Source of the DNA: Oscillospiraceae bacterium
Lineage (GTDB): Bacteria; Bacillota; Clostridia; Oscillospirales; Ruminococcaceae
Direction: 5' to 3'
Length of the DNA stretch: 64,000 bases
Assembly (NCBI GenBank): GCA_017466885.1
Contig: JAFTTH010000010.1
Span: 1-64,000 of the forward strand
The stretch's first letter is position 1; every line of letters starts with the position of its first letter. The notes below the pieces were generated by a model, which made no database searches, was not told the DNA's origin, and worked only from the letters and a program-made list of their open reading frames with translations. Below, piece after piece: positions 1 through 64,000 of this stretch. Both the position numbers and the translations under genes were made by a program.

Positions 1-22
1 ATGTTTGATATGGGGTGAGTGT

Positions 23-223
23 GTGGCTATTAAAAGTGTTTCCATTCGGATTGAAGAAGAGATGTTGAACCAACTATCGTATATTGCTGATTATGAGGGA
101 AGAAGCGTAAACAGTCAGGTTCTTGTGTTGATTCGGCAAAGTATAAAAGCGTTTGAGGAATCCAACGGACCGATTGACGGTAACATTAAGCCCGCCGTCA
201 ACGTTAAACCCTCCCGAAAATAA
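23..223 (+). CDS. Small ribbon-helix-helix (Arc/CopG-like) DNA-binding protein
   Basis: The protein is about 66 residues if it starts at the GTG at 23. A GGGGTGA ribosome site lies at 12-18. A TTG at 5 in the same frame, or a start left of the window, cannot be excluded. The N-terminal part alternates hydrophobic residues (SVSIRIEEEML), followed by two predicted helices (NQLSYIADYEG and SVNSQVLVLIRQSIKAFEE). This is the pattern of an Arc/CopG ribbon-helix-helix fold: a short strand that pairs in a dimer to enter the DNA major groove, then two helices. The C-terminal 20 residues look unstructured. It is alone on this strand and is closed by a strong terminator at 229. Such proteins are usually small autoregulators or plasmid/antitoxin-type repressors. 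No toxin partner is visible, and the upstream side is cut by the window edge. The target is unknown. Confidence 0.6.
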   Translation: MAIKSVSIRIEEEMLNQLSYIADYEGRSVNSQVLVLIRQSIKAFEESNGPIDGNIKPAVNVKPSRK

Positions 224-228
224 CAGAA

Positions 229-262
229 CCTCTCTGCTTCTTGAGCAGGGAGGTTTCTTTAT
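229..262 (+). terminator. Intrinsic terminator after the ribbon-helix-helix gene
   Basis: Stem CCTCTCTGCT (229-238) pairs with AGCAGGGAGG (244-253), with one G-T wobble and a five-base loop, followed by TTTCTTT. It begins six bases after the stop codon. Confidence 0.85.
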
Positions 263-322
263 AAAAATGTTGAGAAACATCCCCGGCAGCAAAATGAACC
301 AGTCATTTTCTGCAAAACAAAT

Positions 323-360
323 CCGCTCCCCTCGGAGGTCCCGAAAGGAGCGGCATTTTT
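323..360 (+). terminator. Second terminator-like hairpin, plus strand
   Basis: CCGCTCC (323-329) pairs with GGAGCGG (347-353) and is followed by ATTTTT. The 17-base loop is large and contains a smaller CCTC/GAGG pairing. It may back up the terminator at 229. No gene of its own is seen between the two. Confidence 0.4.
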
Positions 361-383
361 ATCGTGTTATTGTGTTATATGAG

Positions 384-414
384 AAAACTCTGGGGCGATT
401 TTCAATCGCCCCAG
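384..414 (-). terminator. Intrinsic terminator of the U32 gene
   Basis: Perfect 11-bp stem (390-400 with 404-414, three-base loop), followed on the minus strand by AGTTTTCTC. It lies 55 bases downstream of the U32 stop codon. The stretch 262-470 otherwise holds no gene. Confidence 0.8.
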
Positions 415-469
415 CAACCACTTCCCCTCTCGGGGACGAAGCTTACCTTCCCGCCCGCGTAAAACCGGC

Positions 470-1723
470 TTACATCCAACGAAGTTGGCGAAGCTGGCGG
501 AGGATAGAGCCGGGGGGAAGGGGACGGGGTGCATCTATGAAGAAATGCTCCATAGGGAGGATGATCTCCTGCCGGGGTTGACCCTCCGAATCGGTTAAAC
601 CGGTTACTGTCAGAGGAAAGGGCGGCGCGCCGGGAACCAGTACCTCAACCGCCGTCCCCTCCCCGAGACGGTTCTTCATAACGCATTCTGCCCGGCCGTT
701 TTCCCATTTTTCCACAACAGCCAGGATATTACTTCCGCGAATATACCCACCGTATTCAGTGTTTTGGGCCGGTTCACCGAATAAAAATCCGGTGCCGTAG
801 GGACGGTGACTGACCTGTTCGGTTTCCTCCAGCGCCCATTGAGGGCATTGATATTCCCCGTCAGGGGCATCCCGCAGGGCATCCAGCGCAGCGCGGTATG
901 CTGCGGTGACGGAGGCGGTGTAGGAAACTGATTTGGCTCGCCCCTCAATCTTCAAAGAGGCGACCCCCGCATCCCGGAGTTGGTCCAGATACTCAATGGT
1001 GCGCAGATCGTAGGAGTTGAGGAGGAAGCTGCCGTCCTCCCCCTCCTCCAGGGAAAAGGGGTGGGCAGGAGGGGCATCCTCCTTGAGGTTGAGGGGGGTG
1101 ATCTGCCCCACCCGGTAGCCCCAGCGGCAGGGCTGCGCGCAGGCGCCCCGATTGGCATCCCGCCCGGTCAGATAGGCCGAAAGAAGGCATCGCCCCGAAA
1201 AGGAAACGCACATTGCTCCGTGGCAGAAGACCTCCAGCTCCAGCTCTGCCGGAACCTTTTGGCGAAGGGCGCGAATCTGCTCCAGGGAAAGCTCCCGGGC
1301 CAGCACAACCCGGCTGGCTCCCATCTCGTAAAGAGCGGTGGCGGCGGCAAAGTTGGTCACCCCCATCTGGGTGGAAATATGCCGGGGCAGGGAGGGTGCA
1401 TATTTTTCCGCCATCTTCAGAACGCCAAGGTCGGCGATAATCAGACCGTCCGCCCCGGTTTCGTTTGCCTGGGCAAGCCATTGAGGCAGACGTTCTGCCT
1501 CCTCATTGGTGGGGAGAATATTGCAGACAAGATAAACCTTCTTTCCCTTTTCGTGGGCGGCGGTGACCGCCTGAACGATCTGGGGGAAGGTGAAATTTTT
1601 CGGTGCGGAGCGCATTCCGTAGGAGGTCTCGGCAAGATAGATCGCGTCAGCGCCAAAGGCCAGCGCGGCGCAAAAGGCCTCCATATCCCCGGCGGGGGCA
1701 AGCAGCTCAGGTATCGGTTTCAA
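470..1723 (-). CDS. trhP: Peptidase U32 family protein, TrhP-like tRNA U34 hydroxylation enzyme
   Basis: This is a U32-family protein of about 417 residues. It shows the family signature: a conserved cysteine-rich stretch reading EVFCHGAMCVSFSGRC, continued by the NRGACAQPCRW segment, after an N-terminal TIM-barrel-like half beginning PELLAPAGDMEAF. U32 proteins were named as collagenase-like proteases. The bacterial members characterised recently (E. coli TrhP, B. subtilis YrrN/YrrO) instead make 5-hydroxyuridine at tRNA position 34 using prephenate, and the cysteines bind an iron-sulfur cluster. Length matches YrrO. A GAAAGGA ribosome site fits the TTG at 1723 (spacing 8) much better than the ATG at 1732, so I chose TTG. 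The gene follows the PglX-like gene by about 15 bases and may be co-transcribed with it and trmB, another tRNA-modification gene. Confidence 0.8.
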   Translation of the reverse strand: MKPIPELLAPAGDMEAFCAALAFGADAIYLAETSYGMRSAPKNFTFPQIVQAVTAAHEKGKKVYLVCNILPTNEEAERLPQWLAQANETGADGLIIADLGVLKMAEKYAPSLPRHISTQMGVTNFAAATALYEMGASRVVLARELSLEQIRALRQKVPAELELEVFCHGAMCVSFSGRCLLSAYLTGRDANRGACAQPCRWGYRVGQITPLNLKEDAPPAHPFSLEEGEDGSFLLNSYDLRTIEYLDQLRDAGVASLKIEGRAKSVSYTASVTAAYRAALDALRDAPDGEYQCPQWALEETEQVSHRPYGTGFLFGEPAQNTEYGGYIRGSNILAVVEKWENGRAECVMKNRLGEGTAVEVLVPGAPPFPLTVTGLTDSEGQPRQEIILPMEHFFIDAPRPLPPGSILRQLRQLRWM

Positions 1724-1738
1724 GTGGATCATCCTTTC

Positions 1739-3925
1739 TCATAGCAGAGGGTGGCGACGAAAATCCCAGGAAAGCTCCGATTCGTCCCATACCTCCCGGG
1801 CGATGGAAACACATTCCCCAGCCATAGCCGAAATCTCTTCGGCCTCCTTTCCCTGGGGAAGCTTCAGGGGAAGAGACCCAATCTCTCCGTTCTGGAAATT
1901 CACGGTGGGAGAGAGGGTGCGAAGGAGAGCAAAAGCAACATTGCTGCCCAAAAATGCCAGCAGAACCATCTCCATCCCCTCGGGAGGAAGAAGGGTCGAG
2001 CCGGAAACATCGAATAAAAAGCCGGCATCCTTCCAGCGGACAGCAAAATTTTCAAACCCGAACAGCGACCAGGTGATCCCGGGACGAAAATACAGAGAAC
2101 GGGAGGGGAGGTGGTTTCCCTGGGCCGCCAAAGCTTCCCGGCTGGAATCGTCAAAGGCGATGACGTGGCGGTTTTGGCCGTACCACCGGCAGAAGTCGCC
2201 CCCTTTATTATAGGGGAACCATTTTGCTCCCGAGAGGGATGCCTCGGAAAGGGAGGCCGCATCCCGCTTGATGCGGGAAAATGGTACCTCGTGCCACATC
2301 CGGACAAAGCGGCCGTTGTCCCCGGTGGCGATTCCCTGGCGGGGCTGGGCAGTTTCCCGCAGGGGCGGGAAGGTCAGAAAGGCATTCCGGATTCCGTCAG
2401 CACAATCATAAAGGAAGGGACAGCCGGGAAAAGCGCGGAAGGTCTCCGGGTCGCAGAGGAAACGGTTTTCCTCCCGGAAAAACCCAGCCGCCTTTTCCTC
2501 AGGGGAAAGAAGGTGGGTCAGCCTGCAAAAGACTGCCGGGGAGGGTCGGTCGAATTTCCCCTTCCGCAAAAGAAATGCCGCCGCAAGGGCGTTGAAGGAG
2601 GAAAGCTCGGGGAAGGTGGCCGCTCCCGAATGGAGGAGGGAGAGAAGCTCCGTTTCCTCCAGAAGCTTTTGCCGGAGTCCCCCAAAGGAGGGCAGACAAA
2701 GAAAGGTGTGAAGGGTCAGCATTCCAATCACGCCTCCCGGACGGGTCAGCTCCATACACCGGAGAATAAAAGCGGCGTAAAGCTCCGACTTCCCTTCAGG
2801 GAAATCGGTGGCAAGCCGGTTCCGGAGAGTCTGGCTCATTCCCTTCCGGCCCATATAGGGAGGGTTGGTCAGGAGAGCGTCGTACCCTCCCGAAAGTCCC
2901 TCCACCCATTGCCGCAGAAGGTCAGCCCCGGGAAGCGCGTCGGGAAGGGCTTGCTCCTCCCCGGTGGGGATGCAAAGGCTCCCCAGCTGACCGGCGCGGC
3001 GGAGAAAGGCCCGCGCCTGATCTCCGTGAGGCGTGGCGGGAAGGGTGTCTCCCTCCTCCTCTGCAGAGATGGGGGAAAAAAGAAGAATATTGGGGCGAAG
3101 TCCCTCCTCCAAAATCCCCGGCGCAATCAGCTCCGCCCGGGCAAGGAGGGTAAACTGCGCCACAGCGGCGGCCGCCGGGTCCAGTTCTCCGCCCACCAGG
3201 TTCTTTTCCAAAGCAAGACGCACCGCATCTTTGGGACGAGCGCCTCCGGCGATATATACCCGGCTCAGCCGGACAAGAAGATAGCTCAGAATATGTCCCC
3301 CGCCCATGCAGGGGTCGAAGAATCGGCACTCCGACAGGGGCTTTTCCGCCCCCTCCTTCCGGGGACGGTGCAGAAGATACCGGTCCGCCCCCAAAAGCTC
3401 CTCCAGGATGCCGGGGGAAAGGGTCGGATCTCCCAGGGCGAGAGTGGCCAGAGCAGAATCGCAAAGATACCGGATCAGCCAATCAGGGGTGAAAAGTTGG
3501 GTGGCCGGGGGTAGGGTCTCCCGGTCGATTTTTCCTCCTTGGTTAAGGGAGCGGAAGATCTCTTCCCGCTCCGGGACCAGACTTTGTTGATACAGCCGCC
3601 CCACCAGCTCGGGGGCACCGCGGAAGACCGCTGGAGGAAACTGCTCTGCAAAGAGGGAGAGGGTTCCCCCTTCTCCGAAGAAGGAGGGAGGGAGATCGTC
3701 CAGGGGGAAGGGATTAAAAATTTTGCCAAACCTGTCTTCGGCCCGGATAATTGCCCGGGAAAGCTCCGGAGCGGTAAGGGGAAAGGCTTCTTCCCCGGGA
3801 ATATTTTCAGCACAATATTGCAGAACAGTCAGCCGGAAAAAGAGCGCCCGACCCTGCCGGGAGGAAAGAGAAAGCTCCCGGAAAAACCGTTCTGTATTAT
3901 GACGGAGGGATTGTCCGGACTCCAT
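1739..3925 (-). CDS. Solitary PglX-like (BREX-type) N6-adenine DNA methyltransferase
   Basis: A 728-residue protein with the hallmarks of the PglX/Eco57I methylase group. TQLFTPDW at about 142-149 is the PglX-type motif ahead of the methylase fold. DPCMGGGHIL at 204-213 is the SAM-binding motif I. NPPY at 354-357 is the catalytic motif IV for N6-adenine, followed by the PglX-like stretch MGRKGMSQTLRNRLATDFP. Known PglX proteins are about 1,100-1,250 residues, so this one lacks several hundred, mainly at the C-terminus where target recognition is expected. No pglZ, brxC, brxL, nuclease or restriction subunit is nearby. Its neighbours are trmB (39 bp upstream) and the U32 gene. The start is ATG with a good AAAGGAG site. 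It may be an orphan methylase or a domesticated BREX relic. Motif I is unusual (GGG in place of GSG), and activity is untested. Confidence 0.75.
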   Translation of the reverse strand: MESGQSLRHNTERFFRELSLSSRQGRALFFRLTVLQYCAENIPGEEAFPLTAPELSRAIIRAEDRFGKIFNPFPLDDLPPSFFGEGGTLSLFAEQFPPAVFRGAPELVGRLYQQSLVPEREEIFRSLNQGGKIDRETLPPATQLFTPDWLIRYLCDSALATLALGDPTLSPGILEELLGADRYLLHRPRKEGAEKPLSECRFFDPCMGGGHILSYLLVRLSRVYIAGGARPKDAVRLALEKNLVGGELDPAAAAVAQFTLLARAELIAPGILEEGLRPNILLFSPISAEEEGDTLPATPHGDQARAFLRRAGQLGSLCIPTGEEQALPDALPGADLLRQWVEGLSGGYDALLTNPPYMGRKGMSQTLRNRLATDFPEGKSELYAAFILRCMELTRPGGVIGMLTLHTFLCLPSFGGLRQKLLEETELLSLLHSGAATFPELSSFNALAAAFLLRKGKFDRPSPAVFCRLTHLLSPEEKAAGFFREENRFLCDPETFRAFPGCPFLYDCADGIRNAFLTFPPLRETAQPRQGIATGDNGRFVRMWHEVPFSRIKRDAASLSEASLSGAKWFPYNKGGDFCRWYGQNRHVIAFDDSSREALAAQGNHLPSRSLYFRPGITWSLFGFENFAVRWKDAGFLFDVSGSTLLPPEGMEMVLLAFLGSNVAFALLRTLSPTVNFQNGEIGSLPLKLPQGKEAEEISAMAGECVSIAREVWDESELSWDFRRHPLL

Positions 3926-3963
3926 TTTTCGGCTCCTTTCCTGCAGAATACCGGCCGCTGACT

Positions 3964-4623
3964 CTATTCGGGCCGGGCGACCAACAGCTTGGTGGGAATC
4001 CCCTCCGCCTCAAACATCAGCTGATGCTCGGTAGCGGGAGAGTCGGGGAAATCACTTTCCCCAAGGTTGCGGGTCAGATATTCGATCCGGAAGCCGGCCT
4101 CCCGGAAATACTCCACCGAGGCCTCAAAAAGAGGGCTGTCATCCGTTTTGAAAATGATCTTCCCATCGGGGGAAAGGAGCGCTTTATACTGCTCCAGCTG
4201 GCGGGGATGGGTCAGCCGCCGCTTATGATGTCCTGCCTTGGGCCAGGGATTGCAGAAGTTGATATAGATGGCAGAGATATTCTTCTCCCCGGGAAAGATC
4301 TCCTTGATTCGGGAGATATCCCAGGAGAAAATGAGAAGATTCTCCACCTCCCGGCCGGCCGCCTCATAGTCTGCAACGATCCGCCGACGGGCAACCCCCA
4401 GCATATTGCTGATCAGGTCGATCCCGATAAAATTCTGCTCAGGATGGGCAAGCCCCATTTGGGAAAGGAAGCCTCCCTTTCCGCACCCAAGCTCTAAACA
4501 AAGGGGCGCCTCGGGGCGGCAAAATTCCTTCCGCCAATCCCCCTGGTGGGCGGCGGCATCTTTGCAGAAGAAGGGGCAGTCATTCAGCTCAGGCTGCGCC
4601 CACTGTTTTTTTCTCATTCTCAT
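3964..4623 (-). CDS. trmB: tRNA (guanine-N7-)-methyltransferase
   Basis: TrmB methylates G46 in the variable loop of tRNA to m7G using SAM. The 219-residue length is typical. The SAM site is LELGCGKGGFLSQMG at about 43-57, followed by the acidic strand FIGIDL. The catalytic/tRNA-binding region reads NFCNPWPKAGHHKRRLTHP. Many TrmB proteins have DPWPK here, but NPWPK also occurs in clostridial members. IIFKTDD near the C-terminus is also characteristic. The start is ATG with AAAGGA 10 bases upstream. The AraC gene ends only two bases upstream, and the methyltransferase gene follows 38 bases downstream, so the run may be one transcript. Confidence 0.93.
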   Translation of the reverse strand: MRMRKKQWAQPELNDCPFFCKDAAAHQGDWRKEFCRPEAPLCLELGCGKGGFLSQMGLAHPEQNFIGIDLISNMLGVARRRIVADYEAAGREVENLLIFSWDISRIKEIFPGEKNISAIYINFCNPWPKAGHHKRRLTHPRQLEQYKALLSPDGKIIFKTDDSPLFEASVEYFREAGFRIEYLTRNLGESDFPDSPATEHQLMFEAEGIPTKLLVARPE

Positions 4624-4625
4624 AG

Positions 4626-5444
4626 TTATTGGTCCTTTCGGGGAGATGGTTGATGGCTTTGGGCATAGGCAGAGGCGCTGACCCCCACCCGGCTCCGGAA
4701 GGTTGCGCTGAAGTGGGCGACCCCGGAAAAGCCGCAGGAATAGGCAGTCTCGGTTACCGTGTATTGGCCGGAGGCCAGCATCCGCCGGGCAGCGGCGATC
4801 CGAAGATCCAGAAGATACTCCTTGGGGGAACGCCCCGTTTCCTCCTTAAAAAGCTTATATAAATAAGAGCGGTTCAGCCCCACCCGGGCGGCAATATCCT
4901 CCACGGTAATGGGATAGGAAAAGTTTTCAGCCATCATAGTAATCGCCGCCGAAACATATCCCTCCCGATGCGCCGATTCCCGGGGCGCAATCGAATCCAT
5001 ACAGCGGTAAAGGGCGGAAACCAGCCGCATCCGCCGGTGCTGAAGATCCTCGGGGAGGGACAGTACCTCCCGGAAGCTTTCACAAAGCCCCACCGGATCG
5101 CTGACCTTAACCACCGGACAGTCGGTGCGGAAGGCGCATTCCTCCACGAGATCGGCACTTTCCCGCCCGTAGAATCCTACCCAGTAATATTGCCAGGGAT
5201 CGGCTTCGTCCGCCCGGTAGGTGGTGATCTCGCCGGGACGGATGAGAAAGGCCTCCCCTTTTTTGACCGCAAAGGCGCCCTGATCGCAGAAAAACATTCC
5301 TTTCCCCGAAACAATATAATGAATCAGGAAATGTTCCCGCATAGCGGGGCCGTATTGGTACCCGGAAGGACAGGCCTGAAATCCGAACTGGCAGACGGAG
5401 GTCCGCTCCTCCCCGGAAAGGATCGGCAGATTGATATCCGGCAA
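4626..5444 (-). CDS. AraC family transcriptional regulator beside an alpha-galactosidase gene
   Basis: The protein is about 272 residues from a TTG at 5444. That start is served by AAGGGGGTGG immediately upstream. Longer readings to 5588 are rejected because they would overlap the divergent promoter region and encode a hydrophobic, non-family N-terminus. The N-terminal half is a cupin-like sugar-binding domain (HYIVSGKGMFFCDQGAFAVKKGEAFLIRPGE). The C-terminal 100 residues contain two helix-turn-helix motifs ending in TETAYSCGFSGVAHFSATFRSRVG, the AraC/XylS signature. It is transcribed divergently from the GH4 gene, with only the promoter region between them, so it very probably activates that gene in response to a galactoside. 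This is inferred from position only. Confidence 0.85.
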   Translation of the reverse strand: MPDINLPILSGEERTSVCQFGFQACPSGYQYGPAMREHFLIHYIVSGKGMFFCDQGAFAVKKGEAFLIRPGEITTYRADEADPWQYYWVGFYGRESADLVEECAFRTDCPVVKVSDPVGLCESFREVLSLPEDLQHRRMRLVSALYRCMDSIAPRESAHREGYVSAAITMMAENFSYPITVEDIAARVGLNRSYLYKLFKEETGRSPKEYLLDLRIAAARRMLASGQYTVTETAYSCGFSGVAHFSATFRSRVGVSASAYAQSHQPSPRKDQ

Positions 5445-5469
5445 AAAACCACCCCCTTTTGTTTTTATT

Positions 5470-5498
5470 ATCTTACCATATTCTCCCGAAAAAAGCAA
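5470..5498 (-). promoter_or_regulatory. Probable promoter of the araC-type gene
   Basis: On the minus strand TTGCTT (5493-5498) and TAAGAT (5470-5475) are separated by 17 bp. TTGCTT is a moderate match to the -35 consensus. Confidence 0.45.
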
Positions 5499-5529
5499 CA
5501 AAACCGAAAGAATTGGAAACCGGAGCGGA

Positions 5530-5558
5530 TTGTCACGAAAAAGGAATGGGAGTATACT
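5530..5558 (+). promoter_or_regulatory. Promoter of the GH4 alpha-galactosidase gene
   Basis: TTGTCA (5530-5535), a 17-bp spacer and TATACT (5553-5558), 30 bp before the start codon. This is a near-consensus sigma-A promoter, within reach of an AraC-type activator. Confidence 0.75.
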
Positions 5559-5587
5559 GGAGAAAAGCCTGAAAAGGAGCGGTTGCA

Positions 5588-6901
5588 ATGTTGAAGATTG
5601 CCTTTGTTGGTGCGGGAAGTACCGTATTTGCCAAAAATGTTTTGGGAGATTGTATTGTATCTCCCGAGTTGGGTGAATTTGAAATTTATCTTTACGATAT
5701 CGACCCGGTGCGGTTGGAAGATTCCCGGATTATGATCGAAAACTTAAATAGAAATATGGGCGGAAAGGCCACGATTAAAGCAGGGCTGGATCGGATTGAG
5801 GCTCTGCGGGGGGCAAATTTCGTTGTCAATGCCATTCAGGTGGGTGGATACGAACCCTCTACAGTCATTGACTTTGAGATTCCCAAGAAATATGGTCTCC
5901 GCCAGACCATTGGGGATACCCTGGGGATTGGCGGAATCTTCCGCGCCCTGCGGACCATCCCTGTTTTGGAGGGGATCGCCGCCGATATGCAGAAGGTCTG
6001 CCCCGATGCCCTTCTGATCAATTACAGCAACCCCATGGCAATGCTCTCCGGCTATCTCCAGCGGTATACTGATATCCGTACCGTCGGCCTTTGCCATAGC
6101 GTGCAGTACTGCGCCGCAGGTCTGCTCCATATTTTCAATATGGACGAATACATTGATAACTGCCGCTGGGAAATCGCTGGCATCAACCATCAGGCCTGGC
6201 TTCTGAAAATTACCGATATGGATGGAAAGGACCTCTATCCCGAGCTCAAGCGCCGGAATGATGACGAGGCCGCAGGGTACGATAAGGGCTGGGATCTTGT
6301 CCGGCTGGAATATATGCGTCGGCTTGGCTATTACGTCACCGAATCCTCCGAACACAACGCGGAATATAACCCCTGGTTTATTAAGAGCCAGTATCCCGAG
6401 CTGATCGAGAAGTTCAATATTCCCCTGGATGAGTATCCCCGCCGCTGTGTGGGGCAGATCGAGGCGTGGAACAAGATGCGGCAGGATCTGGTGGAGAATA
6501 AGGAGCTGACCCATAAAAAATCCCACGAGTTTGCCGCTTATATCATTTCTGCCATGACCACCGATAAGCCCTACCGCATCCACGGCAATGTTCTCAACAA
6601 CGGCCTGATTACCAACCTCCCCCGGAATGCTTGCGTAGAGGTTCCCTGTATGGTTGACCGGAACGGGATCAATCCCTGCGTGGTGGGAGACCTGCCCGAG
6701 CAATGCGCCGCCCTCAACCGCACCAACATCAATCCGCAGCTGATGACCATTCAGGCCGCCCGTTCCAAGAAGAAGGACGATATTTATATGGCGGCAATGT
6801 TGGATCCCCATACTGCCGCAGAACTGCCTATCGACCGGATCGTTGCCATGTGTGACGATCTCATCGCCGCCCACGGCGATTATCTCCCTCAGTATCATTA
6901 A
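5588..6901 (+). CDS. melA: Glycoside hydrolase family 4 alpha-galactosidase (MelA-like)
   Basis: GH4 enzymes cleave glycosides by a redox mechanism needing NAD+ and a divalent metal such as Mn2+. The 437-residue protein opens with the Rossmann motif FVGAGSTVFAKNVLGD. INYSNPMAM at about 144-152, CHSVQ at 169-173 and GINHQAW at 198-204 carry the conserved Asn, the metal-ligand Cys and the metal-ligand His. The CHSVQ variant is the one seen in MelA-type alpha-galactosidases rather than 6-phospho-glycosidases, so an unphosphorylated galactoside such as melibiose or raffinose is the likely substrate. No signal peptide is present, so it acts in the cytoplasm. No dedicated transporter lies next to it. 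AAAAGGAG precedes the ATG, and the divergent AraC gene is its probable regulator. Confidence 0.87.
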   Translation: MLKIAFVGAGSTVFAKNVLGDCIVSPELGEFEIYLYDIDPVRLEDSRIMIENLNRNMGGKATIKAGLDRIEALRGANFVVNAIQVGGYEPSTVIDFEIPKKYGLRQTIGDTLGIGGIFRALRTIPVLEGIAADMQKVCPDALLINYSNPMAMLSGYLQRYTDIRTVGLCHSVQYCAAGLLHIFNMDEYIDNCRWEIAGINHQAWLLKITDMDGKDLYPELKRRNDDEAAGYDKGWDLVRLEYMRRLGYYVTESSEHNAEYNPWFIKSQYPELIEKFNIPLDEYPRRCVGQIEAWNKMRQDLVENKELTHKKSHEFAAYIISAMTTDKPYRIHGNVLNNGLITNLPRNACVEVPCMVDRNGINPCVVGDLPEQCAALNRTNINPQLMTIQAARSKKKDDIYMAAMLDPHTAAELPIDRIVAMCDDLIAAHGDYLPQYH

Positions 6902-6921
6902 AATCCGTTTTTTGAAAGAAA

Positions 6922-6960
6922 ACCGGGCAAGCTCCCTTTCGAGCCTGCCCGGTCCTTTTT
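6922..6960. terminator. Bidirectional terminator between the GH4 gene and glnS
   Basis: A 13-bp stem (6922-6934 with 6941-6953, one A-C mismatch). It is followed by CCTTTTTT on the plus strand and by TTTTCTTTC on the minus strand, so it can serve both convergent genes. Confidence 0.88.
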
Positions 6961-6965
6961 TGTGT

Positions 6966-8618
6966 TTATTTCTTTGCGAAGCTATCCTTCAGCCCGACGA
7001 TCCGGTTGAATACGTTCTCGGAGCGGGTATCCTTGCAGAAGTACCCGGAGCGGACGAACTGATATCGGTCGCCCGGCTGGGCGGTGGCCAGAGAGGGCTC
7101 CAGCTTGCAGCCGGTATACTCCTTGAGGGAGTCGGGGTTGAGATAGTCATTGTAGGATTTATCCTCGGGAATGTCGCCGGTGTTTTCAATGGTGAAGAGC
7201 CGGTCGTAAAGCCGGACAGTCGCATCGATGGCGGTGGCGGCAGAAACCCAATGGATGGTGCCTTTGATCTTCCGGCCGTCAGGCGGGTTCTGACCCTTGG
7301 TCTCGGGATCGTACTCGCAGAAGACCTCGGTAACGTTGCCGGCATCATCGGTATTGTACCCGGTGCAGCGAACAACGTAAGCACCCATCAGCCGCACCTC
7401 GCCATCCGGCTTCATCCGGAAATACTTGGGAATGGGCTCGGCCATAAAGTCAGCCTGCTCAATATAAAGCTCCCGGGTGAAGGGAACCGAGCGGGTGCCG
7501 GCCGATTCATCGTTGGGGTTATTGGGCAGGTCAAAGTACTCCACCTGACCCTCGGGATAGTTGGTGACGGTTACCTTCAGAGGCTCCAGCACCGCAATGG
7601 CACGGGGGGCGGTCTGATTCAGCTCATTCCGGATGCAGTGCTCCAGCAGACCGATATCCACGATGCTATACGCCTTGGCGACGCCTACCCGCTTGAGGAA
7701 ATCGAAGATGGAGGAGGGGGTATAGCCCCGGCGGCGGAGACCGCAGATGGTGGGCATACGGGGGTCATCCCAACCGTCCACCAGCCCGGTTTCCACCAGC
7801 TGACGGAGATACCGCTTGCTCATTACCGTGTGGGTCACGTTCAGCCGGGCAAATTCCCGCTGTTTGGGTTTATTCTCAATGGGAATATTGTTGACCACCC
7901 ACTCGTAAAGAGGACGGTGGTTTTCAAACTCCAGAGAGCAGAGGGAGAAGGTGATCCCCTCAATGGCATCCTGAATGGGGTGGGCAAAATCGTAAAGGGG
8001 GTAGATGCACCACTTATCCCCCTGGCGGTGATGGGAAGCGTGAAGGATCCGGTAGATGACCGGGTCCCGCATATTGATATTGGGGGAGGACATATCGATC
8101 TTTGCCCGGAGGGTCTTTTCCCCGTCCCCGAACTCACCGGCCTTCATCCGCTCAAAAAGGTCGAGGTTTTCCTCCACGGAACGGTCGCGGTAGGGGCTGG
8201 GACGGCCCGGCTCGGTCAGAGTGCCCCGGTATTCCCGGATCTGATCGGCAGTCAGGTCGCAGACATAAGCCTTCCCCTCCTTAATAAGGTTAACGGCAAA
8301 TTCATAGCACTGGTCAAAATAGTCGGAACCGTAGAAAACGCCGCCGGTAGGCTCTGCACCCAGCCAGCAAAGATCCTCGTAGATGGAGCGGACGTACTCA
8401 TCGTCCTCCTTGATGGGGTTGGTGTCATCATACCGGAGGTTGAAAAGACCGCCGTATTTTTTGGCCGTTTCACTGTTGATCCAGATGGCCTTGGCGCTAC
8501 CGATATGCAGGTAGCCGTTGGGCTCGGGAGGGAACCGGGTGTGCACCTCGGTGGCGTATCCCTCGGCAAGATCCGCATCAATGATCTCGTGGATAAAATT
8601 GGATGCCATTTCTTCCAT
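6966..8618 (-). CDS. glnS: Glutaminyl-tRNA synthetase
   Basis: GlnRS charges tRNA-Gln directly with glutamine. The 550-residue protein has the class I HIGH motif as [17 protein letters not shown] near residue 30, the YDDTNP segment and the KMSKS equivalent [11 protein letters not shown]. It continues into the GlnRS-specific C-terminal beta-barrels. Most Firmicutes lack GlnRS and make Gln-tRNA by transamidation with GatCAB, but some Clostridia have it. GAAAGGAAG precedes the ATG at 8618. It sits 16 bp downstream of gltX on the same strand, so the two are probably one operon. Confidence 0.95.
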
Positions 8619-8634
8619 TGTATTGCTTCCTTTC

Positions 8635-10281
8635 TTAAAGGGTAGCGCGGGCTTCGCTGATCCGGCGGAGAACCCGTTCTTTCCCCAGCAGTTTCATCAC
8701 AGAGCATAGATCGGGGGAGTTGGTCCGCCCCGTTACCGCAACGCGGAGCACCCCGCTGACATCTCCCACATGGCCCTTAAAGGCCTCAGGGTTTTTCTTA
8801 TATGCCTTCACATCGGGGGAGAAGCCAAGCTCGGCGGAAAGCTCCTTGACCTGGGCAAACCAGGCGTCGTTTTCCAGGGAGGGATCGTAAAGCTCGGTGT
8901 ACCGGTCGAGGATCGTTGCAGCATCAGCAGGATCGACCTTTTCGGAGAATCCATCCTGCCGGGCAAAAAGCTCCTCATAGAATAAGGACATATAGGGCTT
9001 GAATTCGCTATACAGCGCAATATCCTTCCGGGGCTTGGGGCCACCTCTGCCAATGGCAAGAATGGCCCGGGCGTAATCGGGATCGGCAGAAAGGAGAGCG
9101 TAAAAATCGGGATCGTATTCCCGGGCCCAGTCGGCAAGCAGGGAATAGACCTCCTCGGCAGACATCGCCGCAATCACATTTTTGCTGACATCCCGAAGCT
9201 TATCCAGGTCAAACAAAGACCCTGAAACACTCATCTTTTCGCAGGAGAAGGGGAATTCCTCCACCGGGGCGGCAGGATTGGCAATCCGCCACTCCTCAAA
9301 GTTGGAGTTCAGAAGGGTCAGAAGATATTCCTTCACCGAAGGAACGGGATACCCCTCCGAAAGGTAGAAATCCAGCGCCAGCTCGGGATCCTTCCGCTTG
9401 GAAAGCTTCCGTTTGCCGCCGTTTTCCATCTTCATCAACTGGGCGGTATGACAATATTCGGGGGGTTGCCAGCCCAATGCCTGGAAAAGCTCCAGATGGA
9501 TGGGCAGGGTTGCCAGCCACTCCTCACCCCGGACGACGTGGGTTGTCCGCATCAGGTGATCGTCCACCACGTGGGCGAAATGGTAGGTGGGGATTCCATC
9601 TGATTTGAGCAGCACAACATCCTGATCGTTGGCAGTCAGCTCAAGGTTGCCCTTGATGCAGTCTTTATGAGCGATCTTTTCCGCTCCGGTGCCGTTGCTC
9701 TTAAAGCGAAGAACGTAAGGCTGGCCGGCGGCGAGCTTTTCTTTGATCTGCTCCAGGGTCAGATTCCGGCAGCGGGCGTAAGAGCCGTAATAACCGAAGT
9801 TGGCTTTTTCCGCCTCCTGGGCGCTCCGCATCTGCTCCAGCTCCTCCTCGGTGCAGAAGCAGGGGTAGGCCCTCCCCTGGCGGATCAGCTCCTTGGCAAA
9901 TACGTGATAGGTCTCGGCGCGCTGACGCTGACGGTAGGGGCCGTAATCTCCCCGCTCACCGTCAATCCCGGCGCCTTCATCAAAGGCCAGGCCAAACCGG
10001 GAAAAGGTGGACAGGATGGTCTCTACCCCTCCGGCGACCTCGCGCTTGGCGTCGGTATCCTCAATGCGAAGATAGAAAACACCGCCGCTGCGGTGGGCAA
10101 GCCGTTCATCCGTCAGGGCGCCGAAGAGATTGCCTAAGTGCATAAACCCGGTGGGGGAGGGGGCGATCCGGGTGACCATTGCGCCCTCCGGCAGGTTTCG
10201 GGGCGGATACTGGGCCTCCAGCTCCGCGGGAGTTTTTTGGGAGTCGGGCAGAAGCAGCTCGCTCAATGCATTCCAGTCCAT
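8635..10281 (-). CDS. gltX: Glutamyl-tRNA synthetase
   Basis: GluRS attaches glutamate to tRNA-Glu. The HIGH region reads [20 protein letters not shown] and the KMSKS region [11 protein letters not shown]. It is about 548 residues, longer than the roughly 485 of E. coli GluRS, with the extra length mainly in the C-terminal anticodon-binding part. The ATG at 10290 directly abuts AAAGGA. The in-frame ATG at 10281 has better spacing, so I chose it. It is first in a two-gene operon with glnS. In organisms with both enzymes GluRS is expected to discriminate against tRNA-Gln, but the sequence alone cannot confirm this. Confidence 0.93.
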
Positions 10282-10356
10282 CTGTTCCATTCCTTTACCG
10301 TATCATATGGGGGAGAGGGCAGTACGCCATTCTCCCAAAAAGGGACATATATTAAA

Positions 10357-10385
10357 AGTATATCACACTTTTTTTAAAAAACCAA
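10357..10385 (-). promoter_or_regulatory. Possible promoter of gltX-glnS
   Basis: On the minus strand TTGGTT (10380-10385), 17 bp, and TATACT (10357-10362). The -10 is good and the -35 weak. A TTGACA lies further upstream, but its spacing (27 bp) is wrong. No T-box leader is visible. Confidence 0.45.
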
Positions 10386-10439
10386 TATCTGTCAAAACTT
10401 TTTTCCGTTCAAAATCCTGCTTTTCTTCTCTTACAAAAC

Positions 10440-10469
10440 TTGACACCCTCCGCAGATATGAGATATAAT
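10440..10469 (+). promoter_or_regulatory. Promoter of the regulator/acyl-CoA ligase/glycerate kinase operon
   Basis: Perfect TTGACA (10440-10445) and perfect TATAAT (10464-10469) with an 18-bp spacer, 37 bp before the first start codon. Confidence 0.85.
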
Positions 10470-10506
10470 TACCATATCTATACTTTCTTGCAAAGGAGCC
10501 TTAATT

Positions 10507-11055
10507 ATGCGCGACGAACTGAAGGAAATCGCTGCCCGAATTCAGGAGCTACGGACCATTCTTGACCTTTCGGTAGAAGAGGTGGCGCAACGAGTCGGCT
10601 GCCCGGCCGACGAATATGAAAAATACGAAACCGCCCAGATCGATATCCCCATCAGCGCGCTTTATGAAATTGCCTCCGCATTGGAAACGGATTTTACCGT
10701 TTTGCTGACCGGCGAAGCCCCCCGGATGTCCACCCAGACCGTTACCCGCAAGGGAGAAGGGCTGGCGGTGGAGCGGTATCCCGGGTATGATTATTCCAGC
10801 CTTGCCTTTAACTTTGCCGGCAAGGAGATGGAACCGATGCTGGTGACCCTCTCCCCCGAAACGGACCCGCCCCGCCCGGTAATGCACGGTGGCCAGGAGT
10901 TTAACTATGTCCTGAAGGGGACAGTCTGCGTCAATATCGGCGGCAAGGACTATCTGCTGCAGGAAGGGGATTGCGTTTATTTTGACCCTACCCGTCCTCA
11001 TAGCCAACGGGCGGTGGATGGGGAGGCAACCTTCCTGACTGTCATCAAGGAATAA
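10507..11055 (+). CDS. XRE-family regulator with C-terminal cupin sensor
   Basis: The 182-residue protein has an N-terminal helix-turn-helix of the Cro/C1 type (residues about 8-63, with LSVEEVAQRVGCPADEYEKYE). A cupin_2 barrel follows (about 110-180, with HGGQEFNYVLKGTVCVNIGGKDYLLQEGDCVYFDPTRPHSQRA). This layout is widespread among small regulators of amine, acid or acyl-CoA metabolism, where the cupin binds a small ligand. It is first in an operon and the acyl-CoA ligase follows after 15 bp, each gene with a strong AAAGGAG site. It therefore probably senses the ligase's substrate or product. The ligand is not known. Confidence 0.85.
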   Translation: MRDELKEIAARIQELRTILDLSVEEVAQRVGCPADEYEKYETAQIDIPISALYEIASALETDFTVLLTGEAPRMSTQTVTRKGEGLAVERYPGYDYSSLAFNFAGKEMEPMLVTLSPETDPPRPVMHGGQEFNYVLKGTVCVNIGGKDYLLQEGDCVYFDPTRPHSQRAVDGEATFLTVIKE

Positions 11056-11070
11056 CAAAGGAGCTTTCTT

Positions 11071-12744
11071 ATGCTGAGTCGTTTCCTGCCCCGTGTGGAG
11101 TTTGACTCCTACGAGGACTTTATTACCAACTATCAACTGAATATCCCCGAAAACTTCAACTTCGGCTACGATATTGTGGACGAATGGGCCCGGATCGAGC
11201 CGGAAAAGCAGGCTCTTGTCTGGTGCAATGACGAGCTTGCCGTCAAGCGCTTTACCTTTACCGATGTCAAACGGATGAGTGATAAGGCCGCTTCCCTTTT
11301 TGCCTCCCTGGGACTAAAAAAAGGAGACCGGGTGATGCTGATCCTCAAGCAGCGTCCCGAGGTCTGGTTCTCAATGGTGGGTCTGTTTAAGCTGGGCGCG
11401 GTCTGCATTCCGGCCTCCTTCCAGCTGACCCCCAAGGATATTGTCTACCGCTGCAATATGGCAGATGTGAAGATGGTTCTCTCGGTCAACGAGCCGGAGA
11501 TCCTCAAGCATATTCAGGGCTCTATGGCCGACTGCCCCACCGTCCGTCATTGGGGATTGCTGGGCGGCGAGACTCCCGAGGGCTTTTTTGATTACGGTGC
11601 GGCGCTGGATGCCGCTTCGGAGGAGTGGGCCCGTCCCACCGGGGATGCCGCCACCACCAACTCTGACCCGATGCTTACTTATTTTACCAGCGGCACCTCC
11701 GGAATGCCCAAAATGGTGCTCCACGATTATACCCACCCCCTGGGGCATATCGTTACCGCAAAATATTGGCAGCAGGTGGAAAATAACGGGATCCACCTGA
11801 CCCAGTCCGATTCCGGCTGGGCCAAGTTCGGCTGGGGAAAGATCTTCGGCCAGTGGATCTGCGGAAGTGCCATCGGCGCTTACGATACCGAAAAATTCTC
11901 TCCCTCCGGAATGCTTGCTATGCTGCGGGTGATCCGTCCGACCACCTTCTGCGCCCCTCCCACCATCTACCGGTTTATGATTAAGGAAAACCTGACCCGG
12001 GAGGATTTTGCTTCGGTCAAGCACGCCTGCATCGCCGGCGAGCCCCTCAATCCCGAGGTCTTTTACCGCTTCCGGGATCTGACCGGACTGGAGCTCCGGG
12101 ATGGCTTTGGCCAGACCGAGGGCTCGGTAATGCTTGCAAACTTCAAATGGCTGGAGATCAAGCCCGGCTCGGCAGGCCGCCCTGCCCCGCTGTATCATCT
12201 GGATATTGTGGATCGGAACGGCAAGAGCTGTGAGGAAGGAATCGTCGGGTCGATCGTTGCCCGGGATGTGGACAAACACCACCCCACCGGCCTCTTCCGG
12301 TGCTATTATAAGGATGAGGCTGCTACCGCAAAAAGCTTTGTCAACGGGATGTATTTTACCGGGGATATGGCCTGGCGGGATGAGGACGGTTACTTCTGGT
12401 TTACCGGCCGGGATGATGACGTGATCAAATGCTCCGGCTACCGGATCGGGCCCTTTGAGGTAGAGAGTGCGCTGATGGAGCATCCCTCGGTGCTGGAATG
12501 CGCTGTGACTGCTGCTCCCGACCCGGTCAGAGGGCAGGTGGTCAAGGCGACCATTGTGCTGGCCCGGGGCTATTCCCCCTCGGAGGAACTGAAAAAAGAG
12601 CTTCAGAACCACGTGAAAAAGGTGACCGCACCTTATAAGTATCCCCGGATCGTGGAATTTGTGGAGGAGCTTCCCAAAACCACCAGCGGCAAGATCCGCC
12701 GGGTTGAGATCCGCCAGCGGGATCAGGAAGGCACCTCTAACTGA
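11071..12744 (+). CDS. AMP-forming acyl-CoA synthetase (acetyl-CoA synthetase-like)
   Basis: A 557-residue adenylate-forming enzyme that activates a carboxylic acid with ATP and couples it to CoA. The P-loop-like motif is YFTSGTSGMPKMVLHD at about 206-221. The A5 motif is DGFGQTEG, the A7/A8 hinge is YFTGDMAWRDEDGYFWFTGRDDDVIKCSGYRIG (read in parts), and the catalytic lysine motif PKTTSGKIRR lies near the C-terminus. The overall pattern resembles medium-chain acyl-CoA synthetases more than acetate-specific Acs. The substrate cannot be read from the sequence. The gene lies between the cupin regulator and glycerate kinase in one operon. Confidence 0.87.
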   Translation: MLSRFLPRVEFDSYEDFITNYQLNIPENFNFGYDIVDEWARIEPEKQALVWCNDELAVKRFTFTDVKRMSDKAASLFASLGLKKGDRVMLILKQRPEVWFSMVGLFKLGAVCIPASFQLTPKDIVYRCNMADVKMVLSVNEPEILKHIQGSMADCPTVRHWGLLGGETPEGFFDYGAALDAASEEWARPTGDAATTNSDPMLTYFTSGTSGMPKMVLHDYTHPLGHIVTAKYWQQVENNGIHLTQSDSGWAKFGWGKIFGQWICGSAIGAYDTEKFSPSGMLAMLRVIRPTTFCAPPTIYRFMIKENLTREDFASVKHACIAGEPLNPEVFYRFRDLTGLELRDGFGQTEGSVMLANFKWLEIKPGSAGRPAPLYHLDIVDRNGKSCEEGIVGSIVARDVDKHHPTGLFRCYYKDEAATAKSFVNGMYFTGDMAWRDEDGYFWFTGRDDDVIKCSGYRIGPFEVESALMEHPSVLECAVTAAPDPVRGQVVKATIVLARGYSPSEELKKELQNHVKKVTAPYKYPRIVEFVEELPKTTSGKIRRVEIRQRDQEGTSN

Positions 12745-12772
12745 CGAAATACGATTACAAGCGAGGCATAAA

Positions 12773-13900
12773 ATGAAAACAGTTTTTGCACTTGACTCCT
12801 TTAAGGGTTCTATTTCCAGTATAGATGCCTGCCGCCGCTGTGCGGAGGAGTTCCTTGCCGTTTTTCCTGACGGTGAGGCCGTCTGCGTTCCCATTGCGGA
12901 CGGTGGCGAGGGTACCGTGGAGGCCATCCACCACGTTTTGGGGGGCGAAATGATTACCAAGACCGTTACCGGTCCGGACTTTCGTCCTGTTTCAGCGTCC
13001 TATCTTTATATTGCTGAAACAAAAACTGCGGTGATCGAAATGGCCGCCGCCTCGGGTCTGCCCCTGATGGAGATCCCCACCGCCGGCGGATCCACCACCC
13101 GGGGAACGGGAGAGCTGATGCTGGATGCCGCCCTTCGGGGTGCGGAGCAGATCATCCTCGGCCTGGGAGGCAGTGCCACTAACGACGGTGGCACCGGTGC
13201 TCTGGAAGCGATGGGTGTTCGCTTCCGGAAGGCGGATGGATCTCTCCTGACCCCTACTGGCTTTACTTTGAAGGAGCTTGCTTCGATTGATGTTTCAGGG
13301 CTTTGTGAGGCTGTAAAGAACTGTCAGATCACCATTGCCTGTGATGTTTCCAACCCCCTCTGCGGTGCGCAGGGTGCCTCCGCGATTTACGGCCCCCAGA
13401 AGGGCGCCACTCCCGAGGAGGTTGCCATTCTGGATGCAAACCTGCATCACTTTGCAGAAGTTGCCGCCACCGTTACCGAGAAGGACCTTTTGGGCCTGGT
13501 GGGAGGAGGTGCCGCCGGCGGAATGGCCGCCGGGATTTCCGGCTTTCTCAACTGCCGGCTGCAGTCGGGAATCGAGCTGGTGCTTGACACGGTAAACTTC
13601 AGCTCCATCATCGCCGGGGCGGACCTGGTGGTGACCGGGGAAGGCCGGATTGACCATCAGAGTGCCTGCGGAAAGGTCATCTCCGGAATTGGAGACCGTT
13701 GCAAGGCCGCCGGAATTCCCGCCATTGCCATCGTGGGAGATATGGGGGACGGTTACGCCGCCGCCTATGATTTCGGTATCACCGCCGTGTTCAGCACCAA
13801 CCACCTGGCCGCCCCCTTCAAGGAGGTCCGCCACCGCGCGGCAGAGGATCTGTCTGATACCGCCCGGAATGTGTTCCGTTTCCTGGGTGCTATGAAGTAA
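12773..13900 (+). CDS. glxK: Glycerate kinase (GlxK/GarK family)
   Basis: Glycerate kinase phosphorylates D-glycerate with ATP, most members giving 2-phosphoglycerate, which enters glycolysis. The 375-residue protein starts MKTVFALDSFKGSISS, close to the family's usual opening. It contains VPIADGGEGT, LGLGGSATNDGGTGALEAMG and the C-terminal VVTGEGRIDHQS block, all conserved in the family. A reading frame extends 38 codons upstream into the ligase gene, but that part has no homologous look, and the ATG at 12773 gives the standard length. It is the last gene of the operon and is closed by a strong terminator. Confidence 0.92.
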   Translation: MKTVFALDSFKGSISSIDACRRCAEEFLAVFPDGEAVCVPIADGGEGTVEAIHHVLGGEMITKTVTGPDFRPVSASYLYIAETKTAVIEMAAASGLPLMEIPTAGGSTTRGTGELMLDAALRGAEQIILGLGGSATNDGGTGALEAMGVRFRKADGSLLTPTGFTLKELASIDVSGLCEAVKNCQITIACDVSNPLCGAQGASAIYGPQKGATPEEVAILDANLHHFAEVAATVTEKDLLGLVGGGAAGGMAAGISGFLNCRLQSGIELVLDTVNFSSIIAGADLVVTGEGRIDHQSACGKVISGIGDRCKAAGIPAIAIVGDMGDGYAAAYDFGITAVFSTNHLAAPFKEVRHRAAEDLSDTARNVFRFLGAMK

Positions 13901-13913
13901 AAACTGCAAAAAG

Positions 13914-13956
13914 AAAAGCACGCAAGCGTTTGGGTTCGCTTGTGTGCTTTTTTATT
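13914..13956. terminator. Bidirectional terminator after glycerate kinase
   Basis: A 15-bp stem (13914-13928 with 13937-13951, one G-T pair), with TTTTTT at the plus-strand end and an A-rich left flank. It also serves the convergent membrane-protein gene. Confidence 0.88.
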
Positions 13957-14011
13957 GTCTGCATTGCAGCCGCAGATGAAAACCCTGGACCGGTCAGGGG
14001 TTTACCTCCGA

Positions 14012-14626
14012 CTACTGGGCGTCCAGCATCGGCAGGGACTGGGCCGGCTTATTCCGGATAGCAAAGAGGAAGAAGGGGAAGATGATGCTGAATACGATGG
14101 ACAGAATAAGGAACAAAACCTTTTTGTCCGGTGCATAGTCAGCGTAAATCTGGTACAGGCAAACATACTGCAGAATGCACAGTGCAATATAAGGGATGAA
14201 CGCTACCAGCTCCAGCAGAAGCATAACGATCATCACCAGCATAGACGGCATGGCGGCCATAGCAGTGCCTTCCGTGCGCATTCCAAGCATACCGACCACG
14301 ATAAATATGACATAAAGCAACAGAGCCAGCGCTCCAATTCCCACAGGCACCAGACTGCAGATGAGCATCCATACCCGGAGAGAGGATTTCTTGTCAGTTG
14401 TCTTCTCCCGGATATCGTCCGCTACCTTGCCCAGCTGGAACCAGCTTACAATGGGGAAAAATGCCATCCAACCACCGGAGAGGCCTCTGTTTTTTGCAAT
14501 GGTCAGCATCGAAACACCGTAAATGATATAGGTCACAATGCTGAAAAGAAAAAGAACACCCAAGAGAAGCAGTAAAAAGATCATTACAATTCCGCTGATG
14601 CTTGCAGCACTTGCCGCTACTTCCAT
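14012..14626 (-). CDS. Multi-pass membrane protein of unknown function
   Basis: I do not recognise a family. The 204-residue protein has about five hydrophobic segments (roughly residues 9-36, 50-62, 84-110, 123-152 and 168-188). The short charged loop VADDIREKTTDKKSS sits between the second and third. There is no signal peptide beyond the first helix and no catalytic motif. The pattern loosely resembles small DUF4870/DUF805-type integral membrane proteins. It stands alone, convergent with glycerate kinase. Confidence 0.7.
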   Translation of the reverse strand: MEVAASAASISGIVMIFLLLLLGVLFLFSIVTYIIYGVSMLTIAKNRGLSGGWMAFFPIVSWFQLGKVADDIREKTTDKKSSLRVWMLICSLVPVGIGALALLLYVIFIVVGMLGMRTEGTAMAAMPSMLVMIVMLLLELVAFIPYIALCILQYVCLYQIYADYAPDKKVLFLILSIVFSIIFPFFLFAIRNKPAQSLPMLDAQ

Positions 14627-14690
14627 TTTCGTTACCTCCGTATTTGCCCGCAGGCAGTTTTATTTTGTTTTGGAAGGAAACGCCTTCCGG

Positions 14691-15494
14691 TTACCGATTC
14701 AGATAGATCCGCTCAAAGTTGTTGGCAAAGATATCCTCCCGTTCCGCTTCGGTCAGGGGGATGGTCATAAACCGTTCCAGCTCCTCCCGGTGATCCCACA
14801 TGGGGAAATCGGTGCCGAAAAGAAACCGCTGATGCCCGAATTTCCGGATCAGCTCCGCCGCTTCCTGGGGGGAGAGCATAAAGAGGGCGGAGGAGGTGTC
14901 AAAAAAGATATTGGGGCAATCTTCGTATACGTCCGCCTCCTGCCACCGGCGGTAGCCGCCGAAGTGGGCCGCCTGAAGCTGAAGCCGGGGGAAGGCCTTT
15001 GCCACCTTGACCAGGCGGGCGGGGGCGGAATAATCGTACCGATCGTCCCCCATATGGAAAAGGATGGGAAGCCGCCCCTCAAGGGCCTCATAAACCGGCA
15101 TCATCGCCGGGTCGTCAATATCAAAGGTTTGAAAATCGGGGTGGAACTTGATTCCGTGCAACCCCAGGGAGAGAATCCGCTCAATCTCGGAAAGATTTTC
15201 TCCGAAATGGGGGTGCAGGGTGCCCAGCCCAAAAAATTCCGGATGCGCATCACATTCCGCCGCCACAAAATCGTTAATGGACTGCACCTGCTCGGGACGG
15301 GTGGCGGTGGAGCAGACGAGGTAACGCTCGGTGCCGATTTGGGCACCGCTTTCCAAAAGCCGCTCCACTGAGCCTTCACTGCTCATAGGGACATTATAAA
15401 ACTCACCAATGGAATTGGCGGCTTTTGCGGCGATCTTGTGGGGGAAGATGTGGGTATGTGCGTCGATGATCCGGTAGGTCTTTGCTTGCTGCAT
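14691..15494 (-). CDS. Amidohydrolase-related metal-dependent hydrolase
   Basis: A 267-residue TIM-barrel hydrolase of the Amidohydro_2 group. The metal-binding DAHTHIFP lies at about 11-18. GIKFHPDFQ, ILFHMGDDR, AAHFGG and LFGTDFPM (the last carrying the conserved Asp after strand 8) follow in the expected order. Members include decarboxylases and lactonases, and the substrate here is not predictable. The ATG has an AAGGAG site about 13 bases upstream, a long spacing. It lies between the unknown membrane protein and the E2/CAT-like gene, all on the minus strand with separate spacers. Confidence 0.82.
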   Translation of the reverse strand: MQQAKTYRIIDAHTHIFPHKIAAKAANSIGEFYNVPMSSEGSVERLLESGAQIGTERYLVCSTATRPEQVQSINDFVAAECDAHPEFFGLGTLHPHFGENLSEIERILSLGLHGIKFHPDFQTFDIDDPAMMPVYEALEGRLPILFHMGDDRYDYSAPARLVKVAKAFPRLQLQAAHFGGYRRWQEADVYEDCPNIFFDTSSALFMLSPQEAAELIRKFGHQRFLFGTDFPMWDHREELERFMTIPLTEAEREDIFANNFERIYLNR

Positions 15495-15551
15495 TTTAAA
15501 AAGCCATCTCCTTGATGGTGCGGGGATTACCCGGGGAATATTTCGCTAAAA

Positions 15552-16409
15552 TCAGGGAATGTCTTCCACCTTGGCCTCCAGAGGAATTTCCAGCTGGGAG
15601 GGATCCATCAGGAGCTTCTGGAAGATCTTCAGGGAACGGGCAAAGTAAAGTCCGTCGCAGAACCGCTCGTCCATCACGACGCCCATAGGCATCAGCTTGG
15701 ACTGGACAATTTCACCGTGGCGATCGTAGGTCGGCTTTTTCCGCTCCTTACCCATAGCCACAAAGAGACCGGTGGTGCCGAACTCATAAACATGGTGATA
15801 GATGGAGTTGATTCCCAGGGATTTCATATTGGTCAGAAATACCGAGGTGTGGAAGGGGCTTGCCTCGATGACCGCCTTAGGCATCATCTCGTGGCGATCC
15901 AGGAACATCAGGAAGGCCACCACGCCCTTGACCAAAAAGCCGGGCACCTTCATTACCAGGCCGGCCAGAGCATCACTCTTGGTTTCGCCGTCCTTCTTCT
16001 GAACCTTGTCGATGGCCTTTTGGACTGTTTCAGCGATCTCAAATACTGTTTCTGTTCCGTCAAACTCCAGTTTAACGGTGGTATTTCCGTTTTCGTCCCG
16101 GAGGCTGGAGGGGATTGCAAAGCTGATCCAGATCTTTTTGCGGGTGTAGATCTTACCGTTGAAAACGAAACGGTTGAGAGCAGGGCGGAGGGCGATCACC
16201 CGGACGATCATAGCGATCATCAGCTTCATATAGTTCAGATCATAGCCTTCCTCACGCTTCTGCTTAATGTAAGCGTCCAGCGCCTCACAGGGGAGATCGT
16301 CGCTGAACATATTCATGGAATCGGTACGCGTTTTCATAATGAAGGGGATGATTCTCATGTGGGGGCTCATACCCCGGACTCTTCGGCCATCATAGCGGTT
16401 TCCGAACAT
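15552..16409 (-). CDS. Stand-alone 2-oxoacid dehydrogenase E2 / CAT-fold protein lacking the catalytic His
   Basis: About 285 residues with the chloramphenicol-acetyltransferase/E2 catalytic fold only. No lipoyl or subunit-binding domain is present, and no E1 or E3 gene is nearby. The C-terminal block MGVVMDERFCDGLYFARSL aligns with the E2 active-site block DHRVVDG, but Glu takes the place of the catalytic His. The ATG at 16409 has GGAAGG nine bases upstream. The ATG at 16418 directly abuts the same site, so 16409 is preferred. I think similar proteins occur in Clostridia under the name E2, but a classical acyltransferase role is doubtful without the His. The function is unknown. Confidence 0.7.
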   Translation of the reverse strand: MFGNRYDGRRVRGMSPHMRIIPFIMKTRTDSMNMFSDDLPCEALDAYIKQKREEGYDLNYMKLMIAMIVRVIALRPALNRFVFNGKIYTRKKIWISFAIPSSLRDENGNTTVKLEFDGTETVFEIAETVQKAIDKVQKKDGETKSDALAGLVMKVPGFLVKGVVAFLMFLDRHEMMPKAVIEASPFHTSVFLTNMKSLGINSIYHHVYEFGTTGLFVAMGKERKKPTYDRHGEIVQSKLMPMGVVMDERFCDGLYFARSLKIFQKLLMDPSQLEIPLEAKVEDIP

Positions 16410-16426
16410 TTCTACCATCCTTCCGG

Positions 16427-16444
16427 TGCCGTGAATTCACGGCA
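16427..16444. repeat. Perfect 18-bp palindrome in the leader of the E2-like gene
   Basis: TGCCGTGAATTCACGGCA is perfectly self-complementary with an EcoRI site at its centre. It lies between the E2-like gene and its likely upstream promoter. On the plus strand it is followed by a T-rich run, but no plus-strand gene precedes it, so an operator or leader hairpin is more likely than a terminator. Confidence 0.5.
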
Positions 16445-16560
16445 TCTCTTTATTCTTTTTTATTATAAACGATTTTTGTTCAAAAGAAAAGGTTTTTTTC
16501 GGATTCTGCCGTATTTTGCGGAAATTTCCCCTCTTTTGAGGGGTGAATCACCCACCGGGG

Positions 16561-16589
16561 TTGCAAAATGACTGCAAAAACGGTATAAT
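16561..16589 (+). promoter_or_regulatory. Promoter of the flavin reductase/manA pair
   Basis: TTGCAA (16561-16566), 17 bp, TATAAT (16584-16589), 34 bp before the start codon. Confidence 0.8.
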
Positions 16590-16623
16590 AAGGGAAATTC
16601 CTGCGTAGAAAGGGTGCTTTGCG

Positions 16624-17127
16624 ATGGAACAATTCCGGCAGATTCTCCCCGAGGAGCTGGGGGACAACCCCTTTTCCCTGATCGGAAAGGACTGGCTGCT
16701 TTTGACGGCCGGCGCTCCCGAGGATCATAATACGATGACAGTCAGTTGGGCGGGAATGGGCGTTTTATGGAATAAAAATGTCTGCACCGCTTATGTCCGC
16801 CCCCAGCGGCATACCTTCGGATTTATGGAGCGGGAGGAGTATTTTACCCTCTCGGCCTACCCCGAGGAATACCGGGAGGCCCTTCGGGTTTGCGGCACGA
16901 AATCCGGAAGGGAGATCAATAAAGCCGCCGAAACAGGGCTGACCCCCTTTGATGCCGGCGGAGCCACCGCCTTTGAGGAGGCCCGGCTGGTTCTTCTCTG
17001 CCGCAAGCTGTACGCGCAGGACCTCCGTCCCGAGTGCATTGTGGATCCCGCGGTGGATACCCACTACCCCCAAAAGGACTATCACCGGATGTATATCGGG
17101 GAGATCCTCCGGGTGCTGGTCAAATAG
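16624..17127 (+). CDS. Flavin reductase-like FMN-binding split-barrel protein
   Basis: A 167-residue protein of the flavin reductase (DIM6/NTAB) group. The N-terminal half reads NPFSLIGKDWLLLTAGAPEDHNTMTVSWAGMGVLWNK (read in parts). This is the usual strand-loop pattern in which backbone and Thr/Ser residues hold the FMN phosphate. YVRPQRHTFGFMEREEYFTLS matches the second conserved block. Such proteins bind FMN and may reduce flavin or other substrates with NAD(P)H. The physiological electron acceptor is not known. A GTGCTTT spacer and AGAAAGG precede the ATG. manA follows 11 bp downstream. Confidence 0.85.
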   Translation: MEQFRQILPEELGDNPFSLIGKDWLLLTAGAPEDHNTMTVSWAGMGVLWNKNVCTAYVRPQRHTFGFMEREEYFTLSAYPEEYREALRVCGTKSGREINKAAETGLTPFDAGGATAFEEARLVLLCRKLYAQDLRPECIVDPAVDTHYPQKDYHRMYIGEILRVLVK

Positions 17128-17138
17128 GAGGGACAAAG

Positions 17139-18095
17139 ATGTCAATACTGCCACTGAAAATGGCACCAGCCTTCCAGGATTATTTATGGGGCGGGGATCA
17201 GCTGAACCGTGTGTATCATAAAAATGCGCCCCTTGATCGGGTTGCCGAAAGCTGGGAGCTTTCCTGCCATAAAAGCGGTGAGAGCCGGATCGGAAACGGC
17301 CCTTCTGCCGGAATGACTCTTTCCCGGTATCTGGAGGAGCATCCCGAGGCGGCGGGAAGCCGATATTCGGGGGATTTTCCGGTGCTGGTCAAGTTTCTGG
17401 ATGCCAGACAACGTCTTTCCCTTCAGGTGCATCCTACCGAGGAGTACGCCCTTCGGGTGGAGGGAGAGCACGGAAAAACCGAGATGTGGTACGTGGTAGA
17501 CTGCGAGCCGGGGGCAGAGCTGATCATTGGACTGTCCAGAACCATTGAGAGGGAGGAGTTTCTCCGCCGCATTGAGGAACACACCATCCTGGATGTGGTG
17601 GGCCGCTATCCGGTTGCGCCGGGGGATGTCTATTTCATTGAGGCCGGCACACTTCACGGCATTGGAGATGGGATTCTCATTGCAGAGATCCAGCAAAGCT
17701 CCAATGCCACCTACCGTGTTTACGATTATGACCGCCGGGATGCAGAAGGAAAGCCTCGACCCCTTCACACCCAAAAGGCTGCGGATGTTACCTTTCTCGG
17801 GCCTGCCCGGGAGCATCCTCTTCCACAATTTACCCATCAGGGAGATTCTGCCTGCCGTTTGATCGGAGAGTGCAGTTATTTCCAGGTAAAGGAGTACCGC
17901 CTGGCGGGAGAGCTTTCCCTTGAGGTGGGGAAAGAGTCCTTTTTAGGGCTTGTTTGTGTGGGAGGAGAGGGCGAACTGGTACATCAAGGGATCCGGTATC
18001 CCTTCTGCGCGGCAGAAAGCTATTTTCTCCCCGCCGGTCTGGGGAATGTGACCCTGGAGGGGAAGGCTACCCTTCTTTCGGTGGAAATGCCCTGA
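17139..18095 (+). CDS. manA: Mannose-6-phosphate isomerase, class I
   Basis: ManA interconverts mannose-6-phosphate and fructose-6-phosphate and needs zinc. The 318-residue length fits the short Gram-positive type. The cupin metal site includes QVHPTEEYA (about 102-110) and the later GTLHGIG. YLWGGDQL near the start, EMWYVVD and the C-terminal cupin half are also typical. The ATG at 17139 has AGGAGGGAC upstream, whereas a longer frame starting inside the flavin reductase gene has no support. The operon link with the flavin reductase is probably incidental. Confidence 0.93.
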   Translation: MSILPLKMAPAFQDYLWGGDQLNRVYHKNAPLDRVAESWELSCHKSGESRIGNGPSAGMTLSRYLEEHPEAAGSRYSGDFPVLVKFLDARQRLSLQVHPTEEYALRVEGEHGKTEMWYVVDCEPGAELIIGLSRTIEREEFLRRIEEHTILDVVGRYPVAPGDVYFIEAGTLHGIGDGILIAEIQQSSNATYRVYDYDRRDAEGKPRPLHTQKAADVTFLGPAREHPLPQFTHQGDSACRLIGECSYFQVKEYRLAGELSLEVGKESFLGLVCVGGEGELVHQGIRYPFCAAESYFLPAGLGNVTLEGKATLLSVEMP

Positions 18096-18124
18096 ACCGT
18101 TCCTTCAAAGAATATGCAGGCGCT

Positions 18125-18157
18125 CCGGCAGAGAGTCTCTCTGCCGGTTTTCTTTTT
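18125..18157 (+). terminator. Terminator of manA
   Basis: A 10-bp perfect stem (18125-18134 with 18138-18147), then TTTTCTTTTT. Confidence 0.88.
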
Positions 18158-18194
18158 GGGCTTCGCCCGGTTTCGCCACCCTTTTCCAAAAAGG

Positions 18195-18216
18195 TTACAA
18201 TTTGATTACAATTTGA
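18195..18216. repeat. Exact tandem pair of an 11-bp repeat before the transglutaminase gene
   Basis: TTACAATTTGA occurs twice in direct tandem (18195-18205, 18206-18216), so the copies lie on one face of the helix, 70 bp before the GTG start. A TACAAT box at 18251 could be a -10, but no good -35 stands at 17 bp. The repeats may be an activator or repressor site. Confidence 0.4.
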
Positions 18217-18285
18217 AAAGTTAGTGGATTTCCCCCTTTTCCTATGATACAATAAAGAAAAGATGTTTGAGAGAGGAGGGGTATT

Positions 18286-19530
18286 GTGAGACGAAAGCTG
18301 GGTTTGACTTCTTTGGTGTTGGCTGTCGTGCTGTTTTGCTCCGGCTGCAGTACCCTGACGGGGGTCGCCGGAAGTGTCGGGCTGTTCCTTTCCCGGTTCG
18401 GGATGGAGGATGCGCCCCGGGAATATACCCCTCTTTACTCTGCTCTCTCCGACCGTCCGCCCTTGACCCAGGAGGAGTATTACGGCTACTCCATCCTCAA
18501 TGATAAGGAGCGGGAGATCTACCTGCGGTTGGTCGCGGCGGTGGAAACCTTCAGCCCCTATATCAATCTGGAGCCTTACCATGTTCCGGTGGAGGACTTC
18601 CGCCGGATCTTTGCCCATTATCGGGACGATCATCCCCACCATTTCTGGCTCTTTTCGGGGAAAGCACCGGAGGATTCCGCAGACCCGGAGGCCCTGCTCC
18701 GGAGCGATCCGATTTCGGGAGAGATGCTGGATGTCCGGCTGAATTACTCCTTCTCCCGGGAAGAAACAGAGAAAATGATCGGGGCCATTGAAGAAAAAAG
18801 CCGCACCCTTCTTGCAGGGATCCAGGCCGGTCTTTCCGAATACGAAACTGCCCGCCAGCTCCACGACCGTCTGGCTGAGCATATTTCCTATGATGATACC
18901 CACCGGGAAGAATATATTCACACCATATACGGCAGTCTTGTTCAGGGAAGAGCGGTATGCTCCGGCTATTCCAAGGCATACCAGTTCCTCCTTTATCAAT
19001 GCGGAATTCAGGCGCTGTTTGTCCGCGGGGTGGCGGATGGGGAAAACCACGCCTGGAATATCGTCAAAATCGACTCTCTTTACTGCCATACCGACCTGAC
19101 CTGGGACGATACCCAAAGCTACCCCGACCTGCCCCCGGTTCCCTATCTTTATTTCAATCTCAGCGATGAGCAGATCCTGGCGGATCATACTTTGGCTGCC
19201 GAGCCGGACGACTACCCCCTCCCTGACTGCCCCTCCGACCGGATGGAGTATTACCGCAGCAACGGATGCTCCTTTATAACGCTGGAGGGGGAAGGTGCCG
19301 CCCGGTTGTTGACCCAGCTCCGGGAGGCGATCCGGAGGAAGGATTCCTTTCTTGTCCTTCGTGTTCCTCCCGAAGGGAATGTGGAGGCTTTTACCGAGGA
19401 GCTTCGCCAGGAGCTTTACTCAGTCATCAGCCGGATCAACCGCTTTTCCCCCTCGCCGATCAATCCCCGCTGTGCATTCTATGCCGATCCCACCACCCGG
19501 ATCATCCGGATCCGGCTGGAGTACCGGTAG
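18286..19530 (+). CDS. Transglutaminase-like lipoprotein
   Basis: A 414-residue exported protein. The N-terminal signal ends in FCSGC, giving a likely lipidated Cys21 (Cys at -3 is atypical). The transglutaminase-like cysteine-protease core carries Cys225 in GRAVCSGYSKAY, His255 in GENHAWN and Asp270 in TDLTWDD, so the triad is complete. Bacterial extracytoplasmic members usually act as peptidases or cross-linkers of wall proteins or peptidoglycan. The natural target here is unknown. The GTG start has AGGAGGGG at good spacing. A second, longer paralogue lies at 49456-51027, with the same triad spacing (30 and 15 residues here, 35 and 15 there). The gene is monocistronic. Confidence 0.85.
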   Translation: MRRKLGLTSLVLAVVLFCSGCSTLTGVAGSVGLFLSRFGMEDAPREYTPLYSALSDRPPLTQEEYYGYSILNDKEREIYLRLVAAVETFSPYINLEPYHVPVEDFRRIFAHYRDDHPHHFWLFSGKAPEDSADPEALLRSDPISGEMLDVRLNYSFSREETEKMIGAIEEKSRTLLAGIQAGLSEYETARQLHDRLAEHISYDDTHREEYIHTIYGSLVQGRAVCSGYSKAYQFLLYQCGIQALFVRGVADGENHAWNIVKIDSLYCHTDLTWDDTQSYPDLPPVPYLYFNLSDEQILADHTLAAEPDDYPLPDCPSDRMEYYRSNGCSFITLEGEGAARLLTQLREAIRRKDSFLVLRVPPEGNVEAFTEELRQELYSVISRINRFSPSPINPRCAFYADPTTRIIRIRLEYR

Positions 19531-19540
19531 GAGTCCAAAA

Positions 19541-19573
19541 AAACCGGCCAACAGGAAGCCTGTTGGCCGGTTT
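19541..19573. terminator. Bidirectional terminator between the transglutaminase and SGNH genes
   Basis: A perfect 15-bp stem (19541-19555 with 19559-19573). On the minus strand it ends in seven T, making it strongest for the SGNH gene. Confidence 0.9.
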
Positions 19574-19579
19574 GATATT

Positions 19580-20806
19580 TTACACAAAGGGATTGCCGCC
19601 CGCCTGCGAGGAGACAATATTGCTGGAAATAGGCGGCGGAACATCCGTCACCGTGTCGGATGAGGAGGCTTGCTCTTCCCGGGAGGAGACCTCCGAGCTT
19701 GTACTGCCGAAGGGGTCGGGGAAGGAGGTCGGCGGATAGGAGCTATCCCACCACCAGTGGGAGGAAACGTTGCTTTCCCAGTCGACTGTTCCCGAGCTGG
19801 TGTAGGGATCTGAGTCGGTAGGACCAAAGCCGCTTTCCGTGCCCGATTCGGGGGCCTCCGACTGATCCAGAACCTCGGGGGGCTTGGAGGGCAGGTCAAT
19901 TCCGTCAAAGTTGATGCCGTTAATGGTGCCGTTAGAGCGGACGGTGTGGGTCATAATGTAGTCCAGCATCACCTGGTATCCGGCCGCGTTGATGTGAAGT
20001 CCATCGTCATTATGGTAGTCGGGATTGGAATCGTTTCCGGCGATTTTGAAGACCTCGGGAGTATAGAGGAAGTAGCAGCCCTTATCCCGGGCAAGGGTGG
20101 CAAGAAGGAGATTATACTCGTCGATCCGCTCGTTATTATAGATGGGGCGGGAAAGCTCCAACGACCGGCAGACCGGCATAAGCGCCTGGATGATGATTAC
20201 GCTTTCGGGAGAAGCTGCCCGGAGGTCATCCACAAAGGCGGCGTATTGATCGTAGAAATTGGCCTTAGTCTGGCCAATGGCGTTGATCCCCAGGGTAATC
20301 ACGATCTTTCCCGGCTGACGGATCCGCACCGCCTCGGCGATGGTCAGAACCCGCCCGTCCGTCAGTCGTACGAAGGTTTTCCACCGGGCCTGACTCATCG
20401 TCAGACTGCGGATGCCGAAGATCTGACTCCGGGGGACATAGTTATGAAGGATCATACCCTCGGTGATGGAGTCCCCCACAAAGACGGTGTCATTCAAATA
20501 AGTCTCGTTTCCCCGCTGGGTTTGGGGAATCAGCGTCCCCTCCAGTTGGGGGGCAAGCTCGGGGATGGAGATATTCAGCCCGCCGTCAGGGTTAATATAG
20601 CTATCCGGTGCAAAGGGAGCAAGACTGGATTCGTAATGAAACTCGCTGAGGAGTCCTTCGTGGTTGGTGGGGTCTCCGCCCTCCGGAAAGGTCAGCAAAA
20701 CCACCGCAGTAACCATTGCCGCCAGAGCAAGCACCGCGCCGATCAAGGTCGGCAGTAACCGCCGAAGGGAGGCGGAGGAGTTTTTCTTTTCAGGTTTCTC
20801 TGCCAT
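19580..20806 (-). CDS. Membrane-anchored SGNH/GDSL hydrolase
   Basis: A 408-residue protein with one N-terminal membrane segment (about 18-40) and an external SGNH hydrolase domain. Block I is FVGDSITEG (Ser113), the oxyanion Asn lies in GINAIG (about 173-178), and block V is DGLHIN (Asp268, His271). The C-terminal 90 residues are rich in Ser, Pro, Asp and Trp and look like an unstructured wall-spanning tail. Such domains remove or transfer O-acetyl groups on cell-envelope sugars. A DHHW protein of a related fold lies at 62801. It ends 7 bp from a strong terminator and is probably transcribed alone. Confidence 0.85.
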   Translation of the reverse strand: MAEKPEKKNSSASLRRLLPTLIGAVLALAAMVTAVVLLTFPEGGDPTNHEGLLSEFHYESSLAPFAPDSYINPDGGLNISIPELAPQLEGTLIPQTQRGNETYLNDTVFVGDSITEGMILHNYVPRSQIFGIRSLTMSQARWKTFVRLTDGRVLTIAEAVRIRQPGKIVITLGINAIGQTKANFYDQYAAFVDDLRAASPESVIIIQALMPVCRSLELSRPIYNNERIDEYNLLLATLARDKGCYFLYTPEVFKIAGNDSNPDYHNDDGLHINAAGYQVMLDYIMTHTVRSNGTINGINFDGIDLPSKPPEVLDQSEAPESGTESGFGPTDSDPYTSSGTVDWESNVSSHWWWDSSYPPTSFPDPFGSTSSEVSSREEQASSSDTVTDVPPPISSNIVSSQAGGNPFV

Positions 20807-20923
20807 CTGTCTGCTCCTTTCCGAAGAATTTATCCCGTCATTTCTGCAACAATTTGAAGTATAACATATTTCGTCAAAAAAGAAAATACCCTGGAAAAAA
20901 GTCTTTGCAATTCTTGTGACCTT

Positions 20924-21087
20924 TTGACAGAAGTTGCCCGATCACGACATAAAAAGGCACCGAATCATCGCTCAAAAAACCAAGCTGTTCCAATTGTGAA
21001 CCGATGATAACCGCAAAACCCGCACAGCGAAAAGTGTTCGGAGACAAAAGCCACCCGTCGGCCTTCGGGACCGCAGGGTGGCTTTTT
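20924..21087 (+). ncRNA. Possible small RNA between the SGNH and RING-finger genes
   Basis: TTGACA (20924-20929), an 18-bp spacer and CATAAA (20948-20953) point right into a stretch with no gene. The stretch ends in a hairpin followed by TTTTT (21046-21087). Within it ATCATCG (about 20965) can pair with CGATGAT (21002-21008). The predicted RNA is about 125 nt. The -10 is weak, and the terminator also serves the minus-strand gene, so this is only a candidate. Confidence 0.2.
21046..21087. terminator. Terminator of the RING-finger gene
   Basis: An 11-bp stem AAAAGCCACCC/GGGTGGCTTTT (21046-21056 with 21076-21086) with an inner GC-rich hairpin. Poly-T follows on the plus strand and TTTTGTCT on the minus strand. 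Confidence 0.8.
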
Positions 21088-21090
21088 GCA

Positions 21091-22131
21091 TCAGGATTGA
21101 TAGAGTACCGGGATCAGCATTGCCAGGAAATTCATAGCAAAGATCAGAAAGATATAGCTTCCCACCAGCACAAGAATCAGGGCCTTATTGGTGCCGCCTT
21201 TTTTGCAGAGCGTCTCAATATAAGGGCGCTCGGGGAGGTTTAAAAGCCGGATCTTATGGATCTTATGGGCGCAATGCTCCAGATATAGCCGGTTGCCGAA
21301 CAAAGCCTGGAGGAAGCGGAAGGCATAAATCAGGATTCCGCAGATGGACTGCACTCCGCCCAGCCATATGGGCAGATCCAGGATCTCCCACTGCTGGGTG
21401 GCATCCATCTGGAGGCCTTGGACAAGCTCCGGCTCCAACAGCATAACGGTCATTGCTTTTATCATAATAATCAGGGAAGGGATGGAAAAAAGGGTCTGCA
21501 CCACAAAGGAAATAATTGCCAGAAGATATTCCTTCCGGAAAAGGAAATAAAAGCCTTCAAAAAAGAAGATGCCCCAGTTCCAGCTCATCTTCCGGTCGCT
21601 CCGGGCCATTTCCCGGAATTTGGGCAAAAACCAATGGGCATTCTGCCCCAAAAAGAGGGTATACTCCTTCACGGTGATCCCCCGGATCTCCTCTTCCGGA
21701 TTCAAACCGGCAAAGGGCGAATTGATGGGATCCTCAGGGATGGTATAAAAGGGAGGAGCACCGGCAAAATCGGAGGGGGGATTTCTCCGGCCGGGCGGCT
21801 CCATATTATCCCGCATGGGGGTGCCGCAGATCTGGCAAAAGATGGCATCCACCGGGTTTTCCACCCCGCACCGGGGACATTTGCATTCCTGACGGCCATC
21901 GTACTGGAAGTTCTGCTCCTTCTCGGGGTGCCAACCGGCCTCATCGGTGCCGTGCTTATCCTCCTTGGCACAGTGACCCACCTCCAGCCAGCAGCTCCGG
22001 TGATGAGGCAGCCCGCAGACCGGACAAACCACAATATCATCTGTATGGGAAAACGCCTTCCCGCAAACGGGACAGAGGTATCCGTCATATTTACCCATAT
22101 CGCAACCGTGCGGCAAGCCTTTCCGCCGCAC
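21091..22131 (-). CDS. Prokaryotic RING-finger/zinc-ribbon membrane protein with DUF2628-like tail
   Basis: A 346-residue protein (335 from the inner ATG). The N-terminal 45 residues hold a RING-like zinc site: CPVCGKAF, then VVCPVCGLPHHRSCW, then GHC. A second short zinc ribbon (CPRCG...CQICG) lies at about 84-103. A cytoplasmic linker follows, then about four membrane segments in the C-terminal half (roughly 200-345). This matches the prokaryotic RING finger family 1 layout joined to a DUF2628-like membrane domain. No ubiquitin-like system is near, so E3 activity should not be assumed. The GTG at 22131 has AAGGAGGA only three bases away. The ATG at 22098 begins nearer the domain but has no clear site, so the start is uncertain. 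Confidence 0.78.
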   Translation of the reverse strand: MRRKGLPHGCDMGKYDGYLCPVCGKAFSHTDDIVVCPVCGLPHHRSCWLEVGHCAKEDKHGTDEAGWHPEKEQNFQYDGRQECKCPRCGVENPVDAIFCQICGTPMRDNMEPPGRRNPPSDFAGAPPFYTIPEDPINSPFAGLNPEEEIRGITVKEYTLFLGQNAHWFLPKFREMARSDRKMSWNWGIFFFEGFYFLFRKEYLLAIISFVVQTLFSIPSLIIMIKAMTVMLLEPELVQGLQMDATQQWEILDLPIWLGGVQSICGILIYAFRFLQALFGNRLYLEHCAHKIHKIRLLNLPERPYIETLCKKGGTNKALILVLVGSYIFLIFAMNFLAMLIPVLYQS

Positions 22132-22390
22132 GCTCCTCCTTTTTCTCCGCCCGGTTCAGGGCGAAACGATTCGATTCTATTATATCGTATCCGGAGGAGA
22201 AAAATATAATTAAATTGTAAACTTTTCGTTTTTTCAAAAGGTTTTTGAAGGCAGGCTCCGCCAAAAATTCCTCCCGCTTTTTTTGAATGAGCCGTCCGCC
22301 GTTGCAGATACTATAAACCGGGGATCCGCTCTCTTTTTCGCCGCAGGAGAGGGCGGCTCCCCAAAGGATATTGCAAAAGGAGGAATCACC

Positions 22391-22570
22391 ATGCAAAAAC
22401 AGGCCAATACCAGCATTGGATGCACCGTTTCCCAGTGCGTTCACCATTGTAAGGAGAAGAACTATTGCTCTCTGGAAAAGATCAATGTCGGTACCCACGA
22501 GCTCAACCCCAAGGTTGTGGAATGCACCGACTGCGAATCCTTCCGCCCCGATAAAAACTGCTGTCACTAA
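22391..22570 (+). CDS. DUF1540 small cysteine-rich protein
   Basis: A 59-residue protein with the DUF1540 cysteine pattern: IGCTVSQCVHHC, then YCSLEKINVGTHE, then ECTDCESF. AAAGGAGGAATCACC precedes the ATG. The family is common and short in Clostridia and Bacilli and probably binds a metal through its cysteines. Its role is unknown. It is followed by a hairpin terminator and stands alone. Confidence 0.88.
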   Translation: MQKQANTSIGCTVSQCVHHCKEKNYCSLEKINVGTHELNPKVVECTDCESFRPDKNCCH

Positions 22571-22575
22571 CCCCC

Positions 22576-22609
22576 AAATGCCCTGCGCCACCAACGGTGC
22601 GGGGCATTT
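22576..22609 (+). terminator. Hairpin after the DUF1540 gene
   Basis: A 14-bp stem with two wobble pairs (22576-22589 with 22596-22609). The T tail is short (ATTTATG), so termination may be partial. Confidence 0.6.
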
Positions 22610-22667
22610 ATGCATATCGGCCCCAAAACCCGTCAAGGCTAAAGAAAATATCCAGGAAAGGGGCAGC

Positions 22668-22961
22668 ATGATGGTAAAAGGAGTCAATAAGCGGATCATT
22701 GAGGTCAGCCGGGCAGAAAATCCGGTGTTTGAGCGGGCAATTTTATTTATCCGTCCCGAGTTTGCCCAAATGGAGGATGCAGACATCCGGCGGCAGGGGG
22801 AGATCTATGTTCGGGAGCTTTGCCGGGAGCTTCCTCTGCCGCAGACCTATCCCAAAAAGAAAAAGAGGGGGACAATTTTGGTACCGGCCCTCTGTGCTCT
22901 TTGCGGTGCGGCGGGGGCCTCCGGGGTGCTTTTGCTGCTGGGGGCGGCCGGGCAGATTTAA
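22668..22961 (+). CDS. Small protein with a C-terminal membrane anchor, unknown function
   Basis: A 97-residue protein starting MMVKGVNKRIIEVSRAENPVFERAILFIRP, with AGGAAAGGGG upstream. The first 65 residues are charged and likely cytoplasmic. A lysine-rich patch (PKKKKRG) precedes a single hydrophobic helix to the C-terminus, so it is probably tail-anchored. The opening (NKRIIEV...FERAILFIRPE) resembles small clostridial proteins of unknown role that I cannot name. It lies just upstream of the two-component system but has its own spacer with a promoter, so a shared role is not implied. Confidence 0.7.
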   Translation: MMVKGVNKRIIEVSRAENPVFERAILFIRPEFAQMEDADIRRQGEIYVRELCRELPLPQTYPKKKKRGTILVPALCALCGAAGASGVLLLLGAAGQI

Positions 22962-22984
22962 GAGAATCTTAAAGGGTTCCCCTA

Positions 22985-23013
22985 TTGGTTTTTTCGAAAT
23001 TCTATGGGATAAT
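22985..23013 (+). promoter_or_regulatory. Probable promoter of the two-component system
   Basis: TTGGTT (22985-22990), 17 bp, GATAAT (23008-23013), 31 bp before the start. Confidence 0.55.
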
Positions 23014-23043
23014 AATGGCATCAACACAAGGAGGTGGACGGTG

Positions 23044-23751
23044 ATGCATACCATTCTCATCTGCGACGATGAAAAGGACATTCTCTCTGCGCTGAAGATC
23101 TACCTGGGGGGAGAGGGCTACAATATTCTAACCGCTGAAAACGGAGAGGAAGCGTTGGAGCTGTTGTGCCGGGAGGAGATTCATCTGATTTTGCTGGATA
23201 TTATGATGCCCGCGATGGATGGGATCTCCGCTTTGGCAGAGATCCGAAAAACGCATAATCTTCCGGTAATTCTGCTGACGGCCAAATCGGAGGACTCGGA
23301 TAAGATTCTCGGACTCAACCTGGGGGCGGATGATTATATCACCAAGCCTTTTAACCCGGCCGAGGTGCAGGCGCGGGTGCGCTCCCAGCTTCGACGGTAT
23401 TTCCTGCTGGGAGGAGGAACTCCGCCCGAGGCGGTGCTGCGGATCGGCGGGATCGAGCTTTGCGATGCCGAAAAGACCGTCACCCTGGATGGGGAGCCCG
23501 TCAGCCTGACCCCTACTGAGTATGATATTCTCCGATTTTTGATGGAACATCCCGGGAAGGTTTACTCCCCCCGGGAGCTTTATACCGAGGTCTGGAAGGA
23601 TATCCCTTACGGATCGGAAAATACGGTGGCGGTTCACATCCGCCACCTGCGGGAAAAGCTGGAAATCAACCCTGCAGAGCCCCGCTATCTGAAGGTGGTT
23701 TGGGGAAAAGGGTATAAAATTGAAAAACAGGACAAAGGAGGATTACGATGA
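23044..23751 (+). CDS. OmpR/PhoB-family response regulator (VanR-like)
   Basis: A 235-residue regulator. The receiver domain (about 1-120) has the acidic pair CDDE at 8-11, the phosphorylated Asp in LILLDIMMPAMDG near residue 53, the conserved Thr in VILLTAK and the Lys in ADDYITKPFN. A winged-helix DNA-binding domain follows (about 135-233) with LTPTEYDILRFLMEHPGKVYSPRELYTEVWK and a C-terminal hairpin VWGKGYKIEK. GGAGGTG lies upstream of the ATG. The stop codon overlaps the kinase start (ATGA), so the two are translationally coupled. The target genes are unknown. Confidence 0.92.
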   Translation: MHTILICDDEKDILSALKIYLGGEGYNILTAENGEEALELLCREEIHLILLDIMMPAMDGISALAEIRKTHNLPVILLTAKSEDSDKILGLNLGADDYITKPFNPAEVQARVRSQLRRYFLLGGGTPPEAVLRIGGIELCDAEKTVTLDGEPVSLTPTEYDILRFLMEHPGKVYSPRELYTEVWKDIPYGSENTVAVHIRHLREKLEINPAEPRYLKVVWGKGYKIEKQDKGGLR

Positions 23752-25646
23752 ATCGGTTCATAGGAGCACTTCCCTTTAAGATCGCTGTATACGTATTGTT
23801 TTTCCTTTCCCTACTCTTTTCGGTGGGAATGGCCGCAGGGAGCCTTTATTTGGGCGGAAAATCTTTTTACGATAAACCCTATTCTCTCCTGGAGGCAGAG
23901 ACCATTTCCAGCGCATCTTATCAGTATGCCAAAGAGGCACTTTTTGAATATCATCGGGAGCTGTCTCACGGGACAATGGATTCTCACACGAAAAAAAGCT
24001 GGGAGCAATATTTTTCCCCCAACAACACCTCCTTCCGGTTTGCGATCCGGGATGAGGCCGGAGCGGTGTTGCTGACCAACCTTCCTCAGGGAGAGAATCC
24101 GGAGTTTCCGGCGGATGTGACCCTTTCCGATGATACATATATCCACACCGAGGATGACGGCACAATAACCGTTACCTCCGTTCACCTTACCGGGTATGCT
24201 CAAAGTCCCTTCGGCCGGGATGACCGGTACACCCGCTATCTCCAAACGGCAGAGTTCCTTTTTACCTTCCGGTATCTTTGGCCGGTTCTTGCGGTTGTTT
24301 TCCTCCTTTTGGGAGTGATATCCTTTGTGCTTTTGATGATTTCGGCCGGACGCAGGCGGGGAGTGGAGGGGACTGTTCTTTCCAAGATCGACCGAATTCC
24401 GCTGGAACTGTTTTTGACGCTGTTCGGCGTCTGTCCCTTGGCAATCATACTGCTGGTGGGAGGGATCCTCCGCCCATATTATATGGGGGCAGTGGTGGCT
24501 GCTGTTGCCGGGGGGATTCTTCTCCTGCCGTTCCTGTGCATGAGCATTGCGGCGCGGATCAAATCCGGAGGTTGGTGGAAAAATACCCTCATCTACCGCG
24601 CCGGTCGGACGGTGCTTCGGGCCGCGGGATATCTACTGCGAGGCATACCCTTTCTCTGGCGTGCCCTCCTGTTCTATTTCAGCGAATCCCTGGCGGAGGC
24701 TGTATTTATAGTGGTTGCAACGGATGGTGTAACCCCCGGATGGCTGTTTTTGTGGCTGTTTTCCCGGGTGCTCTTTCTGTTTTTGATCCTCCTTTACGGT
24801 GCAGGAATCGGACGGCTCCGGAAGGCTGGCCGCCGCATCAGCAGCGGGGAGATCTCCTACCGGACCGACACCGCCTTCCTTCCTTCGCCCCTCAAGGAGA
24901 TGGCCAACGATCTGAATAAGATCGGGACAGGACTGGACCACGCAGTGAACGAGAGGATCAAAAGCGAGCGATTCCGCACCGAGCTGATTACCAATGTCTC
25001 CCACGATATTAAAACCCCTCTGACCTCTATCATCAGCTACATTGATCTGCTGAAGAATACCCGGCAGACTGACCCGGATGCGGCAGAATATATTGCGGTG
25101 TTGGACCGTCAATCGGCCCGGCTTCGAAAGCTGATTGATGATCTGATGGAGGTCTCCAAGGCCACTACCGGAAATCTCTCTGTGGAATGTGTTCCGTTAA
25201 ATGTCAGCATTTTACTGGAGCAGGCTGCGGGAGAATATGTTGATCGGTTGCAGAAGCAGGGGCTGGCAACCGTTCTGACGGTTCCGCAGGAGCCGGCGGT
25301 CATTTCTGCGGATGGGCGGCTTCTTTGGAGGATTTTTGATAATCTTCTATCCAATATCCAAAAATATTCTCTCCCCGGAACCCGGGCCTATATCTCTGCT
25401 GAGCAGAATGAGCGACAGGTCAGGATTCTTTTCCGGAATACTTCCAGTGAACCGCCCGAGGTGACGGGGGAGGAGCTGACAGAGCGGTTTGTCCGGGGAG
25501 ATGTCTCCCGCTCCTCCGAGGGGAACGGACTGGGTCTTTCCATTGCCAAGAGTCTGACGGAGCTGCAGGGAGGGAACTTCCTTGTGTTCGTGGATGGCGA
25601 TCTGTTCAAGGTGATTCTGACCTTTCCAAAAGAATCACACGCTTGA
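23748..25646 (+). CDS. Sensor histidine kinase, partner of the upstream response regulator
   Basis: A 632-residue kinase. One membrane helix (about 11-33) precedes a 140-residue external sensor. More helices follow at about 173-200, 217-240, 243-268, 302-325 and 330-352, making it more hydrophobic than a simple VanS. A HAMP-like linker leads to the HisKA domain with His419 in NVSHDIKTPLTSI. The ATP-binding domain has the N box around DNLLSNIQKYS (531-541) and the G2 box GNGLGLSI (592-599). This is the six-helix, VanS-type group common in Clostridia. The signal is unknown. It is coupled to the regulator by a 4-bp overlap. Confidence 0.92.
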   Translation: MNRFIGALPFKIAVYVLFFLSLLFSVGMAAGSLYLGGKSFYDKPYSLLEAETISSASYQYAKEALFEYHRELSHGTMDSHTKKSWEQYFSPNNTSFRFAIRDEAGAVLLTNLPQGENPEFPADVTLSDDTYIHTEDDGTITVTSVHLTGYAQSPFGRDDRYTRYLQTAEFLFTFRYLWPVLAVVFLLLGVISFVLLMISAGRRRGVEGTVLSKIDRIPLELFLTLFGVCPLAIILLVGGILRPYYMGAVVAAVAGGILLLPFLCMSIAARIKSGGWWKNTLIYRAGRTVLRAAGYLLRGIPFLWRALLFYFSESLAEAVFIVVATDGVTPGWLFLWLFSRVLFLFLILLYGAGIGRLRKAGRRISSGEISYRTDTAFLPSPLKEMANDLNKIGTGLDHAVNERIKSERFRTELITNVSHDIKTPLTSIISYIDLLKNTRQTDPDAAEYIAVLDRQSARLRKLIDDLMEVSKATTGNLSVECVPLNVSILLEQAAGEYVDRLQKQGLATVLTVPQEPAVISADGRLLWRIFDNLLSNIQKYSLPGTRAYISAEQNERQVRILFRNTSSEPPEVTGEELTERFVRGDVSRSSEGNGLGLSIAKSLTELQGGNFLVFVDGDLFKVILTFPKESHA

Positions 25647-25733
25647 TTCCTCTTTGGAAAATAGTCGTTTTACAGTAAATTGGGTAAAATCCGAAGCTTT
25701 TTCTGCCAAACCCGACCTTTTTTCATTTATCCC

Positions 25734-25762
25734 TTGCAATTGTCCGCATTTTCCGGTAAAAT
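25734..25762 (+). promoter_or_regulatory. Promoter of the GT2 gene
   Basis: TTGCAA (25734-25739), 17 bp, TAAAAT (25757-25762), 91 bp before the start codon. Confidence 0.7.
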
Positions 25763-25853
25763 AGAATGGTACGTATGTTCATCTTATGAATGATAGAGAA
25801 AATGCGGTTATCCTTGGGTTGGGATAATTGAAAAAAGGAGGACCTGTCCGCGA

Positions 25854-27110
25854 ATGGAAGTATTGCAACTGATCAATAACATTCTCTTCGGACTTTTTAT
25901 TGCTCTCTCCGCTTATCAGGTTGTATATTTTATTGTGTCGTTTTTTGTCAAAGAAAAGAAATTCCCCGAAGGGGAGAAGCATCGCTTTGCCGTTTTGATC
26001 TCCGCCCGGAATGAGGAAAAGGTCATCGGTCGGCTGGTGGAAAGCGTCAAGAAGCAGGACTATCCCTCCGAGCTGGTGGATGTTTACGTTGTGGCGGATA
26101 ACTGCACTGACGATACCGCCGGTGCCGCGGCCGCAGCGGGTGCCATTGTGCACCGTCGTTTCAGTGAGACCGAAAAGGGCAAGGGCTATGCCCTCCACTA
26201 TCTGCTGGACCTGATCTTTGCGGATAAGGGCAACGAATATTATGACGGATTCTTCGTTATGGATGCGGATAATCTGATGAAGGAAGACTTTATCACCGAG
26301 ATGAATAAGGTCTTTTCGGCCGGATATAAGATCGTCAACGGCTACCGCGCCCCCAAGAATTTCTCGGATGGCTGGGTTGCCTCCTCCTCCGCACTGTGGT
26401 TCCTTCACGAGTGCCGTCACCTCAATAAGCCCCGTATGGTTTTGGGAACGGGTTGTACTGTCACCGGCACCGGATTTTTGATGCATCGGGATATTATCAA
26501 TAAGAATGGTGGCTGGCACCACTTCCTCATCAGTGAGGATACCGAGCTGACTGCCGAATCCTTCCTGGATGGCGAAAAGACCGGCTATTGCGGCTCTGCC
26601 ATCTTCTATGATGAACAGCCGGTCAAGATCCGGCAATCCATCCGCCAGCGGATGCGGTGGACCAAAGGGTATCTGCAGGTCTTCCAGAAATATGGCGGAC
26701 GCTTGGTTCGCGGCTGGTTCAAAAAAGGCGGCTTTGCCCGGTTTGACCTTTGTATGTGCTTCCTGCCGGCCATTCTCTACTCGATGCTGACTGTGGTGGT
26801 CAATGTGATCTTCATCCCTCTGGGATTGATTATGCAGGATTTCACCCCCCTTGCTGCGCTGATCTATCTTGCAACGGCGCTGACAGGCGGTGTGGCTACC
26901 TTCTTTGCCATTGGGTTGATTACAATGATTACCGAATGGGGTCGGATCGCCGCTTCCACCTGGGTCAAGATCCGTTCCTTGATTGTATTCCCCTTTATGA
27001 TGCTGATTGTCCTTCCCTGTTCGGCGCTGGGCGCTTTCCAGAAGGCCGAATGGAAACCCATTGAGCATACATCTACCGTCTCGGTGGACGAGATCAAAAA
27101 AGCCCACTGA
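25854..27110 (+). CDS. Processive-type family 2 glycosyltransferase, membrane-bound
   Basis: A 418-residue GT2 enzyme. After an N-terminal helix (about 8-32) the catalytic domain has the nucleotide-binding ADNCTDDT, the DAD metal motif at 137-139, the base ED at 228-229 and QRMRW at 265-269, the QxxRW signature of processive synthases such as cellulose and poly-GlcNAc synthases. Three to four C-terminal helices follow (about 300-400), which would extrude the polymer. The sugar and acceptor are not known. The gene is alone. Immediately downstream come a broken terminator-like stem and an AT-rich insert. Confidence 0.87.
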   Translation: MEVLQLINNILFGLFIALSAYQVVYFIVSFFVKEKKFPEGEKHRFAVLISARNEEKVIGRLVESVKKQDYPSELVDVYVVADNCTDDTAGAAAAAGAIVHRRFSETEKGKGYALHYLLDLIFADKGNEYYDGFFVMDADNLMKEDFITEMNKVFSAGYKIVNGYRAPKNFSDGWVASSSALWFLHECRHLNKPRMVLGTGCTVTGTGFLMHRDIINKNGGWHHFLISEDTELTAESFLDGEKTGYCGSAIFYDEQPVKIRQSIRQRMRWTKGYLQVFQKYGGRLVRGWFKKGGFARFDLCMCFLPAILYSMLTVVVNVIFIPLGLIMQDFTPLAALIYLATALTGGVATFFAIGLITMITEWGRIAASTWVKIRSLIVFPFMMLIVLPCSALGAFQKAEWKPIEHTSTVSVDEIKKAH

Positions 27111-27142
27111 TCCATGAGAAATAAAGGAAAGAGCCTATGCGA

Positions 27143-27346
27143 TAGCCAAGTGTTCTAAAGGACACTTGGCTAGTTTTATTCGCCTTTCGGCGAGTTGTAT
27201 TGCTACGCAGTGATATTCGACTAATGCCGAGTGATATTGCCTTCGGCAGTTTTGGGGCGAATAAAATATCACTAAAACCGCAAGGTTTTAATATCACTTT
27301 GCCGTTAGGCAAAATATAACTGTGAGACCTGTCTCACAATATCACT
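27143..27346. repeat. Palindrome array A (linker AGTGATAT / ATATCACT)
   Basis: A chain of small hairpins: 27143-27172 (11-bp stem followed by GTTTTATT), 27181-27192, 27201-27209, 27217-27230, 27238-27248, 27273-27290, 27298-27313 and 27321-27338, each with a different stem. The linkers between them are AGTGATAT in the left half (27209-27216, 27230-27237) and its reverse complement ATATCACT in the right half (27266-27273, 27291-27298, 27339-27346, plus the variant ATATAACT at 27314-27321). TTTTATTCGCC (27174-27184) also pairs with GGCGAATAAAA (27256-27266). The whole can fold as a rod with hairpins pushed out on both sides. Arrays B and C share this design. Confidence 0.8.
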
Positions 27347-27382
27347 TTCGTTTGAGATAGGTAAAAGGGTTTTAGGTTCTCC

Positions 27383-27421
27383 TAACAAATGGGAACTGCC
27401 GTACTAGTTCCCTGCTTGTTA
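27383..27421. repeat. Isolated two-part hairpin beside array A
   Basis: TAACAA (27383-27388) pairs with TTGTTA (27416-27421), and the inner GGGAACT (27391-27397) with AGTTCCC (27406-27412). It lies in the 3' region of the minus-strand repressor gene and could be its terminator or part of the insert. No gene is seen between 27347 and 27473. Confidence 0.6.
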
Positions 27422-27473
27422 CGGTATAAGACAAGTGAAAAATCGTTTTGAGATATATTTTACTTTGAAAAAT

Positions 27474-27710
27474 TTATTTTATTTTTTTGAATTGCTTTTC
27501 CGGTGATATTTTGAAATGCTTTTGCAAATTGAAGACAATCTCAACGCTTAATTTTTCGGGAAGTTCTCCCCTTTCTATCTTGTTCAATGCATAAATACTA
27601 ATATTTAAAACATTTGCCATCTCTTTTTTTGAAAGCCCATTCTTTTTTCTTAAATATGCAATGTTATTTATAAAATTATTTATTTCATCATTTATATTTT
27701 TTCTTATCAT
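27474..27710 (-). CDS. Small XRE-family (Cro/C1-type) repressor
   Basis: A 78-residue protein with one helix-turn-helix at about 19-70 (LRKKNGLSKKEMANVLNISIYALNKIERG). It has high Lys/Asn/Ile content and AT-rich codons, unlike the chromosomal genes around it, which suggests acquisition. It is divergent from a second, unrelated repressor gene at 27823, with three operator-like sites in the 112-bp gap. This is the arrangement of a phage-type switch. No other phage genes are present. Confidence 0.8.
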   Translation of the reverse strand: MIRKNINDEINNFINNIAYLRKKNGLSKKEMANVLNISIYALNKIERGELPEKLSVEIVFNLQKHFKISPEKQFKKIK

Positions 27711-27731
27711 TTCAACCTCTCCTCGGATAAA

Positions 27732-27793
27732 TCAAAATTGATGTAATTTATTTTAACATCATATTTGATGTTTGTCAATACATCATTTGTGAT
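27732..27793. promoter_or_regulatory. Three operator-like sites ATCA-N4-TGAT in the divergent repressor region
   Basis: ATCAAAATTGAT (27732-27743), ATCATATTTGAT (27759-27770) and ATCATTTGTGAT (27782-27793) share ATCA-N4-TGAT. The middle one extends to a 16-bp dyad, ACATCA-N4-TGATGT (27757-27772). The middle site fills the spacer of the leftward promoter and the right one the spacer of the rightward promoter. Confidence 0.7.
27751..27779 (-). promoter_or_regulatory. Leftward promoter of the 27474-27710 repressor
   Basis: On the minus strand TTGACA (27774-27779), exactly 17 bp, TAAAAT (27751-27756). The central operator lies in the spacer. Confidence 0.8.
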
Positions 27794-27800
27794 TTATCAT
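27773..27800 (+). promoter_or_regulatory. Rightward promoter of the 27823-28041 repressor
   Basis: TTGTCA (27773-27778), 16 bp, TATCAT (27795-27800). The right operator lies in the spacer, and the -35 overlaps that of the leftward promoter. Confidence 0.6.
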
Positions 27801-27822
27801 TAAATAGGAAAGAGGGATCAAA

Positions 27823-28041
27823 ATGGAATATTATAAAAGAATAAGAGAAATCAGAATTAAGAATAACGAAACTCAACAACAACTTGCCGATTTATTAGAA
27901 ACAACTCAACAAGCCTATTTAAAATACGAAAAGGGCATAAATGAAATGCCAATCAGTAGAATCATAAAATTATGCAAACATTATAATTTATCTGCTGATT
28001 ATATTTTAGGGCTCACTGACCAACCAAAACCTTTAAAATAA
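27823..28041 (+). CDS. Small XRE-family (Cro/C1-type) regulator
   Basis: A 72-residue protein that is almost entirely one helix-turn-helix domain (RIKNNETQQQLADLLETTQQAYLKYEKG), ending in the common YILGLTDQPKP tail. AAAGAGGG precedes the ATG. Its codons are AT-rich like those of the divergent repressor. The tail is typical of stand-alone XRE proteins in mobile elements of Firmicutes. It is closed by its own strong terminator. It regulates the shared operators at least, and chromosomal targets are unknown. Confidence 0.85.
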   Translation: MEYYKRIREIRIKNNETQQQLADLLETTQQAYLKYEKGINEMPISRIIKLCKHYNLSADYILGLTDQPKPLK

Positions 28042-28073
28042 AAACCACGCTGATTTTACTGGCATATTGCAAT

Positions 28074-28108
28074 AAAAAATGCACGAAAATTTCGTGCATT
28101 TTTTATTT
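28074..28108 (+). terminator. Terminator of the rightward repressor gene
   Basis: A nearly perfect hairpin of AAAAAATGCACGAAA (28074-28088) with its complement at 28090-28104, then TATTTTG. Confidence 0.9.
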
Positions 28109-28153
28109 TGTCCTTAGCAACCCTACTCTATTGCATAGGCTCTTTTTTGTGCG

Positions 28154-28891
28154 TCATAACATCACGTTACATTTGGTTTTCAGCTCGTTCCAGGGCTTAT
28201 CGAAAACGCAGGCGTCAATCTGGTCGACGGTTGCAAAGCGATAAAGGGATTCGGTTCCGAATTTTTCGCTGTCACAGAGGAAAACGTTGAACCGGGCGTT
28301 GGCAAGAACCAGAGTGCGGATGTAATTTTCCTCCGGAACAGGGTCGGAGATGACACCGTTTCGGTTGAGACTTTTGGCTGAAAAGAAAAAAATATCGGGA
28401 TGGATCTCTGCAACGGCGCGATAAGCCTGCGTCCCCGAGAGGACGGCGGAATGGTTGACCGAAAAACCGCCGATACAGTGGGTATCCAGTCCGTAGTTGA
28501 TGGCATTGATAGCGGTAAGCATATTGTTGGTGAATACGGTCATATCCTTATGCTTGGCAATGAAGGGGACCAAAAAACCGGAGGTGCTGGAGCCATCCAG
28601 CATCACCACCTGACCGTCGTGAAGGAAGGTTTCCGCTTTTTTTGCAATCTGCCGCTTTTCGGCGGTATTCTGCAGCATCCGGCTATTGAGGGGGACAGCC
28701 TGGTTCATTGCGTGGAAAAGGGAGGCGCCGCCGTGGGTCCGGCGGATCAGAGAAAGGCCCTGCAATCGGGTCAGATCCCGGCGGACACTGGAGGGAGAGG
28801 TGTAAGTCAGCTCGGCGATCCGGTTCACCGTCAAAAAACTATGCTCATTGAGGAGCTCCAAAATCTCCTCCTGACGCTTGGAAATGCTCAT
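28154..28891 (-). CDS. DeoR-family transcriptional regulator
   Basis: A 245-residue regulator. The N-terminal DeoR helix-turn-helix reads [40 protein letters not shown]. The C-terminal sugar-phosphate sensor domain contains the conserved [13 protein letters not shown], a ribose-phosphate-isomerase-like anion site, and VTVF-type strands. The ATG at 28891 has GGAGGT upstream, while longer readings run into the divergent promoter. It faces the transaldolase-like gene and probably represses it in the absence of a sugar phosphate. The inducer is unknown. Confidence 0.87.
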
Positions 28892-28908
28892 TTTTACCTC
28901 CATATCTG

Positions 28909-28931
28909 CGCAAAATGACAATATATTTGCG
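28909..28931. promoter_or_regulatory. Possible DeoR operator
   Basis: Inverted repeat CGCAAA-N11-TTTGCG. A related TTGCGC recurs at 28957-28962, inside the -35 of the divergent promoter. This fits a looping repressor but is based only on dyads. Confidence 0.35.
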
Positions 28932-28956
28932 TATTTATCTATTTTCACGCCGCATA

Positions 28957-28985
28957 TTGCGCTCATATGAACTTGTTGCTATAAT
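28957..28985 (+). promoter_or_regulatory. Promoter of the transaldolase-like gene
   Basis: TTGCGC (28957-28962), 17 bp, perfect TATAAT (28980-28985), 70 bp before the start codon. Confidence 0.7.
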
Positions 28986-29055
28986 TATATCCGGAATTTT
29001 CCGATTCGTCAACCACCCCGGGGTTGGAATCCAAGGAAAAGAGGAACCATTATTT

Positions 29056-29709
29056 ATGCAATTCTTTATTGACACCGCAAACGTTGCGGACATTCGCAAA
29101 GCCGAAGCTATGGGGATCATCTCCGGCGTAACCACCAATCCCACCCTGATTGCCCGGGAAGGCCGGGACTTTATTGAGGTGGTCAAGGAAATCTCGGGGA
29201 TTGTGGACGGCCCCATCAGCGCCGAGGTGATCTCTCTGGAGGCAGAGGGAATGGTCCGGGAGGCAAAGGAGCTCTTTGCCAAAATCGGCAACCCCAACCT
29301 CGTTATCAAGATTCCGATGTGTTCCGAGGGCTTGAAAGCCGTCAAGGAGCTTTCTGCCATGGGGATGCACACCAATGTTACCCTCATTTTTTCCGCCGCC
29401 CAGGCCCTTTTGGCCGCGGCCGCCGGCGCGACCTACGTCAGTCCCTTTGTGGGCCGGCTGGATGATTACGGCTACTGCGGGATCGACCTGATCTCCGAGA
29501 TTGCCGATATTTTCCGCACCCAGCAGATCGACTGCAAGATCATTGCGGCCTCTACCCGCAGTCCTCTCCACGTAATCCAGGCGGCGCAGGCCGGCTGTGA
29601 CGTGGCCACCGTTCCTTATAAGGTTTTGGAGGCTATGACCCATCATCCCCTGACCGACCGGGGGATCCAGCAATTTCTTTCGGATTGGGACTCCCTTTCC
29701 GCCAACTAA
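29056..29709 (+). CDS. fsa: Transaldolase-like fructose-6-phosphate aldolase (FSA/TalC type)
   Basis: The 217-residue length matches the short transaldolase/FSA group rather than the 310-residue classical transaldolase. It starts [25 protein letters not shown] follows, then LVIKIPM with the Schiff-base lysine at about residue 85. [33 protein letters not shown] (read in parts) matches the conserved second half. Members either cleave fructose-6-phosphate to dihydroxyacetone and glyceraldehyde-3-phosphate or act as transaldolases in the pentose phosphate pathway, and the sequence does not decide between these. AAAGAGGAA lies upstream of the ATG at 29056. It is divergent from the DeoR gene. Confidence 0.88.
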
Positions 29710-29735
29710 TGCTTTTTTCGCCTCTCTTTTGTGTA

Positions 29736-29774
29736 GAAGAAACCGGCCTGCGATCAGCGCAAGCCGGTTTCTTC
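29736..29774. terminator. Bidirectional terminator between the aldolase and the V-ATPase operon
   Basis: A 12-bp stem (29736-29747 with 29763-29774), with a further inner TGCG/CGCA pairing. It lies between two convergent transcripts. Confidence 0.8.
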
Positions 29775-29781
29775 ATTGCAG

Positions 29782-30393
29782 TTATTCTTCTGATTTCCGT
29801 TTCCGGATGACCTTCAGCCGGGAGTAGTCCTCCCGTTCCTTTTCATCCAGCGCGTCGGTAATATATTTGACCGCCGCTTCGTTGCGGGGGATGATGATAT
29901 TCTTCAGAGCGTTTGCCCGCCGGCCGGTTTTCCGGATGGCAGTGGCCAGCCGGTAGATGCTGTTTTCCATCTCGGCCAGCCGCACAGTCTGCCGTTTGAC
30001 GTTGTCAAAACAGATATACGCCCGGTCCAGCTGGGAGCTGGTAGCGGAAAGACCGTAATGCAGGGCGGGAGGAGAGGCATTCAGCCGGAGAATAGGAAGC
30101 TCCACTCCCATCACGCTCCGGGCATCCAGCTCCAGGCCCCGTTCCACCGGAACGGCCTTGGCAATCTCATCGCAGATGCCGATGGTAAGGTTGGCATTCT
30201 GCAGAGCAGTGTACGCCTGGGTGTAGGTATCATCAATCTCGGCACGGAGCTTTTCAGCCTCGTCGCAGAGCTGCATAATCTCCCGCAGGAGGATATTCCG
30301 TTTCCGGTCCAGCAGCTCAAACCCCAGCCTTGCCAGGGCGAGAGATTTTTTGGTAGAGAGCAGGTTGCCTTTGGTTGGGATGACAGCCGCCAC
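29782..30393 (-). CDS. ntpD: V-type ATP synthase subunit D (central stalk)
   Basis: Subunit D forms the rotating coiled-coil shaft inside the A3B3 head. The 203-residue protein starts VAAVIPTKGNLLSTKKSLALARLGFELLDRKRNILLRE (read in parts), the D-subunit signature, and is mostly helical at both ends. The GTG at 30393 is preceded by AAAGGAGGA, so I chose it over the frame extending to 30420. It is the last gene of the nine-gene operon, 33 bp after ntpB. Confidence 0.93.
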   Translation of the reverse strand: MAAVIPTKGNLLSTKKSLALARLGFELLDRKRNILLREIMQLCDEAEKLRAEIDDTYTQAYTALQNANLTIGICDEIAKAVPVERGLELDARSVMGVELPILRLNASPPALHYGLSATSSQLDRAYICFDNVKRQTVRLAEMENSIYRLATAIRKTGRRANALKNIIIPRNEAAVKYITDALDEKEREDYSRLKVIRKRKSEE

Positions 30394-30426
30394 GAAACAT
30401 TCCTCCTTTCCCAACAACAAATCCGG

Positions 30427-31812
30427 TTATATATCCTCCCGGGGATGGTAGTATTTATCCAACAGGTCACTATCCACCCGGTCAAGCTCCTCCCGGGGGA
30501 GGATGGAAAGCAGCTCCCAGCCCAGATTCAGGGTCTGGTCGATACTCCGGTTATCATAAAAATTCTGGGCGATAAACCGCTCCTCAAACAGCTTCCCGAA
30601 CTTCATATACCGCTTATCGGTGGCACCCAGCTCCTCTTCACCGATAACCGATGCCAGAGATCGGGCGTCTGCCACGTGGGCGTAAGCGGCGAAGAGCTGG
30701 TTTGCAACGGCGGAGTGGTCAGCCCGGGTATACCCTTCACCGATGCCGTCCTTCATCAGACGGGAGAGGGAGGGCAGGACCGAAATGGGCGGATAGATTC
30801 CCGTCTGGTCCAGATACCGGTCCAGAACAATCTGACCTTCGGTAATATATCCAGTCAGGTCGGGAACGGGGTGGGTGATATCGTCATTGGGCATCGTCAA
30901 AATGGGGATCTGCGTCAGGGAGCCCTTGCAGCCCTTGATGGCGCCTGCCCGCTCGTAAAGGGAGGCAAGGTCGGAATAAAGGTAGCCGGGATACCCCTTT
31001 CGGCCGGGGATCTCTCCCCGGGAGGAGCTGAATTCCCGCAGAGCTTCAGCGTAAGAGGTCATATCGGTCATAACGCAGAGGATATGCATCCCCTTTTCAA
31101 AGGCCAGATATTCTGCCGCAGTCAAAGCACACCGGGGAGTCAGAATCCGCTCGATCACCGGGTCGTTGGAAAGGTTGAGGAACATTGCCACCCGGGATAA
31201 AACACCCGACTCCTCGAAGGATTTGCGGAAGAAATCCGCAACGTCATTCTTTACGCCCATTGCCGCGAACACAACGGCAAACTCCTGCCCTTCCTCCTCG
31301 GCGATCTGCGCCTGACGGACGATCTGTGCCGCCAGCTTATTATGATCCATACCCGAGCCGGAAAAGATGGGCAGCTTCTGCCCCCGGATGAGGGTGGTCA
31401 GCGCATCAATGGTGGAAATTCCGGTATTGATATAGCTCCGGGGATATTCCCGGGAGACCGGGTTGATGGGTCGGCCGTTGATATCCAGATATTTTTCGGG
31501 ATAGACCTCGCCCAGGCCATCAATGGGACGGCCGGCACCGCTGAAAACGCGCCCCAGCATTTCGGGGGATACCGACAGCCGCATAGGATGTCCCAGCAGA
31601 CGGGTGCGGGTATTTTTCAGGGAAAGACCGCTCGTTCCCTCGTATACCTGGATCACGGCCCGCTGATCTGCTAGATGAACGATCCGCCCCGAGCGGACGG
31701 TGCCGTCCTCGCAAACCAGCTCTGCCATTTCCTCATATGAGGCATCCGGAACTCCGTCCAGCACGACGAGAGGTCCGTTAATCTGGCTCAATCCGATAAA
31801 TTGAAGCGTCAT
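30427..31812 (-). CDS. ntpB: V-type ATP synthase subunit B
   Basis: Subunit B is the non-catalytic partner of A in the hexameric head. The 461-residue protein has the usual beta-barrel start ([27 protein letters not shown]), the degenerate nucleotide site [17 protein letters not shown] in place of a true P-loop, and the conserved [16 protein letters not shown] segment. AAAGGAAG precedes the ATG. It is next to ntpA, as always. Confidence 0.96.
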
Positions 31813-31865
31813 AAAAAGACTCTTCCTTTCGATAGAATCAATCTTTTTTGCAGCCTTCCGGCCTG

Positions 31866-33608
31866 TTAAAAGCTCAGGAGGGTGTCAATCTCCTTGCGGT
31901 ATTCCTCCAGCCGGGAGAACTGGTCGTTGGGGATGTCATACTTGATCCGAACCAGCTTGTCAAATAAGCCTGTTGCCAGGATTTTGGAGATGGGAACTCC
32001 CCGGGCAATCAGCTTGGTTCCCTTATCATAAAGATAAAGGATCGTTTTCATCATTTCATACTGCTTTTTGAGGGGAACGAAGGTATCCTCCGCGTGGAAG
32101 GCGTTCTGCTGCAAAAAGCCCAGACGGATGACCCGGGCCGTTTCGATGATCAGCTTCTGATCGTCCGGCAAAACATCTGCACCCACCAGCTTGACGATCT
32201 CCATCAGCCTGCTTTCCTCCGAAAGGAGAGCAGCCAGCTTCCGCCGGAGGGGAAAGAAATCGTTCGCAACCTCTTTGGCGTACCAAAGGGACAGATCGTC
32301 CAGATATTCACTGTAACTGGTGGTCCAGTTAATGGCAGGATAATGCCGGGCATAGGCCAGGGACTTATCCAGGGCCAAAAAGCACCGGACAAACCGCTTG
32401 GTATTCTGGGTGACCGGCTCGGAAAAGTCGGCACCCTGGGGGGAAACGGCACCGATGATGGTCACCGAGCCTTCCCCGCCGGCAAGAGTCTCCACACAGC
32501 CTGCCCGCTCGTAAAACTCGGAAAGCCGGGAGGGCAGATAGGCCGGGAAGCCCTCCTCTGCCGGCATTTCCTCCAAACGGCCCGAAATTTCCCGGAGTGC
32601 CTCCGCCCAGCGGGAGGTAGAGTCGGCCATAATGGCAACGTGATACCCCATATCCCGGTAGTATTCAGCCAGGGTAATTCCGGTATAAATAGAGGCTTCC
32701 CGGGCGGCCACCGGCATATTGGAGGTGTTGGCGATCAGTACCGTCCGTTCTGTCAGAGGCTTGCCCGATTTGGGGTCGATCAACTCGGAGAACTCCTCCA
32801 GAACCTGAGTCATCTCGTTGCCCCGCTCGCCGCAGCCGATATAAACGATAATATCTGCATCGCACCATTTTGCGAGCTGGTGCTGGGTCATAGTCTTTCC
32901 TGCGCCAAATCCGCCGGGGATAGCCGCCGCGCCGCCCTTTGCAATGGGGAAGAGGGTATCGATCACCCGCTGGCCGGTGACCAGAGGACGCTCGATCCCG
33001 ATGCGGTGCGCCGAGGGACGGGGTGTCCGGACCGGCCACTTTTGGCAAAGGGTCAGGGGGACCAGGGAGCCGTCCTTTTTGCGGATCTTGGCAACGGTAT
33101 CGTTGACCCGGTATTTTCCGGAGGGCATAACCTCCGCAACAACGCCTTTGACCCCTGCCGGAATCATACAGCGGTGGGTGATCAGAGAGGTTTCGGGGCA
33201 GGTGGCATAGATCATTCCAGGGGACACCGTAGCGCCCTCCGAAATGGTTATCGTCACGTCAAATACCCGCTCCTTGTCCAGGGGGAAGATTTCCACACCG
33301 TCCGCCAGGAAGGCACCGCTTTCCGCCTCCAGATGCTTCAGCGGCCGCTGAATCCCATCAAAAATATTGGTCAGGATTCCCGGGCCGAGGGTTGCGGAAA
33401 GGGGAGCGCCGGTGGGAATGACCGGCTCGCCGGCTTTCAGACCGGTAGTGCCCTCATAAACCTGAACGGTGGTCTCCTCCTCGGTTACACCAATGACCTC
33501 GCCGATCAGCCGACGGTTGCCCACATATACCATTTCCATCATCTGGAAGGCCTTGGCCTCCTTCAGCTTCACGACCGGGCCGTTGATCGAATAGATCTTT
33601 TCACTCAA
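31866..33608 (-). CDS. ntpA: V-type ATP synthase catalytic subunit A
   Basis: Subunit A hydrolyses or makes ATP. The P-loop is GGFGAGKT near residue 232. The catalytic Glu lies in [11 protein letters not shown], and the non-homologous insert typical of A subunits is present (about 105-195). AAGGAG overlaps the GTG at 33620, so that start is unlikely. The TTG at 33608, giving [14 protein letters not shown], has a usable spacing of 11 and matches the usual family start. It is about 580 residues, the normal length. ntpE lies 46 bp upstream and ntpB 53 bp downstream. Confidence 0.95.
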
Positions 33609-33653
33609 TGGAAGTTTCACTCCTTAAAAATTCGGTCAGAACCGGTTTGGCGG

Positions 33654-34247
33654 TCAGGATACCACCGAAAGTCCCGACCACTGCAGAAATGCTTCCTTTT
33701 CCTCCGCCAAACGGCGGTCAAGGGTTTCATCGGTGAGGATGCCCCGCTCCTCCGAAAGGATCCGCACGCCGCCCAGGAGAATCTCCTCGCTCTCCTGAAG
33801 GGTCAGCCCCTCCGTTCCGGCGGTCAGCCGCTCCACCAGCTCACGGTCCGCCTTCCGGCAGAACAGGATCAGTCTTCCCTCTCCCAGGGCTTCCTTCATT
33901 GTGGCGATGGTGCCGCTCAAAAAGGCAGGATAGTCCTCCCCGGCGGCAAAGGCCGCAAGACGCTCCTCCACTGCAGAAAAGGTCTTTTCTGCAAGAGTAT
34001 CCCGAAGGGCAAGAAGGGAACGGCGGCTTTCCAGCTGCGCAGAGGAGATCTTTTTCGTCCCCTCCGATTCAATCCCCGAAACACCGTTCTGGATGATATG
34101 AAAGGCTCGCTCAAGAAACTCGCTTTCCGCATCGGCAAGGGTGGCCTTCCGGCGGCTGATCCCCTCATTGAGGATCGCCTCCTTTTCCGCGGCCGCGGCC
34201 GCAGAGACCACCTGCTGAAACTTTGCAAGCTTTTGCTCGGAATTCAT
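33654..34247 (-). CDS. ntpE: V-type ATP synthase subunit E (peripheral stalk)
   Basis: The 197-residue protein begins with a long charged helix (MNSEQKLAKFQQVVSAAAAAEKEAILNEG), typical of the E subunit that pairs with the short G/H-type subunit to form the peripheral stalk. A compact C-terminal domain (about 110-190) binds the head. GAGGTG lies at good spacing before the ATG. It lies between the F and A subunit genes. Confidence 0.87.
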   Translation of the reverse strand: MNSEQKLAKFQQVVSAAAAAEKEAILNEGISRRKATLADAESEFLERAFHIIQNGVSGIESEGTKKISSAQLESRRSLLALRDTLAEKTFSAVEERLAAFAAGEDYPAFLSGTIATMKEALGEGRLILFCRKADRELVERLTAGTEGLTLQESEEILLGGVRILSEERGILTDETLDRRLAEEKEAFLQWSGLSVVS

Positions 34248-34286
34248 CAGAACACCTCGTTCTTTCGTTACTTAAAAAGGCTTTGC

Positions 34287-34592
34287 TCAAAGCTTGACCC
34301 CAACTGCCTCCCGCAGATACTGGAGCATAGCATCCCCGGTGTTGCCGCCGTGGCGATCGGGAATCTCCACAATCAGCGGCCGGGAAAGGTTCAGCTTTTT
34401 TTCGTAGACCTGCGCGCGGCAAAGGCCGACCAGCTTGGAGGTCATCAGAATCAGTCCGACCTCGGGATCGCTGATGGCCTGCTCCATAGCGTCGCAGACC
34501 TCCTCGGGGGTATGGACCACCACACCCTCGATCCCCGCCAGCCGGAGCCCGACAGCGGTATCTACGTTATCACTAATCAAAAAAAACTTCAT
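34287..34592 (-). CDS. ntpG: V-type ATP synthase subunit F
   Basis: The 101-residue length and the Rossmann-like alternation (MKFFLISDNVDTAVGLRLAGIEGVVV) are typical of subunit F, called NtpG in Enterococcus, a small protein at the foot of the central shaft with subunit D. The conserved LILMTSKL and LPLIVEIPD-like strands are present. It starts four bases after the stop of ntpK. Confidence 0.9.
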   Translation of the reverse strand: MKFFLISDNVDTAVGLRLAGIEGVVVHTPEEVCDAMEQAISDPEVGLILMTSKLVGLCRAQVYEKKLNLSRPLIVEIPDRHGGNTGDAMLQYLREAVGVKL

Positions 34593-34596
34593 AGCC

Positions 34597-35037
34597 TTAG
34601 ATCTTGTTGAGGATCAGGATGGAGATGAGCAGACCGTAAAGGGCGATACCTTCACCCAGAGCAACGAAGATCAGAGCCTTACCGAAGGCCTTGGGATCCT
34701 CGCTGAAAGCACCGATGGCGGCGGGAGCAGCAGCGGCAACGGCAATACCTGCACCCACTGCCGCAAGACCGGTAACCAGCGCCGCAGCGATATAACCCAT
34801 ACCGGCAGCAGAAGCGGCAGCGGCGGCCTCACCTACGACCTCAGTGCCGGCAGCCTCCGCAAAGCTGACACCGCCCAAAGGCAGAGCCACAGCCAGCAGG
34901 CAAACGCCAAAGAAGGCGGCAAGATTGAAGATCACAGCGTGCTTGGCTTTTTTGCCGGTGGTGACGCCTTTATAAATGGGAACCAGGGGCAGCGCCAGAA
35001 GAACAACGATCACCAGGGGAATGATAAACAGATACAT
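34597..35037 (-). CDS. ntpK: V-type ATP synthase proteolipid subunit K (c-ring)
   Basis: A 146-residue ring subunit. One N-terminal helix (about 3-20) and a linker helix (about 33-54) precede a single c-type hairpin (about 75-143), not the doubled four-helix form of Enterococcus NtpK. The ion-carrying glutamate is in FVALGEGIALYG. The first hairpin helix is Gly/Ala-rich and lacks a Gln where the Na+-coupled Enterococcus protein has one, which mildly favours protons. This is a weak inference. CGGAGGG precedes the ATG. Confidence 0.92.
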   Translation of the reverse strand: MYLFIIPLVIVVLLALPLVPIYKGVTTGKKAKHAVIFNLAAFFGVCLLAVALPLGGVSFAEAAGTEVVGEAAAAASAAGMGYIAAALVTGLAAVGAGIAVAAAAPAAIGAFSEDPKAFGKALIFVALGEGIALYGLLISILILNKI

Positions 35038-35070
35038 AATAATACCCTCCGTTAAAATAGTTATCAGAAT

Positions 35071-37005
35071 TTATTCCGCATCATATGCCGGGACAAGGGG
35101 CTCATAGGGCTTGCCGTCCCCATCGTAGAACCGGCTGAATACCTCATAGAACTGGAGACGAAGCACCTGGATTCCAACGATCAGGCCCTCCAGACCCATA
35201 ACGAACAGGTTACCGATGACCATAACCACCGGGGAGGCCGAAGCACCGACCATATCCATCAGGGTCATAACCACCGCCATCATTCCGGCGTGGCTGAGAA
35301 TAAACCCGCCCACACGCAGGAAGGACATTGTGTTGGTAATATAGCTGAGGAGCACCTCAAACATTTCAAAGAAGCTCTCCACGAAGAAGCCGCCAAAGCC
35401 GCCCTCAAAGAGCTTGCCCTTCCGCTCGATCAGCCGGAGGAGCGGTTCCTTTAAAAAGATCAACAGGATCGGCAAAACCACAAACCCGAGGATGCAGGGC
35501 AGGGTGATGATATTGACACCCCCCACCAGCATCAGGCTGGCCGCTGCAACCACATACCCGTAAAATACCAGACCGGCCAGGCCGTTATGAGAAAGGAGCC
35601 AGCGGCCCAGATCCTTCTGCTTGATTCCCAGGGCAATATTGAGGATCATAGAAAGGAGAATGATGGCAACGCCAATACCGATGGCAGTAATCAGGACCAT
35701 GTTGGTGGTATCGGGATGCATAACCTCAATGGGCTTTTCGGCAAAGCCCATGGCGTGGAACATCGGGTCAAGGAGATGCTCCAGTCCGAAGACCGAGCCG
35801 TAAACACAGCCGAAGACGGCCGAGGAGATGCCGCAACGGATCAGTACCCGGCCCAGCATCATCTTTTTGGCCTTCCACATCAGCCAGCCAACCAGGCTGA
35901 TGACCAACCCCTGCCCCAGGTCACCGAACATCACACCGAAGAGGATGGTATAAAGAATGGCGACCACCGGCGTGGGGTCAATGCCGTTATAAGCGGGGAG
36001 ACCGTACATCGTTACGAACATTTCGTAAGGACGGATGACCCGGTTATTCTTCAGCCGGACAGGCGGCACCAACCGGGGATCGCTATCCACAGGTTTTGCA
36101 TCCGCCTCTACCCCCTCCAGCTCTGCAAACAGCTGCAGGAAGCGCTTTTCCTCCTTCTTGGGAACAAAGCCGGTCAGAGCAAAGCCATCTCCCATTTCGC
36201 CGGCATATTTGCGGCATTCAAAGGCATCGTTGAGGAATTTCAGCCGGGAGTAGAGCATCAGAACCGTCCCGGTATGTTCTTTGAGAAAGGCTTTGTTTTC
36301 CCGGTCCAGGGCGGCAATGGTTTCGTCCTCAGCGGAAATATCCTGCCGGAGCATTGCCAGCGCCTCCTGGGGGGTGCCTTTCACATATTCGGGCAACTGG
36401 ATCCGCTCAAAGAAGAGGGATTGGAAGATCTCGTCAATTTCCTCGCAGTAAGCGCGGGGAACCAGATAAAGTCCCCAGTAGTATTCCTTATCGTGATCCA
36501 CCGGCTGGAAAAAGAAGCATTTATCTTCATAGTAGGTTAGCTTGGCGTAGCTATCCGCCGGGAGACGGCCCAACCGAACCTCAATATATTTCATTGCAAA
36601 GAGCTGGTCAAAGCTCAGTCCCAGGCCACTCAGATGCTCCACCTGGCGCATTGCCTGCTGATGGATCATCCGCCGCTCGGCGGCAGCCCGCTTTTTTTCC
36701 GAGAGCCCGGTCACCTGCTCCCAGATCCGGCGGATAAAAGCAGAATACTCCTCCTGGGGGATGGAGAGCTTGTCCGGATCGGCGTAGCCCAGGGTGATTC
36801 CGGCGCGGTGGGCTGCATCGGTCAGCGTCCGGAGATCCTGCGCGTAAGGGTTCTCGGCGTAAAGCTGGTGATGCTTCCCCTTATGCTCCGAAACAGGAGG
36901 GGCTTCCGGATGGAAACAGCCGCTGGATAAGCACCGGACCAGCACTTCATCCAACATCCCCGCCGGTCCGGTCAGACCAACGAGGCTCATCCGTTCAATG
37001 GACAT
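35071..37005 (-). CDS. ntpI: V-type ATP synthase subunit I (membrane stator)
   Basis: Subunit I, the a-subunit equivalent, provides the ion half-channels beside the c-ring. The 644-residue protein has a soluble N-terminal half that attaches the peripheral stalks and a C-terminal half (about 340-620) with seven or eight membrane segments, including the conserved YGLPAYNGIDPTPVVAILYTILFGVMFGDLGQG (read in parts). The helix-7 region SFLRVGGFILSHAGMM carries the conserved essential Arg. AAGGAAG precedes the ATG. Confidence 0.94.
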   Translation of the reverse strand: MSIERMSLVGLTGPAGMLDEVLVRCLSSGCFHPEAPPVSEHKGKHHQLYAENPYAQDLRTLTDAAHRAGITLGYADPDKLSIPQEEYSAFIRRIWEQVTGLSEKKRAAAERRMIHQQAMRQVEHLSGLGLSFDQLFAMKYIEVRLGRLPADSYAKLTYYEDKCFFFQPVDHDKEYYWGLYLVPRAYCEEIDEIFQSLFFERIQLPEYVKGTPQEALAMLRQDISAEDETIAALDRENKAFLKEHTGTVLMLYSRLKFLNDAFECRKYAGEMGDGFALTGFVPKKEEKRFLQLFAELEGVEADAKPVDSDPRLVPPVRLKNNRVIRPYEMFVTMYGLPAYNGIDPTPVVAILYTILFGVMFGDLGQGLVISLVGWLMWKAKKMMLGRVLIRCGISSAVFGCVYGSVFGLEHLLDPMFHAMGFAEKPIEVMHPDTTNMVLITAIGIGVAIILLSMILNIALGIKQKDLGRWLLSHNGLAGLVFYGYVVAAASLMLVGGVNIITLPCILGFVVLPILLIFLKEPLLRLIERKGKLFEGGFGGFFVESFFEMFEVLLSYITNTMSFLRVGGFILSHAGMMAVVMTLMDMVGASASPVVMVIGNLFVMGLEGLIVGIQVLRLQFYEVFSRFYDGDGKPYEPLVPAYDAE

Positions 37006-37048
37006 GAAAACGCTTCCTTTCCTTCCGGGTCATTTCCCGGAGAATTGA

Positions 37049-38068
37049 TCATTGTGGCAAAATCAGCAGAGGACGGATCTGCTCGGCCGGGATCTCATAC
37101 CGGATCCCTTCAATAATGGCGGTCAGGTTATCCGCTTCAATTTCCGATAGCTGCAAGAAGGCCAGGAGAACAGCTTCGGTATCGGAGGAAAAATGGACGA
37201 TCCGCCGGCAAAGCTGCTCCTCGCACCGCCGGGTAAAATCCTCCGGCGAGGAAAAACCGGTATCCTCCATCAACCGGCGATAGCCGGAATGCTTCAGCAG
37301 ATGAATGAAATCCTCCTCCCGCTCGGCCCAAAGGAGTTTTTTGAAGGCCGCAGGAGAAAGCTTTGAACGGTAGGGGAGAAGATAGGAGAGGATGGTGACC
37401 CGCTCCATTCGGAAGAGAAACTTCATCCGGTAAATGGTGGTGATATTGAAAAGCTCCGCCTGGGTATAAACGAGCTCCTTGAGCTTGCCGCCGTGCTTTC
37501 CGGCATGTTTGGTCAGCCGGGCGTAATAAGCCTCCCGCAGGCGGGTTTCGACCATTGTGTAATCCGGGACGTCCGCTCCGGTGTTCAGATAGGCAAGATA
37601 GGGAGTTCCCGCAAGGGCCTGCCGCAGGTCATCCATAGAGCGAACCTTGGCAATCTGCATCAGGTCCAGGGAGGTATGCCCCTGCAGATAGGGGGGGACG
37701 GAGGTGATGTATTCCTCCATCCGTCCTGCACCCAAAAGCCGGATACAGGCCATGACCTGCCTGATTTCATACCGGCTGACCATCAGCTGATAGATGCTGT
37801 CTCCCGAGGAGAAGCTGAAGCTGGAAAGACGGTAATATTTTTCAAAGAGTGCCTTTCGGAGCAGGTTTTCCAGCTGACCCCGGTGGATCAGCGCTTCATT
37901 GACCTCCTCCATCACATCCCCATACCCGGGGTGGCCTTTGAGGAAGGAAGCTACCTCCGAAATGCTCTGCATCCGCAGAAGAGAATTATAATCCTGCAGG
38001 GTCAGTCGCTTGCCGTACATCGCCCGCGCCTTTGCAAGAATCGCTCCGGATGAGTTGATGATCGCCAT
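37049..38068 (-). CDS. ntpC: V-type ATP synthase subunit C (AC39 type)
   Basis: Subunit C sits between the c-ring and the central stalk. The 339-residue helical protein has the AC39/V0D look: AMYGKRLTLQDYNSLLRMQSISEVASFLKGHPGYG near the start and EADNLTAIIEGIRYEIPAEQIRPLLI at the end (both read in parts). AAAGGAGGG precedes the ATG. It is second in the operon. Confidence 0.92.
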   Translation of the reverse strand: MAIINSSGAILAKARAMYGKRLTLQDYNSLLRMQSISEVASFLKGHPGYGDVMEEVNEALIHRGQLENLLRKALFEKYYRLSSFSFSSGDSIYQLMVSRYEIRQVMACIRLLGAGRMEEYITSVPPYLQGHTSLDLMQIAKVRSMDDLRQALAGTPYLAYLNTGADVPDYTMVETRLREAYYARLTKHAGKHGGKLKELVYTQAELFNITTIYRMKFLFRMERVTILSYLLPYRSKLSPAAFKKLLWAEREEDFIHLLKHSGYRRLMEDTGFSSPEDFTRRCEEQLCRRIVHFSSDTEAVLLAFLQLSEIEADNLTAIIEGIRYEIPAEQIRPLLILPQ

Positions 38069-38175
38069 AGGCTTCCCTCCTTTCTTGTTTCTCTGTTATG
38101 CAAAAGAAATCCCGCAGAAAACCGCCGGATGCACCGGGCTCTTCCGCAGGGATGGATTATGTGGTTTTTCAGGAC

Positions 38176-38487
38176 TCAGAACGCAGTCACGCGCCCGAGG
38201 ATCTCATTTTCCCAATTCTGATGATTTGACTCGTAAAGGACTTCCAGACGGTTGGTGCGGTCAGCGTGAAGCTCCCGGATCTGGGCAAGCTCCCGGTCGA
38301 CCCGTTCTTCCTCGGCTTCCCGAACGGTATCCAGCCGCTTTTCCGCACGGGCGAGGAGCTGCTCCTCCATCTCTTTGACCTCCAGAGTCAAAGCGGCATC
38401 CTTTTTGGCGTTTTCTGCCTTTGCGGCGGCAACCGTCTGCTGGGCGCCAGCATCCATCCGGGCAATTTGGGTAATAAGATTGACCAT
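38176..38487 (-). CDS. ntpF: V-type ATP synthase peripheral stalk subunit G/H-type
   Basis: A 103-residue, almost wholly helical protein with long charged heptads (AENAKKDAALTLEVKEMEEQLLARAEKRLDTVREAEEERV, read in parts), expected to form a coiled coil with subunit E. The ATG at 38487 has AAGGAAGG upstream. It is the first gene of the operon. Sequence identity to this family is always low, so the call rests on position, length and composition. Confidence 0.8.
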   Translation of the reverse strand: MVNLITQIARMDAGAQQTVAAAKAENAKKDAALTLEVKEMEEQLLARAEKRLDTVREAEEERVDRELAQIRELHADRTNRLEVLYESNHQNWENEILGRVTAF

Positions 38488-38515
38488 GGCAAAGCCTTCC
38501 TTTCTTTCATTGATA

Positions 38516-38544
38516 AGTATACCTCTCAAACAGTTTTTTTTCAA
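38516..38544 (-). promoter_or_regulatory. Promoter of the V-ATPase operon
   Basis: On the minus strand TTGAAA (38539-38544), 17 bp, TATACT (38516-38521), 28 bp before the first start codon. Confidence 0.75.
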
Positions 38545-38639
38545 GAGCCAAAATACCGAATTGGCTTATCACATTCCCGAAAGCTTTATGATTCTTTTCT
38601 AAAAAATGGGTTTCCCCTTTCTCCTTTTCCCGTAATCGG

Positions 38640-38669
38640 GACATATTCTGCCCAAGCACCACATATATT
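38640..38669 (+). promoter_or_regulatory. Sigma-E-type sporulation promoter of sipL
   Basis: GACATATT (38640-38647), a 14-bp spacer and CATATATT (38662-38669). This matches the mother-cell sigma-E pattern (-35 close to GTCATATT, 14 bp, -10 close to CATACAAT). No sigma-A box competes at the right distance. Confidence 0.6.
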
Positions 38670-38707
38670 GAAAGGGAAGAATAATCCTGAAAGGAAGAGA
38701 ATCAGCT

Positions 38708-40234
38708 ATGGAGCTTACTGTTACCAACAAGCAGGTCCCCTCGGTGGAGGTTGTTTATGACGGCTGTGCAGAACAGCCGGTGGAGTGTGATCTCCTCCTC
38801 CCCGATTACTGTCCCGACATTGTCCGGATCCTCAAATGCACCGTTACCCCTGTTCTCCGGAGAAAACAGCAGTCCGGCACCACCCTGACCCTGGAGGGGG
38901 ATGCCCAGATCCGGGTCTATTATATCTCGGAGGATCCTGCGCAGATCTGTTCGGCCGACACGACCCTCCCTTTTACCAAAAATATTGAGCTTTCCTCCCG
39001 AGAAGGCACTCTCCTTTCGGGGGTGACCGCCAAAACGGACTATGTCAACTGTCGGGCGATCTCTCCCCGTCGGGCGGATATCCGGGCGGCCCTTTCCATT
39101 TATCTCCAGGTGGAGGCCCTTACCTCCAAGGAGGTCCTTTGCGGCGGAACGGGAGGAGGAATCCAGCTGGATCTTGCCCGGGAGGAGGTTGCCGTTTGCA
39201 CCGGAGGGGCGGAAAAGCTCTTTTCTATTCGGGAGACCTTTGAAGCCGGCTACGGTACCCCCGTCATTCGGGAGATCCTGGCCTGCACCGGTACCGTGAG
39301 GATCAATGACGTCCGTGCCCTTCCCGGGAAAGGGGTCATAAAAGGGGAGGCGGAGCTGGAGGCCTTCTGCCGCACCGCCGACGGCGGAACAGATGTGATT
39401 ACCGCCACCCTTCCGGTCAGTCAGATCGTGGACTGTGAGGGCGCTGATGAATCCAGCCGCTGCACTGCCGTTGCGGAGGTGCTTTCCTGCCGGATCCTTC
39501 CTGCCGGGGAAGGTGAGGAGGGTCTGACCGCCGAGCTGGAGCTTTCCTGCCGGATCCGGGCTTATACCTCCACCGAGATCACCTTCGCAGAGGATGCCTA
39601 TTCCACCTGCTACCCCACCGAGTGTGAGACTGTCTGCCTTCGGTTGGAGCGGCGGGGGGAGAACTGTCGGGAGGTGCTTCCCCTTTCGGTTTCCTTTGAG
39701 CAGACCGATCCCCCGGTTACCGAGATCCTTTATACCGAGGTGCGTACCTCTGCCGTGGCAACGGCTGTGTCGGATGGCTTCCTTACCGCTGAGGGGAGGC
39801 TCCTTTGCGGGTTCTTTGCCCGGAACGCCGACCAGGAGATCGTATACTTTGAGCGGGAGGCTCCCTTTACCTTTAAAAAAGCCCTCCCTGACCCGGATGA
39901 GCCGGTGGATGCCCAGCTTCGGGTCACCCCGATCCTTTCGGGGGTAACGGTCACTGCCACAGGACTGGAGCTGCGGGCCGAGCTGCGTTGGGAGGGAGAG
40001 CTCCGCACTCTGCTGACCCGGACCGTCCTGACTGATGTCCGGCTGGATGAGGAGCATCCTTTGGAGCGGGATCCCGCCATTGGGTTGATTGTCTATTACG
40101 CCGATGCGGGAGAGCGGATCTGGGATATTGCCAAACGGTACCGCACCTCTGCGGCCGCCGTCCAGGAGGAAAATGAAACCGAATCGGAGATCCTTCCCAA
40201 CCGTTGTATGCTGATGATTCCGATGGTCGTTTAA
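38708..40234 (+). CDS. sipL: SipL-like spore morphogenesis protein (SPOCS/DUF3794 repeats plus LysM)
   Basis: A 508-residue protein with three SPOCS (DUF3794)-type blocks, each starting with a QxPVECDLLLPDYCPDIVRIL-like or IxxxGxV stretch. A C-terminal LysM domain follows (about 458-506, with YYADAGERIWDIAKRYRTSAAAVQEEN). C. difficile SipL has this layout and length. Its LysM domain binds SpoIVA, and the pair organise coat assembly around the forespore. The sigma-E-type promoter just upstream agrees with mother-cell expression. GAAAGGAAGAG precedes the ATG. The gene shows that the organism, or its recent ancestor, forms spores. Confidence 0.85.
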   Translation: MELTVTNKQVPSVEVVYDGCAEQPVECDLLLPDYCPDIVRILKCTVTPVLRRKQQSGTTLTLEGDAQIRVYYISEDPAQICSADTTLPFTKNIELSSREGTLLSGVTAKTDYVNCRAISPRRADIRAALSIYLQVEALTSKEVLCGGTGGGIQLDLAREEVAVCTGGAEKLFSIRETFEAGYGTPVIREILACTGTVRINDVRALPGKGVIKGEAELEAFCRTADGGTDVITATLPVSQIVDCEGADESSRCTAVAEVLSCRILPAGEGEEGLTAELELSCRIRAYTSTEITFAEDAYSTCYPTECETVCLRLERRGENCREVLPLSVSFEQTDPPVTEILYTEVRTSAVATAVSDGFLTAEGRLLCGFFARNADQEIVYFEREAPFTFKKALPDPDEPVDAQLRVTPILSGVTVTATGLELRAELRWEGELRTLLTRTVLTDVRLDEEHPLERDPAIGLIVYYADAGERIWDIAKRYRTSAAAVQEENETESEILPNRCMLMIPMVV

Positions 40235-40243
40235 GAAAGAGTA

Positions 40244-40273
40244 AAAACGCCGACTCAAATGGGTCGGCGTTTT
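40244..40273. terminator. Bidirectional terminator after sipL
   Basis: A 13-bp stem (40244-40256 with 40261-40273, one T-G wobble), with TTTTC on the plus strand and TTTTTAC on the minus strand. Confidence 0.87.
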
Positions 40274-40282
40274 CTATTCCAA

Positions 40283-41443
40283 TCAGCTGACCGAGAATCG
40301 GTGGATCTCTTCTTCGGTCATCACGTAAACGTAGCTTCCGGCGGCGGTGATGCCGCATCCGGTGCGGTCTACCTCAATTTCGTTGATGAGGCTGCCCTGC
40401 ATATCAAAGAACCGAAGGGTATCGTCCGCAAGGAAAAGCACGCGGCTGCCGTCACAGTCGATGATGGCCTTGTTGCTTTCCGATTCACCCTTGCCGATCA
40501 GCCGTCCTGCGCTGTCTACAATCTCGATCTGCTTGATCCGGTTATTGGCCGGATCGGTAAAGACCAGCACCACCGAGCCGTCCGGCTTTGCGGAGAAGGT
40601 TATCAGCTCCCGGTCTTCGTAATTGTACTCGGCAACGGTGTCTCCGGAATCGTTGAGGAGGGCAGTGAGGGTATCCCCTACCACGCAGAGCTTGCCGTCC
40701 GCTTTATAGGAGGCGGAGAGGAGCAGGACATCCGCGTAGTCGGTGCGGTAAAGCGCGTTGGAGGAGTCCAGCCGGAAGGTAATCACCGAGGAAAACATCT
40801 TCCCGCCCTCGGAGGATACGGTCAGGATGGTGATTTTTTTGCCGTCCGGCGAGAAGGTCAGCCCCGAGACCTGCTCGGTCAACCCCACCCGAAAAAGCTC
40901 CCGGTTTTTGGAGTCGCATACGGTCAGCTCGGCGGCGTAGCCCTCGGCAGCGGTAGCTACCGCCACCTTACCATCCTCTGAAAGAGCGGCAGTAAAAATG
41001 GTGGTTTCAAAGGTCTTTTTGAAGACCTCCTGGGATTTGGTGCAGACCTTTACACCGTTTCCACCCCGGTCAAAGACCAAAATCCGGTTGCCGGCCACCG
41101 CCATTCCCGGGTCGCCGTACCCGTGCTGAACCCGGTTGAGCTCCACGCCAAAGGAGTTATAAACATAAAGGGAGGAATCTCCCAGCAAAACGAAATCGCT
41201 CCCAGCCTGCCGCAGGGAAACCGCTTTCCCCGAGGGGAGAGTGACTGGGAACCCCTGGGTCTGACTGCCCTGCCCGGTCTGGGCACGCCACCATAAGGTC
41301 AGCTCGCCATTGATGGCACGGGGAATCAGAATCGCTCCGACAATGATTAAAAACAACAACACCGAGCCGATAATGATCCGGTGAACGATCTTTTTTCTCT
41401 TTTTCTGTTCCCGATACTGTTCAATATCCTTGATCTGAGCCAT
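40283..41443 (-). CDS. DUF5711 membrane-anchored beta-propeller protein
   Basis: A 386-residue protein. The cytoplasmic N-terminus is basic (EQYREQKKRKK), one membrane helix follows (about 21-42), and the external rest is made of repeated short strands (SDFVLLGDSSLYVYNSFG, NRILVFDRGG, GKVAVATAAEG, GKKITILTVSSEG and so on). This is the pattern of a six- to eight-bladed propeller. It matches the DUF5711 family of Clostridia. The function is unknown, and envelope sensing or scaffolding is plausible. It ends at the bidirectional terminator. Confidence 0.8.
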   Translation of the reverse strand: MAQIKDIEQYREQKKRKKIVHRIIIGSVLLFLIIVGAILIPRAINGELTLWWRAQTGQGSQTQGFPVTLPSGKAVSLRQAGSDFVLLGDSSLYVYNSFGVELNRVQHGYGDPGMAVAGNRILVFDRGGNGVKVCTKSQEVFKKTFETTIFTAALSEDGKVAVATAAEGYAAELTVCDSKNRELFRVGLTEQVSGLTFSPDGKKITILTVSSEGGKMFSSVITFRLDSSNALYRTDYADVLLLSASYKADGKLCVVGDTLTALLNDSGDTVAEYNYEDRELITFSAKPDGSVVLVFTDPANNRIKQIEIVDSAGRLIGKGESESNKAIIDCDGSRVLFLADDTLRFFDMQGSLINEIEVDRTGCGITAAGSYVYVMTEEEIHRFSVS

Positions 41444-41489
41444 GGAAAAACACCTGGCCTTTCTTCATTTCTTCCCAGGGGAAAACGGG

Positions 41490-42260
41490 TCAGCGCATCA
41501 GCGCCTCCTCCGGATAATATACCTGATATAACGCCAATCCCTGCGCGGGGGCGGTGGGACCCGCCAGCGAGCGGTCCCCAGTTTCCAGCAGAGTGAGCAG
41601 ATCCTGAGCGGAGAGCTTTCCCTCCGATACCCGAAGCATTGTTCCAACAATGATCCGGACCATATTATAGAGGAAGCCGTCCCCTTTCAGGAAAATATCC
41701 ACCACGTCACCCCTTCGCTCGACTCGCAGACCCGTCAAGGTGCGGACGGTATCGGTGGTCTCCCACCCCACCGAGGAAAATCCGCGGAAATCGTGGGTCC
41801 CCAGCAGACAGGAAAAGGTCTCCTCCAGCAACTGTTCATCCAGTCGGTGGGGGTAGCGGTAGCAAAAACCTTCCAAAAAGGGATCTCGGATGGAGGAGTT
41901 GAGAATCCGGTAGCGGTATTCCTTCTCCTGGGTGCTATACCGGGCGTGAAACTCCTCCGGGACCTCCCGGCAGTCGGTCACGGCAATATCAGGAGGGAGG
42001 TGAGCATTGAGGGCGAGAATGAGCTTCTGACAGGGAATGGGGTGATCGGTATGGAAGTTTGCACAGTAGGTCAGCGCGTGGACCCCCGAATCGGTGCGGC
42101 TACAGCCGTGCAGCCGTGCAGGACCGCCCAGCACCCCTTCGCCGGCGCGGATCAAAACCTCCTGCACCGAGAGGGCGTTTTCCTGGTACTGCCAGCCGTG
42201 ATAATTCGTCCCGATAAACCGCAGGGTCAGAAGGAGGTTCCGTTTTCCTTCCTCCGCCAT
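41490..42260 (-). CDS. truA: tRNA pseudouridine synthase A
   Basis: TruA makes pseudouridine at tRNA positions 38-40. The 256-residue protein has the catalytic aspartate in CSRTDSGVHALTYCANFHT, the LRFIGTNYHGWQYQ opening and the DFRGFSS block. AAAGGAGGGG precedes the ATG. It is last in ecfA1-ecfA2-ecfT-truA, a gene order conserved in Firmicutes. Confidence 0.95.
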   Translation of the reverse strand: MAEEGKRNLLLTLRFIGTNYHGWQYQENALSVQEVLIRAGEGVLGGPARLHGCSRTDSGVHALTYCANFHTDHPIPCQKLILALNAHLPPDIAVTDCREVPEEFHARYSTQEKEYRYRILNSSIRDPFLEGFCYRYPHRLDEQLLEETFSCLLGTHDFRGFSSVGWETTDTVRTLTGLRVERRGDVVDIFLKGDGFLYNMVRIIVGTMLRVSEGKLSAQDLLTLLETGDRSLAGPTAPAQGLALYQVYYPEEALMR

Positions 42261-42284
42261 ACCTTACCCCTCCTTTTTGCAAAG

Positions 42285-43088
42285 TCAAAGGAGGAAGCCC
42301 AGGGCAATCATTCCTCCGCAAAGAATTACTGTAATCAAAGAGCCCCAAAGGTCCCGCAGGTGGAGCTTCAGCTGCTTCATCCGGGTGCGGCCCTCTCCGC
42401 CCCGGTAGCAGCGACATTCCATTGCCAAAGCAAGCTCCTCCGCCCGCCGGAAGGCAGATACCAGCAGGGGGATCAGAATCGGCACCAGTGCCTTGGCGCG
42501 CTGCACAAGCGAACCGGTTTCCATATCGGCGCCCCGCGCCTTCTGCGCGCTCATAATCTTTTCTGTTTCCTCGATCAAAGTGGGGATAAACCGCAGGGCA
42601 ATGGACATCATCATCGCCAGATCGTGCACCGGGAATTTCAGCTTGCCCAGCGGGGAGAGAAGCCGCTCGATTCCATCCGTCAGGGCGATGGGAGAGGTAG
42701 TGTAGGTCAGCAGGGAGGAGCCTGCAATCAGGCAGACGATCCGGATCAGCACCAAAATTGCATTCAGCAGACCCTTATCCGAGATTTGAATGACCCAGAA
42801 GGAAAAGAGGGTAACATCCCCCGGAAGGAAGAAAAGATTCAGAACGGTGGTAAAAATCAGAATGGGAATCAACGGCTTTAAGCTTTTCAGCAGGAACCGC
42901 ACCGGGATCCGCGCAATCAGGTAAAGAATCCCTATAAAGATCACCGGCGCAATCAAAAAGAGAGGATCTGAGACCAAAAAGAGGGAAACGACGAAAAGAA
43001 CCGTCAGCAGGATTTTGATCCGGGGATCCATTTTATGCAAGGGGGAGTTTCCGGGAAAATACTGACCCAGGGTAATATCGTTAAGCAT
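42285..43088 (-). CDS. ecfT: ECF transporter transmembrane subunit EcfT
   Basis: EcfT couples the two ATPases to exchangeable vitamin-binding S components. The 267-residue protein starts MLNDITLGQYFPGNSPLHKMDPRIKILL, the standard EcfT opening. It has about five membrane helices and the coupling motifs ERLLSPLGKL and AQKARGADMETG (the A-R-G type). The ATG at 43088 has GGGAGGGG upstream and overlaps the end of ecfA2 by 8 bp. No S component lies in this window. Confidence 0.93.
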   Translation of the reverse strand: MLNDITLGQYFPGNSPLHKMDPRIKILLTVLFVVSLFLVSDPLFLIAPVIFIGILYLIARIPVRFLLKSLKPLIPILIFTTVLNLFFLPGDVTLFSFWVIQISDKGLLNAILVLIRIVCLIAGSSLLTYTTSPIALTDGIERLLSPLGKLKFPVHDLAMMMSIALRFIPTLIEETEKIMSAQKARGADMETGSLVQRAKALVPILIPLLVSAFRRAEELALAMECRCYRGGEGRTRMKQLKLHLRDLWGSLITVILCGGMIALGFLL

Positions 43089-43947
43089 TCCGGCCCCTCC
43101 CTTCCAGTGCGGCGGAGAGTGCCTGCTTTGCGGCATCCATGGTAAAAACGTTCCGGCTGACCGGAATCCCTGCTGCCGCCAGCCGGTGAAAGACCTGGGT
43201 AATGGCAGGAATGGCAAGCCCCATCTGCTCCAGCTCCTCTGTCCGGCAGAAGACGTTTTCAACGGTATCGTAAGCAAACAGGGTACCCCGGTTCATCACC
43301 AGCGCGGAGGTGCAGTATTCTGCCACATCCTCCATGCTGTGGGAAACCAGGAGGACGGTATTTTTCTGCGCCTGATGATATCGGCGAAGCCGGTCGAGAA
43401 TTTTATCCCGTCCCCGGGGGTCCAGCCCGGCGGTAGGCTCGTCCAGAATCAGCACCTCGGGACGCATGGCGATCACGCCGGCAATGGCTACCCGCCGTTT
43501 CTGCCCGCCCGAAAGCTCAAAGGGAGACTGATCCATCAGCGCAGAGGAGATGCCGGTAAATTCGGCCGCCTCCTCCACCCGCAGCCGGACCTCCTCCTCC
43601 GAAAGCCCCATGTTGGTGGGGCCGAAGGCGATATCCTTATAAACGGTGGTTTCAAAAAGCTGATGCTCGGGATACTGGAAAACAAGACCCGCTGAAAACC
43701 GCACCTTCCGGATCTCCTTGGGGTTTTCCCAAATATCCTTCCCGTTGAGAAGGAGCTTCCCGGAGGTGGGACGAAGCAGGCCGTTGATATGCTGAATCAA
43801 GGTGGATTTCCCTGAACCGGTATGACCGATTACCCCAACGAATTCTCCCGCCGGAATTTGGACAGAAACGTCCCGAATGGCGGTTTTTTCGAAGGGGGTT
43901 TTGATTCCGTAGGTATAGGTCAGATTCTGGGCTTCAATGGCGTACAT
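43081..43947 (-). CDS. ecfA2: ECF transporter ATP-binding subunit EcfA2
   Basis: An ABC ATPase of 288 residues with Walker A GHTGSGKST, Q-loop VFQYPEHQLFE, signature LSGGQKRR, Walker B VLILDEPTAGLD and a switch His in LLVSHSMEDV. The YPEHQLF Q-loop is typical of EcfA2. It lies 45 bp after ecfA1 and overlaps ecfT by 8 bp. It works as a heterodimer with EcfA1. Confidence 0.95.
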   Translation of the reverse strand: MYAIEAQNLTYTYGIKTPFEKTAIRDVSVQIPAGEFVGVIGHTGSGKSTLIQHINGLLRPTSGKLLLNGKDIWENPKEIRKVRFSAGLVFQYPEHQLFETTVYKDIAFGPTNMGLSEEEVRLRVEEAAEFTGISSALMDQSPFELSGGQKRRVAIAGVIAMRPEVLILDEPTAGLDPRGRDKILDRLRRYHQAQKNTVLLVSHSMEDVAEYCTSALVMNRGTLFAYDTVENVFCRTEELEQMGLAIPAITQVFHRLAAAGIPVSRNVFTMDAAKQALSAALEGRGRNA

Positions 43948-43992
43948 GATTTCATCCCTTATAAAAATCGGAGTGGGTACTCCGGAGAATGG

Positions 43993-44835
43993 TTAAGAAA
44001 AAAGCTTTGCAACAGCGTCGGCGGCTTCCTCCACCGTCAGACAGTCGGCAGGTAGATCCAGCCCCTTTTCGGTACGAAGCCAGTGAACAAGGTCGGTGGT
44101 TTGGGGAACGTCCAGTCCGGCGCTCCGAATCAGCTCCACCTGGGAGAAGACCTCCTTGGGTGTTCCGTCTGCAATGACGGTGCCGCTATCCATTACCACC
44201 ACCCGGTCGGCCTGGGCCGCCTCATCCATATAATGGGTGATGAGAATAACGGTCATCCCCGATTCCCGATTCAACCGATGGATGGTTTCCAGCACCTCCC
44301 GCCGGCCTCGGGGGTCCAGCATAGCGGTGGGCTCATCCAGTACGATACAATCGGGGTGCATGGCAAGAACGCCTGCAATGGCGATCCGCTGCTTCTGCCC
44401 GCCCGAAAGCCGATGGGGAGCGTGATCCCGGAAGTCCCACATTCCAACGGTGCGGAGGGCTTCCTCCACCCGACGGCGGATCTCCTCCGGAGGCACACCC
44501 ATATTTTCCGGGGCGAAGGCCACGTCCTCCTCTACCACCGTTGCCACCAGCTGGTTATCGGGGTTTTGAAAGACCATTCCCACCTGTTGACGGATCTCCC
44601 AGAGATGCTCCTCCAGAGAGGTATCCATCCCGTTGACAAACAGGGAGCCGCCCGAGGGCAGGAGAATCACGTTCATATGCTTGGCCAGGGTGGATTTTCC
44701 CGATCCGTTATGCCCCAGCACCGCAACAAAACTGCCCTTCTCAACTGACAAGGAAACATCCTTGAGCACCTGAGGGGCTTCTGGTTCATTTTGATAGGAA
44801 AAACTGAGATTAACGGCGTGAATATATTCTGTCAA
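43993..44835 (-). CDS. ecfA1: ECF transporter ATP-binding subunit EcfA1
   Basis: An ABC ATPase of 280 residues with Walker [11 protein letters not shown]-loop [11 protein letters not shown], signature LSGGQKQR, Walker [13 protein letters not shown] and switch His in LITHYMDE. The NPDNQ Q-loop marks EcfA1. The TTG at 44835 ([15 protein letters not shown]) has GAAAGGA eight bases upstream, so I start there. Upstream residues in the frame look like leader sequence. First gene of the four-gene module. Confidence 0.94.
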
Positions 44836-44925
44836 AGCAAGGATCCTTTCTCCCGGACAAGCCATAGATATATAAAGTATAACACATAAAATGCTTTCGT
44901 GCAATCGTTCCTCCAAAAGGGAAAA

Positions 44926-45552
44926 TTATTTTACATTTTCCCTTTTGGTCAGCCGGCCAGCGAGGGGCAGAAGAATCCCGCCCAGAACATTTCCCACCGT
45001 GACCACGGCCAGGAAGAGGAGTGCCTCGGGAAGGAAGGCCCGTCCGCAGGCAAGGTAGAACATATCGGCGATGCTATGTTCAAAGCCGCTGAGGATAAAC
45101 ACCGGCACGCAAAGGAAGAGGGCAAGATATTTCCCCAGGGGGTTGGAGGCGGTCTTATAGGTATGAACGGCAATATACATCAGCAGACCGCAGAAAACGG
45201 CAAGGATCAGAGCGTGATGCAGAGGAATGGCCAGCTTCTTTTCGGAAAGACGGGCAGCCGTTTCGGCAAGCTCCGGCCGGGCCAGCCCCACTGCCAGACC
45301 TCCCGCCAGACACCCGATGAGATTTCCCACCCAAACCTCCAGCAAAAAGAGGAGATAGGAGGGCTTATTTTCGGTCAGGTAGCCGCATTTTCCGGTGAAG
45401 AGATTGAATCCGAATTCACAGATAACAAACAGTCCGATGGTAAAGAAGATGCTCCCCACCACAGGGCTTTCGCAGGAAAGATAGACCGTCCCTCCCACGC
45501 TGATGAGAAGTCCCGCCAGGATCCCTTTTACAATGTCAAACAGATGCTGCAT
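44926..45552 (-). CDS. Short formate/nitrite-transporter (FNT) family channel
   Basis: FNT channels are six-helix pentamers that pass formate, nitrite or hydrosulfide. This 208-residue protein has the two family fingerprints: FNLFTGKCGY in the first half and the strong SGFEHSIADMFY in the second. It shows about six hydrophobic segments, but it is shorter than the usual 250-280 residues, with brief loops and ends. GAAAGGATGG lies before the ATG at 45552. No pyruvate-formate lyase, nitrite or sulfite gene is adjacent, so the substrate is open. Confidence 0.85.
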   Translation of the reverse strand: MQHLFDIVKGILAGLLISVGGTVYLSCESPVVGSIFFTIGLFVICEFGFNLFTGKCGYLTENKPSYLLFLLEVWVGNLIGCLAGGLAVGLARPELAETAARLSEKKLAIPLHHALILAVFCGLLMYIAVHTYKTASNPLGKYLALFLCVPVFILSGFEHSIADMFYLACGRAFLPEALLFLAVVTVGNVLGGILLPLAGRLTKRENVK

Positions 45553-45682
45553 TTTACGCCATCCTTTCAAATATCCTATGCGCAAATTATAGCACGAAAC
45601 AGGGGCGCTCGGCAACGGTTTTTGTCAGGAACGAAGAAATTTGAAAAATATGAAGTTTTTTGCAGGAATTTATGAAAAAATG

Positions 45683-45711
45683 TTGAATTAACAACCAAAG
45701 GGTGATATAAT
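45683..45711 (+). promoter_or_regulatory. Promoter of the NCS2 permease gene
   Basis: TTGAAT (45683-45688), 17 bp, perfect TATAAT (45706-45711). The 47-base leader is too short for a purine riboswitch, and none is seen. Confidence 0.8.
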
Positions 45712-45757
45712 TAAAATTGCTGTTTTCCCAAAATATTAAAGGAGGAGCAAAAATCTG

Positions 45758-47185
45758 ATGGACAAGTTTTTCAAAATCAGTGAGCGTGGCTCGGATATCA
45801 AAACCGAGATCATCGCCGGCTTGACCACTTTCTTCGCTATGGCGTATATCGTGGTCGTCAACCCCAACCAGGTGACCGGATTCACCCCCGAACTCGGCCA
45901 GATCTGGAATGCAGTGTACGTTGCCTCTATTCTCGTTGCAGTGATCGGCACCCTGCTGATGGCTTTCTTGGCGAGAATGCCCTATGCGCAGGCTTGCGGA
46001 ATGGGTCTGAACTCATTCTTCTTCGTCTGCTTCGTTCTGCCCGAGGTGCTGAAGGGCGCAGAAGGAAACCCCGTTCTGGGTTACCAGGCCGGTTGTGTGA
46101 TCATTCTGCTGGAAGGTATTCTCTTCCTGATCCTTTCTGCTACCGGTATTCGCCAGGCAATGGCTAAGGCTCTGCCTGACTGCCTGAAGAAGGCGATCCC
46201 CGCCGGAATCGGACTGTTCATTGCCTTCATCGGCTTCAAGAACGTCGGTTTGATCCAGGCCAACCAGTATACCTTTGTTCAGTTCTTTGATTTCCACGGC
46301 GCCCTGACCTCTGCTCCCGGCCCCATGGAAGCCTGGACTGCGATCGCTCCTGTTGTGCTGACCTTTATCGGCTTTATTCTGATTGGCGTTCTCAATAAGA
46401 AGAATGTCAAGGGCAGCATCATCATCACCATCATTGCGGTGACTGTTCTGTACTATCTGTCCACCTGGACTCTCCCCAACTTCGACTTCTCTCAGATTGG
46501 CGCTTCCTTCCAGGATTTCGGTGCCATCGGTGTCACCGGTCTGTTCTCTGCTGATCCCTGGCTCCATGCCTTTGGCGGCTTTGCGGATGCCGGCGTGATC
46601 ATCAATGCTGTGATCCTGATTATCGTTTTCTGCCTGGTCGATATGTTCGATACTCTGGGCACCCTTTACGGTGCTGCCTCTGAGGCCGGCCTCATCGACG
46701 AGAACAATGACCCCATCGACGTTGATAAGTGCATGCTCTGCGACTCCGTCGCTACCGTCTGCGGCGGTATCTTCGGAACCTCTACCTGCACCACCTTCGT
46801 TGAGTCCTCTGCCGGTGTTGCTGCCGGTGGCCGGACCGGTTTGGCCAGTGTTGTGACTGCGATCTGCTTCGCTCTCTGCCTGGTCCTGACCCCGCTGGCT
46901 TCCATCGTTCCCGCTTGCGCGACTGCTCCCGCTCTGATCTTCGTCGGCGTTCTGATGTGCAAGAACATCATGAAGGTTGATATGGTTGATATGCAGTCTG
47001 CGGTTCCCGCATTCCTTGCTCTGATTATGATGCCTCTGACCTACTCCATTGCCAACGGTATCGGTATCGGCGCCATTGCCTATACCCTGATCACCCTCTT
47101 CACCGGCAAGTACACCAAGAAGGACATCATCGTCACCATCATTGCAATCCTCTTCATCTTCAAGTTTGTATTCGTTACCATGTAA
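45758..47185 (+). CDS. pbuG: NCS2-family purine permease (AzgA/PbuG type)
   Basis: A 475-residue permease for hypoxanthine, guanine or adenine, driven by the proton gradient. It starts with the AzgA-type opening FFKISERGSDIKTEIIAGLTTFFAMAYIVVVNP (read in parts). It has about 12-14 membrane segments. FIAFIGFKNVGLI and the acidic VDMFDTLGTLYG and STCTTFVESSAGVAAGGRTG blocks are conserved in the group. AAAGGAGGAGC precedes the ATG. Codon use is strongly biased toward C-ending codons, suggesting high expression. It is monocistronic, with a strong terminator. Confidence 0.92.
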   Translation: MDKFFKISERGSDIKTEIIAGLTTFFAMAYIVVVNPNQVTGFTPELGQIWNAVYVASILVAVIGTLLMAFLARMPYAQACGMGLNSFFFVCFVLPEVLKGAEGNPVLGYQAGCVIILLEGILFLILSATGIRQAMAKALPDCLKKAIPAGIGLFIAFIGFKNVGLIQANQYTFVQFFDFHGALTSAPGPMEAWTAIAPVVLTFIGFILIGVLNKKNVKGSIIITIIAVTVLYYLSTWTLPNFDFSQIGASFQDFGAIGVTGLFSADPWLHAFGGFADAGVIINAVILIIVFCLVDMFDTLGTLYGAASEAGLIDENNDPIDVDKCMLCDSVATVCGGIFGTSTCTTFVESSAGVAAGGRTGLASVVTAICFALCLVLTPLASIVPACATAPALIFVGVLMCKNIMKVDMVDMQSAVPAFLALIMMPLTYSIANGIGIGAIAYTLITLFTGKYTKKDIIVTIIAILFIFKFVFVTM

Positions 47186-47210
47186 CGGATTCGGCAAGAT
47201 GCAGAATATC

Positions 47211-47244
47211 AAAAAGGCGAGCCGATTTCGGCTCGCCTTTTTTT
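47211..47244 (+). terminator. Terminator of the NCS2 permease gene
   Basis: A GC-rich stem AAAAAGGCGAGCC with its complement, closed by a short loop, then seven T. Confidence 0.92.
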
Positions 47245-47297
47245 GCATAAAGAAAACCACGCGTCAGATGTAATACACCGCTATTGCAAGGCAGACA

Positions 47298-47329
47298 AAA
47301 AGGAGTACGAACAATGCCGTACTCCTTTT
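47298..47329 (-). terminator. Terminator of the 47365-47943 lipoprotein gene
   Basis: A perfect 12-bp stem (47298-47309 with 47318-47329), followed on the minus strand by TTTTTGTC. Confidence 0.85.
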
Positions 47330-47364
47330 GTTTTTCGGATGGAAAGGGATATTTCCTCATCTTA

Positions 47365-47943
47365 TTACCGGGAAAAGGTTGCGATGGTGGCAAGGTTTGC
47401 CAGGTCCTCCTCCTGCTGGTCAAAAAGTGCTTGGTTATCGGTGTATATGGTAATGGTGGCACAATAGCTGCCGGAGCAATAAAAGCCCACAACGCCGTAC
47501 TGCGTGGTGGCGTCCATGTTTCCCGCCTGACGCAGGCAGGGAATGCCGTGCCGATCAGAAAGGGGAGTCACAGTGATGCCTTCCCGGGAGGCATCGGCTT
47601 GGTAGTAGTCGATATACGCCTGGGAGTAGTCCCGGGCGCTGAGAATATCCGTTTTGTAATACTGGCTGACGAAAGAGGTCTCACTGACATTGATAATGAA
47701 GGTAATACCCTGGGGATCGGTGTAGCTGATCCGTCCGGTATCGGCATCGGCAAAGATGTTGCTCTGGGTGTATTCCCGGGGAAGGTAGAAGGTCACACCC
47801 AAAAACTCGTATTTTTCCATATCCTTTCGCAGCGCGTCAGCAGAGCCGGGCTGTACCTGCCCCTGGAAAACAGCCAAAATGCCGCAGGAGGAGAGGGAAA
47901 AGATGAGGCAGAAGCCAAGTGCCAAGGCAATAATCTTTTTCAC
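47365..47943 (-). CDS. Small lipoprotein of unknown function
   Basis: A 192-residue exported protein. The GTG at 47943 has GAAAGGACTGG upstream. A signal peptide ends in LSSCG, so it is a lipoprotein with Cys21 as the anchor. The mature part alternates strands and contains VTFYLPREYTQSN and GITFIINVSETS, a pattern seen in small PsbP-like or DUF-type lipoproteins. I cannot assign a family. Its promoter (47996-48024) borders palindrome array B. Confidence 0.75.
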   Translation of the reverse strand: MKKIIALALGFCLIFSLSSCGILAVFQGQVQPGSADALRKDMEKYEFLGVTFYLPREYTQSNIFADADTGRISYTDPQGITFIINVSETSFVSQYYKTDILSARDYSQAYIDYYQADASREGITVTPLSDRHGIPCLRQAGNMDATTQYGVVGFYCSGSYCATITIYTDNQALFDQQEEDLANLATIATFSR

Positions 47944-47995
47944 GTTACCAGTCCTTTCTCTCATTTTGAGGATCCAAGCAGGTGATTTTATCTGT

Positions 47996-48024
47996 ATTGT
48001 ATCATATATTGTCGTGGACTTCAA
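47996..48024 (-). promoter_or_regulatory. Promoter joined to palindrome array B
   Basis: On the minus strand TTGAAG (48019-48024), 17 bp, TACAAT (47996-48001). The -35 directly follows the outer repeat of array B. It shares CATTGAA and the -10-proximal TATGATA with the promoter at array C. Confidence 0.75.
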
Positions 48025-48025
48025 T

Positions 48026-48192
48026 GGTATATCGCTGATGCGATATGATATACGGCGTTGCCGTATGATATACTTGCTTCGCAAGTATGATATAATATCC
48101 GTTCCTTCATATGCCGAAGACATATATCATCGCTCGCAGAGCAATATCATATCGAAGATATATCACCCGTTCCGACAGGAACGGATATCATT
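48026..48192. repeat. Palindrome array B (linker TATGATAT / ATATCATA)
   Basis: Hairpins at 48029-48046 (ATATCGC stem), 48050-48066 (ATACGGC), 48070-48088 (ATACTTGC), 48109-48125 (ATATG), 48132-48142 (GCTC), 48150-48160 (TATC) and 48167-48184 (CCGTTCC). Left-half linkers read TATGATAT, and right-half linkers read ATATCAT (48124-48130, 48144-48150, 48184-48190). The right-hand stem can also pair with TATCCGTTCC at 48096-48105, so two folds compete. The ends carry inverted TTCAATG and CATTGAA. Confidence 0.8.
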
Positions 48193-48275
48193 GAAAAGAG
48201 CAACCAAACGGAGCAGAATCGAGGTAAGAGTAAGTAAAAGTAGTGCACATGCTCCGTTAGATAGATTAAAACATG

Positions 48276-48887
48276 TCAGTTATTAGTTATTGAGGATAAA
48301 TAAGATTTCATATCCCCAACAAATTGATTTCCACAACGTGCGAGTTCACCCAATACTCTGTCAATACCATTTTCAGTTGTAAACCAATTATCTTTCGTTA
48401 TATTGTAGCAATGAACAGGGCATACCTTAATCTCAACATTGGGAAAAGCCATTTGATAAAGCATAAGGCAACGTCTGGCATGAAACGCTTTGCAGACAAT
48501 CAATGCTGTTTTTATATCAATGCCACTTTCGTCAACGGCTTTTCGTGAAAGAAAAGCATTATCACGAGTATGTCTCGATTTGTCCTCTCCAATAATTGCA
48601 TCTATAGGTACACCGTTTTTTGCAAACACATCGATAAAGAACGCGCAGTCGGATTGGTAATCGCCAGTATATATTTCTGCTTTCGAACGAACACCTGGCC
48701 ATTTATCTCGCTTAACACTAACTCCACCAGAGGGAATAAGCCACTTTGCATAACCTTTATGGTACAGTTCGGCCGCATATTCAGGTTGCTCAGGATGTGA
48801 CCCTCCCGGCAGAAAGATTGCATCAACCTTTTCAGGCTCATCAGAAATAAAAATATAGTCGGAAATATCGGAAATAATCTTATTCAT
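48276..48887 (-). CDS. YdcF-family (DUF218) protein
   Basis: A 203-residue protein with the DUF218/YdcF fold: DAIFLPGGSHPEQPEYAAELYHKGYAKWLIPSGGVSV (read in parts), then GVPIDAIIGEDKSRHTRDNAFLSRK and TALIVCKAFHARRCLMLYQMAFP. The conserved Gly-rich turn, Glu-Asp pair, Asn and the HARR stretch are present. E. coli YdcF binds SAM, and other members act on the cell envelope. The role here is unknown. The ATG at 48887 has AAAGGAG upstream and overlaps the stop of a truncated four-helix-bundle gene (ATGA). Codon use is AT-richer than in the neighbours, suggesting transfer. There is no membrane anchor. Confidence 0.83.
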   Translation of the reverse strand: MNKIISDISDYIFISDEPEKVDAIFLPGGSHPEQPEYAAELYHKGYAKWLIPSGGVSVKRDKWPGVRSKAEIYTGDYQSDCAFFIDVFAKNGVPIDAIIGEDKSRHTRDNAFLSRKAVDESGIDIKTALIVCKAFHARRCLMLYQMAFPNVEIKVCPVHCYNITKDNWFTTENGIDRVLGELARCGNQFVGDMKSYLSSITNN

Positions 48888-49048
48888 TTCGCATTCTCCT
48901 TTGCTGTGCGGCAGGAAGCGATCAGCATTACACGCAAGGAAGTACACATTGCAGAAAGTGATTTATATAATTGCTCGTCGATGTAGTTGGTTCTGTGCAA
49001 CAACTCAAGCCAATACCCTGTTTCACTTGCTCCTTTAAAAGTAATTAT
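48884..49048 (-). pseudogene. C-terminal remnant of a four-helix-bundle (S23/Avd-like) protein gene
   Basis: The last about 48 codons read KGASETGYWLELLHRTNYIDEQ, then a helical tail ending TAKENAK. This matches the C-terminal half of four-helix-bundle proteins of the 23S-rRNA-intervening-sequence/Avd type (typical ALKEASETEYWLELL). The upstream half (RSGTSIGANIAEA region) is missing. In its place stand array C and a promoter whose -10 box lies within the frame. The stop codon overlaps the YdcF start, a relic of operon coupling. AAAGGAG inside the remnant arises from codons for Lys-Gly. Confidence 0.6.
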
Positions 49049-49072
49049 ATCATAAAAATCAGGACATTTCAA
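49044..49072 (-). promoter_or_regulatory. Promoter joined to palindrome array C
   Basis: On the minus strand TTGAAA (49067-49072), 17 bp, perfect TATAAT (49044-49049). It points toward the YdcF gene. Its -35 is part of the outer ATCATTGAAA repeat of array C. Confidence 0.78.
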
Positions 49073-49240
49073 TGATGCGTCGCCTAACGGCGACATGATG
49101 TTATGCTCCGCATAATGATGTTGCTCGTTTCGCTCGCAATGATGCGATGTTTGCCCCGAAACATTAGGCGAAGACGACATCATTAGCGTCAGCGTCATCA
49201 TTCGTGAAACAACATCATTTGCCGAAGGCAAACATCATTC
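49067..49240. repeat. Palindrome array C (linker ATGATG / CATCAT)
   Basis: Hairpins at 49079-49094 (GTCGCC stem), 49101-49115 (TTATGC), 49121-49139 (TTGC), 49147-49164 (ATGTTT) and 49218-49232 (TTTGCC), with weaker ones between 49173 and 49207. Linkers in the left half are ATGATG (49072-49077, 49095-49100, 49115-49120, 49139-49144). In the right half they are CATCAT (49178-49183, 49196-49201, 49213-49218, 49233-49238). It lies between the four-helix-bundle remnant and the terminator of tRNA-Leu. Confidence 0.8.
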
Positions 49241-49281
49241 AAAAAAGCCTAATTTGTCTGGTAGACAAAGTAGGCTTTTTT
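49241..49281 (-). terminator. Terminator of tRNA-Leu
   Basis: AAAAAAGCCTA (49241-49251) pairs with TAGGCTTTTTT (49271-49281), with an inner GTC/GAC extension. It sits directly after the tRNA 3' end on the minus strand. Confidence 0.85.
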
Positions 49282-49283
49282 GT

Positions 49284-49370
49284 TGGTGCCGCTGACCGGG
49301 ATCGAACCGGTACGGTATCACTACCGAGGGATTTTAAGTCCCTTGTGTCTGCCAGTTCCACCACAGCGGC
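49284..49370 (-). tRNA. tRNA-Leu (anticodon UAA)
   Basis: On the minus strand the acceptor GCCGCTG pairs with CAGCGGC, followed by A and an encoded CCA. The anticodon stem AGGGA/TCCCT encloses CTTAAAA, giving anticodon TAA. The T arm contains GGTTCGATCC, and the long variable arm (CGGTAGTGATACCG) is the class II form of leucine tRNAs. Total length is 87 nt. It is a single-gene transcript with its own promoter and terminator. The palindrome-array patch lies at its 3' side. Confidence 0.96.
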
Positions 49371-49381
49371 AAGGTATTATT

Positions 49382-49410
49382 ATGATACATCATTCTGTCC
49401 GAAAAGTCAA
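49382..49410 (-). promoter_or_regulatory. Promoter of tRNA-Leu
   Basis: On the minus strand TTGACT (49405-49410), 17 bp, TATCAT (49382-49387), about 12 bp before the mature 5' end. Confidence 0.78.
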
Positions 49411-49426
49411 GGGCGCATAAAAGAAA

Positions 49427-49451
49427 TCCCGGGAGGAATTTCCTCCCGGGA
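49427..49451 (-). terminator. Terminator of the second transglutaminase gene
   Basis: An 11-bp GC-rich stem (49427-49437 with 49441-49451), then TTTCTTTTAT on the minus strand. Confidence 0.87.
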
Positions 49452-49455
49452 GGGT

Positions 49456-51027
49456 TTATTTCTTCCGGATGATGGTAATAGTATTGGATCGGGTATTGCT
49501 GAAATAGGTCCAGCTGCGGAATTTCGCCGAAATGCCGATCGCTTTGACCTGCGCCTTTAAATCATCGCTGGAAGAGGGGAGCTTCTGAGAAATCTGGACG
49601 GAGCAGTAGTCGCCGGGCTCCATATGGGAGATCGCCTTTGCGATCTTTTCCTTGTCAGCGGTCAGGCTGGTGAATGCAAGCTTCTCCCGGACGAAATAAT
49701 TATCCGTGGTGGCGGTGCAGGAGGGCAGATCGTAGGCCTGCTCATCCTCAAAGGCGTGGTCGATCTTGATTTGTTTGGTAGGAATGAGGAAGTAATCGTA
49801 GAAAAGAGGTTTATCCGCCTCGGTCATACTGCCGATCCGGGGGTCATCCCAGGTGACATCCACCTGGTACCATTTGCCGTTGCACCGGACGAGATTCCAG
49901 GCGTGGCTCTCGGTCCGTCCTGAGGAGTTGGTGCCCTCGCCGGTGGCGATCAGTGCCTGAATACCGCACCGGTAGGCAAGATACTGGAAGGCCTTGGTAT
50001 ATCCCTCACAAAGAGCCTTTCCTTCCACAATGGCACCGTAAGCGGTGGCAACATTTTCTCCCTCTATGGTGTAAGTGATGTTTTTGCAGAGCCAATCGTG
50101 GACTCCCTTGAGAAGGAGATATTCGTCAGTGGTATTGGGGAGGGAGGAGATGATCTCCTTAACCTTCTTTTCCAGCTTGGCGTTACGGGTATCCCGCTGG
50201 GAAGGGGTGGCCGTGACATAAAGGCGGACAACGGTAACAACATCATTCCGTGTGCTCCAGCCGTACTGGTTGGCAAGACTGCAGACCTCTGGGTGATCTG
50301 CCCGGACGGCGAGAATGATCTCTTTAATATCGTCCACATCCACTGATACGTCAGAAAGGGAGATCTCACAGAACATTTTTCCGTTTTGGTCCTCCTTCAC
50401 CGAGGAATATTCCTTGGCACCCTTGAGGATGATATCGTACACCTTCTGCTCTTTCGAGGAAAGCTGGGCTCTGCCGTAGGGTGCGGGGGTGTCTCTGCCC
50501 GGGAAGGGGGTGACGGGCTTTTCCGGCTCCTTGGATGCCGTTGACTGGGAGGAGGTGGAGGAGACAGTCGGCTTGGAGCTGGTGGTGTCGGCGGAAGGCT
50601 TGGAGGAGGCGGTACTGGAGGTGGTGGTTGCAGGCTTGGAGGAGACGGTCGGTTTGGAGCTGGTCGCCGACTGAGAAGGAGTACCGGCAGAGGAAACCTC
50701 ATCCTCTTCCGGGAGAACCTCATCTTCCTCCGGGAGAACCTCATCTTCCTCTGGGAGAACTACATCTTCCTCGGGGAGCACTTCATCTTCCTCGGGAAGG
50801 ACCACGTCCTCTCCGGGGAGGAGGCTGCCGTCATCGGGAATTTGGTTTCCTTCGTCAGAGCCGGCCGAGGAGGAAACGCTCTCCTGGGAGGCTGCGGATT
50901 GGATTGGGGTGGAGTTGTTTGGGTCACCGGATGCGGCATTCTCCGGAAGAGCGGAGAAGTCGCAAGCTGCGCAGAGAAGAGTGATTGCGAGGATCGCTGC
51001 GAGAATTGCGGAAAGCTTGCCTTTCAT
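49456..51027 (-). CDS. Transglutaminase-like lipoprotein with acidic heptad repeats
   Basis: A 523-residue lipoprotein with signal end LLCAAC (Cys22). Residues about 70-111 are six tandem heptads of the type LPEEDEV. Residues about 112-170 are a Ser/Thr/Lys-rich linker. The transglutaminase-like domain (about 185-410) has the full triad: Cys340 in GKALCEGYTKAF, His375 in ESHAWN and Asp390 in VDVTWDD. The acidic repeat and linker look like a flexible spacer holding the enzyme away from the membrane, possibly binding cations. It is a paralogue of the 18286-19530 protein. The ATG at 51027 is best spaced from AGAAAGGG. It lies just downstream of trpS but with its own spacer. Confidence 0.85.
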   Translation of the reverse strand: MKGKLSAILAAILAITLLCAACDFSALPENAASGDPNNSTPIQSAASQESVSSSAGSDEGNQIPDDGSLLPGEDVVLPEEDEVLPEEDVVLPEEDEVLPEEDEVLPEEDEVSSAGTPSQSATSSKPTVSSKPATTTSSTASSKPSADTTSSKPTVSSTSSQSTASKEPEKPVTPFPGRDTPAPYGRAQLSSKEQKVYDIILKGAKEYSSVKEDQNGKMFCEISLSDVSVDVDDIKEIILAVRADHPEVCSLANQYGWSTRNDVVTVVRLYVTATPSQRDTRNAKLEKKVKEIISSLPNTTDEYLLLKGVHDWLCKNITYTIEGENVATAYGAIVEGKALCEGYTKAFQYLAYRCGIQALIATGEGTNSSGRTESHAWNLVRCNGKWYQVDVTWDDPRIGSMTEADKPLFYDYFLIPTKQIKIDHAFEDEQAYDLPSCTATTDNYFVREKLAFTSLTADKEKIAKAISHMEPGDYCSVQISQKLPSSSDDLKAQVKAIGISAKFRSWTYFSNTRSNTITIIRKK

Positions 51028-51049
51028 CAGGAACATCCCTTTCTTATTT

Positions 51050-52060
51050 TTATCGGATAAATCCGACCTTTTTATAAACCTTGCGCATGGTCCGTTCGGT
51101 AATGGACAGGGCCTTTTCGGCACCGGAGGAGGTGATGGCGAGGAGAGCATCCTTATCGGCACGGATCCGGGAGAAGTTATCCCGAACCGGAGCCAGATGG
51201 TCAGCCACTGCCTCACCCACAGCGGTTTTGAAGTCACCGTAGCCCTTGCCGTCAAACTCGGCCTCCGCCTCGGCAATCGTTTTGCCGGTAACGGTGGAAT
51301 AAATGGTCAGAAGGTTGTTGATGCCATCCTTTCCTTCGCCGTAACGGACGCAGGCATCCGAATCGGTCACCGCCCGACGGAACTTCCGGATAATGGTATC
51401 CTTATCGTCCAGAATGCTGATAAAGCCGTTGACGTTGGTATCCGACTTGGACATCTTCTTGGTGGGATCTGCCAGGGACATAATCCGGGCTCCCGCCTTG
51501 GGAATATAGGGCTCGGGAACGGTAAAGGTGTTCCCGTGGACTGCGTTGAACCGCTCGGCGATATTCCGGGCAAGCTCCAGATGCTGCTTCTGGTCAGCAC
51601 CCACCGGAACGAGATCTGCCTGATAGACCAGAATATCGGCGGCCATCAGCACCGGGTAGGTGAAGAGTCCGGCATTGACGTTATCCGCGTGGCGGGCGGA
51701 TTTATCCTTAAACTGGGTCATCCGGGAAAGCTCGCCGAACTGGGTATAGCAGGAGAGAATCCAGGAAAGCTCTGCGTGGGTATGCACCCCGCTTTGCAGA
51801 AACACAAGGCTTTTTTCAGGGTCCACACCGCAGGCCAGCACCAGGGCCGCCGCATCCAGGATACCGGAACGGAGAGCCGCCGTTTCCTGCCGGACGGTAA
51901 TGGCGTGGAGATCTGCGATCATATAGCAGCAGTTATATTCCTCCTGCAGGGTGACCCAGTTTTTGATGGCACCCAGGTAGTTGCCCAAGGTGAAAATTCC
52001 GGTGGGCTGAATGCCGCTGAGAATGATCTTCTTTTTCTGTTGCTCGGGTGTGTTGCTCAT
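51050..52060 (-). CDS. trpS: Tryptophanyl-tRNA synthetase
   Basis: TrpRS charges tRNA-Trp. The 336-residue class Ic enzyme has the HIGH equivalent in SGIQPTGIFTLGNYLGAI and KMSKS in DPTKKMSKSDTN. The tryptophan pocket lies in YPVLMAADILVYQADLVPVG (read in parts). Length is standard. Its ATG overlaps the tex stop codon by 4 bp (ATGA), so it is translated with tex. No T-box leader is present, which is unusual for trpS in Firmicutes but natural given the overlap. Confidence 0.96.
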   Translation of the reverse strand: MSNTPEQQKKKIILSGIQPTGIFTLGNYLGAIKNWVTLQEEYNCCYMIADLHAITVRQETAALRSGILDAAALVLACGVDPEKSLVFLQSGVHTHAELSWILSCYTQFGELSRMTQFKDKSARHADNVNAGLFTYPVLMAADILVYQADLVPVGADQKQHLELARNIAERFNAVHGNTFTVPEPYIPKAGARIMSLADPTKKMSKSDTNVNGFISILDDKDTIIRKFRRAVTDSDACVRYGEGKDGINNLLTIYSTVTGKTIAEAEAEFDGKGYGDFKTAVGEAVADHLAPVRDNFSRIRADKDALLAITSSGAEKALSITERTMRKVYKKVGFIR

Positions 52061-54213
52061 TTTGATATCCCCTTCATAGTCAGTGAAATGCGTTTTTTGG
52101 CCACATCCACGCCCAGGACGCGAACCTTGACCACATCCCCCACCTTCAGCACCTCGCCGGGGTGGCGGATAAATTTATTGCAGATCTGGGAGATATGGAC
52201 CAGACCGTCCTCATGGACGCCGATATCCACAAACGCGCCAAAGTCGATGACATTCCGGACGGTGCCCATCAGCTCCATCCCTTCCTTCAAGTCCTTCATC
52301 TCCATAACATCGGAACGGAGGAGGGGAGGGGGAAGTTCGTCACGGGGATCCCGCCCCGGCTTGAGAAGCTCGCTGATAATATCCCGCAGGGTGGGCTCAC
52401 CGACCCCTGCTTCTTCCGCCAAGGCGGCAATTCCGGCGGCCTCAGCCCGCTCCATCAGCGCATCAATGGCGCCGGCGCGAACATCTGCATCGGTATATCC
52501 GCAACGGGCAAGGAGGGTTTCTGCCGCTTTGTAAGACTCGGGGTGAACGGCGGTATTATCCAGGACATTCTTACTCTCGGCCACCCGGAGGAAGCCGGCG
52601 CACTGCTCGAAGGCTTTTTTGCCCAGCTTGGGCACCTTCAGCAGCTCGGAACGGCTTTTGAAAGCGCCGTTCTCTTCCCGGTAGGTAACAATATTTTTCG
52701 CAACGCCGCTATTGATTCCGGCGATATGGGAAAGCAGGGAAAGGGAGGCGGTATTCAAATCGGCACCAACGTTATTGACGCAGGATTCCACCACGCCGCC
52801 CAGGGCTTCGTCCATCCGGTTTTTGGGCATATCATGCTGATACTGGCCAACACCGATGGCTTTGGGGTCAATCTTGACCAGCTCCGCCAAAGGATCCTGC
52901 ATCCGGCGGGCAATGGAGACGGCGCTCCGGAGAGAAACGTCATAATCGGGGAATTCCGTTGCCGCCAGTTTGGAGGCCGAATAGACCGACGCACCCGCCT
53001 CGCTGACAATCAGATAAGAGACCTTCCGGTCCAGCTCTCCGATCAGCTCGGCCACAAACTGCTCCGATTCCCGGGAGGCGGTGCCGTTTCCAATAGAGAT
53101 GACCGAAACATTATGCTTTTCAATGAGAGCCTTCAGCTTGGCCTTGGCTTCAGCGATCTTTTTCTGGGGCGGGGTAGGGTAAACGACGGTGGTATCCAGG
53201 ACTCGCCCTGTTTCGTCCACTACGGCGATCTTGCAACCGGTCCGGTAGGCCGGGTCAAGACCCAGAGTCACGCATCCCTTGACCGGAGGCTGCATCAGGA
53301 GGTTGCGGAGGTTGACCGCAAAGACCCGGATCGCCTGCTCACAGGCATTCTCGGTCAGCCCGGAACGGATCTCCCGTTCAATGGAGGGGAAGATCAGCCG
53401 GTCAAAGGCATCCTCCGCCGCCTGGCGGACCGCTTCGTTGCAGGGGGAGTGGGTGTCCAGCACGGAATGATTATAAACAATGGCGAGTGCCCGCTCCCGG
53501 TCGGCCTCCACCGAGACCTTCAGGAACTCTTCCCGTTCCCCCCGGTCAATGGCAAGGATGCGATGTCCCGGAAGCTTGGCCACCGGCTCGGAAAAATCAT
53601 AATACATTTCATAAACGGAGGATTCCTCCTTGGCAGCCTTGGAGGAAAGGGAGCCCAGCTTCTGAATAAACTCCCGGAGAAGCTTCCGGATCAGGGCATC
53701 GTCCGAAATATTTTCAGCGATAATATCCTTGGCGCCGGCCAGGGCCTCCTCCGCTGTTTCCACACCCTTTTCGGGGTCAACATACCCCTCTGCAAGGACA
53801 ATGGGCTCGGCTGAATCGGGCTTTTGGGCAAAAATCTCCTCCGCCAGGGGCTCCAGACCCTTTTCCCGAGCCACCGAAGCGCGGGTCTTCCGCTTGGGAC
53901 GGTAGGGACGGTAAAGATCCTCGATTTCCGCAAGGGTTGCCGCGGCGGCAATGGCGGCGGCCAGCTCCTCGGTCATTTTTCCCTGCTCTTCAATGGAGGC
54001 GGAAACCTCCTCCCGGCGCTTTTCCAGCCCCCGCAGATAGGTCAGCCGCTCCGAGAGCTCCCGAAGCACCTGATCGTCCAGTGAGCCGGTTACCTCTTTC
54101 CGGTACCGGGCAATAAAGGGAATGGTATTTCCCTCATCAATGAGGGCAACAGTATTTTCCACCCGCTTTTGCTCCAGGTGAAATTCATTGCATAAAACGG
54201 CAAGAATATCCAT
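52057..54213 (-). CDS. tex: Tex-family RNA-binding transcription accessory protein
   Basis: A 718-residue protein, the standard Tex length. The N-terminal helical domain opens with ENTVALIDEGNTIPFIARYRKEVTGSLDDQVLRELSERL (read in parts). A YqgF-type RNase H-like domain includes LGLDPAYRTGCKIAVVDETG, a helix-hairpin-helix region lies around GINSGVAKNIVTYREENG, and a C-terminal S1 domain spans about 640-715. Tex binds nucleic acid and affects transcription. Its exact action is not settled. Promoter at 54277-54305. Confidence 0.95.
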   Translation of the reverse strand: MDILAVLCNEFHLEQKRVENTVALIDEGNTIPFIARYRKEVTGSLDDQVLRELSERLTYLRGLEKRREEVSASIEEQGKMTEELAAAIAAAATLAEIEDLYRPYRPKRKTRASVAREKGLEPLAEEIFAQKPDSAEPIVLAEGYVDPEKGVETAEEALAGAKDIIAENISDDALIRKLLREFIQKLGSLSSKAAKEESSVYEMYYDFSEPVAKLPGHRILAIDRGEREEFLKVSVEADRERALAIVYNHSVLDTHSPCNEAVRQAAEDAFDRLIFPSIEREIRSGLTENACEQAIRVFAVNLRNLLMQPPVKGCVTLGLDPAYRTGCKIAVVDETGRVLDTTVVYPTPPQKKIAEAKAKLKALIEKHNVSVISIGNGTASRESEQFVAELIGELDRKVSYLIVSEAGASVYSASKLAATEFPDYDVSLRSAVSIARRMQDPLAELVKIDPKAIGVGQYQHDMPKNRMDEALGGVVESCVNNVGADLNTASLSLLSHIAGINSGVAKNIVTYREENGAFKSRSELLKVPKLGKKAFEQCAGFLRVAESKNVLDNTAVHPESYKAAETLLARCGYTDADVRAGAIDALMERAEAAGIAALAEEAGVGEPTLRDIISELLKPGRDPRDELPPPLLRSDVMEMKDLKEGMELMGTVRNVIDFGAFVDIGVHEDGLVHISQICNKFIRHPGEVLKVGDVVKVRVLGVDVAKKRISLTMKGISK

Positions 54214-54276
54214 CGTTTTTTCGAAACCTTCCTGTCAAAATCCAGCGGCAACTGCCGCAAAGTTACACTCGGGTAC

Positions 54277-54305
54277 ATTATACTATATTTTGCAGGAAAT
54301 TGCAA
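54277..54305 (-). promoter_or_regulatory. Promoter of tex-trpS
   Basis: On the minus strand TTGCAA (54300-54305), 17 bp, perfect TATAAT (54277-54282). A small GCGGC/GCCGC hairpin lies in the leader at about 54245-54258. Confidence 0.8.
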
Positions 54306-54337
54306 GGGGGACGACGCCGCTCCCGAAGGGTAAAAAG

Positions 54338-54372
54338 AACGGAGCGGAAAGAGGATTCCTTTCCGCTCCGTT
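54338..54372 (-). terminator. Terminator of the nusA-infB operon
   Basis: A perfect 14-bp stem (54338-54351 with 54359-54372), followed on the minus strand by TTCTTTTTACC. It marks the end of the operon after nrnA. Confidence 0.9.
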
Positions 54373-54387
54373 TCTCATTTATAAAAA

Positions 54388-55356
54388 TCAGTCCTGCTCC
54401 CGGTTGGAGAGGAGACCCTCCACCGCCGCAATGAGAGCGGCTTTGGCCTGCGCAGGTGTTCCGGGGATGGTGCAACCCGAGGCGCGAATGTGTCCGCCGC
54501 CGCCAAAGAGGGCGCAAACGGCAGAGGCATCCAGCGTTTCGCCGGTGCGAAGGGAGATCCGACAGCAATCCTCCCGTTCCCGGATGGTGATTCCCACCTC
54601 GACCCCTTCGATCTGCTTGGGGATGGGAGGGATTCCCTCCAGCTCGCTTTCCACAGCACCGCATTGCTCCAGAATATCCCGGGTGACGGTGATAACAGCA
54701 CATTTTCCTTCGCAATAATATTCAATGGTGCTCAGCACCGCAAGCTCCACCGCCAGCCGACTGCGGGACTTGCATTCAAACATTCTGCGGTTGATATCCG
54801 CGCCGTCCACTCCGAATTCCAGAATTTCTGCGGCAATCCGATGGGTAGCAGGAGTCACGCTGGAATAGCGGAAGCATCCGGTATCGGTGGAGATGCCGGT
54901 ATAGCAGCAGGCGGCGATTTGAGTGGTCATTTCGCAGCCCAGCTCCCGGACCAGCCGGTAGATCATTTCACAGGTGGCGGAAAGACCGCCTTCCACCCAG
55001 CATTTCTTCGCGTAAGCGCGGTTGGAGCCGTGGTGGTCGATGCAAAGATCCACCTGATCCTTATATTCGCCCAGTCGGTTTCCCAGCAGGGCGGCATCCG
55101 CAACGTCCACCGCAACGATCATCTTGGGGGTAAAGTTCCGGTAAAGAAACCGCTCAAACCCCATATACCGATATTTATCGGGGATGGGATCGCTGCAGGC
55201 GAGGGCGACCCGTTTGCCCAGTCCTGCCAGCGCTGCACAGAGCGCCGTTCCGCTTCCGATGGTGTCGCCATCCGGCTTTTCATGGCAGAGGACGAGAATG
55301 TCCTCCCCCTGCCGGAGAAGGAGTGCCGCCTCCTGTTGGCTGATTTGTTCACTCAT
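54388..55356 (-). CDS. nrnA: Bifunctional oligoribonuclease/pAp phosphatase
   Basis: NrnA degrades oligoRNAs of a few nucleotides and dephosphorylates pAp. The 322-residue DHH-family protein has CHEKPDGDTIGSG, the VAVDVAD strand, the DHH motif in CIDHHGSN and a C-terminal DHHA1 domain ending GGGGHIRASGCTI. AAAGGATAAG precedes the ATG. It follows rbfA by 33 bp and closes the operon, as in many Firmicutes. Confidence 0.95.
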   Translation of the reverse strand: MSEQISQQEAALLLRQGEDILVLCHEKPDGDTIGSGTALCAALAGLGKRVALACSDPIPDKYRYMGFERFLYRNFTPKMIVAVDVADAALLGNRLGEYKDQVDLCIDHHGSNRAYAKKCWVEGGLSATCEMIYRLVRELGCEMTTQIAACCYTGISTDTGCFRYSSVTPATHRIAAEILEFGVDGADINRRMFECKSRSRLAVELAVLSTIEYYCEGKCAVITVTRDILEQCGAVESELEGIPPIPKQIEGVEVGITIREREDCCRISLRTGETLDASAVCALFGGGGHIRASGCTIPGTPAQAKAALIAAVEGLLSNREQD

Positions 55357-55389
55357 GCTTTCTTATCCTTTGCTTTTGTGATGCCGGGA

Positions 55390-55722
55390 TCAGCCGCGAA
55401 GAATCCGGCTGATCTCGGCGCTTTGGGCAATCGAATCATCTGCGATGAATTTGATCTCGGGAGAGCGGCGAAGCTTCATCCGGTGGTTGATTTCCCGCCG
55501 GACATACCCTGCGGCACTATTGAGCCCCGCAACGGCGCTTTTGGTCTGCTCCATCCCTTCGATCGAACTGATATAGACCCGGGCGAGGCTATAATCCGCC
55601 GAAAGATCCAGCTTGACAATGCTCAGCAGTCCGGTGATCCGGGGATCCTTCAGACTCCGCATAATGTCATAAATCTCCCGCTTCATATCCTCTGCGGCCC
55701 GATTCTGTTTAAAGGAAGCCAT
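55390..55722 (-). CDS. rbfA: Ribosome-binding factor A
   Basis: RbfA helps mature the 30S subunit, binding near the 5' end of 16S rRNA. The 110-residue protein opens with the family start FKQNRAAEDMKREIYDIMRSLKDPRI. The KH-like fold contains the DYSLARVYIS strand and the VRREINHRMKLRRSPEIKFIADDS end. AAAGGAGGAG precedes the ATG. It is between infB (20 bp) and nrnA. Confidence 0.95.
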   Translation of the reverse strand: MASFKQNRAAEDMKREIYDIMRSLKDPRITGLLSIVKLDLSADYSLARVYISSIEGMEQTKSAVAGLNSAAGYVRREINHRMKLRRSPEIKFIADDSIAQSAEISRILRG

Positions 55723-55742
55723 ACTGCTCCTCCTTTGGTTTA

Positions 55743-58220
55743 TTAGTCGGGACGATACTCTTCCATAATGAAGGCTTCGAAGATATCCCCTTCTTTAATA
55801 TCGGTAAATTTCTCTAAGGTTATACCGCATTCGTAGCTCTGGGCGACCTCCTTGACGTCATCCTTGAACCGCTTCAGGGAGCTCATCTTATCCTCCGAGA
55901 TAACGATACCGTCACGAACAACGCGGATCTCAGCATTCCGGGTGATCTTTCCGTCTGTTACGTAGCATCCGGCAACAGTGCCAACGTTGCTGATGCGGTA
56001 GGTTTGACGCACCTCGGCCCGTCCCAGAGAAACCTCCCGGAACTTGGGTGCCAGCATACCCTTCATTGCGGCCTGGATCTCCTCGATGCAATCGTAGATG
56101 ACCCGGTACATCCGCATATCTACGCCATCCCGCGCCGCGCTTTCCCGGGCGATATCATCAGGACGGACGTTGAAGCCGACGATGATTGCGTTGGAAACGC
56201 CGGCCAGCATAATATCCGACTCATTGATGGCGCCGACACCGCCGTGGATCACACGAACACGAACTTCATCGGTGGACAGCTTCTCCAGAGACTGACGAAC
56301 CGCTTCCACAGAGCCCTGAACATCCGCCTTGACGATGATGGAAAGCTCCTTCATTTCGCCTTCGGCGATCTGGGCAAAGAGGTTATCCAGGGTGACCTTC
56401 TGGTACTGACGGAAGACCTCCTCCTTCTGCTGATGACGGCGCTGCTCAACCAGCTCTCTGGCCAGCCGCTCATCCTCAACGGCGTTGAAGGCGTCACCGG
56501 CGGAGGGAACCTCGGCAAGACCGGTAATCTCAACGGGGGTGGAGGGGCCCGCCTCGGTAATGAGGACGCCCTTATCGTTGGTCATAGCGCGGACACGGCC
56601 CACCGAGGTGCCGGCGATGATAATATCGCCCTGGCGGAGGGTACCGTTCTGCACCAGCAGGGTGGCAACCGGGCCGCGGCCCTTATCCAGCTTTGCCTCG
56701 ATGACGGTGCCCTTGGCGTGACGATCGGGGTTGGCCTTCAGGTCCTTCATATCGGCAACCAGGTTGACCATCTCCAGCAGATCGTCCAGGCCCTGTCCGG
56801 TGAGGGCGGAAACGGGGACACAGATGGTATCACCGCCCCACTCCTCGGGAACAAGCTCATATTCAGTCAGCTCCTGCTTGACCCGGTCGGGGTTGGCGCT
56901 GGGCTTATCCATTTTATTGATGGCAACGATAATGCTGACCCCTGCCGCTTTGGCGTGGTTGATGGCCTCGACGGTCTGGGGCATAATGCCGTCATCCGCG
57001 GCAACAACGAGGATGGCAATATCGGTAGACTGGGCACCTCTCTGACGCATTGCGGTGAAGGCCTCGTGTCCGGGAGTATCCAGGAAGGTGATCTTCCGGT
57101 CGTCCATAGTTACCTGATATGCACCGATATGCTGGGTAATACCGCCCGCCTCGGTGGTGGTAACGCTGGAATGGCGGATGGCGTCCAAAAGGGAGGTTTT
57201 ACCGTGGTCAACGTGACCCATAACGCAGATGACCGGCCAGCGGGGCTGGAGGTTCTCTGCGGCATCCTCCGACTCGTCAATCAGCCGCTCCTCAATGGTA
57301 ACGATCACTTCTTTTTCAACCTTGGCACCCAGCTCCATCGCCACAAGGGAGGCGGTATCAAAGTCAATGACCTCGTTAAGGCTGGCCATAACGCCAACCA
57401 TCATCAGCTTTTTGATAACCTCGGAGGCGGTGACCTTCAGCCGGCTTGCCAGCTCCGAAACCACGATCTCATCGGGGATCAGAACCTTCAGCTGACGCTT
57501 TCTTGCCTTCTCCAGCTCCAGACGGCGGAGCTTCTCCTGCTCGGTCTCCTTCCGGGAGGAGAAGGGTTTACCCTTCTGCTGGGATTTCTGATTGATCTTC
57601 TGCTTGCCGCGGAAATCGTTTTTGCCGCCCCGCATTTCGGGCGCGATCCGCTCGTATTTTTCATTGTATTTATCCAGATCCACGTTGGTGGAGCGGGTAT
57701 CCACCCGGCGGAGGTTGGAGGAACGGGTGATGATCGTTCCGCCGCCGGTCGGCTTTGTAACGGTTCCCTCGTCCCGCGCCTTGACGGGAGCCTTGGGTTC
57801 CTGCTTCTTGGCAGGCTTTTTGGGTGCATTCTGGGGAGCGGGTTCTGCTTTCCCGGGAGCCTTCTGGGCGGGCTGGGCTGCGGCGGCAGGCTTCTGCTCC
57901 GCTTTTTTCTGCTCGGCGGGTTTATGCTCCTGCTTCGGGGCAGGCTTCTTGGCAGGAGCATCCTTTTTGGGCTCCTGCTTTTTGGGTTCTTCCTTTTTGG
58001 GCTCAGCCTTGGGCTGGGAAGCCATAGCAAAGTAGGCGTTGAGGTCCTTGACCTCGGTCTTCTGGGTATAATGCTCAAAGATGAAATTCAGCTCGTCCTC
58101 GGTCAGGGTATTGACCGACTTTTTTGTTTCGCCGAACTTTTCCTCAATCAGGGTGATGATCTCTTTATTATTCACCCCGAGATCTTTTGCAACGTCCCCA
58201 AGCTTATATTTAATAACCAT
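55743..58220 (-). CDS. infB: Translation initiation factor IF-2
   Basis: An 825-residue GTPase that places initiator tRNA on the ribosome. The ATG at 58220 ([21 protein letters not shown], the usual start) has AGGAGGAAAACTGAAT upstream. Residues about 70-160 are a low-complexity Lys/Pro/Ala/Gln region. The G domain has GHVDHGKT at about 335-342, DTPGHEAF and NKMDKPSAN. Domains II-IV follow, including the C-terminal initiator-tRNA-binding part. It starts 2 bp after ylxQ. Confidence 0.97.
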
Positions 58221-58222
58221 AT

Positions 58223-58537
58223 TCAGTTTTCCTCCTGTCGATTGGAAAGTATCCCCGAAAGGGCTTGTGCGAATCCCCGGTCTGTTACCGCGCAAACGCC
58301 GCAGCGCTTGCCCACGGCACCGGTCAGCTCCACCGAATCGGTGGGAAGGGGAAGGATCGGTATTTGGTCAATGGAGCAGAGGTATCGAACCCGGTTGACG
58401 GTCTTTTCCGAGAGGTCGGTGCTGAAAAGCACCAGCCGGGCAGTCCCCGAAAGGAGGGACTCCTTGACCGGATCAAACCCGGTGCAGAGTTTTCCGGCTC
58501 TCTTGGCAAGACCGAGAAGGGAGAGCGCTTTATTCAT
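58223..58537 (-). CDS. ylxQ: YlxQ, L7Ae-family RNA-binding protein
   Basis: A 104-residue protein of the L7Ae/L30e group ([44 protein letters not shown], read in parts), which binds kink-turn RNAs in relatives. The ATG at 58537 overlaps the end of ylxR by 8 bp, and infB starts 2 bp after it. This is the universal position of ylxQ in Firmicutes. The family's glycine and lysine residues are kept. Confidence 0.9.
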
Positions 58538-58799
58538 TTTCCGCAACTTCCTCCTCCAGTCGGGCGTAAACCTCGGGGGGAATGGCGCAGGAGAAGCTCC
58601 GCTCCAGCCGCTTGGCCTTCTGAGCTTTCTTGACACATTCGCCGCAAGGGCAGATATAGGCGCCCCGGCCGGATTTTTTTCCGGTTTTATCGGCAGAGAT
58701 TTCTCCCTCGGGAGAGCGGACAATCCGCATCAGCTCCCGCTTGGGCTTCATCTCCCCGCAACCGACACACATCCGCATAGGGATCTTTTTATTCTGCAT
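58530..58799 (-). CDS. rnpM: YlxR/RnpM, RNase P-interacting protein
   Basis: An 89-residue DUF448 protein with MRMCVGCGEMKPKRELMRIVR, the GRGAYICPCGECVKKA block and two cysteine pairs. B. subtilis YlxR (RnpM) binds and modulates RNase P RNA. The ATG at 58799 gives the usual opening MQNKKIPMR and has AAGGA about 10 bases upstream. A GTG nine bases earlier directly abuts the site. It is downstream of nusA by 56 bp. Confidence 0.92.
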   Translation of the reverse strand: MQNKKIPMRMCVGCGEMKPKRELMRIVRSPEGEISADKTGKKSGRGAYICPCGECVKKAQKAKRLERSFSCAIPPEVYARLEEEVAENE

Positions 58800-58855
58800 A
58801 CGCTCCACATCCTTCGATGATCGTCCCCCATCTTCCGGGGGCTATGGGTTTGGGG

Positions 58856-59908
58856 TTATTCTTCTCCGAAATATCCGCTCTGGGGACGGATATCGATCTT
58901 CCAGCCGGTCAGACGGGCCGCAAGCCGGACGTTCTGACCCTTATTGCCGATGGCCAGAGAAAGCTGACTGTCCGGAACGGAAGCCTGACAGCTGCGGGCC
59001 TCTGCATCCAGGATGGTGACCTCCACCACTTCGGCGGGAGAGAGGGCGGCTTTAATGTATTCGGCGGGATCCTCACTGTAGGTGATGACGTCGATCTTCT
59101 CGCCGGCCAGCTCCTCAACGATCTTGGAAACACGGCTGCCTCTGGGGCCGATGCAGGCACCCACGGGGTCAACATCCTTATCTGCGCTGAACACAGCCAG
59201 CTTGGTGCGGGATCCGGCCTCACGGGAGACGGATTTGATCTCCACGGTACCGTCATGAATCTCGGGCACCTCGATCTCAAAGAGCCGCTTGACCAGGCCC
59301 GGATGGGTACGGGACAGCATTACACGGGGACCCTTCTCAGAGTTGGTGACATCCACAACATAAACCTTCACGTGATCGCCCTCGGCAAGCTCCTCTCCCG
59401 GTACCTGCTCGGTTTTGGGAAGGAGGGCCTCATTGGCACCGATCTGGAGGGTCACACCGCCCCGACGGGGATCGACCCGGGTAACCGTTGCAGAGAGGAT
59501 CTCGTGCTCCTTGCTCTGGAACTCCCGGAAGAGGCTTTCCCGCTCGGCATCCCGCATTCCCTGGCGGAATACGTGCTTGGCGTTCTGAGCGGCGATTCGG
59601 CCGAACTCCTTGGGATTGAGCTTGAGGTTGACCCAATCGCCCACCGCGGCGCGCTTGGAGATCTTCTTGGCATCCTCGAGGTAGATTTCGTTTTTGGGAT
59701 CCTCCACCTCTTCCACGACCAGCTTCTTGATGATAACCTCCATCTTCCGCTTTTCGGTATCAATATTGACGACGATATTATCCGGGTCACCGTAATCCTT
59801 CTTGATGGCGCTGACGATGGCAGCCTGCAGCTTCTCAATGAGATGGTCGGCAGCAATGCCCCGCTCCTTCTCCAGGAGGGCAAGTGCCTCAAAAAACTCG
59901 TTATTCAT
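58856..59908 (-). CDS. nusA: Transcription termination/antitermination factor NusA
   Basis: A 350-residue NusA, the short Firmicutes form without the C-terminal acidic repeats of E. coli. The N-terminal RNA-polymerase-binding domain starts MNNEFFEALALLEKERGI. An S1 domain (about 135-205), then two KH domains with ACIGPRGSRVSKIVEEL and the later AIGNKGQNVRLAARLTGWKIDI complete it. AAAAGGAG lies before the ATG. It is second in the operon, 45 bp after rimP. Confidence 0.96.
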   Translation of the reverse strand: MNNEFFEALALLEKERGIAADHLIEKLQAAIVSAIKKDYGDPDNIVVNIDTEKRKMEVIIKKLVVEEVEDPKNEIYLEDAKKISKRAAVGDWVNLKLNPKEFGRIAAQNAKHVFRQGMRDAERESLFREFQSKEHEILSATVTRVDPRRGGVTLQIGANEALLPKTEQVPGEELAEGDHVKVYVVDVTNSEKGPRVMLSRTHPGLVKRLFEIEVPEIHDGTVEIKSVSREAGSRTKLAVFSADKDVDPVGACIGPRGSRVSKIVEELAGEKIDVITYSEDPAEYIKAALSPAEVVEVTILDAEARSCQASVPDSQLSLAIGNKGQNVRLAARLTGWKIDIRPQSGYFGEE

Positions 59909-59953
59909 TTTCCGATTGCTCCTTTTTATTATAATATCACACAGGATAATGGG

Positions 59954-60451
59954 TTACAGGGCAAAATCATCTTCATCCGCAAGGCGGACGACGGTGACAT
60001 CTTTGCGGAGGATCGAACGGGTCGAGCCATCCTCCAGGGTAAGGGAGAAAGAATCCTCCTCCGAGCCGGCGATCTGCCCGTATAGCTCCCGGCTACCCGA
60101 TTCATCCGGGCGGAACAGCCGCACACGTACCGGCCGGCCCAGCATCTTTTCAAAATGGGCGGGGGTACGAAGCTCCCGGTTCATTCCGGGGGACCAAACC
60201 TCCAGACAGTAGGATTCGGCAATGGGGTCTGCCTCATCCAGCACCGGATCCATCCGACGGCTCAGGGCCTCACAATCCTCAATGGATACCCCCCGCTCCG
60301 GGTGGTCGATGATGATCCGCAGATACCGGGTGCCGCCTTCTTTTACGAACCGGACATCCCAGATCTCAAGGCCCAGCGCGGCTGCCTCCGGCTCGGCAAG
60401 ACCAAGCACGATCTCAGCAACGCTTCCTGACTTTTTTCCTTCTCCAGCCAC
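59954..60451 (-). CDS. rimP: Ribosome maturation factor RimP
   Basis: RimP assists 30S assembly around S12. The 165-residue protein has GLEIWDVRFVKEGGTRYLRIIID, then SIEDCEALSRRMDPVLDEADPI and YCLEVWSPGMNRELRTPAHF, all hallmarks (read in parts). The GTG at 60451 has GGAGTGATC at 8-base spacing. It is first in the seven-gene operon. The 5' leader contains a terminator-like hairpin. Confidence 0.95.
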   Translation of the reverse strand: MAGEGKKSGSVAEIVLGLAEPEAAALGLEIWDVRFVKEGGTRYLRIIIDHPERGVSIEDCEALSRRMDPVLDEADPIAESYCLEVWSPGMNRELRTPAHFEKMLGRPVRVRLFRPDESGSRELYGQIAGSEEDSFSLTLEDGSTRSILRKDVTVVRLADEDDFAL

Positions 60452-60472
60452 ACGATCACTCCAAACAAATGA

Positions 60473-60501
60473 AAAGAGCGGGTCTTGTCAACCCACTCTT
60501 T
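60473..60501 (-). terminator. Terminator-like hairpin in the rimP leader
   Basis: AAAGAGTGGGT pairs with ACCCGCTCTTT on the minus strand (one A-C mismatch), followed by TTCATTTG. It lies downstream of the promoter at 60529 and 22 bases before rimP. It may terminate the upstream lipoprotein transcript, attenuate rimP, or both. Confidence 0.5.
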
Positions 60502-60528
60502 CATCATAAAATATCTTACTGTACTGTT

Positions 60529-60557
60529 AGTATACCACCAATGGCAGGGAAATGCAA
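60529..60557 (-). promoter_or_regulatory. Promoter of the rimP-nusA-infB operon
   Basis: On the minus strand TTGCAT (60552-60557), 17 bp, TATACT (60529-60534). The leader would be about 70 nt. Confidence 0.7.
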
Positions 60558-60589
60558 GGGCTTTTTAAAAATATTTCGGCAGTTTGCCC

Positions 60590-61726
60590 TTATTCCTCCG
60601 AAACAAGCTGGTAGCTGTCCAGATCGGTGGGCCACTGGATGGGAGCAACCTCTACCATAGCCAGAGTGCCATCCACATCTCCCTCTACCACAGTCAGGGG
60701 GAAGAAACGCAGCACCATTTCGGTCTGGACTGTTTGGGATTCAGCCGGAGCTGCAGAGTCTCCGATTCCTACGTTGATGCCGGGGGTCTGGGAGGTTTCG
60801 GTCAGGATCAGACCGTCCACATCCACCCGGAACAGAAAGGCGTAATCCAAAAAGCCCAAAGGAATATTCTGATAAGTATCGCCCGAGCCGTAGCTGCCTT
60901 CGGGAATGATGAAGTTAACGGTGAAATCGCTGATCTCGGGGAGTGTCTTGGGCATAGCGGCACCGTAACCGTTGAGGTTATAGCCGCCCCAAACGATCTG
61001 CTCCTTGGCGGCCTTGTCAGTCACAGGAAGGGTGACCCGATAGCCCTCGTTGGTATAGAGAATAGTAGCATCCTTAAAATGCTCTTCTTTCAGAGAGGCG
61101 ATCAAATTCCAGGCATCAAAGGCGGGATCCTTGACCTCCTGACCCTTCAGATCGTACTTGATCTTTACTGTATCCCCCTCGGGAATTTTGGCGTTCTGGT
61201 AGGACATACCGTCCTTAAAGTACATATTGACCGTCATGGATTCCGACCCGGTTGTCCGGTCCAGCTTTTGGTAGATCTCTGTTTTTCCGCCGGTGGTAAA
61301 CCGGGTGGTCTCCAGGGTGATCCAGGGGCTTTTATAGATTGCTTCCTCGGAATGGGGGTAGTCCATAATGGTCATCATCATCCGTCCACTCATCTTTCCC
61401 TCCCGGGTCACAGCATCCCGCGCAATAGAAAAGAGGGTCCAGATGTCCACAAAATCCACCTTGGAGTTGCCGTTCTCGTCATACTCAACTTTATTGCCGT
61501 TGATGTCTATTGGGTCGCCGTCTTCATCCCAGGCGGGAGGAGGAACGCCCTCCGAGGTAGTGCCGTTGCCATTGCCGTTGCCATTGCCGTTGCCGGAGTT
61601 TCCGGTTTCAGAGCTGCCGGGGGTGGTTCCGCCCTGGCCGTTATCGGGGGTTTCCCCTTCGCCGCAGGCGGCTAAGGTCAGGGTCAGCAGCATTGCCGCT
61701 GTAATGATTGCAAGGATCCGTTTCAT
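60590..61726 (-). CDS. Lipoprotein of unknown function with a Gly-Asn repeat
   Basis: A 378-residue exported protein. The signal peptide ends LTLAACG, a perfect lipobox with Cys21. A Gly/Asn alternating linker (GNGNGNGNGN) at about 45-55 is followed by a folded domain rich in strands. The domain reads like a DUF of clostridial lipoproteins, with REGKMSGRMMMTIMDYP and TLETTRFTTGGKTEIYQKLD. The latter hints at the LolA/LppX-type fold (ligand-binding half-barrel), but I am not certain. The ATG at 61726 has AGGAGG nine bases upstream. It lies 26 bp after plsX. Confidence 0.72.
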   Translation of the reverse strand: MKRILAIITAAMLLTLTLAACGEGETPDNGQGGTTPGSSETGNSGNGNGNGNGNGTTSEGVPPPAWDEDGDPIDINGNKVEYDENGNSKVDFVDIWTLFSIARDAVTREGKMSGRMMMTIMDYPHSEEAIYKSPWITLETTRFTTGGKTEIYQKLDRTTGSESMTVNMYFKDGMSYQNAKIPEGDTVKIKYDLKGQEVKDPAFDAWNLIASLKEEHFKDATILYTNEGYRVTLPVTDKAAKEQIVWGGYNLNGYGAAMPKTLPEISDFTVNFIIPEGSYGSGDTYQNIPLGFLDYAFLFRVDVDGLILTETSQTPGINVGIGDSAAPAESQTVQTEMVLRFFPLTVVEGDVDGTLAMVEVAPIQWPTDLDSYQLVSEE

Positions 61727-61751
61727 TTGCATCTTCCTCCTGTTTTTATAT

Positions 61752-62765
61752 CTATTCAGCCGGTTTGCTCTCGACTTTGGTAGCAGCAAGTCCCGCCTCA
61801 ATCTTCCCGATCACATCCTTCTCGCAGAATACCTTTGCCTGACGGATGGCGTTCTTGATTGCCTTGGCGTTGGAGCTGCCGTGAGCCTTAAAAACCGGCT
61901 TGGCAGTGCCAAGAAGGGGAGATCCGCCGTATTCGGTGTAATCCATCCGCTTTTTGAAGGAGCGGAGGTTAGAGTAAACCATCTTTGCGGCGATTTTGGT
62001 TTTGAGATTCTGCATAAACACACCCTTGATCTGCCCCATAATCTCTTTGCTGAGGCCCTCAAAGAGCTTGAGAATGACATTTCCGGTAAAGCCGTCTGCC
62101 ACCACAACATCATACTCGCCCACCGGGATTTCCCGCGCCTCCACATTTCCGCCGAAATGATAGCCGGCCTTCTGCATCAGCTGGTAGCTCTCGGTTTGCA
62201 GAGCGGTTCCCTTGCATTCCTCGGTACCGATATTCACAAGGCCCACCACCGGATCGGCCACGTCCATAACCGCTTTCATATAAAGGGAGCCCATCAGACC
62301 GAACTGCACCAGCATTTCGGGACGGCACTCCACGTTTGCCCCGACGTCCAGCAACATAAAGCAACCCTTGGCAGAGGGAAGGACCGGAGCGAGCGCCGGG
62401 CGCTTGACTCCCTTGATCCGCCGGACGATCATTGTTCCGCCCACCACCAGGGCGCCGGTGTTTCCGGCAGAAACGAAGGCATCACCGCCGCCGTCCCGCA
62501 GGAGGCGCAGTCCCACCGCCATCGAGCAGTCAGCCTTCTCCTTGAGAATAGAGGTAGGCTCATCCTCCATTGTAATAACATCCGACGCCTGCACAAACTC
62601 GATTCCCGTCAGGGAGATTCCGTTTTCTTCGGCTACCTTCCGGAGGGTTTGCTCATCTCCGGTCATCCGGATCTCAACACCCAGCTCCGCAACCGCATCC
62701 GCGGCACCCTTCAGGATCTCAAGGGGGGCGTTATCCCCGCCGAATCCGTCCAGAATGATCTTCAT
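61752..62765 (-). CDS. plsX: Phosphate acyltransferase PlsX
   Basis: PlsX makes acyl-phosphate from acyl-ACP, the first step of phospholipid synthesis in Gram-positives. The 337-residue protein opens MKIILDGFGGDNAP and has the conserved FVSAGNTGALV, LLDVGANVE, GLVNIGTEE and VVADGFTGNV blocks. GAAAGGACGG precedes the ATG. The usual downstream partner acpP is absent, and a lipoprotein gene stands there instead. Confidence 0.95.
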   Translation of the reverse strand: MKIILDGFGGDNAPLEILKGAADAVAELGVEIRMTGDEQTLRKVAEENGISLTGIEFVQASDVITMEDEPTSILKEKADCSMAVGLRLLRDGGGDAFVSAGNTGALVVGGTMIVRRIKGVKRPALAPVLPSAKGCFMLLDVGANVECRPEMLVQFGLMGSLYMKAVMDVADPVVGLVNIGTEECKGTALQTESYQLMQKAGYHFGGNVEAREIPVGEYDVVVADGFTGNVILKLFEGLSKEIMGQIKGVFMQNLKTKIAAKMVYSNLRSFKKRMDYTEYGGSPLLGTAKPVFKAHGSSNAKAIKNAIRQAKVFCEKDVIGKIEAGLAATKVESKPAE

Positions 62766-62800
62766 AATTATCCGTCCTTTCCCGGCTTGCGCCGGATATA

Positions 62801-63943
62801 TTAAAGCATCGAGGGGTCGTTTGCGTTGGCAACAGAGGAAATTCCGTAAAGGAAAAGGATCTGATCGTAATCGGAAATATCTCCCGAAATATAGTTTTCG
62901 TAGTTATTCTTGGTGTACCGCAGGTCTACCAGGGTGATCTTATCGTAATGCAGAGTCAAAAAGGGAAGAAGGCTATGGGCAAAGGAATCCTTAAAGATAA
63001 GGAGACTCTTTCCGGTGCCGGGATGAGTCTCATCCGTCACAGCGGTCACCGTTACCACCGGCTGGTTGGGACCGAGGAAGGAAGCGTATTTATCCTTTTG
63101 GGTCAGATACTCCCGGAAATAGGGAGTGTTGAATTTCTGTACGTTTTTACCGTTATTCACCGCGACCTCCACTTCCCGCTCCAAAGCGGTGCAATGGTAG
63201 TAGTCGATGGAATCGGGGGTGATCCCTTCAAATTTAGCCTTGGAGAAATAGGTGCCGTTGAAATCGTAGGAAACGTGTTCAATGTTGAACTGGTTTTTGG
63301 CATAGGGCTTCTGACCCATCTCAGTAATCACGGAATTATACGCATAATATGCGCCCAGAGAGGTCCAGTGATGGTCGGTGCGGTAGTAGATATACTCATT
63401 GGCCGCGCCCAAAAAGGCAGAATAAATATCCACACATTTGACCTGCTGGGGCATTTTGGAGTAGAAGGAATCAATGAAGGCCTTCTGATCCCAAACGCCG
63501 GCAAAGGTGGGGAGACGGTTTCCCTGAATGGCCGCCGAGGTGGGAACCACCATCAGGTAGCTTGGCTTGCCCACCCGCTCCACAAAGTCGGAGATGGCCG
63601 AAGCATTGAGCCGGACGTACCGGTCATTGGGGCGGTCAAGGTTTTCAAAGAGAGCATCCTTTCCCACAAAGACCCGGTTCAGCTCCCGTTTTCCGGTCAG
63701 AAATTCCATCCGGCTTTTGGCCGAGACCCAAAGATCCCGGTAGATAAAATGGTCGGAAATATAATCCTCGGTATCGGTCATAAACTTGGTGCTGACAAGA
63801 TTCCGGAGGGTCAGTTGAGGGGGCTCCGCCAGCAGGCGGTTCTCATTTTCGGAAAAGCTTTCCTTGGGAAAGAGAAGCAGACAAAGAGGAAAAATCAAAA
63901 GAAAGAGAAAAAAGAGGATGGCTGAAATATGCTTGCCTTTCAA
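62801..63943 (-). CDS. DHHW (AlgX/AlgJ-like SGNH-fold) envelope protein
   Basis: A 380-residue protein with an N-terminal membrane anchor (about 5-25) and an external SGNH-like domain. The family motif DHHW lies in YYRTDHHWTSLGAYYAY (about residues 193-196), and the C-terminal block has FKDSFAHSLLPFL, carrying the conserved Ser. AlgX/AlgJ-type partners work with MBOAT proteins to O-acetylate exopolysaccharides. The TTG at 63943 overlaps an upstream stop codon in another frame and has AAAGGAG ten bases upstream. The bases at the window edge could be the end of an MBOAT gene. Confidence 0.85.
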   Translation of the reverse strand: MKGKHISAILFFLFLLIFPLCLLLFPKESFSENENRLLAEPPQLTLRNLVSTKFMTDTEDYISDHFIYRDLWVSAKSRMEFLTGKRELNRVFVGKDALFENLDRPNDRYVRLNASAISDFVERVGKPSYLMVVPTSAAIQGNRLPTFAGVWDQKAFIDSFYSKMPQQVKCVDIYSAFLGAANEYIYYRTDHHWTSLGAYYAYNSVITEMGQKPYAKNQFNIEHVSYDFNGTYFSKAKFEGITPDSIDYYHCTALEREVEVAVNNGKNVQKFNTPYFREYLTQKDKYASFLGPNQPVVTVTAVTDETHPGTGKSLLIFKDSFAHSLLPFLTLHYDKITLVDLRYTKNNYENYISGDISDYDQILFLYGISSVANANDPSML

Positions 63944-63984
63944 ATAAGCTCAACTCCTTTGGTTGCCCCGGGGGCAGAGTAGGG

Positions 63985-64000
63985 TCAGAAGCGGAAATAG
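63985..64000 (-). CDS. Possible last codons of an MBOAT acyltransferase (cut by the window)
   Basis: The minus strand at the right edge reads Tyr-Phe-Arg-Phe-stop. MBOAT proteins of the AlgI/DltB group often end in such a YFRF-like tail, and they are usually next to a DHHW gene. Only four codons are visible, so this is a guess from context. Confidence 0.25.

Follow-up and report, generated by a model that had tools for sequence, protein, structure and literature searches.

The window, by which is meant the whole stretch of 64,000 nucleotides of Oscillospiraceae bacterium DNA analysed here, holds at positions 27143-27346 a chain of short hairpins with unrelated stems joined by a repeated linker (array A). 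Such an arrangement raises the questions of what the array belongs to, whether its structure is maintained, and whether it works as DNA or as RNA.

Structure of array A

By sequence inspection eight hairpins were counted in array A, about the number expected by a sequence-only reading of the locus. The hairpins are linked by AGTTTTATT, AGTTGTATT, AGTGATATT and AGTGATATT in the left half and by AATATCACT, AATATCACT, AATATAACT and AATATCACT in the right half. The linker orientation inverts in the middle of the array as that reading had stated, whereas its description of one and the same 8-bp linker was too strict, since the copies AGTTTTATT, AGTTGTATT and AATATAACT are variants. AGTGATAT occurs six times in the window against 0.5 occurrences expected from shuffling, and five of these lie within array A. 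The fold energy of the array as DNA is 7 SD under that of dinucleotide shuffles, and TTCG and GCAA, loops favoured in RNA, are found among its hairpins. A CRISPR, with identical repeats and unique non-palindromic spacers, is not present, as had also been recognized: hairpins occupy the intervals between the linkers, and the orientation of the linker is reversed at the centre. The features of the array are:

27143-27172, no strand assigned: terminal hairpin and terminal inverted repeat at the array end (TAGCCAAGTGTTCTAAAGGACACTTGGCTA), alike in position and fold in 30+ related elements
27172-27346, + strand: hairpin array A, seven hairpins with AGTGATATT-type linkers on the left and AATATCACT-type linkers on the right, defined by sequence and by alignment and covariation of 31 relatives
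27174-27184, + strand: 5′ strand of a long-range helix, TTTTATTCGCC, with a covarying pair (UA/AU/CG)
27256-27266, + strand: 3′ strand of the long-range helix, GGCGAATAAAA, with the same covarying pair (UA/AU/CG)

Covariation of stems and linkers

For the analysis of covariation 31 distinct arrays were aligned. Pairing in the hairpins was kept at 90% compared to 67% after shuffling, 208 double-change cells were counted in the stems compared to 64, and the stem covariation score was 0.55 compared to 0.15, with slid controls at 0.08 or below. Due to the fact that the stem sequence varies while pairing is kept, the process acting on the array is directed at structure and linker and not at stem sequence, and the earlier suggestion of such selection or copying was borne out. 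The long-range helix TTTATTCGCC/GGCGAATAAA, likewise proposed from the window, gained support from one covarying pair (U-A in 15, A-U in 10 and C-G in 5 of the 31 sequences). The proposed pairing of the linkers into a rod had to be rejected, because the covariation score of the nested left-right linker pairing did not exceed that of the control (0.026 compared to 0.025-0.033 in slid alignments) and because linker positions 4-5 are variable or mismatched without compensation. Covariation among relatives, suggested beforehand as a check of stems and linkers, was thus obtained for the former but not for the latter; the linker is conserved as a repeated word and not as a helix.

The mismatches in the hairpin stems were 16 G-T and 14 A-C, without wobble bias on either strand, and because these numbers are equal the signature of RNA wobble is lacking. 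A functional RNA would be strand-biased, whereas a DNA structure or the correction of palindromes during replication would not. Hence we favour folded single-stranded DNA over RNA as the probable active form, the missing wobble asymmetry being the sole argument for this preference.

Array A is the head of an element inserted in a terminator

Comparison of flanks revealed that many copies carry a short arm and a T-run beyond the terminal hairpin, resembling half a terminator, so that the other half was expected at the far end of the element. In the window the far arm (GGCTCTTT expected downstream) was predicted before inspection and found at 28133-28145. Array A is one end of a larger element, which by motif extends over 27143-28123, has an inverted end reaching to about 28129, carries two small helix-turn-helix genes and occupies the terminator loop of the glycosyltransferase gene upstream. 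The inverted ends of the element are imperfect. The coordinates first assigned are accurate for the array but not for the element: what had been described is only the head of a mobile element that carries cargo genes and is inserted in a terminator. In the minimum-energy (MFE) RNA fold the two terminator arms pair across the entire element. The features of the element and its site are:

25854-27110: host gene upstream, encoding a GT2 glycosyltransferase
27128-27140, + strand: 5′ arm of the interrupted host terminator downstream of the GT2 gene, AAAGAGCCTATGC, perfect complement of 28133-28145
27352-27433, + strand: conserved non-coding module GAGATAGGTAAAAGGGTTTTAGGTTCTCCTAAC...CCTGCTTGTTACGGTATAAGACAA, common to other elements of the family
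27474-27710, - strand: cargo gene, XRE-type helix-turn-helix protein of 78 aa (Pfam HTH_3, E 5.9e-8)
27823-28041, + strand: cargo gene, XRE-type helix-turn-helix protein of 72 aa (Pfam HTH_3, E 4.2e-11)
28071-28107, no strand assigned: internal bidirectional terminator-like hairpin (inverted repeat I3), with an equivalent at the far end of locus L374
28109-28129, no strand assigned: far terminal inverted repeat TGTCCTTAGCAACCCTACTCT, matching the far ends of L374, L191, L074 and L145
28133-28145, + strand: GCATAGGCTCTTT, 3′ arm of the interrupted host terminator with the T-run after it, predicted and then found

In L374 the module GAGATAGGTAAAAGGGTTTTAGGTTCTCCTAAC...CCTGCTTGTTACGGTATAAGACAA adjoins the far end of the element; in L189, L222 and L074 it is found close to the array.

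Far arms were first sought automatically, and 7 of 35 were recovered compared to about one expected; the low yield is explained by the requirement for almost exact matches over as many as 13 letters. This search was superseded by a two-ended test of 22 gut Clostridia elements, both ends of which were identified by sequence motif. The mean complementarity of left and right flanks was 11.6 compared to 6.9 (sd 1.6) for swapped flanks, a value reached in none of 20,000 permutations (largest permuted mean 9.0), and the true partner ranked first in 17 of the 22 elements. Other hosts are the terminators of rpsR (L203), of a cystathionine/homocysteine-type enzyme gene (L225) and of a thioredoxin-reductase-like gene ahead of an apparent glycine riboswitch (L215), genes that were named from their sequence without a family search.

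The full layout is seen in L374 of genome G104: a first host arm and the terminal hairpin lead into the array and a promoter, behind which come the genes for S23 and an ion channel, and the series is closed by the conserved module, a terminator, the inverted end and the second host arm. The host gene in G104, identified by eye as nifJ-type, has a split terminator with a cassette of about 1.5 kb encoding S23 and a K+ channel inside, and the terminator of this gene is uninterrupted in the congeners G148 and G149, the stem in G148 resembling the split one. No exact empty site was found at the nucleotide level; the congener terminators are homologous in place and their stems have diverged. A target-site duplication of about 2 bp (AA/AT/TA) was read by eye, with no exact empty allele for comparison. 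Arrays next to tRNA genes lie beside an intact terminator rather than in its loop, so that the target rule is not uniform, and at one and the same tRNA the arrays and the genes that follow differ between G104 and G149, two members of one genus.

One such tRNA-adjacent cassette with related arrays is located in the window at 48032-49285 and consists of:

48119-48193: TGATATA array with a Gut-1 match
48276-48881: DUF218 gene
48920-49036: S23 remnant
about 49074-49239: TGATGTT array
49240-49282: terminator-like hairpin by the tRNA
49287-49370: tRNA

Tandem cassettes follow tRNA genes at L102 (G104:C14) and at L100 and L039 (G000). Their plan comprises an array, a promoter, one or more genes, a conserved tail module CTTTTGGTCG...GCTCTTTCGC and a terminator whose loop is TTTGTCTAC. 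S23 is frequently the first gene, and the second is variable (pyrophosphatase-like and others). At L047:7136-7185 and 7822-7875 terminators with mismatched arms were observed, the 5′ arm of GCCTAATTTGTCT type and the 3′ arm of AGACAAAAGAGG type, which look like two terminators recombined at a TTTGTCT loop.

Distribution of the family

Six further copies with 71-83% identity are dispersed in the genome of the window, together with related arrays that have other linker words (ATGATGTT, TGATATA, TGAAATA and others). Linker words vary between families and the layout is constant; hairpin number and order and the linker word are conserved across genera. Sampling of 100 genera from the same family recovered the exact double AGTGATATT pattern from this genome alone. 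A pattern scan of public genomes yielded 62 hairpin-bearing loci, 44 of them with the inverted half downstream, mostly from MAGs of ruminant-gut Clostridia. Matches in unrelated phyla (Colwellia, Shewanella, Psychrobacter and others) lacked the inverted half and were attributed to chance. In 120 stretches of viral contigs one true array locus (L242) was detected, and no S23 relatives were found in the scan of viral contigs. The sequences were mostly MAG contigs, and array-rich contigs often end within arrays (G000 C4, C10, C12, C19, C35 and C42; G071 C82, C137, C151 and C165), so that assemblies break there and copy numbers are underestimated.

Cargo genes and promoters

Cargo is exchanged between elements. 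It comprises, besides the helix-turn-helix genes of the window, S23 (a four-helix-bundle protein) with a K+/ion channel in L374, S23 with a small membrane protein in L170, an acetyltransferase in L044 and a NUDIX protein in L125; regulators are a minority across elements. Compact copies of about 280-385 bp without cargo retain the whole array, for which reason the array serves the element and not the cargo. In copies with cargo the promoter starts at the array end and is directed away from it; in L145, L170, L188 and L125 a good promoter has its -35 element starting at the last T of the last linker, with a spacing of 17 bp. No good promoter adjoins the array in cargo-free copies. The array as a promoter part was rejected, a good promoter being present in some cargo copies only and the mean over 33 arrays being 8.0 compared to 7.8 after shuffling. 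A two-hairpin module (GGGTTTGGGC..GCCC; GC.TTTGT..ACAAA.GC; then GGTTCT/CCGGC) is shared by L031/L046, L042, L166, L188 and L138, where it occurs either within elements that have no cargo or in what looks like the 5′ leader of cargo genes.

S23, which is related to the accessory protein Avd of DGRs, is near only 2 of the 62 loci with AGTGATATT arrays (family A) and was ruled out as universal cargo. In the genome of the window five of six S23 genes adjoin arrays (P ~1e-5), and S23 is present in 4 of 10 Gut-1-positive genomes compared to 15 of 138 others (p 0.025). In array-free relatives most S23 genes have no arrays.

Relationship to Gut-1

The sequence-only reading could name no family for the array. 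A name can be given in part, because the left half is a near-threshold match of the Rfam family Gut-1 that sister copies pass:

27171-27242, + strand: half-array matching Gut-1 RF01706 with 47.1 bits (gathering threshold 50, E 2.9e-8)

The other half scores 29.9 bits on the opposite strand, and sister copies at L043 and L037 exceed the threshold with 61.3 and 52.1 bits. Gut-1 matches were obtained in 10 of 148 genomes of the family, often as convergent pairs, + then -, within about 200 bases. Such pairs recur in G104:C14, G000:C42 and C30, G071:C170 and C174, and G111:C16, which indicates that Gut-1 is half of a palindromic double array; only one half of the palindrome seems to be represented in the Rfam model. 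Gut-1 and array A share three hairpins, free stem sequence and a repeated joining word, of GUGAAAU type in Gut-1 and AGTGATATT in array A. In contrast to the Gut-1 model, which describes one half, the complete unit is a double array in convergent orientation, which frequently carries cargo and shows no RNA strand bias. In a 2010 survey Gut-1, known there from human gut sequences only, was regarded as certainly RNA and most likely an expressed non-coding RNA (PMC2864571). No function for Gut-1 was found in the literature.

Search for a mover

None of the elements examined encodes a recombinase. Y1 transposases (IS200/IS605/RAYT) were rejected as movers, being absent from the genome of the window and present in 4 of 10 Gut-1-positive genomes compared to 59 of 138 others, as were IS630-type DDE_3 transposases (0 of 10 Gut-1-positive genomes). 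No integron integrase (TIGR02249) scored over the cut-off in G000, G104, G071, G083, G118 and G111.

Comparison with known systems

The closest analogy for the target is the rRNA intervening sequences (IVS), which replace tetraloops of 23S rRNA helices 9, 25 and 45, have complementary ends and in some cases encode S23 (PMC4990558). Insertion in a hairpin loop with complementary ends, which extend the host stem, was found in the 22 two-ended elements, and S23 in some copies and a scattered distribution are further likenesses. The elements differ in their targets, which are terminators of protein genes (GT2, nifJ-type, rpsR) and not rRNA genes, in having a hairpin array, variable cargo and an own cargo promoter, and in that most family A copies, including the one in the window, lack S23, so that they resemble IVS without belonging to them. 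A further hallmark of IVS is their excision from the transcript by RNase III. With the MITEs BOX, RUP and SPRITE of Streptococcus the elements have in common that they are short, non-autonomous, highly base-paired and intergenic with inverted ends, and that some are modular; the compact copies, of which there are many, are short, non-coding, dispersed and bounded by inverted ends. Unlike these MITEs, they are specific for terminator loops, have an array in which the linkers are fixed and the stems free, and carry genes as cargo, and no IS was found to match them (Y1 and DDE_3 checked). For the site the closest analogy is integron attC, which is recognised by its fold and not by its sequence (PMC2727003). 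Integron cassettes share the folded palindromic site and the free stem sequence, and related arrays occur in tandem cassettes after tRNA genes. The elements differ from them in lacking an integron integrase over the cut-off in six array-bearing genomes, in the position of the array upstream of the cargo promoter, in the terminator target and in the number of seven to eight hairpins, so that the likeness is one of analogy and not of membership.

Alternative explanations

With good probability array A forms the head of a mobile DNA cassette, which is non-autonomous and targets the loops of intrinsic terminators, although no movement was observed. Other explanations have to be weighed against this reading. 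If the array were transcribed and worked as a structured non-coding RNA of the Gut-1 class, its terminator context would be that of a 3′ trailer or small RNA, and the strong covariation of the stems and the RNA-favoured TTCG and GCAA loops would be accounted for. The Rfam entry and the certainty of the 2010 survey (PMC2864571) point in the same direction. Against such an RNA, which we consider improbable, stand the equal wobble on both strands (16 compared to 14), the convergent Gut-1 pairs, palindrome halves that a one-stranded RNA does not need, the cargo promoters that begin at the array end and point away, and the cargo-free copies without a good promoter by the array. An RNA level is also invoked if the elements are relatives of IVS that target hairpin loops through an RNA intermediate with S23 as mobility factor. 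The published logic is the same, with IVS in rRNA tetraloops, complementary ends and in part S23 (PMC4990558), S23 is cargo of the terminator-loop elements L374 and L170, and its genes are found by arrays in the genome of the window (five of six) and enriched in Gut-1-positive genomes. This relationship is nevertheless unlikely to be the explanation: with S23 at 2 of 62 AGTGATATT-array loci and many elements carrying other or no cargo it is not required in cis, the elements examined contain no reverse transcriptase, the stems lack the RNA wobble signature, and most S23 genes of array-free relatives are without arrays.

The near-perfect Watson-Crick stems on both strands and the replacement of whole stems are the mark expected of palindrome correction, in which template switching during replication and swapping of hairpins by recombination would keep the stems of a functionless array. 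The conserved hairpin number and order, the linker word shared across genera and the whole array in cargo-free copies are left unexplained by it, and little probability is assigned to it. Both palindrome correction and an IVS-like origin could be compatible with a mobile element, so that the confidences given to these explanations are not exclusive. Lastly, the AGTGATATT words could be bound by a regulator, for which the helix-turn-helix proteins of the cargo are candidates, and read-through could be stopped by the hairpins, the array acting as operator or insulator of the cargo promoter. The fusion of -35 elements with the last linker in several copies that carry cargo, the two helix-turn-helix proteins of the window and the conserved repeated word agree with this; however, promoterless cargo-free copies retain the array, most cargo is not regulatory, and linker words differ between families of the same layout, which makes such a role very improbable.

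Proposed mechanism and implications

For the mobile cassette the following mechanism is proposed. A recombinase acting in trans would recognise the array folded as single-stranded DNA or cruciform, the linkers serving as binding word and the hairpins as the structure that is read. The element would then be joined to a target which likewise consists of a small hairpin in extruded form, with duplication of about 2 bp. Terminators would offer many similar, unselected loops, and since the element folds on itself and the terminator arms can still meet, insertion may cost the host little and leave termination nearly unaffected. Expression of the cargo would start from the promoter with which the last array linker is fused.

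More tentatively, and with some doubt on our part, the elements may represent a new class of mobile element that recognises both target and itself by hairpins only, homes to terminator loops, uses a multi-hairpin single-stranded DNA array as recombination site and is S23-linked kin of the rRNA intervening sequences; Gut-1 would then be half of a recombination site and not an RNA gene. A literature search, from which most subscription journals were out of reach and which is weak evidence of novelty, found no prior description of the element.

With these findings a catalogued gut RNA, Gut-1, gains a place and a likely purpose. A mobile element targeting terminator loops would use a safe harbour that is offered by very many operons, and the spread of S23-linked intervening sequences, a long-open question, becomes testable outside rRNA. 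As their genes are exchangeable, the elements may provide gut Clostridia with a way of exchanging genes.
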